A program made the position numbers and the translations under genes. A stretch of 32,974 bases of DNA, from positions 73,708 to 106,681 of the forward strand of contig MKSU01000021.1 of NCBI GenBank assembly GCA_001897375.1, given 5' to 3'. Below are positions 1-32,974 of the stretch, in pieces. How positions within the stretch are numbered: position 1 is the stretch's first letter; the number at the start of each line of letters is the position of its first letter. Below the pieces are notes generated by a model, which made no database searches, was not told the origin of the DNA, and was given only the letters and a program-made list of their open reading frames with translations. Source of the DNA: Sphingomonas sp. 67-36. GTDB lineage: Bacteria > Pseudomonadota > Alphaproteobacteria > Sphingomonadales > Sphingomonadaceae.

Positions 1-240
1 CAGGGCGTGGAACACCATCAAATCGCCGGCGTCATGGTGCCGATCTATTCGATCCCGAAGACGATTGCCGACCTGTTTCGTAATCCAAAACTCGTCGATC
101 GATCGGTCGCGATCGAGGGGCTCCGAGCGGCGCTCGATCAGCGTAAGGTCCGGCCAGCGGAAATCTCGGAAAGCGCCCAAGCGGGAGGCGTCTGGAAGAC
201 GATGCAACCCTATCTCGAAGCTCTCACCTCCAATGGCTAA
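1..240 (+). CDS. abiEi: AbiEi-type antitoxin, C-terminal part (cut by window edge)
   Basis: The reading frame is open from base 1 and ends at TAA 238-240, so only the last 79 residues are present and the start lies outside the window. The segment IYSIPKTIADLFR, then AIEGLRAALDQRK, and the ending GVWKTMQPYLEALTSNG match the C-terminal domain of AbiEi family type IV antitoxins. In that family the N-terminal winged helix binds the operon promoter, and the C-terminal domain counteracts the AbiEii nucleotidyltransferase without stable contact. The next gene starts inside this one (8-base overlap at 233-240), which indicates translational coupling. Family assignment is by remembered motif pattern; the partner gene downstream supports it strongly. 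Confidence 0.85.
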   Translation, partial: QGVEHHQIAGVMVPIYSIPKTIADLFRNPKLVDRSVAIEGLRAALDQRKVRPAEISESAQAGGVWKTMQPYLEALTSNG

Positions 241-1093
241 GGTACCCGTCAATCTCGCCCGATCGGTCAAGGACCGGCTGCTGAACCTCGCGCGCGTCGA
301 GGGCCGGATTTTCGACGTTGTGCTGGTGCGCTTCGCGCTCGAGCGGCTGCTCTATCGACTCTCGATCTCCGATCATCAACAGCGGTTCGTGCTCAAGGGT
401 GGCATGCTCGTGACGGCCTGGGTCGACGACGACAACCGTGTCACACGCGACGCCGACTTTCTCGGCCACGGCGATGCCGACGCGGCGAAGCTGACGGCTG
501 ATTTCGGCGAGATCATGAGCATTCCCGCCGACGATGGACTACGCTTCGACATCGACGCGCTGACGGCGACCGCGATCCGCGAGGAAATGGAATATGGCGG
601 CTTCCGCCTGCGCACCGCAGCCTATCTCGAGAAGGCGCGGATCCCGGTCACGATCGATATCGGCTTCGGGGATGCGATGGCCGATGCCTCGCAAGCGATC
701 GACTATCCGACGCTGCTCGATCTCCCGGTTCCCCACGTGCGCGCCTATTCGCCCGCGACGGTCGTCGCCGAGAAATTCCAGGCGATGGTCGCGCCTGGCA
801 TCGCGAACGGGCGGATGAAGGATTATTACGATCTCTGGGCGATCCCCAAGTCTCTGAAGATCGTCGAAGAGGATCTCGACGCCGCGATCAAAGCGACATT
901 CGAACGCCGCCTTACATCCATCCCGACGGAGCGGTCGGCGGGACTTTCGGCCGAGATGATCGCCGATGAGACCAAGCAGCGACAATGGCGCGCTTATGCC
1001 GCATCGATAGAGCTCCAAGCCGTGACCCTCGACGCGGTGATCGAAGCAGTCTGGGCGCTGGTCGGTCCTTCCTGCGCGAGACTGACCGTTTGA
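233..1093 (+). CDS. abiEii: AbiEii nucleotidyltransferase toxin
   Basis: A 286-residue protein starting at the ATG that overlaps the antitoxin stop. The frame is open further upstream, but the overlap start gives the usual family N-terminus (MAKVPVNLARSVKDRLLNLA). Nucleotidyltransferase signatures are visible: FVLKGGMLV at about residues 53-60 (the GG motif), TRDADFLG at about 71-78 (the acidic metal-binding pair), and RMKDYYDLW near residue 195. This is the expected set for AbiEii/AbiGii toxins (DUF1814), which transfer nucleotides onto RNA targets such as tRNA acceptor ends and arrest growth. With AbiEi it forms a type IV toxin-antitoxin or abortive-infection pair. It looks intact and full length, so it is probably functional if the cut antitoxin gene is whole. 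Confidence 0.88.
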   Translation: MAKVPVNLARSVKDRLLNLARVEGRIFDVVLVRFALERLLYRLSISDHQQRFVLKGGMLVTAWVDDDNRVTRDADFLGHGDADAAKLTADFGEIMSIPADDGLRFDIDALTATAIREEMEYGGFRLRTAAYLEKARIPVTIDIGFGDAMADASQAIDYPTLLDLPVPHVRAYSPATVVAEKFQAMVAPGIANGRMKDYYDLWAIPKSLKIVEEDLDAAIKATFERRLTSIPTERSAGLSAEMIADETKQRQWRAYAASIELQAVTLDAVIEAVWALVGPSCARLTV

Positions 1094-1166
1094 GGTCAAG
1101 CGCAGTTCAGGGCGGGAGGAGGTCGCTCTCCAAGTCAAATACGACAAAGTATCGCGTTGGGCAAAC

Positions 1167-1195
1167 TGGACAATCGGGCCAATGTGGTTTATATG
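1167..1195 (+). promoter_or_regulatory. Possible promoter of the Xre-RES operon
   Basis: TGGACA at 1167-1172 and TATATG at 1190-1195 are separated by 17 bases, a good sigma-70-like arrangement. It lies 28 bases before the chosen start of the antitoxin gene and argues against the earlier in-frame TTG (1157) and ATG (1193). An imperfect dyad (TTGGGC at 1157-1162, GGCCAA at 1177-1182) overlaps the -35 and could be an autoregulatory site, as Xre-type antitoxins usually repress their own promoter. The assignment is by inspection only. Confidence 0.4.
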
Positions 1196-1222
1196 GAGCG
1201 GCGTGTTGCCACGGAGTCGGAC

Positions 1223-1933
1223 ATGGCCAATGTAGCTTTAGAGGCCGATCAGGGCGCGCTCCTGCACGGATTCAGCGAGAATGCCGTTCGCGCGGCGCTG
1301 CGCGAAAGCAACCCGAAGGCCCCGGCGGGCGACCTTCGCACGATGGCGAAGATCATGAAACTGGTCTTCGATGTCGTGGTCGAGCTTCCCAGTGCCAAGC
1401 GCCGGGAGATCGCCCAAGGCAAGGATCGTGTCCGGCAGGCGCTCTTCAACGTCGCGACCCCCGAGCGGACCGAAGCGGGAACACGGGTCCGCATCGAGGA
1501 TGCGGGCCGGACCGAGCATAGCCGCGGCACGGGGCTGGGCGATCGCATCTCCCTCGAGGAAGGGCAGGGCCGGCTCGCGCGCTACGCGACGCCGCGGTCG
1601 CTCGAGAGCTGGGCCGGCCCTGTCGCGGGCGCCGGCGAGATTGTCGACCAGTTCGGCATCCCCCGGTCGACGTTGAGCAACTGGCAGAAGCGTGGAGCGG
1701 TCATCGGCCTGCTGCGAGGCGAGCGAAAACTTGCCTATCCACTGGAGCAATTCGTCGATGCGAGGCCACTCGAAGGGGTGGGGGATGTCCTGCGGATCGC
1801 ACCCGACGCCCGGTCGGCTTGGCTCTGGCTGCGCCAGCCCCACGGCGCGCTCGACGGTAAGTCACCGCTCGACTGCTTGCGCGCAGGAGAATGTCCAAGG
1901 GTGTTGACGACCGCAGAGCGCGACTTTCAATAG
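1223..1933 (+). CDS. Xre/MbcA/ParS-type antitoxin of a RES toxin pair
   Basis: A 236-residue protein. The start at ATG 1223 is chosen because GGAG (1213-1216) lies six bases upstream; an in-frame ATG at 1193 and TTG at 1157 have no ribosome site. The N-terminal third (FSENAVRAALRE onward) is unassigned. A helix-turn-helix-like segment (EIVDQFGIPRSTLSNWQKRG) sits near residues 138-157. The C-terminus (VLRIAPDARSAWLWLRQPH, then GKSPLDCLRAGE) has the pattern of the MbcA/ParS/Xre toxin-binding domain. The stop is three bases before the RES gene, the canonical order for Xre-RES type II modules. Its role would be to bind and neutralise the RES protein and to repress the operon. It is longer than the typical 130-160-residue Xre antitoxin. 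Confidence 0.8.
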   Translation: MANVALEADQGALLHGFSENAVRAALRESNPKAPAGDLRTMAKIMKLVFDVVVELPSAKRREIAQGKDRVRQALFNVATPERTEAGTRVRIEDAGRTEHSRGTGLGDRISLEEGQGRLARYATPRSLESWAGPVAGAGEIVDQFGIPRSTLSNWQKRGAVIGLLRGERKLAYPLEQFVDARPLEGVGDVLRIAPDARSAWLWLRQPHGALDGKSPLDCLRAGECPRVLTTAERDFQ

Positions 1934-1936
1934 CGC

Positions 1937-2515
1937 GTGGTTCTTGATCCGGTCATTGTCGCGGGACTGATGCGTCGGTTCCAGCCGACCGCCTATCTTC
2001 GCACGACGCCGTGGGCGCATCGCGCGACGCCGCTCGGCATGGGCTTCGGCAAGACGCGGTTCGCAAGCCCCGTCGATGCCTTCAAGCTGGTCTATATCGC
2101 CAAGGACCTGCCAACGAGCATTGCCGAGGCGATCGTCCGCGACCGCTTCGAGGGCGCGGCCGCCCGCGCGCTGACCATGGCGGATATCAGCGATTGGGGT
2201 GTGTGCGCGGTCGACGCCACCGCGCGGCTACGCGTGCTCGACCTCCGCAAGGACGGCTGCTTTCAGCTCGGTATCTCCACCGATATTGTCGGCGCCAAAG
2301 CGCAGGACGAAGCCCGGCTGTTCAGTCAGACGCTGTACGACACGAGCGACCTCGATGGCATCCTCTACCACTCACGCCTCCGCAAGAAGGATTGCGTCGC
2401 GGTCTACGATCGGGCGGTCGATACCAAGCTCGCGGCCGAGCCGGTCGTCGAGCTCGAGACGCTCGCGGCGCTAGTCCCGGCGCTCCGATCCCTCAAGATC
2501 GACGTGATCGTGTGA
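1937..2515 (+). CDS. RES-domain toxin (NAD-degrading family)
   Basis: A 192-residue protein starting with GTG three bases after the antitoxin stop. An ATG at codon 12 is an alternative start. The sequence LRTTPWAHRATPLGMGFGKTRFASP, given here as two parts (residues 22-33 and 34-46), and ATSIAEAIVRDRF-like text around residue 60 (TSIAEAIVRDRFEG) match RES proteins, whose name comes from conserved Arg, Glu and Ser residues. Characterised members deplete NAD+ by glycohydrolase or phosphorylase activity and stop growth. A Ser-containing segment (GILYHSRLRKKD) lies near residue 140. The pairing with an Xre/ParS antitoxin directly upstream makes the assignment firm. The ORF appears intact. Confidence 0.85.
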   Translation: MVLDPVIVAGLMRRFQPTAYLRTTPWAHRATPLGMGFGKTRFASPVDAFKLVYIAKDLPTSIAEAIVRDRFEGAAARALTMADISDWGVCAVDATARLRVLDLRKDGCFQLGISTDIVGAKAQDEARLFSQTLYDTSDLDGILYHSRLRKKDCVAVYDRAVDTKLAAEPVVELETLAALVPALRSLKIDVIV

Positions 2516-2516
2516 G

Positions 2517-3050
2517 GTGAAGCCGCCCGGCTCGATCTATCGTCTGACCGACGACGTCGCCCGGTCGAGGGTTTGCTATCCTGCTCCCCTGGAATCGATG
2601 CCGGCCGTGATGCTCATCGACATTCCGGCCGGCGCGCGCGGCGACGCCCTGCTGCTCGGCCGTTATTACCCGATCGTCATCGAGTCTCCGGCCGAGCACG
2701 ACGAGCTCGAAGCGTTTCTCGGCGCGGCTCGCGCCGGTCCCTCGGCACCCGATCTGCTCGACCGACGGGCATCGCAGCTCGCTTTGGCCGAGCCCCTCAT
2801 CGCGCGCTACGACCCGCCCGAGAGCGGGTGGCCGTGGCTGGTCCTGACCGGCTGGCCGGACGAGTTCGCGCGCTTGCCCGAAGTCGCGGCGATCGAGCTT
2901 GCCCGCGACCGCTACGCGACCGACGCCTTCTGGTCCGAGGACGAAGCCGCCGAGCATTGCGGCAGACTGCTGCGGACCTTCGAGCGCGTCGGAAGAGCGG
3001 ATGTGCGGATCGTCAGCGGCCAAGGGCCTGGAGCTCGCGGGTCGGCTTAG
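2517..3050 (+). CDS. Hypothetical protein downstream of the RES toxin
   Basis: A 177-residue protein starting with GTG one base after the RES stop, so it is probably in the same transcript. No family is recognised. It is acidic, with an alternating hydrophobic/charged pattern and no signal peptide or membrane segment. Recognisable stretches are YPIVIESPAEHDELEAFLGAA and WPWLVLTGWPDEFARLP; the tight spacing and a strongly codon-like GC pattern support coding. The last 38 bases overlap the end of the opposite-strand gene 3013-3270. It may be an accessory part of the toxin-antitoxin operon or an unrelated cargo gene; nothing in the sequence decides this. Confidence 0.65.
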   Translation: MKPPGSIYRLTDDVARSRVCYPAPLESMPAVMLIDIPAGARGDALLLGRYYPIVIESPAEHDELEAFLGAARAGPSAPDLLDRRASQLALAEPLIARYDPPESGWPWLVLTGWPDEFARLPEVAAIELARDRYATDAFWSEDEAAEHCGRLLRTFERVGRADVRIVSGQGPGARGSA

Positions 3051-3270
3051 TTTGACCGCCGCGTCGCCGCTCCAACGGTATCGCCGCGATAAGCGCCGCG
3101 AGCTCATCGTCGATCTCGTCGCCCGGCTGCATTGGTCTGTTCTGCTGCAAGGTGTCGATCGCGCTCTGCAGGCGGCACGCCGCGTCTGTCTCTCCCATCC
3201 GATCGAGCATTTTCAGAGCCTTGCGCATCAATCCCAGCGCTACGGCTGCATTCCGTTCTGGCCCAACCAT
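3013..3270 (-). CDS. Small hypothetical protein
   Basis: An 85-residue protein starting at ATG 3270. The segment ALGLMRKALKMLDRMGETDAACRLQ is predicted amphipathic helix, followed by SAIDTLQQ and RPMQPGDEIDDELAALIAA. The pattern resembles small uncharacterised proteins commonly seen in sphingomonads (an N-terminal helical pair followed by an acidic PGDEID-type segment), but no function is known to me. A GGAA-like ribosome site sits just before the start. Its 3' end overlaps convergently with the preceding plus-strand gene. Upstream, on its coding strand, lies the stem-loop-rich region 3292-3571, which could act on its expression. Confidence 0.6.
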   Translation of the reverse strand: MVGPERNAAVALGLMRKALKMLDRMGETDAACRLQSAIDTLQQNRPMQPGDEIDDELAALIAAIPLERRRGGQTKPTRELQALGR

Positions 3271-3291
3271 TTTCCGCGACTTCCAACTAAG

Positions 3292-3329
3292 GAAGCCGGC
3301 GACACGCCCACCGGGCGTGTCGTCGCTTC
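3292..3329. repeat. Strong stem-loop (10-bp perfect stem, bulged outer stem)
   Basis: CGACACGCCC (3300-3309) pairs perfectly with GGGCGTGTCG (3313-3322) around a three-base loop. An outer stem, GAAGC (3292-3296) with GCTTC (3325-3329), extends it past a small internal loop. It lies 22 bases upstream of the start of the 85-residue gene on the minus strand. There is no clear T tract on either strand, so it is not a classical intrinsic terminator; it could be a transcription-pausing, processing or REP-like element. Confidence 0.6.
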
Positions 3330-3340
3330 GGAACCGGGTG

Positions 3341-3448
3341 CTAGAAACCTAGACTGCGCTAAGCGCGAACGCCTTTGGCCGGATGGCTTGGACATACGCG
3401 TCCGCCACCCGGTCGTTCGAACCGGCTCGCAATCTTCAAGGTTTCTAG
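3341..3448. ncRNA. Cloverleaf-like structured element, possible ncRNA
   Basis: A long closing stem is formed by CTAGAAACCT (3341-3350) with AGGTTTCTAG (3439-3448), perfect over 10 pairs. It continues with AGACTGCG (3351-3358) against CGCAATCT (3428-3435), 7 of 8 paired, after a TCA bulge. Inside are three hairpins: GCG-CGAA-CGC (3363-3372); GGC and GGAC against GTCCGCC (3385-3406); and CCGGT-CGTTCGA-ACCGG (3409-3425), whose seven-base loop resembles a T-arm. The result is a tRNA-like multibranch fold. The D-arm and anticodon arm do not fit a real tRNA (see rejected items). Transcription and strand are unknown; covariation would be needed to prove an RNA role. A mobile palindromic element is the alternative. 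Confidence 0.4.
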
Positions 3449-3449
3449 G

Positions 3450-3475
3450 CCCCGCTCGCGTCTCCGCGAGTGGGG
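3450..3475. repeat. Eleven-pair stem-loop with TCTC loop
   Basis: CCCC-G-CTCGCG (3450-3460) pairs with CGCGAG-T-GGGG (3465-3475), including one G-T pair, around loop TCTC (3461-3464). It begins two bases after the closing stem of the cloverleaf-like element, so the two may form one structured unit. No poly-T follows on either strand. Confidence 0.5.
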
Positions 3476-3553
3476 GGACGATAAGCGCAATCGGGTCATA
3501 TGCAAAGTGCCGCGGGCCGCAGAGTCACAGCGCCGCCCACGTCAGCCAAGCCG

Positions 3554-3571
3554 GACCGCCGGTCGGCGGTC
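3554..3571 (-). terminator. Hairpin just after the SRAP gene stop
   Basis: GACCGCC (3554-3560) and GGCGGTC (3565-3571) form a seven-pair stem around GGTC. It begins 12 bases past the stop codon of the minus-strand SRAP gene, the right place for a terminator or 3'-end-stabilising structure. No T run follows, so intrinsic termination is uncertain. Confidence 0.35.
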
Positions 3572-3582
3572 GCCTTCGACAG

Positions 3583-4245
3583 CTATAGTGGCAGTCCGAT
3601 GGGCACCGCATCCCCCGCTTCGCTGCTCTGCCGCCGCTTCACCCACAGCTCGTCGGTGCGGGTCATCTCGATCAGATCGTCGGGAAAGCAACGGCTCTGG
3701 AACGCCACCGCATCGTCGAAACTGCCGTGGAGCCACTGCTCGTATTCGTCGGGCATGAGCAGAACCGGCATGCGGTCATGGACCGGCCGGATGGCCTCGT
3801 TGCACTCGGTCATCACCCCTGAATAGACCGGACCCCATTCATCGCTGATCCGCCACAAGCCCGCCCATGCGAAGATCGGCTGACGCTTCACGCTGAACCA
3901 GGTGCGGGTCTTCGCGCCCTTCGCTCCTTCCGCTTCGGCGAACCGGGTGACGGGAATGAGGCAGCGCCACTGCGGCTTCCGCGCCAATCCGATCCACATC
4001 GGCTTGCGCAGGTCGGCGATGTTGTTGACCGGCTTGGGCTTTGCGGTCGGCGACATGCCCTTCAGACGCAGCGGAAATCCCCACGTCATCGACTGCATGA
4101 GGCGGCCTCCGTCCTGCTCGCGCATCACGACGCCGGGCGTACCGGGATAGACCTCTTCCGGCGCGTTCGACTGGACGGGATTGGCGACCCCGAAATGGGC
4201 GGCGACCTCGGCCGCGCTCTTCCGCACCGTATAAAGATTGCACAT
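3583..4245 (-). CDS. SOS response-associated peptidase (SRAP, YedK/HMCES family)
   Basis: A 220-residue protein beginning MCNLYTVRKSAAEV. SRAP proteins form a stable thiazolidine link between Cys2 and abasic sites in single-stranded DNA and so shield them. The complete catalytic set is visible: Cys2 right after the initiator Met (removed during maturation), Asn at 74/75 (KPVNNIADL), Glu104 (CLIPVTRFAEAEG) and His156 (RPVHDRMPVLL). Length matches bacterial YedK (about 220). The gene lies leftward, away from the imu cassette. No GTTC-N7-GTTC box is seen before it, so its SOS control is unproven. A second, inactive paralogue is encoded at 5330-6001; the two share MTWGFP, RCLIP and DRMPVLL blocks. 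Confidence 0.9.
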   Translation of the reverse strand: MCNLYTVRKSAAEVAAHFGVANPVQSNAPEEVYPGTPGVVMREQDGGRLMQSMTWGFPLRLKGMSPTAKPKPVNNIADLRKPMWIGLARKPQWRCLIPVTRFAEAEGAKGAKTRTWFSVKRQPIFAWAGLWRISDEWGPVYSGVMTECNEAIRPVHDRMPVLLMPDEYEQWLHGSFDDAVAFQSRCFPDDLIEMTRTDELWVKRRQSSEAGDAVPIGLPL

Positions 4246-4305
4246 GAACAGAGCGTAGCATCCCCAACGTCCGCTTCCAAAGCGACGTCGGATGCTGGCC
4301 GCGGG

Positions 4306-4680
4306 TCACGTCAACAACCACCAAGTGGTTGCCGCGGCGATCGCAATCCAGAGCAATACTATCACGACTGCGGCCATGGTGCTGGTGGGACGTTCAGCGC
4401 GGCGCATCGCTTCAGCTCGGAACCCCGACATGAGCTCTGAGGGAATCAACCGCACCGCCAGCCAGATCCCCGCTGGGACGATGATTGCATCATCCACGAA
4501 GCCAAGCACCGGAATGAAGTCGGGTATCAGATCGATCGGGCTCAGCGCGTATGCTGCGACCAATCCAGCAAGCGCTTTCGCGTGCCAAGGCGTCCGCCGG
4601 TCTCCCGCAGCGATCCAGAGCGCCACTACGTCGCGCTCGAGCCCTTGTACCCAGGCTTTGAGATGTGCCAACGCGATCAA
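4306..4680 (-). CDS. YkvA family membrane protein (DUF1232)
   Basis: A 124-residue protein with a TTG start at 4680. A TAG codon immediately precedes it in frame, and GAGG lies eight bases upstream, so the TTG is well supported. The core YALSPIDLIPDFIPVLGFVDDAIIV (residues about 44-68; hallmark SPIDLIPDFIPVLG) is the DUF1232/YkvA signature. A C-terminal membrane helix (AVVIVLLWIAIAAATTWWLL) follows. The function of the family is unknown; members are small integral membrane proteins. It is transcribed in the same direction as the SRAP gene, 60 bases upstream of that gene's start, so the two may share a transcript. Confidence 0.85.
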   Translation of the reverse strand: MIALAHLKAWVQGLERDVVALWIAAGDRRTPWHAKALAGLVAAYALSPIDLIPDFIPVLGFVDDAIIVPAGIWLAVRLIPSELMSGFRAEAMRRAERPTSTMAAVVIVLLWIAIAAATTWWLLT

Positions 4681-4880
4681 CTAGCCTGCCTCTTGTACGG
4701 ACCGAACTCGCCGGTAATGCCCCCCGATCGAGCGAGGCGGATAGCGGCGCTGCCTGACCAACGATCGTCGAAGATCCGTGAACGCAGGTTCTAACCGATC
4801 TGTGCGAGATTGCGGGTGGATACAAGGGCGTCAGATGATCCTGGGTGGTGCGGCTTGCAGCCGTTGCCGCGTCCTTTAGA
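4681..4880. other. Short gene-free stretch
   Basis: No convincing coding region is seen between the YkvA gene and the nuclease gene. A GAAC-N4-GTTC dyad (4780-4791) resembles Gram-positive LexA boxes but not the direct-repeat form used elsewhere in this window, and it is treated as coincidental. Confidence 0.4.
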
Positions 4881-5288
4881 TCAGCGATGGTCGGCCGGCT
4901 TGTCGGCTTGCCAGCCGCGACCGCCCTGCTTCCCCCCTTGCGCACGCAGCCATTCGCCCAGTGGCCGGTTCGCGAGCGTGCAGTAGCCAATCACGCGGTC
5001 GTAGCTGCGGCGTCCCGCGCGGCAAGCGATCACGCGGCCGAGCGCAACGCGCTCGAGCTCCCGCTTCGCCTCCATGCCGCCGGGGTCGTGCAGCTCGGGC
5101 GCGTAATAGTCGCCCAGCCTGATCTCGATCCATTGATCAGGTCGGCCTTCGGGTCCGATGCAGAGGCCGTCGCCGTCCCCGACATAGCGCACGACCCCGC
5201 CGAACCGCGTGCCGGGCGATGGCAGGCGCCCCTCGCAGGGATCTTCCCGCGCGGGTATCGCCCACATGACAGTGATCGCCGCCGCCAT
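4881..5288 (-). CDS. Staphylococcal nuclease-like (SNase/thermonuclease) protein
   Basis: About 135 residues from ATG 5288; GTG 5294, two codons earlier, is an alternative. SNase-fold landmarks are present in order: RYVGDGDGLCIG (metal-binding Asp), WIEIRLGDYYAPEL (Arg plus Asp and Glu equivalents), and SYDRVIGYCTLANRPLGEWL (catalytic Arg before the strand). The N-terminus (AAAITVMWAIPA) is hydrophobic, but its status as a signal peptide is doubtful. The C-terminus ends in a basic, glycine-rich tail. The gene starts about 41 bases after the stop of the degenerate SRAP gene and probably shares its LexA-controlled transcript. The likely activity is calcium-dependent cleavage of DNA or RNA, by family inference. 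It is smaller than most secreted thermonucleases. Confidence 0.75.
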   Translation of the reverse strand: MAAAITVMWAIPAREDPCEGRLPSPGTRFGGVVRYVGDGDGLCIGPEGRPDQWIEIRLGDYYAPELHDPGGMEAKRELERVALGRVIACRAGRRSYDRVIGYCTLANRPLGEWLRAQGGKQGGRGWQADKPADHR

Positions 5289-5329
5289 CGACACGAGGAT
5301 GCGGCGTCGGCTTGAGCGGACAGCACGGC

Positions 5330-6001
5330 TCAGAGCGCGAACGCCATTGGCGGTCTGGCGGCGTCGGGCAACGGCGGGGGCCTGCCACTCCGCCAGCGGT
5401 CGTCGGTATGGAGGATCGCCAGCCGTTCGTCCGGCGGTGGATCGCGGAACTGGAAACCGATCACATCCTGGATCGTCCCGGTCAGCCAGCGCTCATATTC
5501 ATCAGCGGCCAGGAGCACCGGCATGCGGTCATTGAAGGGTTGAACCAGAGCGCTGGCGGTCATCGTCATGCCCGCGAACACCGGCCCGAACTCGGGTGTG
5601 TTGCGGCAGAACCCGGCCCAGGCCGCGACCGGCTGATCGACCAGCGAAAACCAGGCGCGCGTCTTGGCACCCGCCTTTCCGGCCGGATTGGCGAAATGGG
5701 TGAGCGGGATGAGGCAGCGATATCGAGGATCGACGACGAGATGCTCCCACATTGGATTCGTCAAATCGGCGACGAGGCCCAACCGGCTGGGGGCTTCGCG
5801 ACGAAGCCGGCTTTCGCTGGTATGGCGGGGAAACCCCCAGGTCATGGTCTTGAGCAAGCGACGGCCTTCTCTGTCGATGACCACGACGCCCGGGTCGCCT
5901 TCAATCGTCTCGCCCGGGATCGAGACGGGCAGGGCGGGGTCCGCCCCGAATACGGTGGCAACCTGCTGTGGCGGGGCCGCAAGGCTGAACAGCCTGGACA
6001 T
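5330..6001 (-). CDS. SRAP-family paralogue lacking all catalytic residues
   Basis: A 223-residue protein. ATG 6001 is chosen because GGAAGGA lies four bases upstream; a GTG at 6016 is in frame but would only extend the N-terminus. The fold markers of SRAP are kept: MTWGFP near 53-58, YRCLIPLTHF near 94-103, AGAKTRAWFS, and NDRMPVLLAADEYERWL near 157. Every active-site position differs from the intact copy at 3583-4245: Cys2 is Ser2 (MSRLFSL), the Asn before ADL is Leu (GLVADL), Glu104 is Asn (HFANPAG) and the HDRMP His is Asn157. It therefore cannot make the Cys-abasic-site adduct and is probably a binding or scaffold protein. A LexA box sits 42 bases upstream. Confidence 0.85.
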   Translation of the reverse strand: MSRLFSLAAPPQQVATVFGADPALPVSIPGETIEGDPGVVVIDREGRRLLKTMTWGFPRHTSESRLRREAPSRLGLVADLTNPMWEHLVVDPRYRCLIPLTHFANPAGKAGAKTRAWFSLVDQPVAAWAGFCRNTPEFGPVFAGMTMTASALVQPFNDRMPVLLAADEYERWLTGTIQDVIGFQFRDPPPDERLAILHTDDRWRSGRPPPLPDAARPPMAFAL

Positions 6002-6042
6002 CGAATCCTTCCGCACATCGACTCACCGGTACCAATAGCACA

Positions 6043-6057
6043 GAACATAGACGGAAC
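6043..6057 (-). promoter_or_regulatory. LexA box upstream of the degenerate SRAP gene
   Basis: On the minus strand GTTC-CGTCTAT-GTTC, an exact match to the alphaproteobacterial SOS box GTTC-N7-GTTC. It is 41 bases before the ATG of the SRAP paralogue and just after the dnaE2 stop, so that gene and the nuclease gene can be damage-induced independently of the imu transcript. Confidence 0.85.
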
Positions 6058-6065
6058 AGAAGCCG

Positions 6066-9000
6066 TTACCGAAAATCCCGCGGCTTGACCTTGATGCCTT
6101 CGGTCGGCTGGCCGGGAATGATGCCTGAACCGAGCCGGAGATCCGGAATGTAGATATCGCGGGGCGCGCGACCTAACGGACGTTCGGCGGGATCGCGCGG
6201 GTCAGGCCCGACCGGGTTCTTGGCGACATCGGCCCGGCTGGTCCGATAGATATCGGCCACATCGCTGCGGTTGCCCACGCTGGCGAGCAGCGGCGACAGA
6301 TCGTCGAGCCGATGCGCGATCAGGTGGATCACCTCGCCCTCACGCTGGACCTGGCCGCGCACGCCTATCATCGATGCGCCGAGCACCGTCCGCCGGTTCG
6401 CCTCGAACACCTTGGTCCAGACGACGAGATTGGCGACGTCGGTCTCGTCCTCGAGCGTGATGAACATCACACCCTTGGCCGAACCCGGCTTCTGGCGGAC
6501 GAGCACGATTCCGGCGAGTTCGACGTAGCGCCCGTCCCTGACGGTCTGCAGCGCCTCGCAGGTGATCATCCGCCGCGTCGTCAGCTCGTCGCGCAGGAAC
6601 GCAAGCGGATGGGCGCGCAGGCTCAGGCCCGAGGCGCGATAATCCTCGACCACCTCGGCACCGTCACCCATTGGCGCCAGGATCACCTCCGGCTCGATCG
6701 CTTCCTGCCGCAGCTTGCCATCGTGCGCGTCGGCCGCCGCAAACAGGGGAAGGGCAGCATCGCCGAGCCCTTTGACGTCCCACAATCCCTTCCGTCGACT
6801 CGCGCCGACCGACCCGAACCCGTCCGCGTCGCCGATCCGGTCGAGCGCCCCGCGCCCGACGCCGGCACGACGCTGGACCTCCTCGACGCTCGCATACGGG
6901 TCATCGCCGCGTGCGGCGACGATCGCGGCGGCATCCGCGTTGGACAGGTCGCGCGCCATTCGCAGACCGAGGCGGACCGCCTTGTACCGCCCGTTGCTGA
7001 CCTCCAGCGTGCAGTCCCAGCGGCTCGAATTGACGTCCATCGGGCGGATCTCGACGCCGTGCTGGCGGGCATCGCGCACGATCTGCGCGGGGGCGTAGAA
7101 GCCCATCGGCTGGGCGTTGAGCAACGCCGCGCAGAACGCGTCGGGATGATGGCATTTCATCCACGACGAGGCGTAGGCGATCAGCGCGAAGCTCGCGGCG
7201 TGGCTTTCGGGAAAGCCGTAGGAGCCAAACCCCTCGATCTGCTTGAAGGTCTTCTCGGCAAAGTCGCGCTCGTAGCCGCGCGTGACCATACCCTCTATCA
7301 GTTGCCCTCGAAAATGCGAGACGCCGCCGGTCAGCTTGAAGGTCGCCATCGCCCGCCGGAGCAGGTCTGCCTCGGACGCGGTGAACCCCGCACACTCGAT
7401 CGCGACCCGCATCGCCTGCTCCTGGAACAGTGGCACGCCCAGCGTCTTCTCGAGCACGCGGCGCAGCTCGGGGGTCGGGTAGGTCACTTCCTCCTGCCCG
7501 TTGCGGCGGCGGCGATAGGGGTGGACCATGTCGCCCTGGATCGGTCCGGGCCGGACGATCGCGACCTGGATGACAAGATCGTAGAACGTGCGCGGCGCCA
7601 TCAGCGGGATTGACGCCATCTGCGCCCGGCTCTCGATCTGGAAGACGCCCAAGGTGTCGGCCTTGCGGATCATCGCATAGGTCGCCGGATCCTCCGCCGG
7701 GATGGTTGCGAGGTCGACCTTCACGCCTTTGTCGGTTCCAAGAAACTCGAAGGCGCGGCGCATGCACGACAGCATGCCCAGCGCGAGCACGTCGACCTTC
7801 ATGAAGCCCAACGCGTCGATATCGTCCTTATCCCATTCGATGACCTGGCGATCCTCCATCGCCGCCGGCTCGATCGGCACCAGCTCGTCGAGGCGGTCGC
7901 GGGTCAGCACGAAGCCGCCGGGATGTTGCGACAGGTGGCGCGGGGTGTTGATGAGCAGCCGCGCCAGTTCGAGCGTCAGCGCCAGGCGGCGATCACCGAG
8001 ATCCAAGTTGAGCTCTTCGGCGTGTTTCTCTTCGACGCCTTCCCGGCTCCAGCCCCACACCGACGACGACAGCCCTGCGGTCATGTCCTCGGACAGCCCG
8101 AGCGCCTTGCCGACCTCGCGCACCGCGCCGCGCGCGCGGTAGCGCGTGACGACCGCGGTCAGGGCGCTGCGCGTCCGGCCATAGGTATCATAGATCCACT
8201 GGATCACTTCCTCGCGGCGCTCGTGCTCGAAATCGACGTCGATGTCGGGCGGCTCGCGGCGCTCGGCCGAGACGAAGCGCTCGAACAGCAGCTCGGAGCG
8301 CACCGGATCGATCGAGGTGATGCCAAGAACGTAGCAGACCGCCGAGTTCGCCGCCGAGCCGCGCCCCTGGCACAGGATGTCCTTGCTCCGCGCGAACGCG
8401 ACGATCGAATGAACGGTCAGAAAATAGGGCGCATAATCGAGCTGGGCGATCAAGCGGAGTTCATGCGCCAACTGCGCACGGACCTTTCCGTCCAGGCCCT
8501 CGGGATACCGCTCGGGCGCCCTTGCCCAGGTCAACCGCTCCAGCTCCTGCTGCGGCGTCCGACCCGGCACACGGATTTCGTCGGGATATTGGTATTTGAG
8601 TTCGTCGAGGCTGAAGGCGCAGCGCGCGGCCAGCTCGGCGCTGCGCGCGACCGGCCCCGTGTCCTCCAGGTAGCGGCGGAACAGTCGTTCCATTTCCTGC
8701 CCCGTCTTGAGATGGCGGTCGGCGATGCGCTCGCGTCGATCGCCGAGCTCGTCGATCGTGCATTTCTCGCGGATGCAGGTGACGACATCCTGCAGCAGCC
8801 GGCGATCGGGCGAATGGTAAAGAACGTCGCCGGTCGCGACCGTCGGCACGCGCGCCGCCGCCGCGATGGCCGCCAGGTCTCGCAACCGCACCGCGTCGCG
8901 CGGTTGGCGGCGGATCGTCAAGGCGAGATAGGCCCGGTCGGCGAAAATGCGCCGGGTTCGCGCCAGCGCCGCCTCGGCCGTCGCATCGGCGCGATCGGGC

Positions 9001-9398
9001 GCGAGCATCGCGATCAGCCCGTCGCTCCAGTCCTCGACGTCGGCCCAGTCGAGGTGGCACGCGCCCTTGCCGGCGCGGCCCTTGCCGATGCTGAGCAGCC
9101 GGCACATCCGACCATAGGCCAAGCGGTCGGTCGGATAGACCAGCAGCGCCGTGCCGTCGGTCAGGTCGAGGCGGCACCCGACGATCGCGCGTACGCCGGT
9201 GGTCTTCGCTGCATCCCACGCGCGGACGATGCCCGCGACAGAGTTGCGATCGACGATCCCGATCGCCGGCAGGTCGAGCAAGGCCGCCGCGGCGAACAGT
9301 TCGTCGGGGGACGATGCGCCGCGCAGGAAGCTGAAGTGGGTCGTGACCTGCAGCTCGACATAACGGGCCTCGCGATCTGACCGGTCGCCGCGCGTCAC
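6066..9398 (-). CDS. dnaE2: Error-prone DNA polymerase DnaE2 (ImuC)
   Basis: A 1110-residue protein with GTG start at 9398, in a GTGA overlap with the imuB stop. The frame is open well upstream, but that part is the shadow of imuB. The N-terminal PHP domain starts with [18 protein letters not shown]. The C-family polymerase palm is marked by [15 protein letters not shown] near residue 383 (catalytic Asp pair) and [13 protein letters not shown] near 530 (third Asp). The C-terminal part carries the helix-hairpin-helix and OB-fold regions ([26 protein letters not shown], in two pieces around residues 955-980). Length fits DnaE2, shorter than the replicative DnaE1. It performs translesion synthesis with ImuA and ImuB, reached through the beta clamp. 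It looks intact. Confidence 0.96.
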
Positions 9399-10951
9399 GC
9401 GAACGCGCCATGGATGAACCAGCGCATGGGGCCCGTCACGGCATTCTCGCCGTCGCCCAGGCGGAACAGCCAGTAGCGGCCGCCGTTCGTCGTCTCGACC
9501 TGGAAGTAGTCGCGCACGGTTAAGGGGCGATTGGTTTCGGCGCCGGCGTCGCGCCACCATTCGCCATGAAGCCGCTCGGGACCGTCGGCCTGGGTTACGC
9601 GGAAGCGCTTGCCCCGCCAGACGAACATCGCTGGGGGGTGGTCTGGCAGCATGGCGGTCACGTCGATCGGTTCGGGCGCAACCAGCATCCGACCGGGCCG
9701 CGGAAGATCGGCGTTCCACGCCGCGCCGCCAGCGTCCGACAGCGCCGGCGCGCACCTGACCGAGCGCTCGGGCATCGCGCTCGGTTGCGGCGTCGTGCGG
9801 TAGAGGCACCGCTGTCCGAAGCGATTGGCGAGCGCGTCGACCAGCGCGGACAGGTCGGGGCCGCCGCGCACGAGACTCTCGAGGCCTTCGCCCTGGCTCG
9901 CGCCAAGCGGTTCGACCAGCGGCGCCACCAGCGTCATCGCCTCGATGCCGAGGCCGGGATCCACGCCCTCGATCTTCGCGGCAAGCAGCTTGGCGAAATG
10001 GTGCGGCGCGCGGGAGGGAGCGGCGGTGCCGACGCGGATCGCCTGGGTGTGACCGTCGACGCGGTGGAAGTGGCAATCGAGCCTGCGCGCTCCCTTTCCG
10101 GCCTCCACCAATTGCCCGGCGACGTCAGCGGCGAGGTCGCGGATGACCTGGGCGAAGGCCTCGGCGGTCGAGAGTGGTTCCATGAACCCGCGGCGCGCAC
10201 GCGGCATTGCGTCGGGAAAGACCGGCTCGACCGGTTCGGGCGTATGTCCGAGCGCCTGGTCGAGGCGGCGATGCAAGGTTCGTCCGAAGCGCTTGGCGAG
10301 GGGACCGCGCGGGGTGCCGATCAGCTGCTCGATCCGGTCGAAGCCGAGCTTCCGCAAGCCCTCGACCACGCCGGGTTCGAGGCGTAGCGCGGCGACCGGC
10401 AGCAGCTCCAGCGCTTTGCGATGGTCGCCGGGTTCGATCGTGACGGGCCGGCCGGCGAGCACATGGCGCGCCACTGCGTGCGCACAGCCCGCAGTATCGG
10501 CGACGGCGATCTGCACGGAGAGACCGAACGCCGCGAGACGGCGATGCAGGTCCTTGATCAGCGCGCGCTCGGTATCGAACAGCGAAGCGCATCCGGTGAT
10601 GTCGAGCCAGAGGCCATCGGGCGGGTCGGGTGCGACAATCGGCGCGTAGCGCTGGCCCGCCCAAAGCGCCAGACGCCCCAATCCGACGAAATCAGCTTCC
10701 GGATCGGCGTCGATCACTTCGAGGCCCGGCGCGAACGACCGCGCCTTGGTGACCGTCATGCCGGGCGCGATACCGAGCGCCCGCGCGCCGACATCGACCG
10801 CCGCGACGATGCGCCGGCCGTGATCGGGAATCGCGGTGACGAGCGCCGGCGCCGCCGGTACCGTGCGGCCGTCAGGCGGCGGCTTGGCGGTCTTCCGTCG
10901 CAACCGGTCGGTCGACCAGTGCGGCAGATAGACCGATGCGACCCTGCGCAT
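9395..10951 (-). CDS. imuB: ImuB, catalytically inactive Y-family polymerase-like protein
   Basis: A 518-residue protein whose ATG (10951) lies inside the end of imuA (80-base overlap), the usual arrangement. The N-terminus [19 protein letters not shown] replaces the catalytic DxD-bearing motif of true Y-family polymerases, and [13 protein letters not shown] occupies the second acidic site region, as expected for ImuB. The fingers/palm-like and little-finger-like parts follow. In the known pathway ImuB is the hub that binds the beta clamp, ImuA and DnaE2; the C-terminal third carries the interaction regions. The product ends [10 protein letters not shown] and overlaps dnaE2 by four bases, so the cassette is one transcript from the LexA-controlled imuA promoter. 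Confidence 0.94.
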
Positions 10952-11603
10952 CGCACCCCTCCACGATCCATTGACGAGGTTCGCCGCCGCGCACCCGCTC
11001 GAGCGCCACCTGCCAGCGCGGGCGGCCGAGGCTGGGGATGCTGAGCGCCTCGCTCGGCGCGGCGCTGATGCGCCAGCGCGTCAGCGCGGCCGTGCCTTCG
11101 ACCGTTGCCTCGGCCCGCGACGCGCGCCTGAAGACGAAGGCGGTGACGCCGGAGGCTTCGGCGGCGAGCTGAAGCCGCTTGGAGGCCGTCGTCGAATATT
11201 TCGTGATTTCGCCGACGACGCCGGCCAGGCCCCGATGACGGAGGCATTCCTCCATTGCCAGCAGGACGTTGGTGTCGCTGCCCGCCTCGACATGGATCAC
11301 GCGATCGGGATGTAAGCCTGCGAGATGCAGCGCCGGGGCAAACAGATCGCGCCAGCGGAGGCACCAGAAGACCGGGCCGTCGACTCGCGCGAGGATGCCG
11401 GCGAGGAAGATCGTGGCACTGGCGTCGTCGGCCAGATCGACGCTGCCCGCGACTTCATGAAGGGCGCCGGCCGCCAAACCACCACCAGGGAGATACCGAT
11501 CGAGCGCATCCACGCCGAACGGAATTGCCGCTTGTCGCGCAGCGGAGCCCTCGAGCTCGGCGATGCGAGCGCGCAATTCGGCAAGGGCGGACGGTTCACG
11601 CAT
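10872..11603 (-). CDS. imuA: ImuA, RecA-like mutasome protein
   Basis: A 243-residue protein. ATG 11603 (MREPSALAELRARIAELEG) is preferred to the longer open frame because the LexA box at 11636-11650 lies just upstream and would otherwise be inside the gene. The sequence follows ImuA/SulA-like RecA relatives: GVDALDRYLPGGGLAAGALHE, FLAGILARVDGPVFWCLRWRD (two pieces between residues about 30 and 80), and RVIHVEAGSDTNVLLAMEE. No intact Walker A motif is seen, which is usual for ImuA. It interacts with RecA and ImuB to start translesion synthesis. No strong ribosome site precedes the ATG. Confidence 0.9.
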   Translation of the reverse strand: MREPSALAELRARIAELEGSAARQAAIPFGVDALDRYLPGGGLAAGALHEVAGSVDLADDASATIFLAGILARVDGPVFWCLRWRDLFAPALHLAGLHPDRVIHVEAGSDTNVLLAMEECLRHRGLAGVVGEITKYSTTASKRLQLAAEASGVTAFVFRRASRAEATVEGTAALTRWRISAAPSEALSIPSLGRPRWQVALERVRGGEPRQWIVEGCDAQGRIGLSAALVDRPVATEDRQAAA

Positions 11604-11635
11604 GGCAGCAAAGAGACTCGGGAGGCGGTTGACTC

Positions 11636-11650
11636 GTTCCCTATCTGTTC
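11636..11650 (-). promoter_or_regulatory. LexA box of the imuA-imuB-dnaE2 operon
   Basis: Minus strand GAAC-AGATAGG-GAAC (plus strand GTTC-N7-GTTC), an exact alphaproteobacterial SOS box, 32 bases upstream of imuA. It indicates repression by LexA and induction after DNA damage, as known for this cassette in Caulobacter and relatives. Confidence 0.9.
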
Positions 11651-11838
11651 TCTGGCTTGGATGTCTGTCAATCGCCGTCGCCAAGAACGTCGGCAGCGGT
11701 CGGAAGCCGAAACCAAAATCGCCTGCACGAATTCTCGTGCTGGGGCGCAGCGCGCGCATCCATCGCCGCGCCTGAAGGCACGCCTGAACTTTCGCGGTGC
11801 CTAGGGGTTGTGAGTGTCACAATCCTGGGAGAACAGCG

Positions 11839-12342
11839 GTGGCGAGTGACCAGCCGATAGACGCGATCGAACTCCTCAAGGCCGATCACCGCAAGGTGGA
11901 CGATCTGTTCGAGCAGTTCGATAAGGCTCGTCGCTCGGATACCAAAGCGCGTCTGGTCGAGCAGATTTGTATGGCCCTGAAGATACACACGCAGATCGAG
12001 GAAGAAATCTTCTACCCGGCTATCCGGCCGAAGATCGACGATGCCCTTGTCGATGAGGGTATCGTAGAGCATGACGGGGCAAAGATGTGGATCAACGACC
12101 TGTCGAACGCGAAACCGACGGACCCGTTCTACGATGCAAAAGTCAAGGTGTTGTCCGAAGACATCAAGCATCACGTCCAGGAAGAAGAACGCTGGCTGCG
12201 AGGAATCTTTGCGCAGAGCCGCAGAACCGACATCGATATGGAAGTGCTCGGTGAGAAACTTGCCAGTCGCAAGGCGGAATTGGAAGCAAAAGCAGAGAAA
12301 TCCAAGTTGCCCCGAGCCAAAATGGCCACGGTTTCGTCCTGA
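11839..12342 (+). CDS. Hemerythrin HHE-domain protein
   Basis: A 167-residue protein. The GTG start at 11839 has GGAG (11828-11831) seven bases upstream; the open frame before it is not supported. A four-helix HHE domain is indicated by His17 (LLKADHRKVDDLFEQF), His50 and Glu54 (IHTQIEEEIFYPAI), His78 (VEHDGAKMWINDL) and the His111-His112/Glu116 segment (DIKHHVQEEERWLRGIF). These are typical ligands of a non-haem di-iron site; such proteins are linked to oxygen, NO or iron sensing and to stress tolerance. A charged Lys/Glu-rich tail follows (SRKAELEAKAEKSKLP). It is divergent from imuA across a 235-base gap and probably shares a transcript with the next small gene. Confidence 0.88.
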   Translation: MASDQPIDAIELLKADHRKVDDLFEQFDKARRSDTKARLVEQICMALKIHTQIEEEIFYPAIRPKIDDALVDEGIVEHDGAKMWINDLSNAKPTDPFYDAKVKVLSEDIKHHVQEEERWLRGIFAQSRRTDIDMEVLGEKLASRKAELEAKAEKSKLPRAKMATVSS

Positions 12343-12355
12343 CGGGAGATTGCCA

Positions 12356-12496
12356 ATGGTAGAGACGGACATGCGTGGCGGTCCACCGGATCCGCACCCG
12401 GACTCGCCACCGAATAACCGAGATGACGCGCCGGAGCAGGTTCCTGCCGCTGACGATGACGGGCGGGACAGTGTCGAGTCGCTCCCGGACGAGTAG
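12356..12496 (+). CDS. 46-residue acidic, proline-rich small protein
   Basis: A short open frame, MVETDMRGGPPDPHPDS to ESLPDE, starting 13 bases after the hemerythrin stop. GGGAG (12344-12348) lies seven bases before its ATG, an excellent ribosome site that makes translation credible despite the size. The product is highly acidic, rich in Pro, Asp and Asn, without hydrophobic segments, and probably disordered. No family is recognised with certainty. The spacing implies co-expression with the hemerythrin-like protein. Confidence 0.6.
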   Translation: MVETDMRGGPPDPHPDSPPNNRDDAPEQVPAADDDGRDSVESLPDE

Positions 12497-12939
12497 CAGC
12501 TTCGACCGCGCGCCGATTATCGTCTCAATAGCGTGCCTTGCGGTCGCGGCGCTCTGCCTTCAACGGACGGAGTGCCCGAAAGCACGAAGGATCGACCACA
12601 TTGAATAGTGGAACCTGGGGCAATTCTAGCGAAAACGGCACTCGACTGCGGCACTCGTGCTATCGGGCAGACCGTCCAGGCTGGTCACGTCTTGATAAGT
12701 GGGTATCGAGGGATCATCGGCTGATTATTGGACGACCCAGACTTCCGCGAGCAGTGCCGGACGCTGTCGCGAAGCGGTAGCGTCGCCATTACGACCTTGA
12801 GTCTGGCAAGCCTTATTCTGCCCGAGGAGGTCGAGCCATTCAGTCGGGTCGCGGTCGGTCCTATGAACGACCTTGCCACCTTGACCGGGACTGCGGAATC
12901 CAGACTCGTCGCGGTAAGGGTTTAGGTGCTCCGGTCGGT
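12497..12939. other. Gene-free stretch
   Basis: About 440 bases between the small acidic gene and the 3' end of merR. Short open frames exist on both strands, but none has a ribosome site and a recognisable protein pattern. No repeat or terminator with a T tract was identified. Confidence 0.4.
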
Positions 12940-13353
12940 TCATGATCTTGGCTGATCAAGCATGTCAATAACAGGGCAGCTCGTCGCACCGTCGCCTTCG
13001 CATCGGGCGATCGTGGACGAGAGAAGTCGTTCGAGCTGCCCCAGGTCCACCATCTTCTGTCGAACGTGCTCCAGATGACGGACCGCGATGTCCCGCGCCT
13101 CGCTGCAGCCCGGCTCTGACGGATCCCAGATCGAGAGGATCGCGCGCACTTCTGCCTGGGTGAAACCCAGTTCACGCGCGCGCCGCACCAGTCCAAGCGT
13201 ACGGATATGGTCCGCGCCATAGATGCGACGACCAGCACTCGTCCGTGGTGGCTTGGCGAGGATACCGACGCGCTCGAAATAGCGGATCGTCTCGATATTC
13301 ACGCCGGTCCGCCGCGAAAGTTCGCCGATCGCGATATTCTGTTCGGCCTGCAT
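12940..13353 (-). CDS. merR: MerR mercury-responsive regulator
   Basis: A 137-residue protein from ATG 13353, with AGGAG ten bases upstream. The MerR winged-helix DNA-binding domain is clear (IGELSRRTGVNIETIRYFERVGIL, residues about 9-32), then a dimerisation helix. Three cysteines, Cys83 (EPGCSEA), Cys118 (IARCEG) and Cys126 (TSCPVI), sit almost exactly where the Hg(II) ligands Cys82, Cys117 and Cys126 sit in Tn501 MerR. It should repress, and on Hg(II) binding activate, the divergent merT promoter at 13361-13391 and its own gene. It looks intact. An open frame extends upstream to 13632 but belongs to the shadow of merT. Confidence 0.9.
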   Translation of the reverse strand: MQAEQNIAIGELSRRTGVNIETIRYFERVGILAKPPRTSAGRRIYGADHIRTLGLVRRARELGFTQAEVRAILSIWDPSEPGCSEARDIAVRHLEHVRQKMVDLGQLERLLSSTIARCEGDGATSCPVIDMLDQPRS

Positions 13354-13360
13354 AAACCGC

Positions 13361-13391
13361 TTGCTCCTGTAGCTGCTACAGGATGCATAGC
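13361..13391 (+). promoter_or_regulatory. MerR-type operator/promoter of merT
   Basis: TTGCTC (13361-13366) as -35 and a weak -10 (CATAGC, 13386-13391) are 19 bases apart, the overlong spacer typical of MerR-activated promoters. The spacer holds a perfect dyad TCCTGTAGCTGCTACAGGA (13365-13383). It lies between divergent merR and merT. Confidence 0.82.
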
Positions 13392-13414
13392 GTACTCTTG
13401 CCGTGGAGACGATC

Positions 13415-13831
13415 ATGGACGAACTTAAAAGTACATGCGATGCACGACGCTCGTCAGGGTCGTCCGCAGGCTCCGGCACAGGGCTGACGTTGCTGGGGGC
13501 ACTAGCGAGCCTAGGTGCGATCCTCGCGGCGGCATCCTGCTGCGTGCTACCGCTTGCGCTTGGGGCACTCGGAGTCGGAGCTGGTCTGTCCAGCACGGTT
13601 GCGGTAATGATGCCGCTGCGCTGGCCACTCACGGCGCTTTCGGTCCTCGGCCTTACAGCCGGGTGGTGGTCTTATGCACGGGGGCGCAAGATCTGCATGG
13701 CGGATCGCTCCTGCTCGGTGCCGCTGCCTTCTCGCATTACGTCGGTCGCGCTTGTGGTTGGCACGGCCATGACGCTGACAGCGCTATTGTGGGATTTTGT
13801 GGAAGCGCCGATAATGAAGGTGCTCTCCTGA
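13415..13831 (+). CDS. merT: MerT family mercuric ion transporter
   Basis: A 138-residue membrane protein. ATG 13415 has GGAG six bases upstream; a GTG at 13403 would only add four residues. The first membrane helix carries the vicinal pair Cys42-Cys43 (ILAAASCCVLPLALG), which takes Hg(II) from the periplasm. The cytoplasmic loop carries Cys94 and Cys100 (RKICMADRSC), the second pair of MerT. A third helix (VALVVGTAMTLTALLWDFV) ends the protein. The MerR-type promoter is immediately upstream. No merA reductase or merP is in the window, so this may be a reduced mer unit. The stop overlaps the next start (TGATG). Confidence 0.88.
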   Translation: MDELKSTCDARRSSGSSAGSGTGLTLLGALASLGAILAAASCCVLPLALGALGVGAGLSSTVAVMMPLRWPLTALSVLGLTAGWWSYARGRKICMADRSCSVPLPSRITSVALVVGTAMTLTALLWDFVEAPIMKVLS

Positions 13832-14055
13832 TGGAGCTCGCTTCGACTCTGACCTGTCCCGAATGCCGCGGCGTCTCGACCGAGACCATGCCCACCAACG
13901 CATGCCAGTTCTTTTACGATTGTCGGCATTGCGCAGCGGTGCTTCGTCCGCTGGCTGGCGATTGCTGCGTGTTTTGCTCGTTCGGCGATGTCGCGTGTCC
14001 GCCGATCCAGGAGGCGGGCGCGACCGGACCCGCAGGGGGTTGCTGCGACCGTTGA
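13831..14055 (+). CDS. GDCCVxC-domain cysteine-rich protein
   Basis: A 74-residue protein with its ATG in the merT stop (TGATG), so the two are translationally coupled. Eleven cysteines are visible: CPEC at 9-12, Cys25, CRHC at 31-34, the hallmark GDCCVFCSFG at 43-52, Cys56, and a terminal GGCCDR. Proteins with this domain accompany merT in many reduced mer operons and are assumed to bind mercury or pass it on; in some genomes one Cys is selenocysteine. Here all are Cys codons. It is cytosolic, with no signal peptide. Confidence 0.85.
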   Translation: MELASTLTCPECRGVSTETMPTNACQFFYDCRHCAAVLRPLAGDCCVFCSFGDVACPPIQEAGATGPAGGCCDR

Positions 14056-14151
14056 AGTCGAGCACTATCCTTTCGCCTCTCTAATCTATGATTTTTACAA
14101 TCGCGGTTGCCTCTCAAACGGCGCAGAAGCGAGCGGCCCGACCGGGCGCGT

Positions 14152-14173
14152 CGCGCCACAAGGCGGTGGCGCG
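14152..14173. repeat. Eight-pair hairpin after the merT operon
   Basis: CGCGCCAC (14152-14159) and GTGGCGCG (14166-14173) pair perfectly around AAGGCG. It lies between the GDCCVxC gene and the broken transporter gene, so it may end or attenuate the mer transcript. No T tract follows. Confidence 0.35.
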
Positions 14174-14193
14174 CTCGATCGAAAGTCTTGTCC

Positions 14194-14997
14194 ATGTCCC
14201 TCCAGTCATTCAGTCTTGCTAGGCTGGCGTCCGCGTGCCTGTTGGCGCCATCATCTCCGGCGGCTGCTGAGCCAGATGACGATCATATTAACCCGGATCG
14301 GCCGGGGATCGCCGATGGCAGCACGACCGTCGGACGCGGACGCTTCCAACTCGAGACCGCTTTCCAGCGGGAGTTGCGGGAGGGCGGGGACGGTCGCACC
14401 ACCTTCGTCCCCACGCTGCTGCGCTACGGCTTCGCAGACAAGTGGGAGGTACGGATCGAGGGTAACGGCTACACCTGGGAAATGCAGGTCGTTTCCGCGG
14501 AGAATGCGACAGACTCCCACGGGCTCGCGCCTACATCGATCGGCCTCAAATACAGTTTCGTCGAGGCGGTAGGGTCGAACCAGCCTTCGCTCGGCACGAT
14601 CATTCGCGTGTTTCCACCTTCCGGCTCTGGTGAATTCCGCAACACGCGCACCACGGGAGACATCCGCCTGGCGGCCGATTGGAGAATCGCGGACAAATGA
14701 TCCCTCAACCCGAACGTCGACATCGGGCTCTATCAGGGCGACGACCGACGCACCTATGCTGCGGGGCTGTTCGCCGCGACGCTCAATTTCAACCCAAGCA
14801 AGGTGGTCAATTTCTTGGTGGACACGGGTGTCCAGACGCCGGACGAGAAGCACGGTAGAACCTCGATGATCGTGGATGCCGGGGGAGCCTTGGTCATCGG
14901 ACATGACATCCAACTCGATTTCAGCGTGGGAACAGGCGTGGCGGGATCGAAGCCGCCTCACCCGTTTGTCGCGGCCGGGTTTTCGAAGCGTTTCTGA
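14194..14997 (+). pseudogene. Outer-membrane transporter-like gene interrupted by an in-frame TGA
   Basis: Reading from ATG 14194 gives a signal peptide (LASACLLAPSSPAAAEP) and a beta-strand-rich protein (DRPGIADGSTTVGRGRFQLE, then RYGFADKWEVRIEGNGY) like the MetA-pathway/transporter family of outer-membrane proteins. At 14698-14700 a TGA interrupts the frame within ADWRIADK-stop-SLNPNVDIGLY. The same frame then continues without other stops to TGA 14995-14997 and ends VAAGFSKRF, a typical outer-membrane C-terminus with terminal Phe. Relatives usually have Trp just before SLNPN, so a single TGG-to-TGA change at 14700 explains it. Alternatives are a sequencing error or readthrough. The gene follows the merT operon and may have belonged to it. 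Confidence 0.75.
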
Positions 14998-15026
14998 CAC
15001 CGGCCTACCCGGCATTGCAAAGCCCC

Positions 15027-15057
15027 TTGATCCTCTAGTGACTGGAGCATGTACCGG
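15027..15057 (+). promoter_or_regulatory. MerR-type operator/promoter of the retropepsin gene
   Basis: TTGATCCT-CT-AGTGACTGGAG (15027-15047) contains a -35 (TTGATC) and a near-perfect dyad CTCTAGT-G-ACTGGAG in the spacer, with a weak -10 about 15050-15057. It differs at only two of 21 positions from the operator before the CDF exporter gene at 16779. A GGGG-TTTG-CCCC hairpin (15056-15067) follows in the leader. Confidence 0.72.
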
Positions 15058-15095
15058 GGTTTGCCCCCTGATGCCTGGATTTGGGAGAAGGTTCC

Positions 15096-16325
15096 TTGGC
15101 AGCCCTGGTTGAAACAATCGGTGTGTCTCGACGCTCGCTAATGACCCGGATGTTCGCATTCGGAACGGGTCTTGCGATCGGGACGCCTGTGCTTGCCCGG
15201 ACTGCTTCTGAATCTGCGCTTTCGTGGAACTTCGGAGCGGCCGCCCTGGATTGGGAGCCAGTGGAAATCGGGACGGGAGATACCCTCCTGGTGTCCGCGC
15301 AAGTCGGGGGCCTGCCGGTGCGGGCGGTGCTCGACAGCGGCAGCGGCGCTTCGATCATGAGTACGGCGCTCGCGGCGAAGCTCGGCCTGAACAATGGCGA
15401 GCGGCGCATGATTAGCGGGCTAAGCGCCAAGGCACCCGTGCAATTGGTCCGTGATGTCGACGTGCTGCTCGCTCGCGAAACTCGCCGATTGCCCTTTGCT
15501 GTCGTTGGTGACCTCAGTGCGGTCTCGGCGGCGTTCGGCCGGCCGATCGATATTCTACTCGGCGCCGACATGTTTGCGGGGAGCAGCATCGCGCTGGATT
15601 TCAAGAGTAAGCGGTTTGCGGTCGCGAAATCGGGGGCGTTCTTGGCCGGTCCCGGCTGGCGGGCCATCCCGCTCGGCCGCGGGGCTAAACAGGAATTGTT
15701 CATCCAGGCGTCCGTAGCGGGCCTTGCCCCCGCGCCTCTGATGATCGACCTCGGAAGCTCGGCGGCGCTGATGCTCTCGTCGTCCTATGCCCGCAGTCAA
15801 GGACTGCTGACGGGCAAGCGCGTTTCAACTGCGGCGCTAGGCGGCGTCGATGGCGTGAAGACCAACGATATTTTCACGATCGCGACAATCGACATCGCCG
15901 GGTTCGGCGTGTCGAACATTCCGACCCTGGGGATGCGAAGCTGGCTCTCCACCAGCACCGTCGGCAACATCGGCTTGCCGCTCCTCGCTCAATTCGACGT
16001 GGTGTTCGATGTGACGGCGGGCTTCGTGTGGCTCCGGCCAATTGAATCCCGCCACCGCCTGCCGATGCTGAAGGATCGTAGCGGCCTTGGACTCGCAGCT
16101 TCACCAACGACGCTGACCGTAGTCCATGTGGCGACAGGCAGCCCGGCGGAAAAGGCTGGCTGGGTCGTCGGCGATCAAATTGTAGCGGTCGACGGCCACC
16201 CCATCGACGCCGACTACACGCATGGAGACCTTTGGCGCGCGCGCTCTCGCCCTGCTGGAACCCTCGTCAGATTCACGATGGCCGCCGGTGAAAAACGCGC
16301 GCTTCGGCTCGCCGACTATTACTGA
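15096..16325 (+). CDS. Tat-exported retropepsin-like aspartic protease with PDZ domain
   Basis: A 409-residue protein with TTG start at 15096, chosen for AGAAGG/GGGAG just upstream; TTG 15081 is an alternative. The N-terminus has a twin-Arg signal (VSRRSLMTRMF, then AFGTGLAIGTPVLA). The first retropepsin-like lobe has AVLDSGSGASIM with Asp80 and ILLGADMF near 153-160. A second lobe has MIDLGSSAALM (Asp218) and GNIGLPLLAQFDVVFD, so the two could make a two-lobed protease or one lobe may be degenerate (DLGS rather than DTG). A PDZ domain follows (VATGSPAEKAGWVVGDQIVAV, about 340-370). It should act in the periplasm. The MerR-type operator upstream points to metal control. Its stop overlaps the convergent regulator by seven bases. 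Confidence 0.82.
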   Translation: MAALVETIGVSRRSLMTRMFAFGTGLAIGTPVLARTASESALSWNFGAAALDWEPVEIGTGDTLLVSAQVGGLPVRAVLDSGSGASIMSTALAAKLGLNNGERRMISGLSAKAPVQLVRDVDVLLARETRRLPFAVVGDLSAVSAAFGRPIDILLGADMFAGSSIALDFKSKRFAVAKSGAFLAGPGWRAIPLGRGAKQELFIQASVAGLAPAPLMIDLGSSAALMLSSSYARSQGLLTGKRVSTAALGGVDGVKTNDIFTIATIDIAGFGVSNIPTLGMRSWLSTSTVGNIGLPLLAQFDVVFDVTAGFVWLRPIESRHRLPMLKDRSGLGLAASPTTLTVVHVATGSPAEKAGWVVGDQIVAVDGHPIDADYTHGDLWRARSRPAGTLVRFTMAAGEKRALRLADYY

Positions 16326-16738
16326 AGCTCCGAGCTGCCTTGGCCGCTGCCGATCGCCTTCATGATCCCGCAATCGGCCATACGCGCCTTGGTGCAACTC
16401 TGGCTGAGCATGGCAAGCTCGTCCCGCAGCACGGCGAGCTGCGCCAGCCTCGTCTCCACCTCCTTGAGATGCTGCTTCGCTATGGCTGAAGCAGCACTAC
16501 AGTCCTGATCGGGGTTCTGCGCGAGACCCATCAACGATCGGATCTCCTCAACCGAAAACCCGAGCCGACGCCCGTTGCGGATGAAGTGCAGACGCTCGAT
16601 CTCGCTCGCGTCATAGGTTCGGCGCCCCGACGCCGTGCGGGGCGCGGGACGCAATAATCCGATCGATTCATAGAAGCGGATCGTCGTCACTTTCGTCGAG
16701 GTTTCGCGGGCGAGCTGCCCGATCATCACCGGCTTCAT
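16319..16738 (-). CDS. MerR-family divalent metal regulator (ZntR/CadR/PbrR-like)
   Basis: A 139-residue protein from ATG 16738 (an ATG four codons later is also possible). The DNA-binding domain is IGQLARETSTKVTTIRFYES, followed by the dimerisation helix. Cys80 (PDQDCSAAS), Cys115 (SQSCTKA) and Cys123 (ADCGIM) form the metal site. A Cys rather than Ser at the position of Cys80 is characteristic of sensors for +2 ions such as Zn, Cd, Pb or Hg, as opposed to Cu(I) sensors. It is divergent from the CDF exporter operon and convergent with the retropepsin gene; both targets carry nearly identical operators. The exact metal cannot be read from the sequence. Confidence 0.88.
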   Translation of the reverse strand: MKPVMIGQLARETSTKVTTIRFYESIGLLRPAPRTASGRRTYDASEIERLHFIRNGRRLGFSVEEIRSLMGLAQNPDQDCSAASAIAKQHLKEVETRLAQLAVLRDELAMLSQSCTKARMADCGIMKAIGSGQGSSELQ

Positions 16739-16778
16739 CAATGGCACCTTGCTAATGCGAACGGGTCGCAGATTTCGC

Positions 16779-16808
16779 TTGATCCTACAGTGACTGGAGG
16801 TGGTAGGG
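16779..16808 (+). promoter_or_regulatory. MerR-type operator/promoter of the CDF-FTR1 operon
   Basis: TTGATCCT-AC-AGTGACTGGAG (16779-16799): a -35 and a spacer dyad CCTACAGT-G-ACTGGAGG with one mismatch. A candidate -10 (GTAGGG or TAGGGG, 16803-16809) overlaps the ribosome site of the exporter gene, implying a very short leader. It is the near twin of the operator at 15027. Confidence 0.78.
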
Positions 16809-16816
16809 GAAGCCGC

Positions 16817-17443
16817 ATGAGTGTTTCTGTCGAAAGTTGCGGGTGTCACGGCGAGCCGGTTCGCGCCCAGCACGATCCGGCCTACCGTCGCGCCTTGCTG
16901 ACGGTTGTGGTCCTCAACCTCGGCTTCGGGATCGCCGAATTGTTAGGCGGGTTCATCGCCGATAGCCAGGCACTCAAGGCGGACTCGCTCGACTTTCTCG
17001 GCGACGGATCGATCAGCCTCCTCGGTCTGCTCGCGCTCGCCTGGTCGGCTCGGGCGCGGGCGCGGGTTGCGCTCTCGCAGGGGGTGTTCCTTGGGGCGCT
17101 CGGGGTGGGCGTGATCGCCTTCGCGATCTGGCGCGCCCTTCACGCAACCGCGCCCGACGCCGAGCTGATGGGCGCGATCGGTGCCGTCGCACTGACCATC
17201 AATGTCGGCTCGGCCTTGATGCTGGCGCGCTTCCGGGAAGGCGACGCAAACGTCCGCGCTATCTGGCTCTTCAGCCGCAACGACGCGCTCGCCAATGTCG
17301 CGGTGATCGCAGCAGCGGGTTTGGTGGCGTGGACGGGAAGCGCATGGCCCGACCTCGCCGTGGCCGGCGTGATCGCGCTGCTGTTCCTCCACTCCGCCTA
17401 TGAGATCGTAAAGGGCGCCCGTCGCGAGCTGGGGGAGCTTTGA
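16817..17443 (+). CDS. Short CDF-type cation efflux protein
   Basis: A 208-residue membrane protein from ATG 16817 with GGGGAAG close upstream. The N-terminus holds a metal-binding-looking CGCHG (residues 8-12). Six membrane helices follow. Acidic transport residues are seen in helix II (KADSLDFLGDG, Asp59-xxx-Asp63) and in helix V (FSRNDALANVAV). It lacks the cytoplasmic C-terminal domain of full CDF proteins such as YiiP or CzcD (about 300 residues), but short versions of about 200-210 residues are common next to CadR/ZntR-type regulators. The likely role is export of a divalent metal from the cytosol. The gene overlaps the next one by one base (TGATG) and is controlled by the divergent MerR-type regulator. 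Confidence 0.85.
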   Translation: MSVSVESCGCHGEPVRAQHDPAYRRALLTVVVLNLGFGIAELLGGFIADSQALKADSLDFLGDGSISLLGLLALAWSARARARVALSQGVFLGALGVGVIAFAIWRALHATAPDAELMGAIGAVALTINVGSALMLARFREGDANVRAIWLFSRNDALANVAVIAAAGLVAWTGSAWPDLAVAGVIALLFLHSAYEIVKGARRELGEL

Positions 17444-19407
17444 TGCGACCGTTCATCGTGATCCGCGCTCAGGCCCGCATTGTGCTGCCGCGTCTGCTGG
17501 CGCTGCTCGTCGCCGTCCTGCTTCCAGCCGCGGCAATGGCGCAGGCGAGGGACGTGCAAACCGCATGGCGACTGCTCGATTATGTGGCGGTCGACTATGG
17601 CGGCGCGGTCGCCGATGGACGGATCAAGAGTGCGTCCGAATATGCGGAGATGAACGAGTTCGCGGCGTCGGTCACGGCGCGGCTGCAAACGCTGCCACCG
17701 AAACCGGAGCGGCAAACACTGCTGGAGGGCGCGGCGAAACTTCAGTCGATGATCGCCCGCAAGGCAACCGCAGGCCAGGTTGGCGTGCTTGCTCATGGAC
17801 TCGCGGCCGACCTGCTTCACGCCTATCCCGTGCCGCTTGCTCCCGACAAAGCCCCGAGCCTCGCCGCCGGCGCTGCGCTGTTCAATCAAACCTGCTCGGC
17901 CTGCCACGGGGCGACAGGCAATGGGCACGGCCCCGACGCGGCCAAGCTCTCCACGCCGCCGATCGCGTTTACGGACCTGGCACGCGCGCGCCAGCGCAGC
18001 GTGTTCGCGCTTTATCAGGCGGTGACGCAGGGCATCGACGGGACGGCCATGCAGAGCTTCGCCGATCTGCCGAACGATCAGCGTTGGGCGGTAGCGTTTC
18101 GTGCCGGGGGCTTCGCGTTCACCGACGCACAAGCGCGCGAAGGCGAGCGGCTATGGAAGTCCGATGCGGCGCTCCGCCGGCGCATCCCGGACCTTCAGAC
18201 CTTGGCCGGCCTTACTCCAGCCACGCTCGCCACCTCGATCGGCGAAGGCAGGGCCGATGCGGTCATCGCTTACCTGCGCCGCCACCCGAAACAGGTCGTG
18301 CAACAGGCTCCCGGTTCACTCGCGGTAGCGCGCGCGAAACTGGCCGATAGCGTGGCAGCGGCGCGGCGTGGTGACAGGCGCATGGCGAAGGAACTGGCGC
18401 TGTCGGCCTATCTCGACGGATTCGAGCCGATCGAGCCGACGCTAACGGCGCGCGATGCGACACTCATGGGTCGGATCGAAAGCACGATGGGCGAGTATCG
18501 CGCCGCGATCGACCGTGGATCGTCACCTGACGAACTCGCCAGCAAAGTATCGGTGCTGGGCGGGCTATTTGATGATGCCGAAGCGGCGCTCGTGCCCGAT
18601 GCCGCGACCCGCGCCTCTACCTTCCTGGGCGCGTTCACGATCCTGTTGCGCGAAGGGCTTGAAGCCCTGCTCATTGTCGTCGCGATGATCGCCTTTCTCC
18701 GCAAAGCGGAGCGAGGCGAGGCGCTGCGTTACGTTCACGGCGGATGTATCGGCGCGCTGGTCGCTGGCGGCATCACCTGGGCGATCGCCACCTACGCGAT
18801 CGGGATCAGCGGGGCGAGCCGGGAGCTGACGGAAGGCTTCGGATCGCTGTTCGCTGCGCTCGTGCTGCTGTCGGTGGGAATCTGGATGCACGGCAAGGCG
18901 CAAGCCGACCAGTGGCAACGCTACATTCGCGACAAGATGGCGCGCGCGCTGGGCGGCGGGTCGGGCTGGTTGCTGTTCGGCCTCGCGTTCGTCGTCGTGT
19001 ATCGCGAGGTTTTCGAGACGATCCTGTTCTACGCCGCCCTGTCGGCGCAAGGGAACAACGCGATGCTGCTCGCGGGAGCGGGCACGGCGATCGGACTTCT
19101 CGGCCTGATCGCCTGGGTGATGCTCAGGTATAGCCGCAAGCTTCCGATCGCACAGTTCTTCCGCTACAGTTCGTGGCTCATGGCGGTCTTGACGGTGGTG
19201 CTCGCCGGCAAGGGTGTCGGGGCGCTACAGGAAGCCGGCATCATCGACATAACGCCGCTCGCGGACGTGCCCCGGCTCTCGATGCTCGGGCTGTTCCCGA
19301 CCTGGCAATCGGTGCTGGCGCAACTCCTGATGGCGGTCGCGATCGCCATCGGGTTCGCCTGGAACGGCCGTGGCCAATCCCGGCCAGGCGGGGCATCGGC
19401 CATCTGA
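17443..19407 (+). CDS. Cytochrome c-FTR1 fusion metal permease
   Basis: A 654-residue protein whose ATG lies in the stop of the CDF gene, with GGAG upstream. A signal peptide (LLALLVAVLLPAAAMAQA) is followed by a helical periplasmic part and a cytochrome c domain with haem motif CSACH (Cys151-Cys154-His155). After a second helical region comes an FTR1-type permease with both expected REXXE motifs: REGLE at 403-407 and REVFE at 521-525, each in a membrane helix. FTR1 permeases import iron coupled to redox; the related PbrT imports lead. Pairing an importer with a CDF exporter under one MerR-type promoter suggests divalent metal or lead/iron handling rather than housekeeping iron uptake. It appears intact. 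Confidence 0.9.
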   Translation: MRPFIVIRAQARIVLPRLLALLVAVLLPAAAMAQARDVQTAWRLLDYVAVDYGGAVADGRIKSASEYAEMNEFAASVTARLQTLPPKPERQTLLEGAAKLQSMIARKATAGQVGVLAHGLAADLLHAYPVPLAPDKAPSLAAGAALFNQTCSACHGATGNGHGPDAAKLSTPPIAFTDLARARQRSVFALYQAVTQGIDGTAMQSFADLPNDQRWAVAFRAGGFAFTDAQAREGERLWKSDAALRRRIPDLQTLAGLTPATLATSIGEGRADAVIAYLRRHPKQVVQQAPGSLAVARAKLADSVAAARRGDRRMAKELALSAYLDGFEPIEPTLTARDATLMGRIESTMGEYRAAIDRGSSPDELASKVSVLGGLFDDAEAALVPDAATRASTFLGAFTILLREGLEALLIVVAMIAFLRKAERGEALRYVHGGCIGALVAGGITWAIATYAIGISGASRELTEGFGSLFAALVLLSVGIWMHGKAQADQWQRYIRDKMARALGGGSGWLLFGLAFVVVYREVFETILFYAALSAQGNNAMLLAGAGTAIGLLGLIAWVMLRYSRKLPIAQFFRYSSWLMAVLTVVLAGKGVGALQEAGIIDITPLADVPRLSMLGLFPTWQSVLAQLLMAVAIAIGFAWNGRGQSRPGGASAI

Positions 19408-19596
19408 AGGTCGGATCGCATATATTACCGCCGCTGATCCTTCGTGGTGCCGCCCGCCTTCTGCGCTATGGGATAACTGACGAAACAGCCCCATCAAACC
19501 AGCGCCCGTCCGCTTGCGGGCGGTCCGTTGGCCGGGGTGGAGGTTTGCGGAAAAATGAGGGATAAGCATCGCGTGGCGACGCTCCGCGCGGCGGTC

Positions 19597-19630
19597 GTCA
19601 TCCGGGCTTGAGACCCGGCTTGAGGCGGGA
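19597..19630. repeat. REP-like palindromic element
   Basis: GTCATCCGGGCTTGAGACCCGG (19597-19618, here quoted as GTCATCCGGG and CTTGAGACCCGG) forms a stem CCGGG/CCCGG around CTTGAGA and is followed by a GGCTTGAGGCGGGA tail. It resembles the GTCATCCCGGRCTTGAYCCGGG family of repeats spread through sphingomonad and other alphaproteobacterial intergenic regions. It lies downstream of the FTR1 gene; another stem (CGCCCG, 19503-19508, with CGGGCG, 19517-19522) precedes it and may help end that transcript. Confidence 0.5.
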
Positions 19631-19702
19631 GCCTTCGCCAATGGCGCGGCATGGCGGAGGCCCCTGACTCTAGCGTATTTTCTGCTTTCGTTCCGCTAGG
19701 TC

Positions 19703-20095
19703 GTGACTCATAGAATCGTCATGCCGATCTTGGCCGAACATCGCTGGCTCTATCCGATCGACTGGCCCGAGCTGTTGAAGATGGTCCGGTTTGGCCGCGC
19801 CGGGGGCGAGGCGAGCTTTGCCGGCGCCCGCACGCGACGCGCCTGTTCCACCCCGGCGGCGGCCGCTGCAGTCGTGATGACGATCCTTCACGTCACGCTG
19901 GTCTATATCGCCTGTGCGCATCTCAACAACGATCCGACCCAGAGCATGGGCCGCGACCTAGCCGCGATCTCTAGGGTGCCATTGATCTATGATGCACCCG
20001 GGTTTTGTCGCCGGCTGAACGCCTATCGGCGTTGCGCAATCTTTGATCTGCTCGCACTGCTTGACGCTTTGATGCGCTGCCTTCGCCGAAGTACG
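19703..20095 (+). pseudogene. Decayed HNH-like small protein gene
   Basis: The frame from GTG 19703 begins MPILAEHRWLYPIDWPELL, like a family of small zinc-finger/HNH-type proteins common in sphingomonads and rhizobia. The expected CxxC part, ELCRRPHATRLFHPGGGRC, appears only in another frame (from 19813). The first frame then resumes with VYIACAHLNNDPTQSMGRDLAAI, and the CHLIYDAP-like part again needs a frame change near 19970. At least three small indels are therefore present. The original product was probably about 120 residues, with Cys-X2-Cys and a C-terminal Cys/His pair. Function of the intact family is unknown to me. Its decay marks this as a degenerating stretch. Confidence 0.6.
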
Positions 20096-20151
20096 TGTGC
20101 CACGTGGCACACCCGCGCGCGGTCATCCTGATGCCAGGATAAGGGCCGCGG

Positions 20152-20180
20152 TTGGATGTTGAATGGGATACGAGTATATA
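20152..20180 (+). promoter_or_regulatory. Strong-looking promoter with no gene behind it
   Basis: TTGGAT (20152-20157) and TATATA (20175-20180) are separated by exactly 17 bases in an unusually AT-rich patch. The next plus-strand gene starts 800 bases later, so transcription from here would yield a non-coding transcript or a remnant leader. Confidence 0.45.
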
Positions 20181-20186
20181 TAAGGC

Positions 20187-20340
20187 GTTCTGTTGCGTGA
20201 TTCTCGAAAGCGGCACCTCCTGAACCGTCGCGCTGCTACCCGGCGGGTCTCAATTCCTGAAGGGACGGGATCCTGATAAACTCCTGCATCCCGTCAGGCT
20301 GCCGGTGGTGGCCCGGCTTACTATCGTGACCGGGCGCCAA
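20187..20340 (+). ncRNA. Candidate small RNA downstream of an orphan promoter
   Basis: Downstream of the promoter at 20152-20180 the sequence holds two stem-loops: GACGGGAT (20264-20271) with ATCCCGTC (20288-20295), and GCCCGG (20311-20316) with CCGGGC (20330-20335). Four CTCCTG- or TCCTGA-type motifs occur between 20215 and 20287, the first within ACCTCCTGA, which contains the anti-Shine-Dalgarno core. No open frame is convincing. A regulatory RNA that pairs with ribosome sites is one reading; a degraded mobile element is another. No expression evidence is available. Confidence 0.25.
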
Positions 20341-20517
20341 GCCAGCGATCACGATCTTTAAAGTTGTTAAATCGTTGATGTGCGTTACATCATTAAACCG
20401 GCAAGAGCGCGGGGAGCTGCTACCTCCGTCCGCTGCTGATCACGTCCCTGCTGCTCCCGATCGCTGTTGCCGGCGCGGGCCGGAAAATATCTCGTCCGGC
20501 AGACGGCAGCCAGTCCG

Positions 20518-20925
20518 CTACACGGCATCAAACGAGGTCAGGATCGGGCACCGCCCTTCCGATCCCGATCCGCACTCGCGTGCGAGTTGGCGAAGTGAGG
20601 CGCGGACCCGTGTCAGCTCGTCGATTTTGACATCCAGAGCTGCAATGCGTTCGTTGGCGAGCTGGCGCGCACGGGCGCGATCGTCGGTCGCGTCGAGCGC
20701 CAACAGCTCGCCGATTTGCTCAAGCGTGAAGCCGGCCGCCTGGGCGGAGCGAATGAAGCGGAGTCGGCGGACATCATCGAGGCCGTAGCGGCGGATACCG
20801 CCGCTCGTGCCGGCTCCGCTCGGCCGATCCGGCGTGCCGAGAAGACCCCGGCGCTGATAGTAGCGCACGGTTTCCACGCCCACGCCGCCTTCACGCGCGA
20901 ATCCCGCGATCGTCATGCCCGCCAT
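20518..20925 (-). CDS. MerR-family regulator with an incomplete metal site
   Basis: A 135-residue protein from ATG 20925 (ATG three codons later possible). The MerR DNA-binding domain is IAGFAREGGVGVETVRYYQR, followed by the usual wing, with a Gly-rich insertion (RPSGAGTSGGIRRYG). The C-terminus keeps Cys118 and Cys126 (ECGSGSEGRCPIL), equivalent to the last two Hg ligands of MerR. The first ligand position is Asp (LDATDDRA, residues 77-84) instead of Cys. It is divergent from a glutaredoxin-MauE gene across a mer-like operator. It may sense a thiol or redox signal, or a metal in a different geometry; the sequence alone does not decide. Confidence 0.82.
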   Translation of the reverse strand: MAGMTIAGFAREGGVGVETVRYYQRRGLLGTPDRPSGAGTSGGIRRYGLDDVRRLRFIRSAQAAGFTLEQIGELLALDATDDRARARQLANERIAALDVKIDELTRVRASLRQLARECGSGSEGRCPILTSFDAV

Positions 20926-20928
20926 GCC

Positions 20929-20960
20929 TTGACTCCGGACTATGGTACGGACCCTATATA
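20929..20960 (+). promoter_or_regulatory. mer-like operator/promoter of the glutaredoxin-MauE gene
   Basis: TTGACT (20929-20934) and CTATAT/TATATA (20954-20960) are 19-20 bases apart. The spacer contains the dyad CCGGAC-TATG-GTACGG with one mismatch, close to the classical mer operator (ACTCCG...GTACGGA). It sits between divergent genes and should be bound by the regulator at 20518-20925. Confidence 0.78.
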
Positions 20961-20987
20961 GGCGGGCGAACGAGTTGGAGAAGCGAA

Positions 20988-21755
20988 ATGGCGACCGCTC
21001 CTGCCAAGCAGGCGACGATCTACCGGATGGTGATGCCGGAACACACCTGTCCCTATGGGCTGAAGGCGAAAGACCTGCTGCGGCGGGAAGGCTATGCGGT
21101 CGATGATCGCTGGCTGACGACGCGGGAGGAAACCGACGCCTTCAAGGCGAAGCACGGGGTCAAGACGACGCCGCAGACCTTCATCGCCGGCGAGCGGGTG
21201 GGCGGCTATGACGACTTGCGTCGCTTCTTTTTCAAGAAGGTTCGCGACCCCAAAGCCGTCACCTATCGGCCGGTGATCGCGGTGTTCGCCATGACGGCAC
21301 TGATGGCGCTGGCGGTCAGCTACGCCGCGTTGGGGACGCCGTTCACGGTGCGCGCGGGCGAATGGTTCATTGCCTTCTCGATGTGTATCCTCGCCATGCT
21401 CAAGCTCCAGAACGTCGAGAGCTTTTCAAGCATGTTCCTCAACTACGACCTGCTGGCGAAGCGCTGGGTGCCCTATTCCTACATCTACCCGTTCGCGGAA
21501 GGCGGGGCGGGGGTGCTGATGGCGGCGGGTGCGCTCACCTGGTTTTCGGTGCCCGTCGCGCTGGCCATCGGCACGATCGGCGCGGTGTCGGTGTTCAAGG
21601 CCGTCTATGTCGATAAGCGCGAGCTGAAATGCGCGTGCGTGGGCGGGGACAGCAACGTGCCTTTGGGCTTCATCTCGCTCACCGAGAACGTAATGATGGT
21701 GACGATGGCGCTCTGGATGCTGGCGGCCCCGGCCTCGCTTGCGATGGCGCATTAA
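20988..21755 (+). CDS. Glutaredoxin-MauE/DoxX-like membrane fusion protein
   Basis: A 255-residue protein from ATG 20988 with GGAG seven bases upstream. Residues 1-85 are glutaredoxin-like: CPYG at 21-24 (single active Cys), TPQTF at 61-65 (cis-Pro loop) and GGYDDL at 72-77 (glutathione-binding). The rest is a four-helix MauE/DoxX-like membrane domain, ending in KCACVGGDSNVPLGFISLTE, with a conserved-looking Cys-X-Cys. MauE proteins help disulfide formation in the periplasm; the fusion suggests glutathione-linked electron transfer across the membrane. The mer-type operator and regulator imply induction by mercury, another thiophilic metal, or thiol stress. Confidence 0.87.
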   Translation: MATAPAKQATIYRMVMPEHTCPYGLKAKDLLRREGYAVDDRWLTTREETDAFKAKHGVKTTPQTFIAGERVGGYDDLRRFFFKKVRDPKAVTYRPVIAVFAMTALMALAVSYAALGTPFTVRAGEWFIAFSMCILAMLKLQNVESFSSMFLNYDLLAKRWVPYSYIYPFAEGGAGVLMAAGALTWFSVPVALAIGTIGAVSVFKAVYVDKRELKCACVGGDSNVPLGFISLTENVMMVTMALWMLAAPASLAMAH

Positions 21756-21784
21756 GCATAGCGTTGGCGACGGTGGGCAAGGAC

Positions 21785-22010
21785 GCTGCGTAGCCTCGAA
21801 CTGCAAGGCAGGAAATGGGCTGCGGGCGGCAGCAACATCGACGAGAGCGGTTCCCTCAGCATCCCGCCGATCATTGGCGCCGCGGTCCGGCTCATCACTG
21901 GCGAACCCGGCGCGCCACCGATCAGCACCGCGAAACTCGCCGCCACGATCAGCGGCAACCGTGACTGCCCCGCGGCTTCGACGTAACAGCCCGCCTGCGC
22001 GGACCCCTTT
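21785..22010 (-). pseudogene. C-terminal fragment of a CusA/CzcA-type efflux pump gene
   Basis: On the minus strand, [21 protein letters not shown] and LLPPAAHFLPC match the C-terminal end of the intact pump at 27497-30652 ([31 protein letters not shown]). The preceding block LLRRSRGAVTVA, matching [12 protein letters not shown], lies in another frame, so a frameshift is present. Nucleotide similarity between 21836-21900 and about 27583-27650 is visible by eye. Nothing of the other 950 residues is found here. It is a remnant of a second RND pump gene lost by deletion, or of a duplication of the cus operon. The flanks 21756-21784 and 22011-22166 hold nothing recognisable. Confidence 0.78.
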
Positions 22011-22166
22011 GCCTATCTGGTTTTCGACCAGTCGCGGGTGTCGCCCGGCGCGCGCGGCCTCCTCCTTTGACCGGTTGAAGTATCGATACCCGCAAGGCAA
22101 GTCGCCACCTTGACACAGTCACGCGAGCGACCGCTCTGCAAGCAAAGCTGGATCAGACGATGTTGC

Positions 22167-22697
22167 CTACTTTGCGGCCGGCGGTTTGCGGCTTGACGTA
22201 TGCAAGACCAAGATCCGCCATCCTCCCGCAACTTTTTTGAGGACGCTGGTGGCCACGCCGCGTCGCTGCACCGTTTCGCCAGCCTTGGTTGTGATCGCGT
22301 AATCATACGCTTCATTCGCCAGCGCCAGCCCATTCTCGACCCTGACAGAGGCGCGGTAATTGCTGAAGCGGAAGGAGGAGAACTGCTTGAGCTCGGGACC
22401 GAGGTGGTGCGCGAGATACTGCGCATAGGTTCCCTCTCTGGCCCCACTCTCGAAAATTGTCGAATCGGACGAGAACAAACGCTCGGTCCCGGTAGCGTCA
22501 AGGCGCTCAATCGCCTGCTTATACTGGTCGAGAACCGCCTGAACCGCCGACGCCTCGGGAGAAGACGACTGAGCGAAGGCAGGGGGGCTCAGCAACGCCG
22601 CGATCACAAGAAGCCGGGGTAAGCCGCGTTGCAGGGCATACCGACACCATGCCGGTGCCTTTGGGCGTGCTGCAATATGATAAGGCGTTGCGTGCAT
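22167..22697 (-). CDS. Secreted NTF2-like/SnoaL-like protein (DUF4440 type)
   Basis: A 176-residue protein from ATG 22697, preceded by GAGGTGAGG, a very strong ribosome site; a TTG at 22715 is less likely. A long signal peptide runs to about residue 43 (LPRLLVIAALLSPPAFAQ). The mature part has the pattern of the cystatin/NTF2-like superfamily: ASAVQAVLDQYKQAIERLD, then GTERLFSSDSTIFESG, FRFSNYRASVRVENGLALANE and VLKKVAGGWRILVLHTSSR (cone-shaped alpha+beta barrel). Members include nuclear transport factor-like and SnoaL-like proteins; the specific role, ligand or enzyme activity is unknown. It is likely periplasmic. No operon partner is obvious apart from a doubtful small gene upstream. Confidence 0.8.
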   Translation of the reverse strand: MHATPYHIAARPKAPAWCRYALQRGLPRLLVIAALLSPPAFAQSSSPEASAVQAVLDQYKQAIERLDATGTERLFSSDSTIFESGAREGTYAQYLAHHLGPELKQFSSFRFSNYRASVRVENGLALANEAYDYAITTKAGETVQRRGVATSVLKKVAGGWRILVLHTSSRKPPAAK

Positions 22698-22766
22698 GGT
22701 CCTCACCTCGAACAAATAGTTTCAATGATCGGTGCAGACTGGAGGCTTCCCTTGGCCTCGGTCAAG

Positions 22767-23012
22767 TCAGCGCTCGCCCATCAGGTTCCGCCGCAGATCC
22801 TGCCGCTCGCGAGAGCTGATCTGCTGCAGCTTCCAGTGATGAGGGATGAGCCGCGCCGGCGCGTAGAAAGGGTATGGGGGAAGTATCAGACTGGACAATG
22901 CGATCCGGCGAAGCGTCGGTTCACGCTCAACGGCTGGCTGGCGTTGTGGCGCCGCCAGCTGCATCGCAGACCACTCGAACATGTGGTGAGCCGCATGTTG
23001 CTCAGTCGACAC
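22767..23012 (-). CDS. Possible small hypothetical gene
   Basis: An 81-codon open frame with GTG start. The C-terminal half (RRIALSSLILPPYPFYAPA, then RLIPHHWKLQQISSRERQD) looks protein-like: a hydrophobic stretch followed by a basic amphipathic segment. There is no good ribosome site, and it overlaps the uncertain N-terminal extension of the acyltransferase on the other strand, so only one of the two can be right over much of 22898-23012. It would lie upstream of the NTF2-like gene on the same strand. Treat as doubtful. Confidence 0.28.
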   Translation of the reverse strand: MSTEQHAAHHMFEWSAMQLAAPQRQPAVEREPTLRRIALSSLILPPYPFYAPARLIPHHWKLQQISSRERQDLRRNLMGER

Positions 23013-24142
23013 CGAGCGGGGGCTCCGTCAACCCGGCCTATTCAATTGTCGACTCGCTACGCGCGATTCTGGCCGGCGTCGTCACGTTCTCGCACGCGTG
23101 GTATCTCCTTATTCGAGACTATCGACCTGGTGACGGAGCCTTGGCGGGGCTAGGCTACTTCGCGGCAGGTTTCGCTCACGCATGTGTCGTGCTTTTTTTC
23201 GTGCTGAGCGGCTATTGGATAACGCGGTCGGTTCTCAAGCGCCTGGACACGGGCTGGTCATGGCCGCGCTACCTCGCTGACCGGCTTGTTCGGCTGTACC
23301 TCGTCCTGATCCCGGCCTTGATCCTGGGCGGATTGCTCGACGCGGTCGGCTACCATGTCTTGGAGACCGCCACCCATCGCGCGCTGACCGACACCTTCGT
23401 TCTGAAAACGAATCTTGGCAGCACGCTGTCAGCGACGACATTTTTGGCGAACATGTCATTCTTGCAAGGCGTTCTTGCGAGACCGTTCGGTTCAAATGGC
23501 CCGCTTTGGAGCGTCGCCTATGAGTTCTGGTACTATTTCTGGTTTCCGGCTCTCGCGGTGACGGTGCGGACACGGCGGATTTCGGCATTCCTGCCGACCC
23601 TCCTGCTTGGCGCGATCGCTTCGCCTCTGGCCATTGGGTTTCTCTGCTGGCTCGCTGGAAGCGCGGTGTACTTCGCGGAGAGACGCGCCGCGTCGACGAA
23701 GAGGCCAGCCACGCGACCATCCGCGGTCACGCTGTCGTGGACTGCCGCTGGCGCGGCAATATTGCTGATTCTGGCAAGACTTGTTGACTTCGCATTCGAG
23801 GATGTCGTGCTGGCGGCGGCTTTCGCGGTCGTGCTTCGTGTTACCCTCTCGGCGCGACTGGAACTGCCCCGCTGCATGATCGGCCTCGCTAGATTTGGTG
23901 CGCAAGCGAGCTTCACGCTCTATGCGATCCATTTCCCGCTGATAGCCTTTGCGGCTGGTTTGATAATTGGTCGTGAGCGCCTGGAACCGGGCATTTTGGG
24001 CCTGATCTGGGTTGTAGTCGTTGTAGCGACCGTGGTCTGGCTGGCCCACGGGTTGTCAACGATCACTGAAGCGAGAACCGATACCGTCCGTCAGTGGGTG
24101 TCGCGCTATCTGCCTCGCCAGACGCATGGCCGTGATACCTGA
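22898..24142 (+). CDS. Acyltransferase family 3 membrane protein
   Basis: An integral membrane protein of up to 414 residues with the acyltransferase-3 (OafA/YrhL-like) pattern: an N-terminal membrane helix with SLRAILAGVVTFSHAWYLL (the His of the R/K-X10-H motif), VVLFFVLSGYWITRSVLKR, YLADRLVRLYLVLIPAL, GPLWSVAYEFWYYFWFP and the terminal FTLYAIHFPLIAFAAGLI. Such enzymes transfer acetyl or other acyl groups to surface carbohydrates or lipids. The start is uncertain: ATG 22874, ATG 22898 and GTG 22946 are all in frame and none has good ribosome spacing. The first 40-50 residues are poor in protein-like character, so the upstream end may be disturbed. It is the only clear surface-polymer gene in the window. 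Confidence 0.8.
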   Translation: MRSGEASVHAQRLAGVVAPPAASQTTRTCGEPHVAQSTPSGGSVNPAYSIVDSLRAILAGVVTFSHAWYLLIRDYRPGDGALAGLGYFAAGFAHACVVLFFVLSGYWITRSVLKRLDTGWSWPRYLADRLVRLYLVLIPALILGGLLDAVGYHVLETATHRALTDTFVLKTNLGSTLSATTFLANMSFLQGVLARPFGSNGPLWSVAYEFWYYFWFPALAVTVRTRRISAFLPTLLLGAIASPLAIGFLCWLAGSAVYFAERRAASTKRPATRPSAVTLSWTAAGAAILLILARLVDFAFEDVVLAAAFAVVLRVTLSARLELPRCMIGLARFGAQASFTLYAIHFPLIAFAAGLIIGRERLEPGILGLIWVVVVVATVVWLAHGLSTITEARTDTVRQWVSRYLPRQTHGRDT

Positions 24143-24163
24143 ACACGGTTGCACGGTGGGGAA

Positions 24164-24210
24164 GGATGACGGTCAACGGCCGCACATTTTCCTCCTGCTG
24201 AGCGTCATCC
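24164..24210. repeat. Inverted repeat downstream of the acyltransferase gene
   Basis: GGATGACG (24164-24171) and CGTCATCC (24203-24210) are perfect inverted copies 31 bases apart, directly after the acyltransferase stop, followed by the palindrome CCGGTCCGGACCGG around 24209-24222. The location suits a 3'-end structure, but the loop is long and no T tract follows. The rest of 24143-24382 has no recognisable gene. Confidence 0.3.
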
Positions 24211-24382
24211 GGTCCGGACCGGCAGCGGCGTACAATGTACCGCCAACCGGGTTGCCAGCGACGTTGGTGGACTTTTGCCGAGAGCGTTATGGGGCCGCGG
24301 CTGGCGGTCGCCTCTCCGCGATCTTGAAGTGTCCGAGCGCGTTCACTGGTGATGGACAATAGCTTTCCACGCAGCTCAGCAA

Positions 24383-24607
24383 TCATTCAATCTCAGCGCA
24401 GCGCGCGACCCAACGCGATAACAAGCGGGCAATCAGTTCGCCCATGATCAGCGTAACAGCCAAGGCGAGCGTACCCAATACGGAGTCGTCGATCGAGAAG
24501 AACAAGATGCCGGCGATTATTAAAAAAAAGACGTTCACCGCGGCCCACACCCATTCGGACAGCGAAGGCCCGTTGCCGGTCAAAGCCGCAGCACCGCCAC
24601 AGCGCAA
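24383..24607 (-). CDS. Possible small membrane protein (SPW-like)
   Basis: Up to 74 residues from TTG 24607, with two predicted membrane helices (WVWAAVNVFFLIIAGILFF and VLGTLALAVTLIMGELIA) and a Trp/Asn pattern that loosely resembles an SPW repeat. It is in the same frame as, and 19 bases past, the stop of the epimerase-SPW-VKOR fusion, so it may be a former C-terminal extension of that protein cut off by the TGA at 24626-24628, or a separate small gene. There is no good ribosome site. Coding status is uncertain. Confidence 0.38.
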   Translation of the reverse strand: MRCGGAAALTGNGPSLSEWVWAAVNVFFLIIAGILFFSIDDSVLGTLALAVTLIMGELIARLLSRWVARCAEIE

Positions 24608-24625
24608 ATCGTGATACGTGTCGCG

Positions 24626-27292
24626 TCAAACAATGTATCTGTCCCAGCCGGCATAATGCTCGCTGCTGCGCTTGCCGCGCCGAAGATTGAGCCCGATGAT
24701 AACCGCCCCGACCGCGATATCGCCGAGCGTTGCTGCAATACTCGCCCCAGCGAGAAACAGCGGCGCGGAAACGATCCAGACGCCAGCCACGATATTTAGA
24801 AAACGAAGCGCGCGCGCCACCTCCGCTGTCGCAATGATCGATATCGTAATGACGAGTGCGCCGGCGATGTGGTCGCTGTTGGCCATCGTCCCCGTGGTGC
24901 CGAAGGTGACCCGCGTCAGCATCAACGACACGCCCAGAGCCATGCTCGCCGCCAATGGCCACGGCAGCGTGATGCCGCGGGTCGCATCGTTCCAGAAAGC
25001 GGCAGGGCTGGCGAGCGCGTCGGCGGAATCCACTTCGCCCTTTTCGACGGCATCGCCATGGAAGAAGGTGGCAATGAGCGGTTTGCCCTGGCAGCGCGCC
25101 CATTTCAGGAACTGGCCCATGGCGATCACCTCGTCCAGCGCGAAGGGGATCATCACCAGCATGGCGAGCCCGGCAATCAGTGCGGGGGTACTCCACGTTC
25201 CGATCACAATCGGTTGAATGATGATGAAGTAGATCGACACGACCCCGAGCGGAATCACGAGGATGCCGAAGAAGGTGACCATCCACGGCATCGTACGCCA
25301 GCGGTCGCGCGTTCCCATGACCGCCATCAGAATTTCAAACGTATAGCTGACCGCGCCAAGCCCGGCATCGGGAATGGGCCAGGCCTTGGAGACATCCGAG
25401 GTAATGATCTCCTCGGTCCCGTTGCGGGGATCGGCGAGCGAGCCTGAGAAGAAGGGTTCCCAGACGCCATCGACATGGCCGAGCTGATAGGCGGTCAGCA
25501 TGCGCGAGATCAGCAGCCCGATCAGTCCCAGCATCGCGATGGGAAGCCGCTGCGCGTCCGTCGATGGACCGTAGGTCCATCCCGGCGGTATCGATTTGGG
25601 GTCCATCATCCCCGCCATGCTCATTCCCGGCATCATCGGCACGAGGACGGAGAAAGCGATGGCAAGTGTGCCGACGAGCAGGTCGTTTTGATATTGCGCG
25701 GCGCTTGGGCTCCAGAAAAGCAGCGGTGCAAAAAGCAGCCATATGCCAACGAAGCACGCCGCCCATTGCCCGAACCAGGCGGTCCGCCTGGATAGCGAAA
25801 GCAGGCCGAACAGCGCCAACAACGTCCCGCTCGCGATGTCGCTCGCCATGAGCAGATCGGCCCGCCACTCGATTGGCGCAAGGCCGCGGTCTATCGTCAC
25901 CGCGCGCACCGATGCCGCGACCGTCTCGTTAGTTACGGCATCGTAGACGAGCGGGCTCGCCGCCAGCCACGCGCCAAGTCCGATATTGGCATAATGTGCC
26001 CATCGCGTCTTTCGACCATCCGCGTCCATTACCGCCATGTGGTCGCCGCCCATCGAATGATCGCCGGGCGCCACGGCCATATTGTGGTCGTGACGATCGG
26101 GGCCGCGCGCTTTGCCCGGGCTCCGATCTTCGCTGGCGGCGTCGCCTTCGCCTTCCGCTCGATGGTCATGCCCCGCCGGAGGCCCCGGCCGTTGGCCATA
26201 CCACGCGACCAGCGAAGGATTGAGCTTGTTGGCGGCATACCAGGCGACGGGGTCCCGCTTGAGCGCCGCCACCATCTTCGGGAGCGTCGTGCGGAGTTGG
26301 TGCACTGGCTCCCAATCAAGAAGCTGCCGCGCGCGGCTGATATCGAGGACATAATGGTCGTTGCTCGCCTCGACCATCCACGGCTTGATTTCGCTGTCCT
26401 CGCCCAGAAGCTTGTCCTGCACCCAGGCACCTGCCTTGGCGACCGGCTGTGGAATCCGAAGCGTGTCCCAGCGCTCCCCGCGCAACGCGCGGCCGATGAC
26501 GTCCTGGACTTCGGCATAGCCAAGCGCTTCCGGCTCGCCGATGAGCAGCGGCAATTCGATCGGCAGCTCATCCCTGCGGTCGACCAGCCGCGCGATCGCA
26601 TCGGTCAGATCCTCGAGATGGACGAAGGACTGACCAGCGCAGAGCATGCCCGGATAAAGGTGCGCGGTCAGCCGGTGCTCATAGATCCGGGCGATCTGCT
26701 GCGCGATGAAGGGTTGATGGCCTTCGTCCTCATAGACACCGGCGATCCTCAGAAAGACGACCGGGATGCTCCCATGACGCTCACGGAGCATCGCCTCGGT
26801 ACGCACCTTGGATTCGGGGTAGGGCCAGCTCGGGTCGATCGGCGACTCTTCAGTGATGCGCTCGTCAGGGCTGTCGGTCGCCCGGTGGACGAGCATCGTG
26901 CTGGCAAAGATGAACTGCCCGACCTCGAAGTCCTGTAGTGCGTCGGTCAGCCGGCGGGTGCCCTCGACCGTGATCTCGTCGTAAAGAGAGTTCGGTTCGC
27001 CGGTGACGTCGTAATAGGCCGCGAGGTGAACGACCGACGCGATGCGGCTGCCAAATTTTTCACGTACCGCTTTGAGGGCTGCGCGCACTCCCTGCTCGGA
27101 GGCAAGATCGATGTCCACGAGGGCCGCCGGCGCTGGCGGGTCGGGGGGGCCAGCGCGATCCAAGCCGACCATTTCGTAACGCTGACCAAGGCGGCGGACG
27201 ACGGCTGCACCGATGAAGCCGCTCGCGCCCGTCACGAGCACGACATCGCGAGCCTGGTCGACAGAAGGCGTCGTGGCGTGTTCAGTCGGCAT
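24626..27292 (-). CDS. NAD-dependent epimerase - SPW - VKOR-like membrane fusion protein
   Basis: An 888-residue protein from ATG 27292 with GAGGTG just upstream. Residues 1-360 are an extended short-chain dehydrogenase/epimerase: VTGASGFIGAAV with G22-X2-G25-X2-G28 (NAD binding) and YPESK (Tyr158, Lys162). A hydrophilic linker, about 371-425, is rich in His and Met (HDHNMAVAPGDHSMGGDHM). Then come membrane segments with SPW-type repeats (WAHYANIGLGAWLAASPLV; FLNIVAGVWIVSAPLFL near the C-terminus) and a central block resembling VKOR family proteins (RWRTMPWMVTFFGILVIPLGV, then FALDEVIAMGQFL). The VKOR Cys-X2-Cys is not seen where expected (GTWSTPALIAGL). The role is unknown; context next to cusCBA suggests metal or envelope stress. 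Confidence 0.78.
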   Translation of the reverse strand: MPTEHATTPSVDQARDVVLVTGASGFIGAAVVRRLGQRYEMVGLDRAGPPDPPAPAALVDIDLASEQGVRAALKAVREKFGSRIASVVHLAAYYDVTGEPNSLYDEITVEGTRRLTDALQDFEVGQFIFASTMLVHRATDSPDERITEESPIDPSWPYPESKVRTEAMLRERHGSIPVVFLRIAGVYEDEGHQPFIAQQIARIYEHRLTAHLYPGMLCAGQSFVHLEDLTDAIARLVDRRDELPIELPLLIGEPEALGYAEVQDVIGRALRGERWDTLRIPQPVAKAGAWVQDKLLGEDSEIKPWMVEASNDHYVLDISRARQLLDWEPVHQLRTTLPKMVAALKRDPVAWYAANKLNPSLVAWYGQRPGPPAGHDHRAEGEGDAASEDRSPGKARGPDRHDHNMAVAPGDHSMGGDHMAVMDADGRKTRWAHYANIGLGAWLAASPLVYDAVTNETVAASVRAVTIDRGLAPIEWRADLLMASDIASGTLLALFGLLSLSRRTAWFGQWAACFVGIWLLFAPLLFWSPSAAQYQNDLLVGTLAIAFSVLVPMMPGMSMAGMMDPKSIPPGWTYGPSTDAQRLPIAMLGLIGLLISRMLTAYQLGHVDGVWEPFFSGSLADPRNGTEEIITSDVSKAWPIPDAGLGAVSYTFEILMAVMGTRDRWRTMPWMVTFFGILVIPLGVVSIYFIIIQPIVIGTWSTPALIAGLAMLVMIPFALDEVIAMGQFLKWARCQGKPLIATFFHGDAVEKGEVDSADALASPAAFWNDATRGITLPWPLAASMALGVSLMLTRVTFGTTGTMANSDHIAGALVITISIIATAEVARALRFLNIVAGVWIVSAPLFLAGASIAATLGDIAVGAVIIGLNLRRGKRSSEHYAGWDRYIV

Positions 27293-27396
27293 CGATCACC
27301 TCATCGCCGTCATTACAGCCGAACCTGCGGGCGCCTTGTCCGGCTTCAATTAACAATACGTCCCGCAGGCTTTGATCCCTCGAAAGGCGTGGGCTG

Positions 27397-27457
27397 GTAG
27401 GGATAACGCTCGACATGTGCGTCCGGGATCGATCCCGGTCGACCGGGGTATCCCTAT
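27397..27457. repeat. Nested palindromes between cusA and the epimerase fusion gene
   Basis: TAGGGATA (27398-27405) pairs with TATCCCTA (27449-27456). Within it lies the perfect 16-base palindrome CCGGGATCGATCCCGG (27423-27438). The structure sits 40 bases past the cusA stop on the coding strand and 105 bases before the next gene. It could act as a terminator, an mRNA-stability structure or an operator. Confidence 0.5.
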
Positions 27458-27496
27458 CGGCGGCAGCCAGCGCGCAAAGAACCGGGCGCAGGACTC

Positions 27497-30400
27497 TCAC
27501 GTTTCCGGTGTCCCTCCGGTTGTTCTGGCCGAGCGACGCGCCTGGCGCCGTCGCAGCAGCAGATAGGCGGCCGGAATGACCAGCATCGACAGCAGCGGTG
27601 CGGTCAGCATCCCGCCGATCATCGGCGCGGCGATGCGGCTCATCACCTCGGAGCCTGTTCCGGTGCCGATCACGAGCGGGAACAGGCCGGCCAGGATGAC
27701 CGCAACCGTCATCGCCTTGGGCCGCACCCTAAGAAGCGCGCCCTCGCGCACGGCGGCATCGATTTGTTCTGTGTCCGGTGTCGGTCCGCGCTCGGCAAGG
27801 GCATGCTTGAGGTAGATGAGCATGACCACGCCAAACTCGGCCGACACGCCCGCCAGCGCGATGAATCCGACGCCGGTCGCGACCGACTGGTTATACCCGA
27901 GCAGATAGAGCAGCCACAGTCCGCCCGTGAGCGCGAAGGGAAGGGTGCCCATGATCAACGCCGCCTCATCGAAGCGTCTGAACGTCGCGTAAAGCAGCAG
28001 GAAGATGATAAGCAGGGTCGCCGGCACGACGATCTTGAGCCGTTCGATCGCGCGCTGGAGGAACTCGAACTGGCCGGTGTAGGTGACACTGACGCCGGGC
28101 GTCAGCTTGACCTTTGCGGCGACCGCGCGCTGCAGGTCGCCGACGATTTCGGTGAGCGCTCGCCCTCGGCCATCGACGTATATCCACGTCACCGGCCGGC
28201 CATTCTCGCTGCGCAGCATCGGCGGTCCATCGCTGACACGAATATCGGCTATGGTGCCAAGCGTGATTTGCTGGAGCGAGGGGGTCACGACCGGCAGATT
28301 GCGCAGATCGTCGAGGCTGTCGCGCAATTCTCGCGGATAGCGAATGCTGATCGGGTAGCGCGCGAGCCCTTCGACCGTCTGGCCGATGGTTTCGCCGCCG
28401 ATCGCGCCCGACACGATCGATTGCACATCCGCGATATTCATGCCGTAGCGTGACGCCGCCGCGCGATCGATCAGGACGTCGATATAGCGCCCGCCAGTCA
28501 GACGTTCGGCGAGCGCGGAACTGACCCCGGGCACGGTCTTGGCAACTGTTTCGATCTGGCGCGCGACCTGGTCGATCTCGGCGAGATTCGACCCCGCGAC
28601 CTTGATACCGATCGGGCTCTTGATGCCGGTCGACAGCATGTCGATGCGGTTACGGATCGGCGGTATCCAGAAATTGGCGAGCCCGGGGACTTTGACAGCC
28701 TTGTCGAGTTCATCGATCAGCTTGTCCTGCGTCATGCCAGCGCGCCACTCGCTCTTCGGCTTGAAGCGGATCGTCGTCTCGAACATTTCGAGCGGCGCGG
28801 GATCGGTCGCCGTGTCGGCGCGCCCCGCTTTGCCGAACACGCTCTCGACCTCGGGGACGGTCTTGATCAGCCGATCGGTCTGCTGGAGCAGCTGTGCCGC
28901 CTTGGCAGCGGACAGACCTGGCAGCGCCGACGGCATGTAGAGCAGATCGCCTTCGCTCATCTGCGGGATGAATTCGCCACCGAGCTGGCTGATCGGCCAG
29001 AGGCTCGTTGCGAATATCAGCCCGGCAATCAGCAACACCTGTTTGGGCCGCGTCATCGTCCAGTCGAGCGCCGGCCGATAGATGCGTGTCAGCCAGCGAT
29101 TGATCGGATTGGATTCCTCAAGTGGAATCTTGCCGCGGATAAGAAACCCCATCAGCACCGGAATCAGCGTGATCGACAGGATCGCCGCGCCCGCCATCGC
29201 ATAGGTCTTGGTGAAGGCCAGTGGCGCGAACAGCCGCCCTTCCTGCCCCTGGAGCGAAAACACGGGCACGAACGACAGTGCGATGATCAGGAGGCTTAGG
29301 AACAGCGCCGGGCCAACCTCGGCCGCCGCCTCGGTGATGACGCGCCATCGCTCGGGGCCTTTGAGCTCCTCGCCTGGCCGATCGCGTTCCCAATGCTCGA
29401 TGTGTTTGTGCGCATTCTCGATCATCACGATCGCACCATCGACCATCGCGCCGATCGCGATCGCGATGCCGCTCAGCGACATGATGTTGGCGTTCACCCC
29501 CTGCACACGCATGACGATCAGTGCGAACAGGATGCCGAGCGGCAAGGTCAGGATCGCAACCAGCGCCGATCGAACGTGCCAAAGAAACAAGGCGCACACG
29601 ATCGCGACGACGACGAACTCCTCGATCAGCTTGCTCGTCAAATTCTCGACCGCCCGGTCGATCAGGCCGGAGCGATCATAGGTTGTGACGACCTCCACCC
29701 CCGGCGGCAGGCTCTTCTTCAGCTCGGCGAGCTTGGTTCGCACGCCGTCGATCACCTCGCGCGCATTCTTGCCCTGGCGCAGCACGATGACGCCGCCCGC
29801 GACCTCGCCCTCGCCGTTGAGCTCGGCGACGCCGCGACGCATTTCAGGGCCGAGCTGGATCGTCGCGACGTCGCCCAGGCGGACCGGAATGCCGCCCGCA
29901 GCGGTTTTCAACGGCACGCTGCGGAAATCGTCGAGCGTCTTCAGATAGCCCGAGGCGCGAACGATATATTCCGCCTCCGCCATTTCGAGCACGGAGCCGC
30001 CCGTTTCCTGGTTGGCGCGCTTCAACGCCTCGGTGACCTGCTCCTGCGTCACGCCGTAGGAGGCAAGTTTCTGGGGATCGAGAAGCACCTGATATTGCTT
30101 GACCATCCCGCCGATGCTCGCGACTTCGGCGATCCCAGGAATGGTTTTGAGCTCGTAGCGCAAGAACCAGTCCTGAATGCTTCGGAGTTCAGCGAGATCG
30201 TGCCGTCCCGTCCTGTCGACAAGGGCGTATTCATAGACCCAGCCGACACCCGTTGCGTCGGGACCAAGCGATGCCTTGGCCCCTTCCGGCAAGCGGTTCT
30301 GCACCTGGCTCAGATATTCGAGCACGCGGCTGCGCGCCCAGTAAAGGTCGGTGCCATCCTCGAACAGAATATAGACGAAGCTGTCGCCCTCGAAGGAGTA

Positions 30401-30652
30401 GCCGCGCACCACGCGTGCGCCCGGCACAGACAGCATCGTCGTCGCGATCGGGTACGTGACCTGGTCTTCGACGATGCGCGGCGCTTGCCCGGGATAGGTC
30501 GTGCGAACGATGACCTGGACGTCCGACAGGTCCGGCAAGGCATCGACCGGTGTCGTTCTGACCGCCCCGATCCCGATGGCAATGAGCAGGGCGGCGGCCA
30601 GGAGGACGAGGAAGCGCGCCTTGACCGACGCATGAATGATGCGCGCGATCAT
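27497..30652 (-). CDS. cusA: CusA-type heavy-metal RND efflux pump (Cu/Ag)
   Basis: A 1051-residue inner-membrane pump from ATG 30652, in a four-base ATGA overlap with cusB. Twelve membrane helices and two large periplasmic loops are laid out as in CusA/CzcA (usual length about 1045). Helix 4 has [20 protein letters not shown], the proton-relay acidic region. Cu/Ag specificity rather than Zn/Co is suggested by [34 protein letters not shown] and [21 protein letters not shown], which carry the Met residues that line the CusA metal path. It works with the adaptor and outer-membrane channel encoded upstream. Its C-terminal part has a decayed copy at 21785-22010. Confidence 0.93.
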
Positions 30653-31863
30653 TTGGCGTCGCCCGCGATCGGACGCGCATCGACACCGGTAAGGCTGGCC
30701 TCGGAATCGATCAGGAACTGACCGGACGAGACAACGCGCTCCCCCTCGCGCAGCCCTGCCAGGATTTCGGTCTGGCCGCCCGCATCACGTCCGACCCGCA
30801 CCTCTGCGGGCCGATAGCGACCTTTCGGCTCCGCGAGCATGACGAGCGTGCGCTTGCCGGTACGGATGACCGCTTCGCTCGGGACGAGCAACGCAGTCCG
30901 CGCTGTATCGCCCAAATGGACCGTCGCGAACATGCCCGGACGCAGACGGCCACCTGCATTGCGCAGTTCAACCCTGACGGTCAGAGTCCGGCTTTCAGCT
31001 TGTGCGGTCGGCAATACGGCGATGACCCGCCCTGCAAAGCGTTCGCCGGGAAAGGCCGCTAAATCCGCAGTCGCCGACTGCCCGATTTTGACATCGCCGG
31101 TTCGGACCTCCGGCACGGCGGCGTTCAGCCACACCGTGCCAAGCCCGTTGACCTGTGCGAGCGTTTGCCCGGCAGCGAGCGTGACTCCGGCCCGCGCATC
31201 GAGCGTCTGGATGACGCCCCCGATCGGACTGCGCACCGTGGTCAGTCCGCGGCCGCGTGAGCTCCCGCCGGGAATGCCGATCAGCCGCAGACGCTGGCTG
31301 GCGGCCGCGATCAAAGCCTTGTCGCCGGTGCGGCGCACCGCCTCATATTCGACCTGCGCGCCGCCCCATTCGGGCACGAGAAGATCAGCGATCGGCGCGC
31401 CCGCCCGGATCACGTCGCCCGGCGCGCGATCATAAACGCGCTGGACGAACCCGGCGGCGCGCGCCTGGATGATGGCGACGTCGCGTTGATTGAAGTCGAT
31501 CGTGCCGGTCACGTCGAGCGCGCCCGCCAGCGTGCCGGCTTTTGCGACGGCCGTTCTCACGCCCAGATTCTGCGCCGCGCTGGGATTGACGGTGATGCCC
31601 GGCGCGCCATCGCCGCCTTCGTCGGCATATTTGGGCTTGAAGGTCTTCATTCCCATCGAGGAGAGCGAATCCGGACTGTCGTAATGCTCGCCAGGCACCA
31701 TCGGATCATAGTAGTAGAGGACCTTGCGCCCCCCTTGCGCGGCGGCATCGGCGGGCGCGGGCTCGCGCGATCCGGCGAAATAATAGCCGGACGCGCCGGC
31801 GATCACGGCGACAGCGGCAAGCGCGGCGCCAGCACGGGCACGCTGCGTGCGATCGAGTGTCAT
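30649..31863 (-). CDS. cusB: CusB-type periplasmic adaptor (membrane fusion) protein
   Basis: A 404-residue protein from ATG 31863, overlapping the cusC stop (ATGA); the longer open frame upstream is the shadow of cusC. An N-terminal membrane anchor or signal ([21 protein letters not shown]) is followed by a heavy-metal-binding segment like that of Cus[19 protein letters not shown], then [15 protein letters not shown]. Barrel-sandwich, alpha-hairpin and beta-barrel parts follow ([56 protein letters not shown]). The Met residues in the first segment are the expected Cu(I)/Ag(I) ligands. It links the pump to the channel and hands over metal. The overlap with cusA (ATGA) implies one translationally coupled operon. 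Confidence 0.9.
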
Positions 31864-32974
31864 TGGCTGTCGTCCCCATAGCTGAGGTTGATGCGAACGC
31901 CGTCGCGCACGACGGCAGCCTCGCGGTCGAGGGTGGTCAGGACGGCGTCGGCCAGCGCGGCGTGCGCATCGACGATGTCGATCAGGCTCGCGCGCCCGGC
32001 GGCGAAACTGGCCGTCTCGAGGCCCACGCGCTTCTCGGCAAGCGGCTGGAGCGTGTCCCGCGCGCGCACCCATTGTTCGTGATGCATCCTGTGGTCCGCG
32101 AGGTCGGCGGCGAGCGCGGCCGCGAGCATGCGGCGAGCTTCTGCCTGTTCGGCCACGGCCGCCGAAGCATCGGCCTGTCGTGCCGCGATCTGCGCGTTCT
32201 GGCGGTGGCGAGTGAAGATGGGCAAGCCGATCGTCACCCCGGCCGAGACGTAATCGCCAAAGCGTGGATCGCGACGCTGATAGGCAAAGTTCACACCGAA
32301 GTCAGACCGGCGGGTGGATTCAGCGACACGCACATCCGCCTCAGCCTGACCTTCCCTGGCGGCGGCCATCTTGATCGTTGGATGACGGTCAATCGCGCCT
32401 TCAAAAGCAGCTGCGCGGATCGGGAAGTCCGGAACCTCGCCTGCGATCTCGGGCTCAGGATCGCCGGTCCATCGCGTCAGCGCCGCCCGCGCCTTGGCGA
32501 CGCCGGCAACCAGCTCGCTCCGCCGGTCCTGTATTTTTGCGACTGCCTCATCGCCAGCCACGGTTTGGGCCGGTCGCGCGCTTCCTGAAGCGACGGCGCT
32601 GGGCGCGGTATGAACGATCGCATTCAGCCGACGAAGGACTTGATCGATCGCTGAGACCCGGCGTTCAGCGTAGGCGAGATCGACCCAGGCAAGACCAGCG
32701 GAAACCGCGACGTCGCGCGCGCCGACCGCGGCGTCGGCTTCGACTGCCCTGATGTCGGCATCGGCACGCGCCTGTTCGGCATGACGTTTCGCCAAATTGG
32801 GAATGGCTTGCGACGCCTCGACCTTTACCCAGGTGAAATTGTCCCGGTTCGGCTGAAATGCCAGCGGCCCGGAAATGGGAAAGCTGTCTAGACCGACCCC
32901 GAGCGTTGGATCGGGCAGCGCACCGGCGGCGCCGCGCGCGGCGCGCGCGGCGTCCATTCTGCGCGCTTTCGCGA
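31860..32974 (-). CDS. cusC: CusC/CzcC-type outer-membrane channel (TolC family), 5' end outside window
   Basis: The frame is open to the right window edge, so the N-terminus and signal peptide are missing; about 370 codons are present, ending in TGA 31860-31862. The pattern is that of TolC-family outer-membrane factors: DPTLGVGLDSFPISG, FTWVKVEASQAIPNLAKRHAEQARA, long coiled-coil stretches rich in Ala, Arg and Glu, GVTIGLPIFTRHRQNAQIAARQ, and a final helix GRASLIDIVDAHAALADAVL. These repeat in two halves, as in CusC and CzcC. It should form the trimeric channel of the CusCBA complex. The promoter and any regulator, such as cusRS or a MerR protein, would lie to the right of the window. Confidence 0.88.
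   Translation of the reverse strand, partial: AKARRMDAARAARGAAGALPDPTLGVGLDSFPISGPLAFQPNRDNFTWVKVEASQAIPNLAKRHAEQARADADIRAVEADAAVGARDVAVSAGLAWVDLAYAERRVSAIDQVLRRLNAIVHTAPSAVASGSARPAQTVAGDEAVAKIQDRRSELVAGVAKARAALTRWTGDPEPEIAGEVPDFPIRAAAFEGAIDRHPTIKMAAAREGQAEADVRVAESTRRSDFGVNFAYQRRDPRFGDYVSAGVTIGLPIFTRHRQNAQIAARQADASAAVAEQAEARRMLAAALAADLADHRMHHEQWVRARDTLQPLAEKRVGLETASFAAGRASLIDIVDAHAALADAVLTTLDREAAVVRDGVRINLSYGDDSQ

Follow-up and report, generated by a model that had tools for sequence, protein, structure and literature searches.

A SRAP paralogue lacking the four catalytic residues, encoded with an active SRAP and under a predicted LexA operator in Sphingomonas and its relatives

What can a SRAP protein do when the residues of its chemistry are gone, and why is such a protein encoded next to an SOS mutagenesis cassette? 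In the SRAP family (PF02586), whose enzymes include E. coli YedK and human HMCES, Cys2 has been taken as the defining residue; Aravind et al. 2013 (PMC3765255) call it absolutely conserved and place a conserved Asn, Glu and His after it. A gene that departs from this definition lies in a stretch of 32,974 nucleotides from Sphingomonas sp. 67-36, the whole of which is called the window. The features around it are the following.

3583 to 4245, minus strand: active SRAP partner, 220 residues, keeping Cys2, Asn, Glu and His by residue comparison.
4306 to 4680, minus strand: DUF1232 protein, between the nuclease-like gene and the active SRAP.
4881 to 5294, minus strand: protein of staphylococcal nuclease (SNase) fold by model and fold search, with a signal-peptide-like start; no conserved part of the type-1 pair.
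5330 to 6001, minus strand: inactive SRAP paralogue (type 1) by its SRAP fold, 223 residues, starting MSRLF.
6007 to 6012, minus strand: GGAAGG, Shine-Dalgarno-like, five bases before the ATG of the inactive SRAP, read by eye.
6043 to 6057, minus strand: LexA box GTTC-N7-GTTC of the inactive SRAP gene.
6066 to 9370, minus strand: dnaE2 (imuC), error-prone polymerase, start approximate.
9395 to 10951, minus strand: imuB.
10872 to 11603, minus strand: imuA by homology, with a probable start at MREPSAL.
11636 to 11650, minus strand (that of the operon): LexA-type box before imuA; the GTTC-N7-GTTC motif reads on the plus strand.

The protein encoded at 5330-6001 retains the SRAP fold, as an earlier note on this DNA had held, and alignment to YedK bears out all four residue losses named there: Ser2 stands in place of Cys2, Leu76 of Asn75, Asn105 of Glu105 and Asn157 of His160. 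The intact copy that the note placed about 1 kb away is equally real, with all four residues kept at 3583-4245 and 1,084 bp between the two genes, and imuA-imuB-dnaE2 does lie directly upstream of the inactive gene. In YedK, the C2A and C2S variants act as lyases through Glu105 and His160 (PMC9436759). Because all four catalytic residues of YedK are gone, both DNA crosslinking and lyase activity are unlikely in the inactive SRAP; a thiazolidine crosslink would not be expected, nor would a Schiff-base lyase step such as that of C2A/C2S YedK.

The same replacements recur throughout a family of homologues, termed type 1. Among 84 distinct inactive proteins, the window's included, Cys never occurs at residue 2 (78 Ser, 4 Ala, 2 Thr), Asn never at the Asn75 site (78 Leu, 5 Met, 1 Cys), Glu never at the Glu105 site (81 Asn, one each of Asp, His and Leu) and His never at the His160 site (81 Asn, one each of Asp, Ala and Ser). 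Since the peptide patterns used to find the 80 named loci contained the new Asn, these counts are biased towards it; among 27 distinct proteins identified through similarity alone, the residues are [SAT][LM]NN in 26, the exception being the cut-short copy of G057. The 110 active-type SRAPs, paired and unpaired, carry Cys in 110, Asn in 108, Glu in 110 and His in 106 of the 108 that reach the site. Arg162 is kept in 83 of the 84 type-1 proteins, and the Arg77 position is Ala both in type 1 and in its active partners. In the tree, the inactive proteins form a single clade on a long stem (SH-aLRT 95, 42 rows), the clustering that the earlier note had proposed to look for.

The protein sets differ slightly between counts. 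The 84 proteins of the residue count include L026, L020, L066 and L040, the last with an odd start; proteins without a clean frame are left out, and no clean full-length inactive frame is present in L115, L146, L161 and L048, while the G057 copy is cut short. The count of 81 omits L026 (not type 1), L020 (cut short) and L066 (partial), and the sets of 80, used for dN/dS and fixed residues, omit L040 too. From 111 distinct active-type proteins, 110 (longer than 50 residues) serve for residues, 108 (longer than 190) for tails and 87 closer ones for fixed residues. The divergent L026, at L186:8338-8919 in G132, is a lone SRAP with Thr2, Cys76, Leu105 and Ser157; no second SRAP, LexA box or imu gene was detected in the 17 kb of that locus.

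What is conserved beside the type-1 inactive SRAP is an active-type SRAP rather than the SNase-like gene. Scored by tblastn, 77 of the 80 named loci have an active-type SRAP; it lies downstream in the same orientation in 76 and upstream in one, and the gap between the two genes is below 100 bp in 51 loci and below 2 kb in 69. The loci without it are L140 and L159, where the roughly 10 kb downstream hold no active-type SRAP, and L153, where the contig ends 188 bp past the gene. The partner is broken into pieces in L145 and L146, and its His is Asn in L034. Distances among inactive proteins and among their partners correlate (75 loci, r 0.46, reached by none of 2000 permutations), a figure to which shared ancestry may contribute and which is favoured by the omission of L087, whose partner comes from another clade. 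Members of the active clade that lack a full-length inactive neighbour are found in G053, G026 and G023; in G023, a 47-residue stretch resembling the inactive N-terminus lies just upstream of the active SRAP, perhaps as a remnant. The inactive and active SRAPs very probably form a functional unit.

Both genes of the pair appear to be tied to the SOS response. The perfect LexA box that had been ascribed to the inactive gene is in place: GTTCCGTCTATGTTC, at 6043-6057 on the minus strand, is located 41 bp before the ATG and just past the dnaE2 stop. GTTC-N7-GTTC is the LexA motif of the alphaproteobacteria (PMC3323433) and of Caulobacter (PMC9578287). The second exact copy in the window lies 32 bp before the probable imuA start, which is put at MREPSAL because the box sits inside the longer open reading frame. 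Since the number of boxes alone is unsurprising (two found against 0.98 expected, with 29 of 100 shuffles reaching two), the evidence resides in their position and recurrence. A box within 150 bp upstream is found for 37 of 81 distinct inactive genes, against a mean of 0.3 and a maximum of 2 in shuffles, and in 35 of the 37 it falls 32-61 bp upstream; none of 107 active-type SRAP genes has one within the same 150 bp. On this difference, the active gene is probably read from the promoter of the inactive gene. The remaining 44 of the 81 inactive genes lack a box of their own within 150 bp, and many of them come after imuABC with its box; for L042 and L047, the upstream 1 kb holds no LexA box and the available stretch no imu gene. 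The position of the operator suggests that the inactive SRAP gene belongs to the alphaproteobacterial LexA regulon, and induction by DNA damage is predicted.

SRAPs without the Cys are not confined to type 1. A search with a second type as query matched 37 of 298 genomes, a number that takes in ordinary SRAPs among the weaker matches. In its 15 best loci (L187-L201), the Cys-less gene is divergent from an active SRAP that starts M/VCNDY, and a LexA box lies between them in 15 of 15; the Cys-less gene is broken in L197 and L201, which are kept in this count and left out of the tail count. Across 16 type-2 proteins, the Asn is replaced by Phe (15) or Ala (1), the Glu by Met (9), Val (4), Leu (2) or Ile (1) and the His by Gln (15) or Arg (1), with Arg77 and Arg162 kept in all 16 and residue 2 unaligned in all 16. 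Type 3 comprises five proteins (L203, L204, L205, L207 and L208), each situated before an adjoining Cys-containing SRAP on the same strand; its Asn, Glu and His positions hold Leu, Ile/Val/Leu and Lys, position 77 is Arg or Lys, and Arg162 is present in five of five. Neither type can be aligned over the N-terminal part that contains residue 2. In a rapidly built tree, in which YedK forms a long branch, type 1 falls inside the NLY-type active SRAPs (support 98 for the group with outliers, 91-93 at the inner forks) and types 2 and 3 stand together elsewhere (91). Because they are placed apart, inactive SRAPs probably arose at least twice.

How, then, would an inactive SRAP serve its active partner? 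The account that we favour, by a modest margin over doubt, is that of an SOS-induced, non-crosslinking DNA binder that acts at stalled forks and tunes the active SRAP. A non-covalent binder is preferred because the DNA-binding fold remains and is encoded with an active SRAP, often with a translesion polymerase, and with LexA-type boxes. After DNA damage, both SRAPs would be made together; the inactive one would bind single-stranded DNA or template-primer junctions at stalled forks with no covalent crosslink, tethered in many relatives to the sliding clamp through its C-terminal tail, and would limit, hand over or reverse the action of the active partner so that the ImuABC polymerase could pass the lesion. 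The parts of this account differ in strength. Binding to DNA without chemistry is reasonably probable, given the fold and the kept residues from which it is proposed, and tuning of the partner is a tentative suggestion; we infer the former from the fold and the latter from the former. A comparable arrangement exists within the mutasome, where ImuB, a dead Y-family polymerase, and the RecA-like ImuA are likewise inactive members that partner a working SOS enzyme (PMC3765255, PMC9578287). The folds there are different ones; here the dead and live proteins belong to one superfamily and are encoded by neighbouring genes.

The proposed tether derives from the extreme C-terminus. Of the 81 type-1 proteins, 50 have Q..[LM][LFIMV] or Q..[LM].[LFI] as their final residues; shuffling the last 20 residues gives 0.32 on average and at most 3. 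The tail upstream of the motif varies, with 40 different 14-residue tails among 49 proteins that have Gln at -5. Such an ending is also present in 14 of 16 type-2 proteins, 8 of 17 of the MCNDY class and 14 of 108 in the first active-type set, and in none of the 5 type-3 proteins. These tails resemble the bacterial clamp-binding motifs QL[SD]LF (PMC9690074) and QxxLF (PMC12926913). A draw over the phylum recovered 28 of 29 SRAP loci, and 8 of the 28 SRAPs (L220, L222, L224, L226, L228, L231, L233 and L234) end in a clamp-like motif such as QLSLF, QMSLF, QGSLF or QGTLF; the motif as a mark of inactive copies alone was rejected on this count. The window's inactive SRAP ends PPMAFAL, without the Gln of the motif and unlike QxxLF, and the Gln is also absent from the inactive tails of Rhizobiaceae (RRDNMLM and the like). 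Clamp binding is therefore not universal, since these copies lack the Gln and type 3 has no such tail at all. If the tails do bind the clamp, tethering would be widespread among bacterial SRAPs, in parallel with the PCNA motif that is assumed for HMCES, and would explain how bacterial SRAPs find forks. In the few papers that a narrow term match brought up, neither a sliding clamp nor a beta clamp is mentioned.

A first alternative places the function in protein contact: the inactive SRAP would be a regulatory subunit or antagonist of the active one, as heterodimer partner, inhibitor or release factor, and would not bind DNA itself. The one-sided dependence is in keeping with it, as the inactive gene is found with an active-type SRAP nearly everywhere and the active gene lacks a full-length inactive neighbour in three genomes, and so is the recurrence of pairing with other partner clades (L087; type 2 with MCNDY-type SRAPs). 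The same exchange of partner clade speaks against a specialised interface, and so does the fact that SRAPs are known as monomers. We regard direct contact without DNA binding as unlikely, though it is the best placed of the alternatives.

A second alternative, to which we assign a somewhat smaller chance, is that the pocket has been rebuilt (Ser2, Arg3, Leu76, Asn105, Pro106, Cys132, Asn134 and Asn157) into a new enzyme that catalyses a different reaction: the free amine of Ser2 might form a Schiff base, for instance, or some other base or sugar lesion might be repaired. The pocket is indeed conserved in its new form. Arg3, Glu34, Arg59, Gly75, Asn82, Cys132 and Asn134, among others, are nearly fixed in the inactive proteins and rare in the active clade; positions 3, 75, 105 and 157 are at 99-100% and Cys132 at 90% in 80 inactive proteins, and each of these residues occurs in at most 10% of 87 active-type proteins. 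At residue 2, all 84 proteins have Ser, Ala or Thr, which are small and permit removal of the initiator Met. YedK C2A and C2S, moreover, still make a Schiff base (PMC9436759). Against this, the Schiff-base and lyase steps of YedK depend strongly on Glu105, here Asn, and its ring opening needs Glu105 and His160, both lost here (PMC9436759). The Leu at the Asn75 site and the missing acid-base groups suggest that no such chemistry takes place, and the residue-2 stretch is unalignable in types 2 and 3.

The neighbouring polymerase genes raise a third alternative, which we consider improbable: the inactive SRAP would serve the ImuABC mutasome as an accessory subunit, much as UmuD does for UmuC. SRAP genes beside imuABC have been described (PMC3765255), and PMC12926913 lists SRAP-like proteins with UmuC-like polymerases and proposes them as regulatory partners; the published link, as listed there, is to UmuC-like polymerases and not to ImuABC. 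The synteny foreseen in the earlier note holds for imuABC, as at least one of imuA, imuB and dnaE2 is in the flank of 48 of the 80 loci, and fails for the SNase-like gene, present in one. All three imu genes lie upstream on the same strand in 19 of the 80, and the order imuA-imuB-dnaE2-inactive-active on one strand is found in 18 of 25 Rhizobiales loci, where the SRAP pair forms the tail of the cassette. The pair shares its neighbourhood and LexA-type box with the ImuA-ImuB-DnaE2 cassette, plasmid-borne rhizobial examples included (PMC4151985); SRAP, DUF159 and peptidase are unmentioned in the main text of that paper. On the conjugative plasmid pAtCFBP5507a, the operon imuA-imuB-dnaE2-SRAP-SRAP is annotated as such. 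Unlike a cassette member, the pair also occurs without imu genes nearby: 32 of the 80 loci have none in the flank (up to 10 kb a side, less at contig ends), the imu genes of Sphingobium pTK4 are divergent from the pair, and the 14.6 kb surrounding the pair on pTB1 contain no annotated imu gene, the pair there being flanked by AbiE and T4SS genes to one side and by a relaxase gene to the other.

The adjacent nuclease-like gene was the partner put forward in the earlier note, in which the inactive SRAP guides or restrains the SNase-like protein. The gene is as described there, on the same strand, 35 bp downstream of the inactive SRAP and of SNase fold: the predicted model (pLDDT 85.2) matches Tudor-SN (E 1.4e-5) and staphylococcal nuclease (7.2e-4) in Foldseek at a TM-score of about 0.55, and no sequence match was found in Pfam, NCBIfam or PDB. 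R59, E67 and R100 are invariant in 9 of 9 aligned members and presumably correspond to the catalytic residues of SNase. Unlike staphylococcal nuclease, the family has no Pfam match, holds Tyr, Asp or Asn at the position that we take as the counterpart of Asp40, and starts with a signal-peptide-like N-terminus in the nine members, judged by eye. Because this start resembles an export signal, the protein fits poorly as a partner at the fork. The family also has three invariant Cys in the nine aligned members, and 14 of the 151 genomes from the genus hold matches to it, of which 10 are strong.

The pairing itself does not hold up for type 1. By tblastn, the SNase-like gene is present in the window and in one of the 80 named loci, L082, on a G079 contig identical to the window's, and none was found in the other type-1 regions searched; it was rejected as a conserved type-1 partner. 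The DUF1232 gene has the same distribution (1 of 80, L082). The broader idea of an SNase-like protein with a Cys-less SRAP survives in part. In G119, G072 and G118, relatives of the gene stand on the downstream side of a different Cys-less SRAP that has a LexA box; an AlkB-like gene comes next, and imu genes are adjacent; the AlkB-like copy matches Pfam 2OG-FeII_Oxy_2 in G072 and is only a fragment in G118. Beside type-2 SRAPs, relatives are seen in 2 of the 15 loci found through the SRAP (L188 and L191; 1.5 kb flanks) and in three loci found through the nuclease (L178-L180), with a LexA box in both groups; in L181-L185, five of the eight other fetched loci, no SRAP was detected. The regions L178:7529-9423 and L179:7238-9187 hold N-terminally short Cys-less SRAPs of the second kind, with imuA nearby at some such loci. 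A role in guiding or restraining this nuclease is thus very improbable for the type-1 protein.

Decay into a functionless duplicate, for which the loss of all catalytic residues and a few truncated or frameshifted copies could be cited, is practically ruled out by the dN/dS of the inactive genes (median 0.09, largest 0.225 in 148 pairs of identity above 75% and dS of 0.1-1.5), the nearly fixed replacement residues, the conserved gene order and the recurrent operator. The active-type genes give a median of 0.125 and a maximum of 0.308 over 400 pairs. Purifying selection, which the earlier note had made a touchstone, is thus evident, and the case made there against simple decay stands.

The inactive type is present in 15 of 151 genomes of the genus; it is broken in G103 and G057 and lacks the usual start in G113. 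Further hosts are Sphingobium, Sphingopyxis, Rhizobium, Neorhizobium, Agrobacterium, Phenylobacterium and Erwinia oleae, and Shinella plasmids give inactive-type matches by identity alone. In 240 genomes drawn over the class, no type-1 SRAP was found at E 1e-70 except in G000. A spread beyond Sphingomonadaceae and Rhizobiaceae was rejected on this draw, Phenylobacterium and Erwinia oleae being the named exceptions. In PLSDB, 43 plasmids match the inactive SRAP at E 1e-20, and 27 of the 43 are typed conjugative; the best 25 of the 43 rows have 92% query coverage and 54.9-62.6% identity, and 24 of these show two matching places. Type 2 or its kin, ordinary SRAPs included, matches 154 plasmid records, among them R. 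etli p42f, where it lies beside dinB and imuABC, and an S. psychrotolerans plasmid, where it is near xth and a MobF relaxase.

The pair points to an undescribed two-protein damage-tolerance module in bacteria and plasmids; among titles and abstracts of the open literature, inactive SRAPs, SRAPs with imu genes and plasmid SRAPs were not found described. In a wider and more speculative form, which we hold possible but short of probable, active/inactive SRAP pairs would be a damage-tolerance module of general occurrence, mobile and under SOS control, with two or more origins in Alphaproteobacteria. C-terminal clamp motifs would bring both proteins to the replication fork, where the inactive one, by binding the lesion without chemistry, would choose between covalent protection and mutagenic bypass. 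A conserved inactive partner of two or more origins would mean that SRAP action has a regulatory or non-covalent side, for the study of which these pairs offer small operons. Some of the modules travel on conjugative plasmids together with mutagenesis cassettes and may shape survival and mutation after transfer.

Annotation is affected as well. The SRAP in the inactive position on pAtCFBP5507a (L162:9001-9666), 62.6% identical to the window's protein, carries the GO term protein-DNA covalent cross-linking, a chemistry that this type can hardly perform. Two further readings were considered and rejected: a defence role, as neither of the two SRAPs nor the nuclease-like protein matched in PADLOC, and a phage origin, as 50,697 records gave three weak matches of 25.8-31.3% identity. 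At 65-2512, the window holds an AbiEii toxin gene with genes for an Xre/MbcA-type antitoxin and a RES-domain toxin after it, and an AbiE pair lies beside the SRAP pair on pTB1 too.
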